Of a stretch of 5,513 nucleotides of DNA, positions 1 through 5,513 are shown in pieces. Made by a program: the position numbers and the translations under genes. The stretch's first letter is position 1. Every line of letters begins with the position of its first letter. This DNA comes from Nitrospira sp. (GTDB lineage Bacteria > Nitrospirota > Nitrospiria > Nitrospirales > Nitrospiraceae): assembly GCA_030456405.1 (NCBI GenBank), contig JAKDNQ010000161.1, positions 1 through 5,513 of the forward strand, in the 5' to 3' direction. The notes beneath the pieces were generated by a model, which was given only the letters and a program-made list of their open reading frames with translations, searched no databases and was not told the DNA's origin.

Positions 1-383
1 TTAGTGCCTTCCACAAAATACGAACGAAAGAGACTCTCCACCACTTCGTCCTGTTTCCCCTGCAGTGCTGAGCACCAGACCAGCCGATGGGCCGCAAAGG
101 TATTTGGCGTCCGCTGAATCTTCTCAAAGGCAAAGGGAATCCCTTCCTCTGCTCCGGCCGCGAGAAGTTGCTCTTTCATGCGGCCAAAAACCTCCAAACT
201 TCCAAACTTGGCCTTTAGATAGGTGGTCCGATCCATTCCTTCGAGCGGCATTGTCGGATTCAATTGAAATGGACGCCACGTCACTTGCACGTCGAGGCCG
301 ACCGACGTCAATGCCCGTTCAAGTCGTCGCTTCCCGACATAACACCAAGGACAGACGATGTCGGAGTAGATGTCGATACGCTT
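1..383 (-). CDS. FrnE/DsbA-like thiol oxidoreductase, C-terminus cut by window edge, no canonical start codon
   Basis: A DsbA-family protein with a thioredoxin fold, of the FrnE / 2-hydroxychromene-2-carboxylate isomerase-like group, which are usually cytoplasmic dithiol oxidoreductases. The reading begins RIDIYSDIVCPWCYVGKRR, with the CPWC active-site motif about ten residues from the N-terminus. It continues through WRPFQLNP, a typical post-active-site strand, and a helical insertion (RMKEQLLAAGAEEGIPF, then TPNTFAAHRLVW) to SYFVEGT at the left edge. About 127 of the usual 210-240 codons are present. No signal peptide precedes the motif. There is no ATG, GTG or TTG between the in-frame TAA (420-422) and the conserved start; the first in-frame ATG is well inside the domain. 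AAG at 381-383 stands where ATG is expected, 7 nt after an AAGGA sequence (391-395), so I take 383 as the original start. It may be a start-codon mutation, a rare AUC start at 375-377, or a sequencing error. Family assignment is firm; functional expression is uncertain. Confidence 0.85.
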
Positions 384-390
384 CCTAGAT

Positions 391-395
391 TCCTT
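391..395 (-). promoter_or_regulatory. Shine-Dalgarno-like AAGGA before the FrnE-like gene
   Basis: AAGGA on the minus strand lies 7 nt upstream of the AAG codon at 381-383. This is ideal spacing for a start there. It is the main reason to think the AAG was once ATG, because the conserved protein begins at the very next codon. A second weaker purine run (AGGA, 383-386) lies 5 nt before an in-frame ATC (375-377). Confidence 0.4.
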
Positions 396-487
396 AGAAT
401 ATTTCTCCGAGCTTGCTCGTTACCTTCTTTCAAGGGGTGGTCTGGTTGGTCCCCAACTGCGCACGACCTTCTCACCCGCCCAACCCC

Positions 488-507
488 GGTCGCGTTGGAG
501 CGCGACC
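488..507. repeat. Perfect GC-rich hairpin, 7-bp stem with 6-nt loop
   Basis: GGTCGCG (488-494) and CGCGACC (501-507) form a perfect stem around the loop TTGGAG, followed on the plus strand by TTTTC. It has the shape of a weak intrinsic terminator for plus-strand transcripts, but no plus-strand gene precedes it. On the minus strand, where the neighbouring genes lie, no T-run follows the stem. Confidence 0.4.
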
Positions 508-599
508 TTTTCCCAAGCGACCACTACCCCCATTCTAATTGATCCTTCCGATCTCGCTCGTTCTCTCTTCAGGGATGGGGGCTGATGGATCTTCCACTG

Positions 600-640
600 C
601 GCGCGTCCAACGAGGGCCTTCTCAGGCCGCGCGTTGCGCG
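600..640. repeat. Long interrupted hairpin inside the spacer
   Basis: Three stems nest: CGCGC (600-604) with GCGCG (636-640), AACG (609-612) with CGTT (632-635), and GGCC (615-618) with GGCC (625-628) around the loop TTCTCA. Small internal loops separate them. The nesting is too orderly to be obviously random, although high local GC makes chance stems common. Confidence 0.35.
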
Positions 641-738
641 AGCACAGAAGATCATCGGCCTCCATCCCCTTCGTCGTGGGGGTTCCGTGAGCACGGGGGA
701 CCAACCAGGCCATCCCTCCCCCCTGCTGGCGGGCTTTT

Positions 739-1641
739 TCAGCGTTCTGCCAAGTGCCCCATTTTGCCGACGTTATAATCATTCACGGCTTGGACCAATT
801 CTGCTTTTGTATTCATCACAAACGGTCCATAGCGAGCCACCGGCTCATCGATTGCTTCGCCCGCCATCACCAGAATCGTGGCGTCTTCCTCTGCAACGAT
901 CTTCACCGGCTCCCCTGTCGAGACCAAGACTGCCAGATCGGCTTCCGATAATCGGTGCGATCCCTCTACGGATGCCTTCCCACTGAGGACCAACAGACCG
1001 ACGTTGTAACCGTTCGGAATCTGCAACGGCATCGAATGCCCCGCGCGCGGACGGAGATCGTACAATTCGACGGGCGTGAATGTCTTAGCCGGGCCTTTTG
1101 CGCCTCCCACCGACCCGGCAATCACACGAAGTGAACCGGCTCCCCCGTCCAACTGCACGACCGGAATCTGATCGTTCACAATCGTTTGATAACCGGGCGC
1201 AGACATCTTGGACGATTTGGGCAGATTCACCCACAGTTGAATGGCCTGCAACGTCCCGCCACGTTTGGCCCATTCCTTCTCATGCAATTCTTCGTGCACG
1301 ATCCCGGAGGCTGCGGTCATCCACTGCACATCACCCGGACCAATGACGCCCGAATTCCCGGCTGAATCTCGATGCGCCACAATACCCTGATAGACAATCG
1401 TGACAGTTTCAAATCCTCTGTGTGGATGCTCGCCCACCCCTCGCGGATGGTCCGTCGCTGGATAGAACGTAGGGCCCGCGTAGTCCAACATGATAAACGG
1501 GCTCAACTCACGGTCCAGATCGTTGCTGGGAAACAGATTCCGCACGTGAAATCCGTCTCCGACGACGTGCTGAGAGCCTGGGTGATAGACCTTCACCTGA
1601 TTCGTCTTTTCCACGTTTGCTACCGGCATTGTGTCTCTCAT
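739..1641 (-). CDS. Pirin-family cupin protein
   Basis: A complete 300-residue pirin-type bicupin, close to the family's usual length of about 290. Bacterial pirins are cytoplasmic metal-binding proteins; some have quercetinase activity and others act as redox-linked regulators, so the exact role cannot be read from sequence. The N-terminal cupin carries GEHPHRGFETVT (His72 and His74) and GIVHEE (His116 and Glu118), which match the four metal ligands of pirins, so this copy should bind metal. Also typical are the LFPSNDLDRELSPFIMLDYAG segment near the N-terminus and LQAIQLWVNLP in the middle. The C-terminal cupin begins around residue 180 (FTPVELYDLRPRAG). I chose ATG 1639-1641 because GGGAGGG lies 5 nt upstream; an in-frame ATG at 1665 would place that Shine-Dalgarno inside the gene, and ATG 1629 is too far from it. 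The gene has its own promoter upstream, so it is probably a separate transcription unit. Confidence 0.95.
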   Translation of the reverse strand: MRDTMPVANVEKTNQVKVYHPGSQHVVGDGFHVRNLFPSNDLDRELSPFIMLDYAGPTFYPATDHPRGVGEHPHRGFETVTIVYQGIVAHRDSAGNSGVIGPGDVQWMTAASGIVHEELHEKEWAKRGGTLQAIQLWVNLPKSSKMSAPGYQTIVNDQIPVVQLDGGAGSLRVIAGSVGGAKGPAKTFTPVELYDLRPRAGHSMPLQIPNGYNVGLLVLSGKASVEGSHRLSEADLAVLVSTGEPVKIVAEEDATILVMAGEAIDEPVARYGPFVMNTKAELVQAVNDYNVGKMGHLAER

Positions 1642-1645
1642 TGTA

Positions 1646-1652
1646 CCCTCCC
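1646..1652 (-). promoter_or_regulatory. Strong Shine-Dalgarno deciding the pirin start
   Basis: GGGAGGG on the minus strand, 4-5 nt before ATG 1641. It decides against the longer in-frame start at 1665, whose codons would run through this site. Confidence 0.8.
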
Positions 1653-1730
1653 TTCTCCGTGTCATAGGTCGCTATTCTTGATTACTCTACGACCTCCTTG
1701 AATACCTTTTACATTACGTGTGACTTAGAC

Positions 1731-1758
1731 AATATAGTTCTAGTTAGGACGAAGTCAA
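1731..1758 (-). promoter_or_regulatory. Sigma70-type promoter for the pirin gene
   Basis: Reading the minus strand, TTGACT (1753-1758) is a 5/6 match to the -35 consensus and TATATT (1731-1736) is a 5/6 match to the -10, separated by 16 nt. Transcription would start near 1724, giving a leader of roughly 80 nt before ATG 1641. It lies in the AT-richer part of the intergenic region and points towards pirin. Confidence 0.6.
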
Positions 1759-1798
1759 GCTGAAATACCAGCGGTTCGTATAAATGTCGATGGGGTGT

Positions 1799-1956
1799 TC
1801 AGTCGTAGATAGGACCTACGATGGATCGCGCTGTGTAGCCGATAAGATCGGTTACGTACTGCTCGATCTGTTGAAGAGGAGCCGAGCCACTTTTACGCTG
1901 CACGTCATCGGTTCTTCACTGACTGCAGCCTTTCTGGACGAACTTTTTTTGAGCAT
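1799..1956 (-). pseudogene. Possible frameshifted small gene (two overlapping 34-codon frames)
   Basis: Two short minus-strand frames overlap. One starts at ATG 1956 (MLKKSSSRKAAVSEEPM...) and ends at TAA 1852-1854. The other runs from GTG 1903 to TGA 1799-1801 and ends QQIEQYVTDLIGYTARSIV followed by GPIYD. The second has protein-like composition and an amphipathic pattern. A single-base shift around 1885-1900 (GTAAAAGTGG) would join them into one product of about 52 residues. Neither frame has a clear Shine-Dalgarno, and I recognise no family. It could be a decayed gene, a real small protein, or chance. Confidence 0.25.
1803..1821. repeat. Short hairpin, 6-bp stem
   Basis: TCGTAG (1803-1808) and CTACGA (1816-1821) form a perfect 6-bp stem with a 7-nt loop, just before the stop of the second small frame. 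No T-run follows in either direction, so it is not a typical intrinsic terminator. Confidence 0.3.
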
Positions 1957-2010
1957 GTGAGACAGACATCGAAGCTTTGCTATGCAAGAATGGTTTTCCG
2001 ACACATCCTG

Positions 2011-2194
2011 CTAGCCCGCATTATTCATGAAGGTTCGTTGCGAAAGCGTGCAGACACGAAGCGAGACGGGCACTCGGAGCCGTAAAGTCCTGAGGCATAC
2101 TCGTGCAGTATGTCAAAGGGCTGAACGGCGAGACTGCCCGTCGCAGCCGTGTATCCGCGCTTGCAGCAGATGCTTCATGAATAATGCGGGCTAG
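2011..2194. mobile_element. MITE-like palindromic element with perfect 22-bp terminal inverted repeats
   Basis: The left end at 2011-2032 (starting CTAGCCCGCATTATTCAT) and the right end at 2173-2194 are perfect reverse complements over 22 bp; the match stops at the bases just outside. The CTAG at each tip is itself palindromic and may be a 4-bp target duplication, leaving 18-bp repeats (2015-2032 and 2173-2190) and a 176-bp element. Internal symmetry continues: GACGGGCA (2065-2072) pairs with TGCCCGTC (2135-2142), and a central hairpin CATACT/AGTATG (2096-2112) sits almost exactly at the midpoint. There is no transposase gene inside, so movement would depend on an enzyme encoded elsewhere, possibly of an IS family making 4-bp duplications (inference). 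The right tip contains the polymerase stop codon. The element may also act as a large stem-loop ending the operon transcript. Confidence 0.7.
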
Positions 2195-4491
2195 GCCTCC
2201 CTTGGCAAGTTGGCTGGCTTGCCATTGGCCGAGCCATGTGCATCGCGGTTGGTAAGACCGATAGGTTCGCGCAGAGAGGCCGCCGTCACACCGAAAGGCG
2301 CCAACAGCACGAGGGCCGCTTTCAGAAGCAGGTTGTCATAGGCTGAGACATCGTAGCTCCATGTCCCATCGAGCCCTGCCACTGCCCTCACACGATCGAA
2401 AGGACAAGCCGCGTCGGTATCCGTAATGATATAGTGAATCGTGTCGCCCGCTTGGAGCGACAAGCCGCGCGCGAGCAATTCCTGCGCAGCAATCATCGAC
2501 AGGGTCTGATGGCGGTAGGCGTGAGACTCTTTGGAGAGCGACTTCGCAATGGCCAGCTCTTCAATGGTGGCGCGACCATCTTGGAGATAGCGCCGATAGG
2601 TATGGACGATCTCTAAGGCCTGTGGAATCTGTTTGCGCAACTCTACCAGCGTCCCTGCTTCACTCAGACAGCGCAGCACCTCCGCCTGTGCCCGTTTGAC
2701 GAACCGAGGCGCATCGCTGCGACGGATTTCGATGCCGCGGATTTTCATCCCGCCATGGTCGAACAGACCCACGAACTGATTCGGCACCGGCATGAGCGGA
2801 TTGACCCGTGACGGGAAAAATCCAATCCAGCGATAGAGCCCCTCCACGCCGATCGAGAGCCCAGTCTGCTCAGTAATCGCCTGCGCGAGGCTGTCATAGT
2901 CTGCCCTGACCGCGCCGGGCTTGGCGAGCCAGAGCGAATCCACAATCGCGTGCAGCATGCGATAGCCCTGTTGCTCAGCGATCTCTTTCGCCTGCAACAA
3001 AATGTCACGACTGTAGGCCGTGACCGCTTCGTGCGCTTCGATCCGACCGAACCGGGCATTCTTGTACCCCAAATACCCGAACGAGACGACGAGCAGCCAC
3101 TTGAGCGCTGTTTGCCGTTGATCGAGCACCGCCCTCGCCGCCGGCTGTGTCGCCGCGGCCATGAGCTTCTTGTACCGCGCGCGCTTGTCGAGCAATGGAG
3201 CCAGCGTGCGAGGCACCAATCCCTGGCGCCGGAGGCAGGTATGGTGGCCGATCTCCGGCACCCGCGCGGTGGGCTCATTCCGGCAGCACCGGCAATTGAC
3301 CGTCTCGGGCGAGACGTTGAAGCGCACCATGATGGAGGGATACATCGAAGAGAAATCCAGCTCACCAACCTGTTCGTGATAGCCGGCGATCGGCGCGAAC
3401 ACCAATCCGCCCTGATCGGTCTGCAGCAATTCGAGCGCGGATTTGAAAGCTTCCGGCTCCTGCTTCCGGTAGGGAATCAACAGTCCGTCGCGGCAAGCCG
3501 TTTCGAGCTGCATCGAGGTGATCCCGGTCCCGGTCGTCGTGCGAGCCATCTGCTGCAGATCGACCTTCGTGACACGAGCCTGCTCGATGAGTCCGGCCAG
3601 GCCCGTTTCCGCCAGCGCGAAGGAATTGTGTCGATCGAGGTGCAACCGTCCCGACAGAGTGCGGGCGCCGGCATGGGACAGGATGCGGCCATACGAAAAA
3701 TACGAATGGGGCTTCCTGGCGCCGATGGCTCGATGAGGATCGCGATTGAGCGCGAGCGGCAGGCGCAGCCGATCCGCCACGGTCATGAGACGCGGCAACA
3801 GATAGGAATCGCCCCAGTCCGTCAAGAGAATGTCGGGGTCCTCCCGCACGAGCAGCTGGTTGAACCGCTGAATCACATCGGCATCATCTCCTTCCAGCAG
3901 ACGCTCCTCTCCATTCATCCGCACTACGAGCGAGGCGCACCCGCCATGATTCGGATTGGGAGACGGGCTGTCCGGCGACAGCTCCATGATCGTGAGAGGC
4001 GGCAGACCATAGTCCGTGTCCCAGGGCGACTCCAACGCTTGAATTGACTGAATCAAGCCCTCGTCTGTGAGGTTCGCCTCGCAATGGACGAGAGGAAAGA
4101 GTTCCCGATCGTAAAAGTAACGCTGCGGCAGCGACACATCCACGTGAAAGAACTGCGCGTCGGGGCAGGCACGGATCAGCTGTTGTGTGAGGGGCGAGAA
4201 CTGCGCGGGGGCGTGAACCGAGACTTCCAGCACCGGGATCGGGCGAAGCGCACCGAGTTCATATCGCTCTACTTCTCTGGTGCCGGTGCGACAGGAAGCA
4301 CGGCGGAGTAGCCGGAGCACCTGCTCGCGGATAGGCATCGGAGCAGCCACATAGCAGGTCGGCACAAAGGGATCGACGGCCCTGATGCGCTGACCGTCCT
4401 CACCGAGGAGCCAGACGACCATACCCTCTTGTGCCGGGTAGACATCAAGAAGCCACCCCGTGAGTCGAGTCGTGGGGCATGCGGGTTTCAA
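2191..4491 (-). CDS. Family B DNA polymerase lacking a functional proofreading exonuclease; probable translesion polymerase
   Basis: A 766-residue B-family (Pol II / archaeal PolB-like) DNA polymerase. Polymerase motif A is ELDFSSMYPSIM (377-388, catalytic Asp379). Motif B is KWLLVVSFGY (464-473). Motif C is HAIVDSLWL (514-522), retaining the second Asp (518) of the usual DTDS, with the first replaced by Ile. The thumb-proximal GMKIRGIEIRRSDAP (581-595) matches the KGLE-type motif. The exonuclease half is present but broken: the DxE of Exo I is IME (168-170), Exo II reads DPDILLTDWGDSYLLP (218-233) without the Asn and Asp, and the stretch that should carry Exo III appears deleted before residue 300. 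The start is TTG 4491: an in-frame TGA lies 3 nt upstream of that codon, and the next ATG (4422) would remove the conserved GWLLDVY. It overlaps the preceding gene by 47 nt. The neighbouring lexA suggests damage induction. Family is certain; the translesion role is inferred. Confidence 0.93.
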   Translation of the reverse strand: MKPACPTTRLTGWLLDVYPAQEGMVVWLLGEDGQRIRAVDPFVPTCYVAAPMPIREQVLRLLRRASCRTGTREVERYELGALRPIPVLEVSVHAPAQFSPLTQQLIRACPDAQFFHVDVSLPQRYFYDRELFPLVHCEANLTDEGLIQSIQALESPWDTDYGLPPLTIMELSPDSPSPNPNHGGCASLVVRMNGEERLLEGDDADVIQRFNQLLVREDPDILLTDWGDSYLLPRLMTVADRLRLPLALNRDPHRAIGARKPHSYFSYGRILSHAGARTLSGRLHLDRHNSFALAETGLAGLIEQARVTKVDLQQMARTTTGTGITSMQLETACRDGLLIPYRKQEPEAFKSALELLQTDQGGLVFAPIAGYHEQVGELDFSSMYPSIMVRFNVSPETVNCRCCRNEPTARVPEIGHHTCLRRQGLVPRTLAPLLDKRARYKKLMAAATQPAARAVLDQRQTALKWLLVVSFGYLGYKNARFGRIEAHEAVTAYSRDILLQAKEIAEQQGYRMLHAIVDSLWLAKPGAVRADYDSLAQAITEQTGLSIGVEGLYRWIGFFPSRVNPLMPVPNQFVGLFDHGGMKIRGIEIRRSDAPRFVKRAQAEVLRCLSEAGTLVELRKQIPQALEIVHTYRRYLQDGRATIEELAIAKSLSKESHAYRHQTLSMIAAQELLARGLSLQAGDTIHYIITDTDAACPFDRVRAVAGLDGTWSYDVSAYDNLLLKAALVLLAPFGVTAASLREPIGLTNRDAHGSANGKPANLPREA

Positions 4492-4735
4492 GAATCATCA
4501 CTTTCTGTTGTAATGCGATGACGTGTTTCTGTTGTTCGATCAACATAGACAACAACATCACCTCGAACGGCGTCTCGCGCGCAAGATAGGCGCCGGCTGA
4601 CGCATGGTGGCGGGCGGCAGCGAACAACCCATCGAGCGCCTGCTGGTCCTCACGCCGTAACGCACGTCGGTAGCGGCTCCACAAGTCGATTTCCTGCTGG
4701 ACCAATTGCGTGAAGGTGGCAAGCGTGCGCCCCAT
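4445..4735 (-). CDS. Small all-helical protein of the LexA-polymerase operon, function unknown
   Basis: A 96-residue charged, helical protein with no signal peptide or membrane segment. Predicted helices cover roughly residues 5-29, 31-46 and 56-84. The last (PFEVMLLSMLIEQQKHVIAL onward) has heptad-like spacing of L/M/I/V and may form a coiled coil. I know no firm function. From memory it resembles short haloarchaeal proteins that begin MGRT, carry a WS-[RD]-[FY]-RRALR motif and end with a LLSMLIE-type helix, but this is unverified. ATG 4735 follows the stop of the RecA-like gene after 2 nt, and its own end overlaps the polymerase start by 47 nt, so it is almost certainly translated with both. 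The wedged position suggests an adaptor or small subunit linking the RecA-like protein and the polymerase (inference). No strong Shine-Dalgarno is visible; translational coupling is likely. Confidence 0.85.
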   Translation of the reverse strand: MGRTLATFTQLVQQEIDLWSRYRRALRREDQQALDGLFAAARHHASAGAYLARETPFEVMLLSMLIEQQKHVIALQQKVMILETRMPHDSTHGVAS

Positions 4736-4737
4736 GC

Positions 4738-5448
4738 CTACAACCGATTCCAGAGAGGGCGCGGAATCATCCAGCGTCTGGGCTCAGCTCCTCCCTCTTC
4801 CCGGAGCCATAGCCCATCCTCGGCCTCGCACAGATCGATCACCCGGCGCGCCTGCGCGCGGAGTGCCGCCACAAATCGACTGCGTCCACCGGATTCAGGC
4901 GGCGCGAGCGGGGTCACGCATAACAATTGAATACACTGATCAGCCATGTGCTGTAAGGCCTCCGTCATGGCACGAAAGAGGCGCGTCGCTTCAGGCTCCG
5001 GCACCGACTGATCGTACAAGGTGTCGAGCGGGCCGGCGAGAATGACGAACCGCGCATCATAGGTGCGCAACGCCGACGGAAGACAATCCGTAACCAACCT
5101 GACCATCTGATGACAGGTGAAGGCCCGCGAGACGTGAATCTGTTGCAACACCTGATCCGGAGCCACCCGGCTTGCCCGAGCCAGCCGTCCCACCAAGAAC
5201 GGGTCGAAGACATTGGCGCCGGCCAGATACAACACCGGCTCGCCGGCCAATGCGCGATCGACCGCGGCACAGAGGCCCAGTCGATAGACCGATGACGGTC
5301 CAGACAACAGCACTAATCCCTTCCGCTGATCTGTGGACACCGCATTCCGCCGCATCGCCGCCAACAGATGGCAAGGCGCCTCGATAACTGCGCTGCCATC
5401 CGCTGTATGAAACGGAAGCTCCATCGCCTGCTGCTGCGCCTGAGCCAT
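4738..5448 (-). CDS. RecA/RadA-fold protein with degenerate Walker motifs (ImuA-like role proposed)
   Basis: A 236-residue protein with the pattern of the RecA/Rad51/RadA core. A hydrophobic strand ends in GPSSVYRLG (50-58) where GxxGxGK[ST] is expected. VLYLAGANVFDPFLVGRLAR (72-91) parallels the RadA segment after Walker A. VLQQIHVSRAFTCHQMVRLV (100-119) closely resembles the RadA VARAF-x-x-x-HQM segment. RFVILAG (133-139) occupies Walker B, and QLLCVTP (174-180) the following strand. The Walker A lysine and the Walker B aspartate are both missing, so ATP hydrolysis is unlikely. The family's N-terminal domain is absent. It follows lexA after 8 nt and precedes the helical protein by 2 nt. This recalls ImuA, the RecA-like accessory of lexA-imuA-imuB-dnaE2 cassettes, and archaeal RadA paralogues. 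ATG 5448 is preferred over GTG 5460 because GAGGTG (5453-5458) serves it. The fold is fairly sure; the role is inferred. Confidence 0.8.
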   Translation of the reverse strand: MAQAQQQAMELPFHTADGSAVIEAPCHLLAAMRRNAVSTDQRKGLVLLSGPSSVYRLGLCAAVDRALAGEPVLYLAGANVFDPFLVGRLARASRVAPDQVLQQIHVSRAFTCHQMVRLVTDCLPSALRTYDARFVILAGPLDTLYDQSVPEPEATRLFRAMTEALQHMADQCIQLLCVTPLAPPESGGRSRFVAALRAQARRVIDLCEAEDGLWLREEGGAEPRRWMIPRPLWNRL

Positions 5449-5452
5449 AGAA

Positions 5453-5458
5453 CACCTC
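5453..5458 (-). promoter_or_regulatory. Shine-Dalgarno of the RecA-like gene, overlapping the lexA stop
   Basis: GAGGTG on the minus strand lies 4 nt before ATG 5448 and shares bases with the upstream TGA (5457-5459). The overlap implies translational coupling and settles the start; GTG at 5458-5460 would have no comparable site. Confidence 0.6.
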
Positions 5459-5513
5459 ACGATTCGTTGAAATGGCGGATCACGCCCGCGACAATTCCCT
5501 GAATAGAAAACTC
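5457..5513 (-). CDS. lexA: LexA-like repressor, last 18 residues only (gene continues beyond the right edge)
   Basis: The minus-strand frame from 5513 reads EFSIQGIVAGVIRHFNES and then TGA (5457-5459). This resembles the end of LexA, where the last strand typically reads FTIEGLAVGVIRN in the E. coli type. UmuD and phage repressors of the same S24 peptidase fold end differently, so LexA is the better guess, but only 18 residues are visible and neither the DNA-binding domain nor the Ser-Lys dyad can be checked. LexA autocleaves on contact with RecA filaments and derepresses damage genes. As first gene of this operon it would control itself and the polymerase module. The operon promoter and any LexA box lie outside the window. 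Confidence 0.65.
   Translation of the reverse strand, partial: EFSIQGIVAGVIRHFNES

What the first reader, a model, noticed from the sequence alone, without database searches (positions are those of the whole stretch)
2191..5513. LexA-linked operon of RadA-like protein, helical small protein and exonuclease-dead B-family polymerase
Seen: four co-oriented, nearly gapless or overlapping genes with these signatures. Known: bacterial mutagenesis cassettes couple lexA with imuA (RecA-like), imuB and dnaE2. Inferred: this is a functionally analogous SOS mutasome built on a B-family polymerase. The RadA-like and helical partners look archaeal, and the polymerase resembles the divergent exo-deficient PolB2/Dpo2 type linked to damage tolerance in Sulfolobus. 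An archaeal-derived translesion module placed under bacterial LexA control would be an attractive and perhaps undescribed system.
Basis: partly seen in the sequence, partly recalled or inferred. Interest (0 to 1): 0.85.

Follow-up and report, generated by a model that had tools for sequence, protein, structure and literature searches.

The report
Nitrospira PolB2 error-prone polymerase operon
This is a Nitrospira-type copy of an already described gene set, of archaeal origin, thought to make an error-prone DNA polymerase complex for copying past DNA damage; what looks new is that in its relatives a phage-type self-cleaving repressor with its own DNA switch stands where LexA was expected.

Summary
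The operon is real. Minus strand: the last 18 codons of an S24-type repressor gene, an inactive RadA homologue (iRadA, 236 aa), a 96-aa protein beginning MGRT (PPB2) and an exonuclease-dead B-family polymerase (PolB2, 766 aa). Gene order is conserved; the nearest relatives are Nitrospira-type MAGs. The module is not new: Makarova 2014 described lexA-inactive radA-arCOG07300-PolB2 in Leptospirillum, and Timinskas 2025 modelled the PolB2-PPB2-iRadA mutasome. One correction comes from relatives: the upstream gene is not winged-helix LexA but a compact XRE/CI-type HTH fused to Peptidase_S24. It is the next upstream gene found in 18 of 24 PolB2-bearing genomes of the family sample; true LexA in 2; 4 cannot be read. 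In 24 of 24 loci read, a palindrome matching the repressor type lies between a TTGACA box and the start codon. The type-A palindrome was found once per genome (7 of 8, <=1 mismatch). Strong LexA and XRE-S24 did not co-occur among 147 genomes. Most likely: a translesion mutasome under a private autorepressor, convergent with HdiR and UmuDAb. Induction, binding and polymerase activity are untested. New variant of a known kind.

The parts
5457..5513 (-). 3' end (18 codons and stop) of the operon's S24-family repressor gene; in relatives a ~181-aa XRE-HTH + Peptidase_S24 protein
   Evidence: translation; 100% identical to the regulator C-terminus in L001, L004, L005, L007; Pfam of L004, L005, L007, L008 copies
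4738..5448 (-). iRadA: 236-aa Rad51/RadA-fold protein without the Walker A motif and without an N-terminal domain
   Evidence: the Walker A pattern is present in 0 of 40 aligned rows
4445..4735 (-). PPB2 (arCOG07300-type) 96-aa partner, begins MGRT
   Evidence: listed hits carry PF26485; my own Pfam scan of the window protein, listed no family over its cut-off; MGRT at the start of 108 of 120 listed homologues
2191..4491 (-). PolB2: 766-aa B-family DNA polymerase, exonuclease residues lost, motif C DTD replaced by IVD; TTG start

Best explanation
The operon encodes a PolB2-type translesion mutasome (PolB2 + PPB2 + iRadA) of a Nitrospira-type bacterium, kept off by the product of its own first gene, a CI/XRE-type S24 autorepressor. 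Proposed working: the repressor binds a 19-bp palindrome that covers the presumed -10 region and reaches the start codon of its own gene and shuts the operon (operator: shown by conservation in relatives; binding: inferred). RecA filaments on damaged DNA trigger self-cleavage at the Ala-Gly bond by the Ser-Lys dyad (residues conserved; cleavage inferred from the S24 family). The operon is then transcribed and PolB2, unable to proofread, extends primer ends past lesions, with iRadA docked as an inert Rad51-like subunit and a PPB2 N-terminal arm near the active site (assembly from the Timinskas 2025 models, not modelled here). The repressor appears private to this operon, so mutagenic synthesis has its own switch rather than a shared LexA regulon.
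For: Gene order and overlaps in window and relatives. Against E. coli Pol II and a woesearchaeal PolB: ExoI Asp->Ser, ExoII Asp->Leu, the ExoIII segment absent, motif C DTD->IVD. H[AG]IVDS in 33 of 33 rows, Walker A in 0 of 40 iRadA rows, MGRT start in 108 of 120 PPB2 hits. PolB2 rows split from the two other polymerases with 100/100 support (8 rows, long branches). Folds. Regulator of L004: HTH_3 1.3e-8, Peptidase_S24 1.6e-30. Cleavage Gly, Ser and Lys motifs present in 27 of 27 S24 domains compared. Operator geometry in 24 of 24 loci. Type-A operator once per genome in 7 of 8. No LexA DNA-binding domain found in those 8 genomes. Precedents: PMC8565304, PMC4104785, PMC11791011.
Against: No damage-induction, binding or mutation data. 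The window itself lacks the repressor's HTH and the operator; both are inferred from relatives. The -10 and start sites are sequence readings. 'Private' rests on a stringent pattern (at most 1 mismatch); weaker sites could exist. In type B and C loci about 0.2-0.5 kb lies between the repressor gene and the aligned start of iRadA, so read-through from the repressor's promoter is less certain there than in type A (8 nt in the window). The palindromes are imperfect in type A (7 of 9 half-positions) and in the LexA loci (5, 6 and 8 of 9 in three loci). No clamp-binding motif was found in this iRadA or PolB2, though many bacterial complexes have one. In ExoI the Glu column holds Asp in the window and Glu in L011. 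The first Asp of motif C is missing, so activity must be taken from archaeal PolB2 work.
Confidence: 0.8

Rival explanations
1. The repressor is simply the global SOS repressor of these bacteria (a functional LexA substitute, as in Bacteroidetes) that happens to sit by the polB2 operon and controls recA, uvr and other genes through weaker or different sites.
For: XRE-S24 relatives occur in 117 of 147 family genomes (E <= 1e-20), and all 6 genomes with a strong LexA DNA-binding domain lack them, as expected if they replaced LexA. Five of the six type-B-linked genomes had a single XRE-S24 match, the polB2-linked one. A CI-type S24 regulator runs a full SOS response in Bacteroidetes (PMC8565304, passages).
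Against: At <=1 mismatch the type-A operator gave one place per genome in 7 of 8 and the type-B operator in 6 of 8; by coordinates every listed place is the repressor's own promoter except one type-B place on a small contig (G001 C156) that was not resolved. In 220 bp before recA in 14 loci (12 in XRE genomes, 2 in LexA genomes) the best match to any of four operator patterns had 4-7 mismatches, about as in shuffles (lowest: L120, type B, 4 mismatches, 2 of 60 shuffles as low; 56 comparisons made), against 0 in the two own promoters tested.
Confidence: 0.3
2. The module is not a TLS polymerase but a regulatory or structural complex, the polymerase being dead (earlier view of PolB2 as inactivated; possible role in replication initiation).
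For: First Asp of motif C replaced, exonuclease dead, iRadA without Walker A. PMC4104785 proposed inactivation and a possible initiation role (passages).
Against: Motif A Asp, motif B Lys and the second Asp of motif C are invariant in 33 rows. The Timinskas introduction reports that Sulfolobus PolB2 is an active polymerase needed for targeted mutagenesis, and the results that it has Ile for the first Asp.
Confidence: 0.12
3. The upstream gene in this particular genome is a true LexA, as in Leptospirillum, and the XRE type is confined to relatives.
For: Only 18 residues are visible; true LexA heads the operon in 2 of 24 PolB2-bearing family genomes and in L011.
Against: The 18 residues match the regulators of L001, L004, L005 and L007 exactly, of which three are held in full and are type A, whereas the LexA-type proteins read here end otherwise. 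The window's PolB2 lies in a supported set of four rows (100/99) whose two labelled members are type A.
Confidence: 0.03

Closest known systems
PolB2-PPB2-iRadA mutasome (Timinskas 2025; Makarova 2014)
   Same: three proteins, bacterial gene order iRadA-PPB2-PolB2, dead exonuclease, altered DxD, missing ATPase site, MGRT arm, S24-repressor neighbour
   Different: repressor has an XRE/CI-type DNA-binding domain and its own operator instead of LexA (from relatives); no clamp motif seen
lexA-radA*-arCOG07300-polB2 locus of Leptospirillum ferriphilum
   Same: same four-gene set in a bacterium that I recall as a Nitrospirota relative (passage)
   Different: there the first gene is called lexA; its DNA-binding domain was not examined here
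HdiR (Streptococcaceae) and UmuDAb (Moraxellaceae) S24 repressors
   Same: S24 self-cleaving repressor in bacteria without LexA that controls itself and error-prone polymerase genes (passages)
   Different: they control Y-family UmuC-type polymerases; here a B-family mutasome; kinship between the repressors was not tested
ImuA-ImuB-DnaE2 cassette
   Same: RecA-fold protein plus accessory plus error-prone polymerase in one damage operon
   Different: C-family polymerase and inactive Y-family ImuB; neither is among the three proteins of this operon
E. coli Pol II
   Same: B-family polymerase
   Different: Pol II keeps its proofreading residues and DTD motif and falls outside the PolB2 group

Membership tests
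PolB2 mutasome (bacterial type) | gene order iRadA-PPB2-PolB2, same strand | tested here: met
   window; all three in order in 12 of 15 loci (L012 is cut by the contig end, L014 and L015 gave partial hits)
PolB2 mutasome (bacterial type) | 3'-5' exonuclease active site lost | tested here: met
   ExoI Asp and ExoII Asp replaced and ExoIII segment absent versus Pol II and a woesearchaeal PolB
PolB2 mutasome (bacterial type) | first Asp of motif C (DxD) substituted | tested here: met
   HAIVDS; H[AG]IVDS in 33 of 33 rows
PolB2 mutasome (bacterial type) | iRadA: Rad51-like core, no N-terminal helical domain, no ATPase site | tested here: met
   fold; Walker A pattern in 0 of 40 rows
PolB2 mutasome (bacterial type) | PPB2 small protein with N-terminal MGRT | tested here: met
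   window begins MGRT; 108 of 120 listed homologues; its helical fold was not modelled here
PolB2 mutasome (bacterial type) | beta-clamp motif in iRadA or PolB2 (frequent, not universal) | tested here: not met
   no QLxLF-like motif in the last 60 residues of either window protein; 1 of 33 PolB2 and 0 of 40 iRadA rows (regular expression only)
PolB2 mutasome (bacterial type) | translesion polymerase activity and damage induction | not testable with these tools
   needs enzyme assay and expression data
canonical LexA | N-terminal winged-helix LexA_DNA_bind (PF01726) | tested here: not met
   in relatives: HTH_3 instead; PF01726 not found in the 8 Nitrospira-type genomes searched. Not visible in the window itself
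canonical LexA | Peptidase_S24 with Ala-Gly site and Ser-Lys dyad | tested here: met
   (relatives)
HdiR/UmuDAb-like S24 repressor of an error-prone polymerase | non-LexA HTH + S24, own operator, next to a polymerase operon | tested here: met
   architecture and operator in relatives; regulation itself untested
HdiR/UmuDAb-like S24 repressor of an error-prone polymerase | RecA-triggered cleavage | not testable with these tools
   residues present
ImuA-ImuB-DnaE2 | C-family DnaE2 and Y-family ImuB | tested here: not met
   Pfam of the operon's three proteins: DNA_pol_B over cut-off, otherwise only Rad51 (0.044) and MGT5A_N (0.037) below cut-off
Pol II (proofreading) | intact exonuclease and DTD | tested here: not met
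   best NCBIfam Pol II model 63.8 bits versus 389.4 for NF004416, itself below its cut-off of 516

The most novel reading that the evidence does not exclude
In most of this bacterial family (Nitrospiraceae) a phage-CI-type S24 repressor family has displaced LexA. At the head of the PolB2 mutasome operon LexA and several XRE-S24 subtypes have been exchanged for one another (direction not shown), each with its own palindrome in the same promoter slot. The result is a self-contained mutagenesis cassette uncoupled from any global LexA regulon.
Probability: 0.45. Interest if true: 0.6.

Novelty: new variant of a known kind. Interest (0 to 1): 0.42.

Why it matters
It suggests that the bacterial PolB2 mutasome can be wired to a private, non-LexA switch and gives exact operators to test. 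The same promoter slot holds LexA-type or CI-type repressors in related genomes, a natural experiment on how damage-response circuits are rewired, and a further candidate case, after HdiR and UmuDAb, of an S24 repressor dedicated to an error-prone polymerase. The listings showed me no paper on SOS control in Nitrospira.

Tried and rejected
Proofreading Pol II: rejected. ImuABC cassette: rejected. Canonical LexA as regulator of this clade: rejected for relatives. A shared regulon including recA: no support. Whether the XRE type arose by swapping only the HTH: the S24 halves also form separate groups (XRE 20 rows, LexA 6 rows, 95/97), so whole-gene replacement is likelier, but rows are short and some branches long. 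A tree with the single archaeal row L015 gave a very long branch and cannot test archaeal origin; I take that from PMC11791011. In one search G050 was provisionally labelled type C; its HTH (L150) and S24 placement say it is a type of its own, and its operator cannot be seen because the contig starts inside the gene. Type C therefore has two read members (G057, G066). In one search types A and B each need one change, C and LexA two each when taken singly.

Limits. The LexA_DNA_bind control also rang in four archaea, so weak hits of that profile were not trusted; 'strong' (E <= 2.5e-11, 6 genomes) was set after seeing the list. 12 of 147 genomes were over the curated cut-off, and the other 6 of these, with weaker hits, do have an XRE-S24 match; 24 of 147 have neither a strong LexA nor an XRE-S24 match. 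Several PolB2 genes among the 24 are broken or cut by contig ends (for example G025, G048, G066, G094, G099, G136, G138). G099 has no PPB2 hit in the stretch fetched.
Full report
What is there. The window's minus strand carries a compact operon: the last 18 codons of an upstream gene (5513-5457), iRadA (5448-4738, ATG, 236 aa), PPB2 (4735-4445, 96 aa) and PolB2 (4491-2191, TTG, 766 aa). Gaps are 8 and 2 nt, and PPB2 and PolB2 overlap by 47 nt. The TTG start is also the aligned start in L004, and the GWLxDxY stretch before the first internal Met is conserved as far as L011. Of the 15 loci found with PolB2, 12 match at 74-92% identity and are titled Nitrospira, Nitrospiraceae or Nitrospirae MAGs; L011, L014 (Nitrospirae) and L015 (a woesearchaeon) match at 43, 50 and 24%. 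No whole genome is held for the window; that it is a Nitrospira-type bacterium is inferred from these.

The polymerase. Pfam DNA_pol_B 3e-40. NCBIfam's best model is a type B polymerase, 389 bits and below its cut-off; Pol II scores 64. Best PDB sequence hits are archaeal PolB enzymes, from 1.9e-50. An AlphaFold2 model (pLDDT 85.0, pTM 0.82) best matches 9N, Pyrococcus and KOD polymerases (E from 3.6e-42, TM about 0.6-0.7). Aligned with E. coli Pol II and a second woesearchaeal PolB, the ExoI Asp aligns with Ser and the ExoII Asp with Leu in the window, the ExoIII segment is absent from the six PolB2 rows, and DTD of motif C reads IVD; at the ExoI Glu the window has Asp and L011 Glu. In the 33-row alignment the IVD form is in 33 of 33. 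The motif A Asp (379), motif B Lys (464) and motif C second Asp (518) are invariant. In an 8-row tree the six PolB2 rows separate from Pol II and the woesearchaeal PolB with 100/100 support, with very long archaeal branches.

The partners. iRadA has a Rad51/RadA/Dmc1 core by model (pLDDT 85.6; Foldseek E about 1e-10, TM about 0.6), no N-terminal domain, and the Walker A pattern occurs in 0 of 40 aligned rows. PPB2 begins MGRT, the conserved arm of the published complex; 108 of the 120 listed homologues start with it. No clamp-binding motif was seen in either window protein.

Conservation. Of the 15 loci, 12 show iRadA, PPB2 and PolB2 in that order (in L011 with a 115-aa ORF between PPB2 and PolB2); L012 is cut by the contig end, L014 and L015 gave partial hits. 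In the genus group of L004's genome 9 of 32 genomes have PolB2; in the family sample 24 of 147, several only as broken or cut genes. The operon is patchy and in places decayed.

The regulator. In relatives the first gene encodes about 181 aa. Pfam gives HTH_3 and Peptidase_S24 for types A (L004, L005, L007, L008), B (L140) and C (L139), and LexA_DNA_bind plus Peptidase_S24 for L136, L137 and L011. VAAG, G(E/D/T)SM and T(I/V)K stand where E. coli LexA has its cleavage site, Ser and Lys. LexA_DNA_bind was not found in the 8 Nitrospira-type genomes searched, while the distant G007 (L011) has it next to polB2. Among the 24 PolB2-bearing genomes the next upstream gene found is XRE-S24 in 18 (G001, G002, G003, G006, G018, G019, G025, G041, G050, G051, G057, G066, G085, G099, G125, G136, G137, G138), true LexA in 2 (G044, G072), and it cannot be read in 4 (G008, G023, G048, G094: contig ends or fragments). 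In types B and C about 0.2-0.5 kb, not examined further, lies between it and the aligned start of iRadA. Six of 147 genomes have a strong LexA DNA-binding domain (E <= 2.5e-11: G044, G054, G062, G065, G072, G076); none of the six has an XRE-S24 match, against 117 of 147 overall; 24 have neither. The chance figure is 4.7e-5, with a threshold set afterwards and no correction for kinship.

The switch. Upstream of the repressor gene lies TTGACA at -37 to -40 and a palindrome ending between -2 and +2, in 24 of 24 loci read (12 type A, 6 type B, 2 type C, 4 LexA; two of the LexA loci have no PolB2). Type A: ATGTAACATTTTGTGACAT (one base changed in 3 of 12). Type B: TGTAACCATTGGTTACA. Type C: ATGTGACAATTTGTCACAT. 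LexA: GGTGTAC-N4-RTRCACC. Half-positions paired: 7 of 9 (A), 8 of 8 (B), 9 of 9 (C), 5, 6 and 8 of 9 (three LexA loci). So HTH type and operator change together while the slot stays. Repressor types are clustered on the PolB2 tree (4 changes, the least possible, where G050 was provisionally labelled type C), and the window's PolB2 sits in a supported set of four (100/99) whose two labelled members are type A. The type-A operator (<=1 mismatch) occurs once per genome in 7 of 8; in the eighth the contig ends inside polB2; the reversed-pattern control gave 1 site in 8 genomes. Seven of these 8 genomes also hold an unlinked type-B-like repressor, and the type-B operator was found once per genome in 6 of 8 (controls gave 1, 1 and 2 sites in three genomes). 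In 220 bp before recA in 14 loci no operator pattern matched with fewer than 4 mismatches, about as in shuffles, against 0 in two own promoters (loci).

Interpretation. The published work explains the three-protein module: Makarova 2014 (PMC4104785, passages read) described the inactivated RadA, arCOG07300 and PolB2 with lexA in Leptospirillum ferriphilum; Timinskas 2025 (PMC11791011; abstract, introduction, results parts 1-2 of 3, discussion read) named PPB2 and iRadA, modelled a heteropentamer, found only the order iRadA-PPB2-PolB2 in bacteria, and reported lexA enriched nearby. A 2026 survey (PMC12926913, passages) cites the PolB2 group and the predicted mutasome; it does not mention LexA. 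The new part is the regulator. Sanchez-Osuna 2021 (PMC8565304, outline, abstract and passages) shows CI-type S24 proteins running SOS in Bacteroidetes and recounts HdiR and UmuDAb, which control minimal regulons made primarily of error-prone polymerases. The Nitrospira arrangement looks like a further convergent case with a B-family mutasome. The S24 halves of the XRE family and of LexA form separate groups (95/97), which favours replacement of the whole repressor gene.

Not shown: binding, cleavage, induction, polymerase activity, complex formation. Statements about the literature are limited to the listings in an open-access library. Exonuclease, motif A-C, Walker A and -35/-10 readings rest on established family knowledge (recalled); the LexA catalytic motif was compared directly with E. 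coli LexA and UmuD.

Noticed in passing
window 2011-2194: About 184-bp element with perfect terminal inverted repeats of at least 20 bp (CTAGCCCGCATTATTCATGA), MITE-like; its right arm supplies the TAG stop of polB2 (2191-2193). A 19-base core with up to 2 mismatches has 8-85 forward hits in six Nitrospira-type genomes, 2 and 4 in two others, and 0 control hits in all eight; among the listed places facing pairs about 160-220 bp apart are common.
   Followed up: partly
window 420-782: ORF-like stretch that looks like a repeated Nitrospira intergenic element rather than a gene (impression only, recalled).
   Followed up: no
window 739-1665 and 3-311, minus strand: Pirin gene (Pfam Pirin 2.1e-32) and a cut ORF that reads like a DsbA/FrnE-type oxidoreductase (recalled likeness). 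A pirin-like ORF also lies about 4 kb beyond polB2 in L004 and L005, judged by its first residues.
   Followed up: partly
L134 (G065) and L135 (G054): lexA and an iRadA homologue (46 and 44% to the window's) remain next to each other with the GGTGTAC operator, but tblastn (E <= 0.01) finds no PPB2 or PolB2 in the 8-kb stretches: a decayed operon or iRadA with another role.
   Followed up: partly
L031 (G008): A further XRE-S24 repressor just before an ORF that reads like a Y-family polymerase (by eye): the repressor family may serve several error-prone polymerases.
   Followed up: no
L014, L060, L080, L081: PolB2 genes in pieces or carrying a stop: repeated loss of the module, or assembly errors.
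   Followed up: no
L117 (G008), recA promoter: An end of the same inverted repeat (one mismatch) sits just upstream of the recA start region.
   Followed up: no
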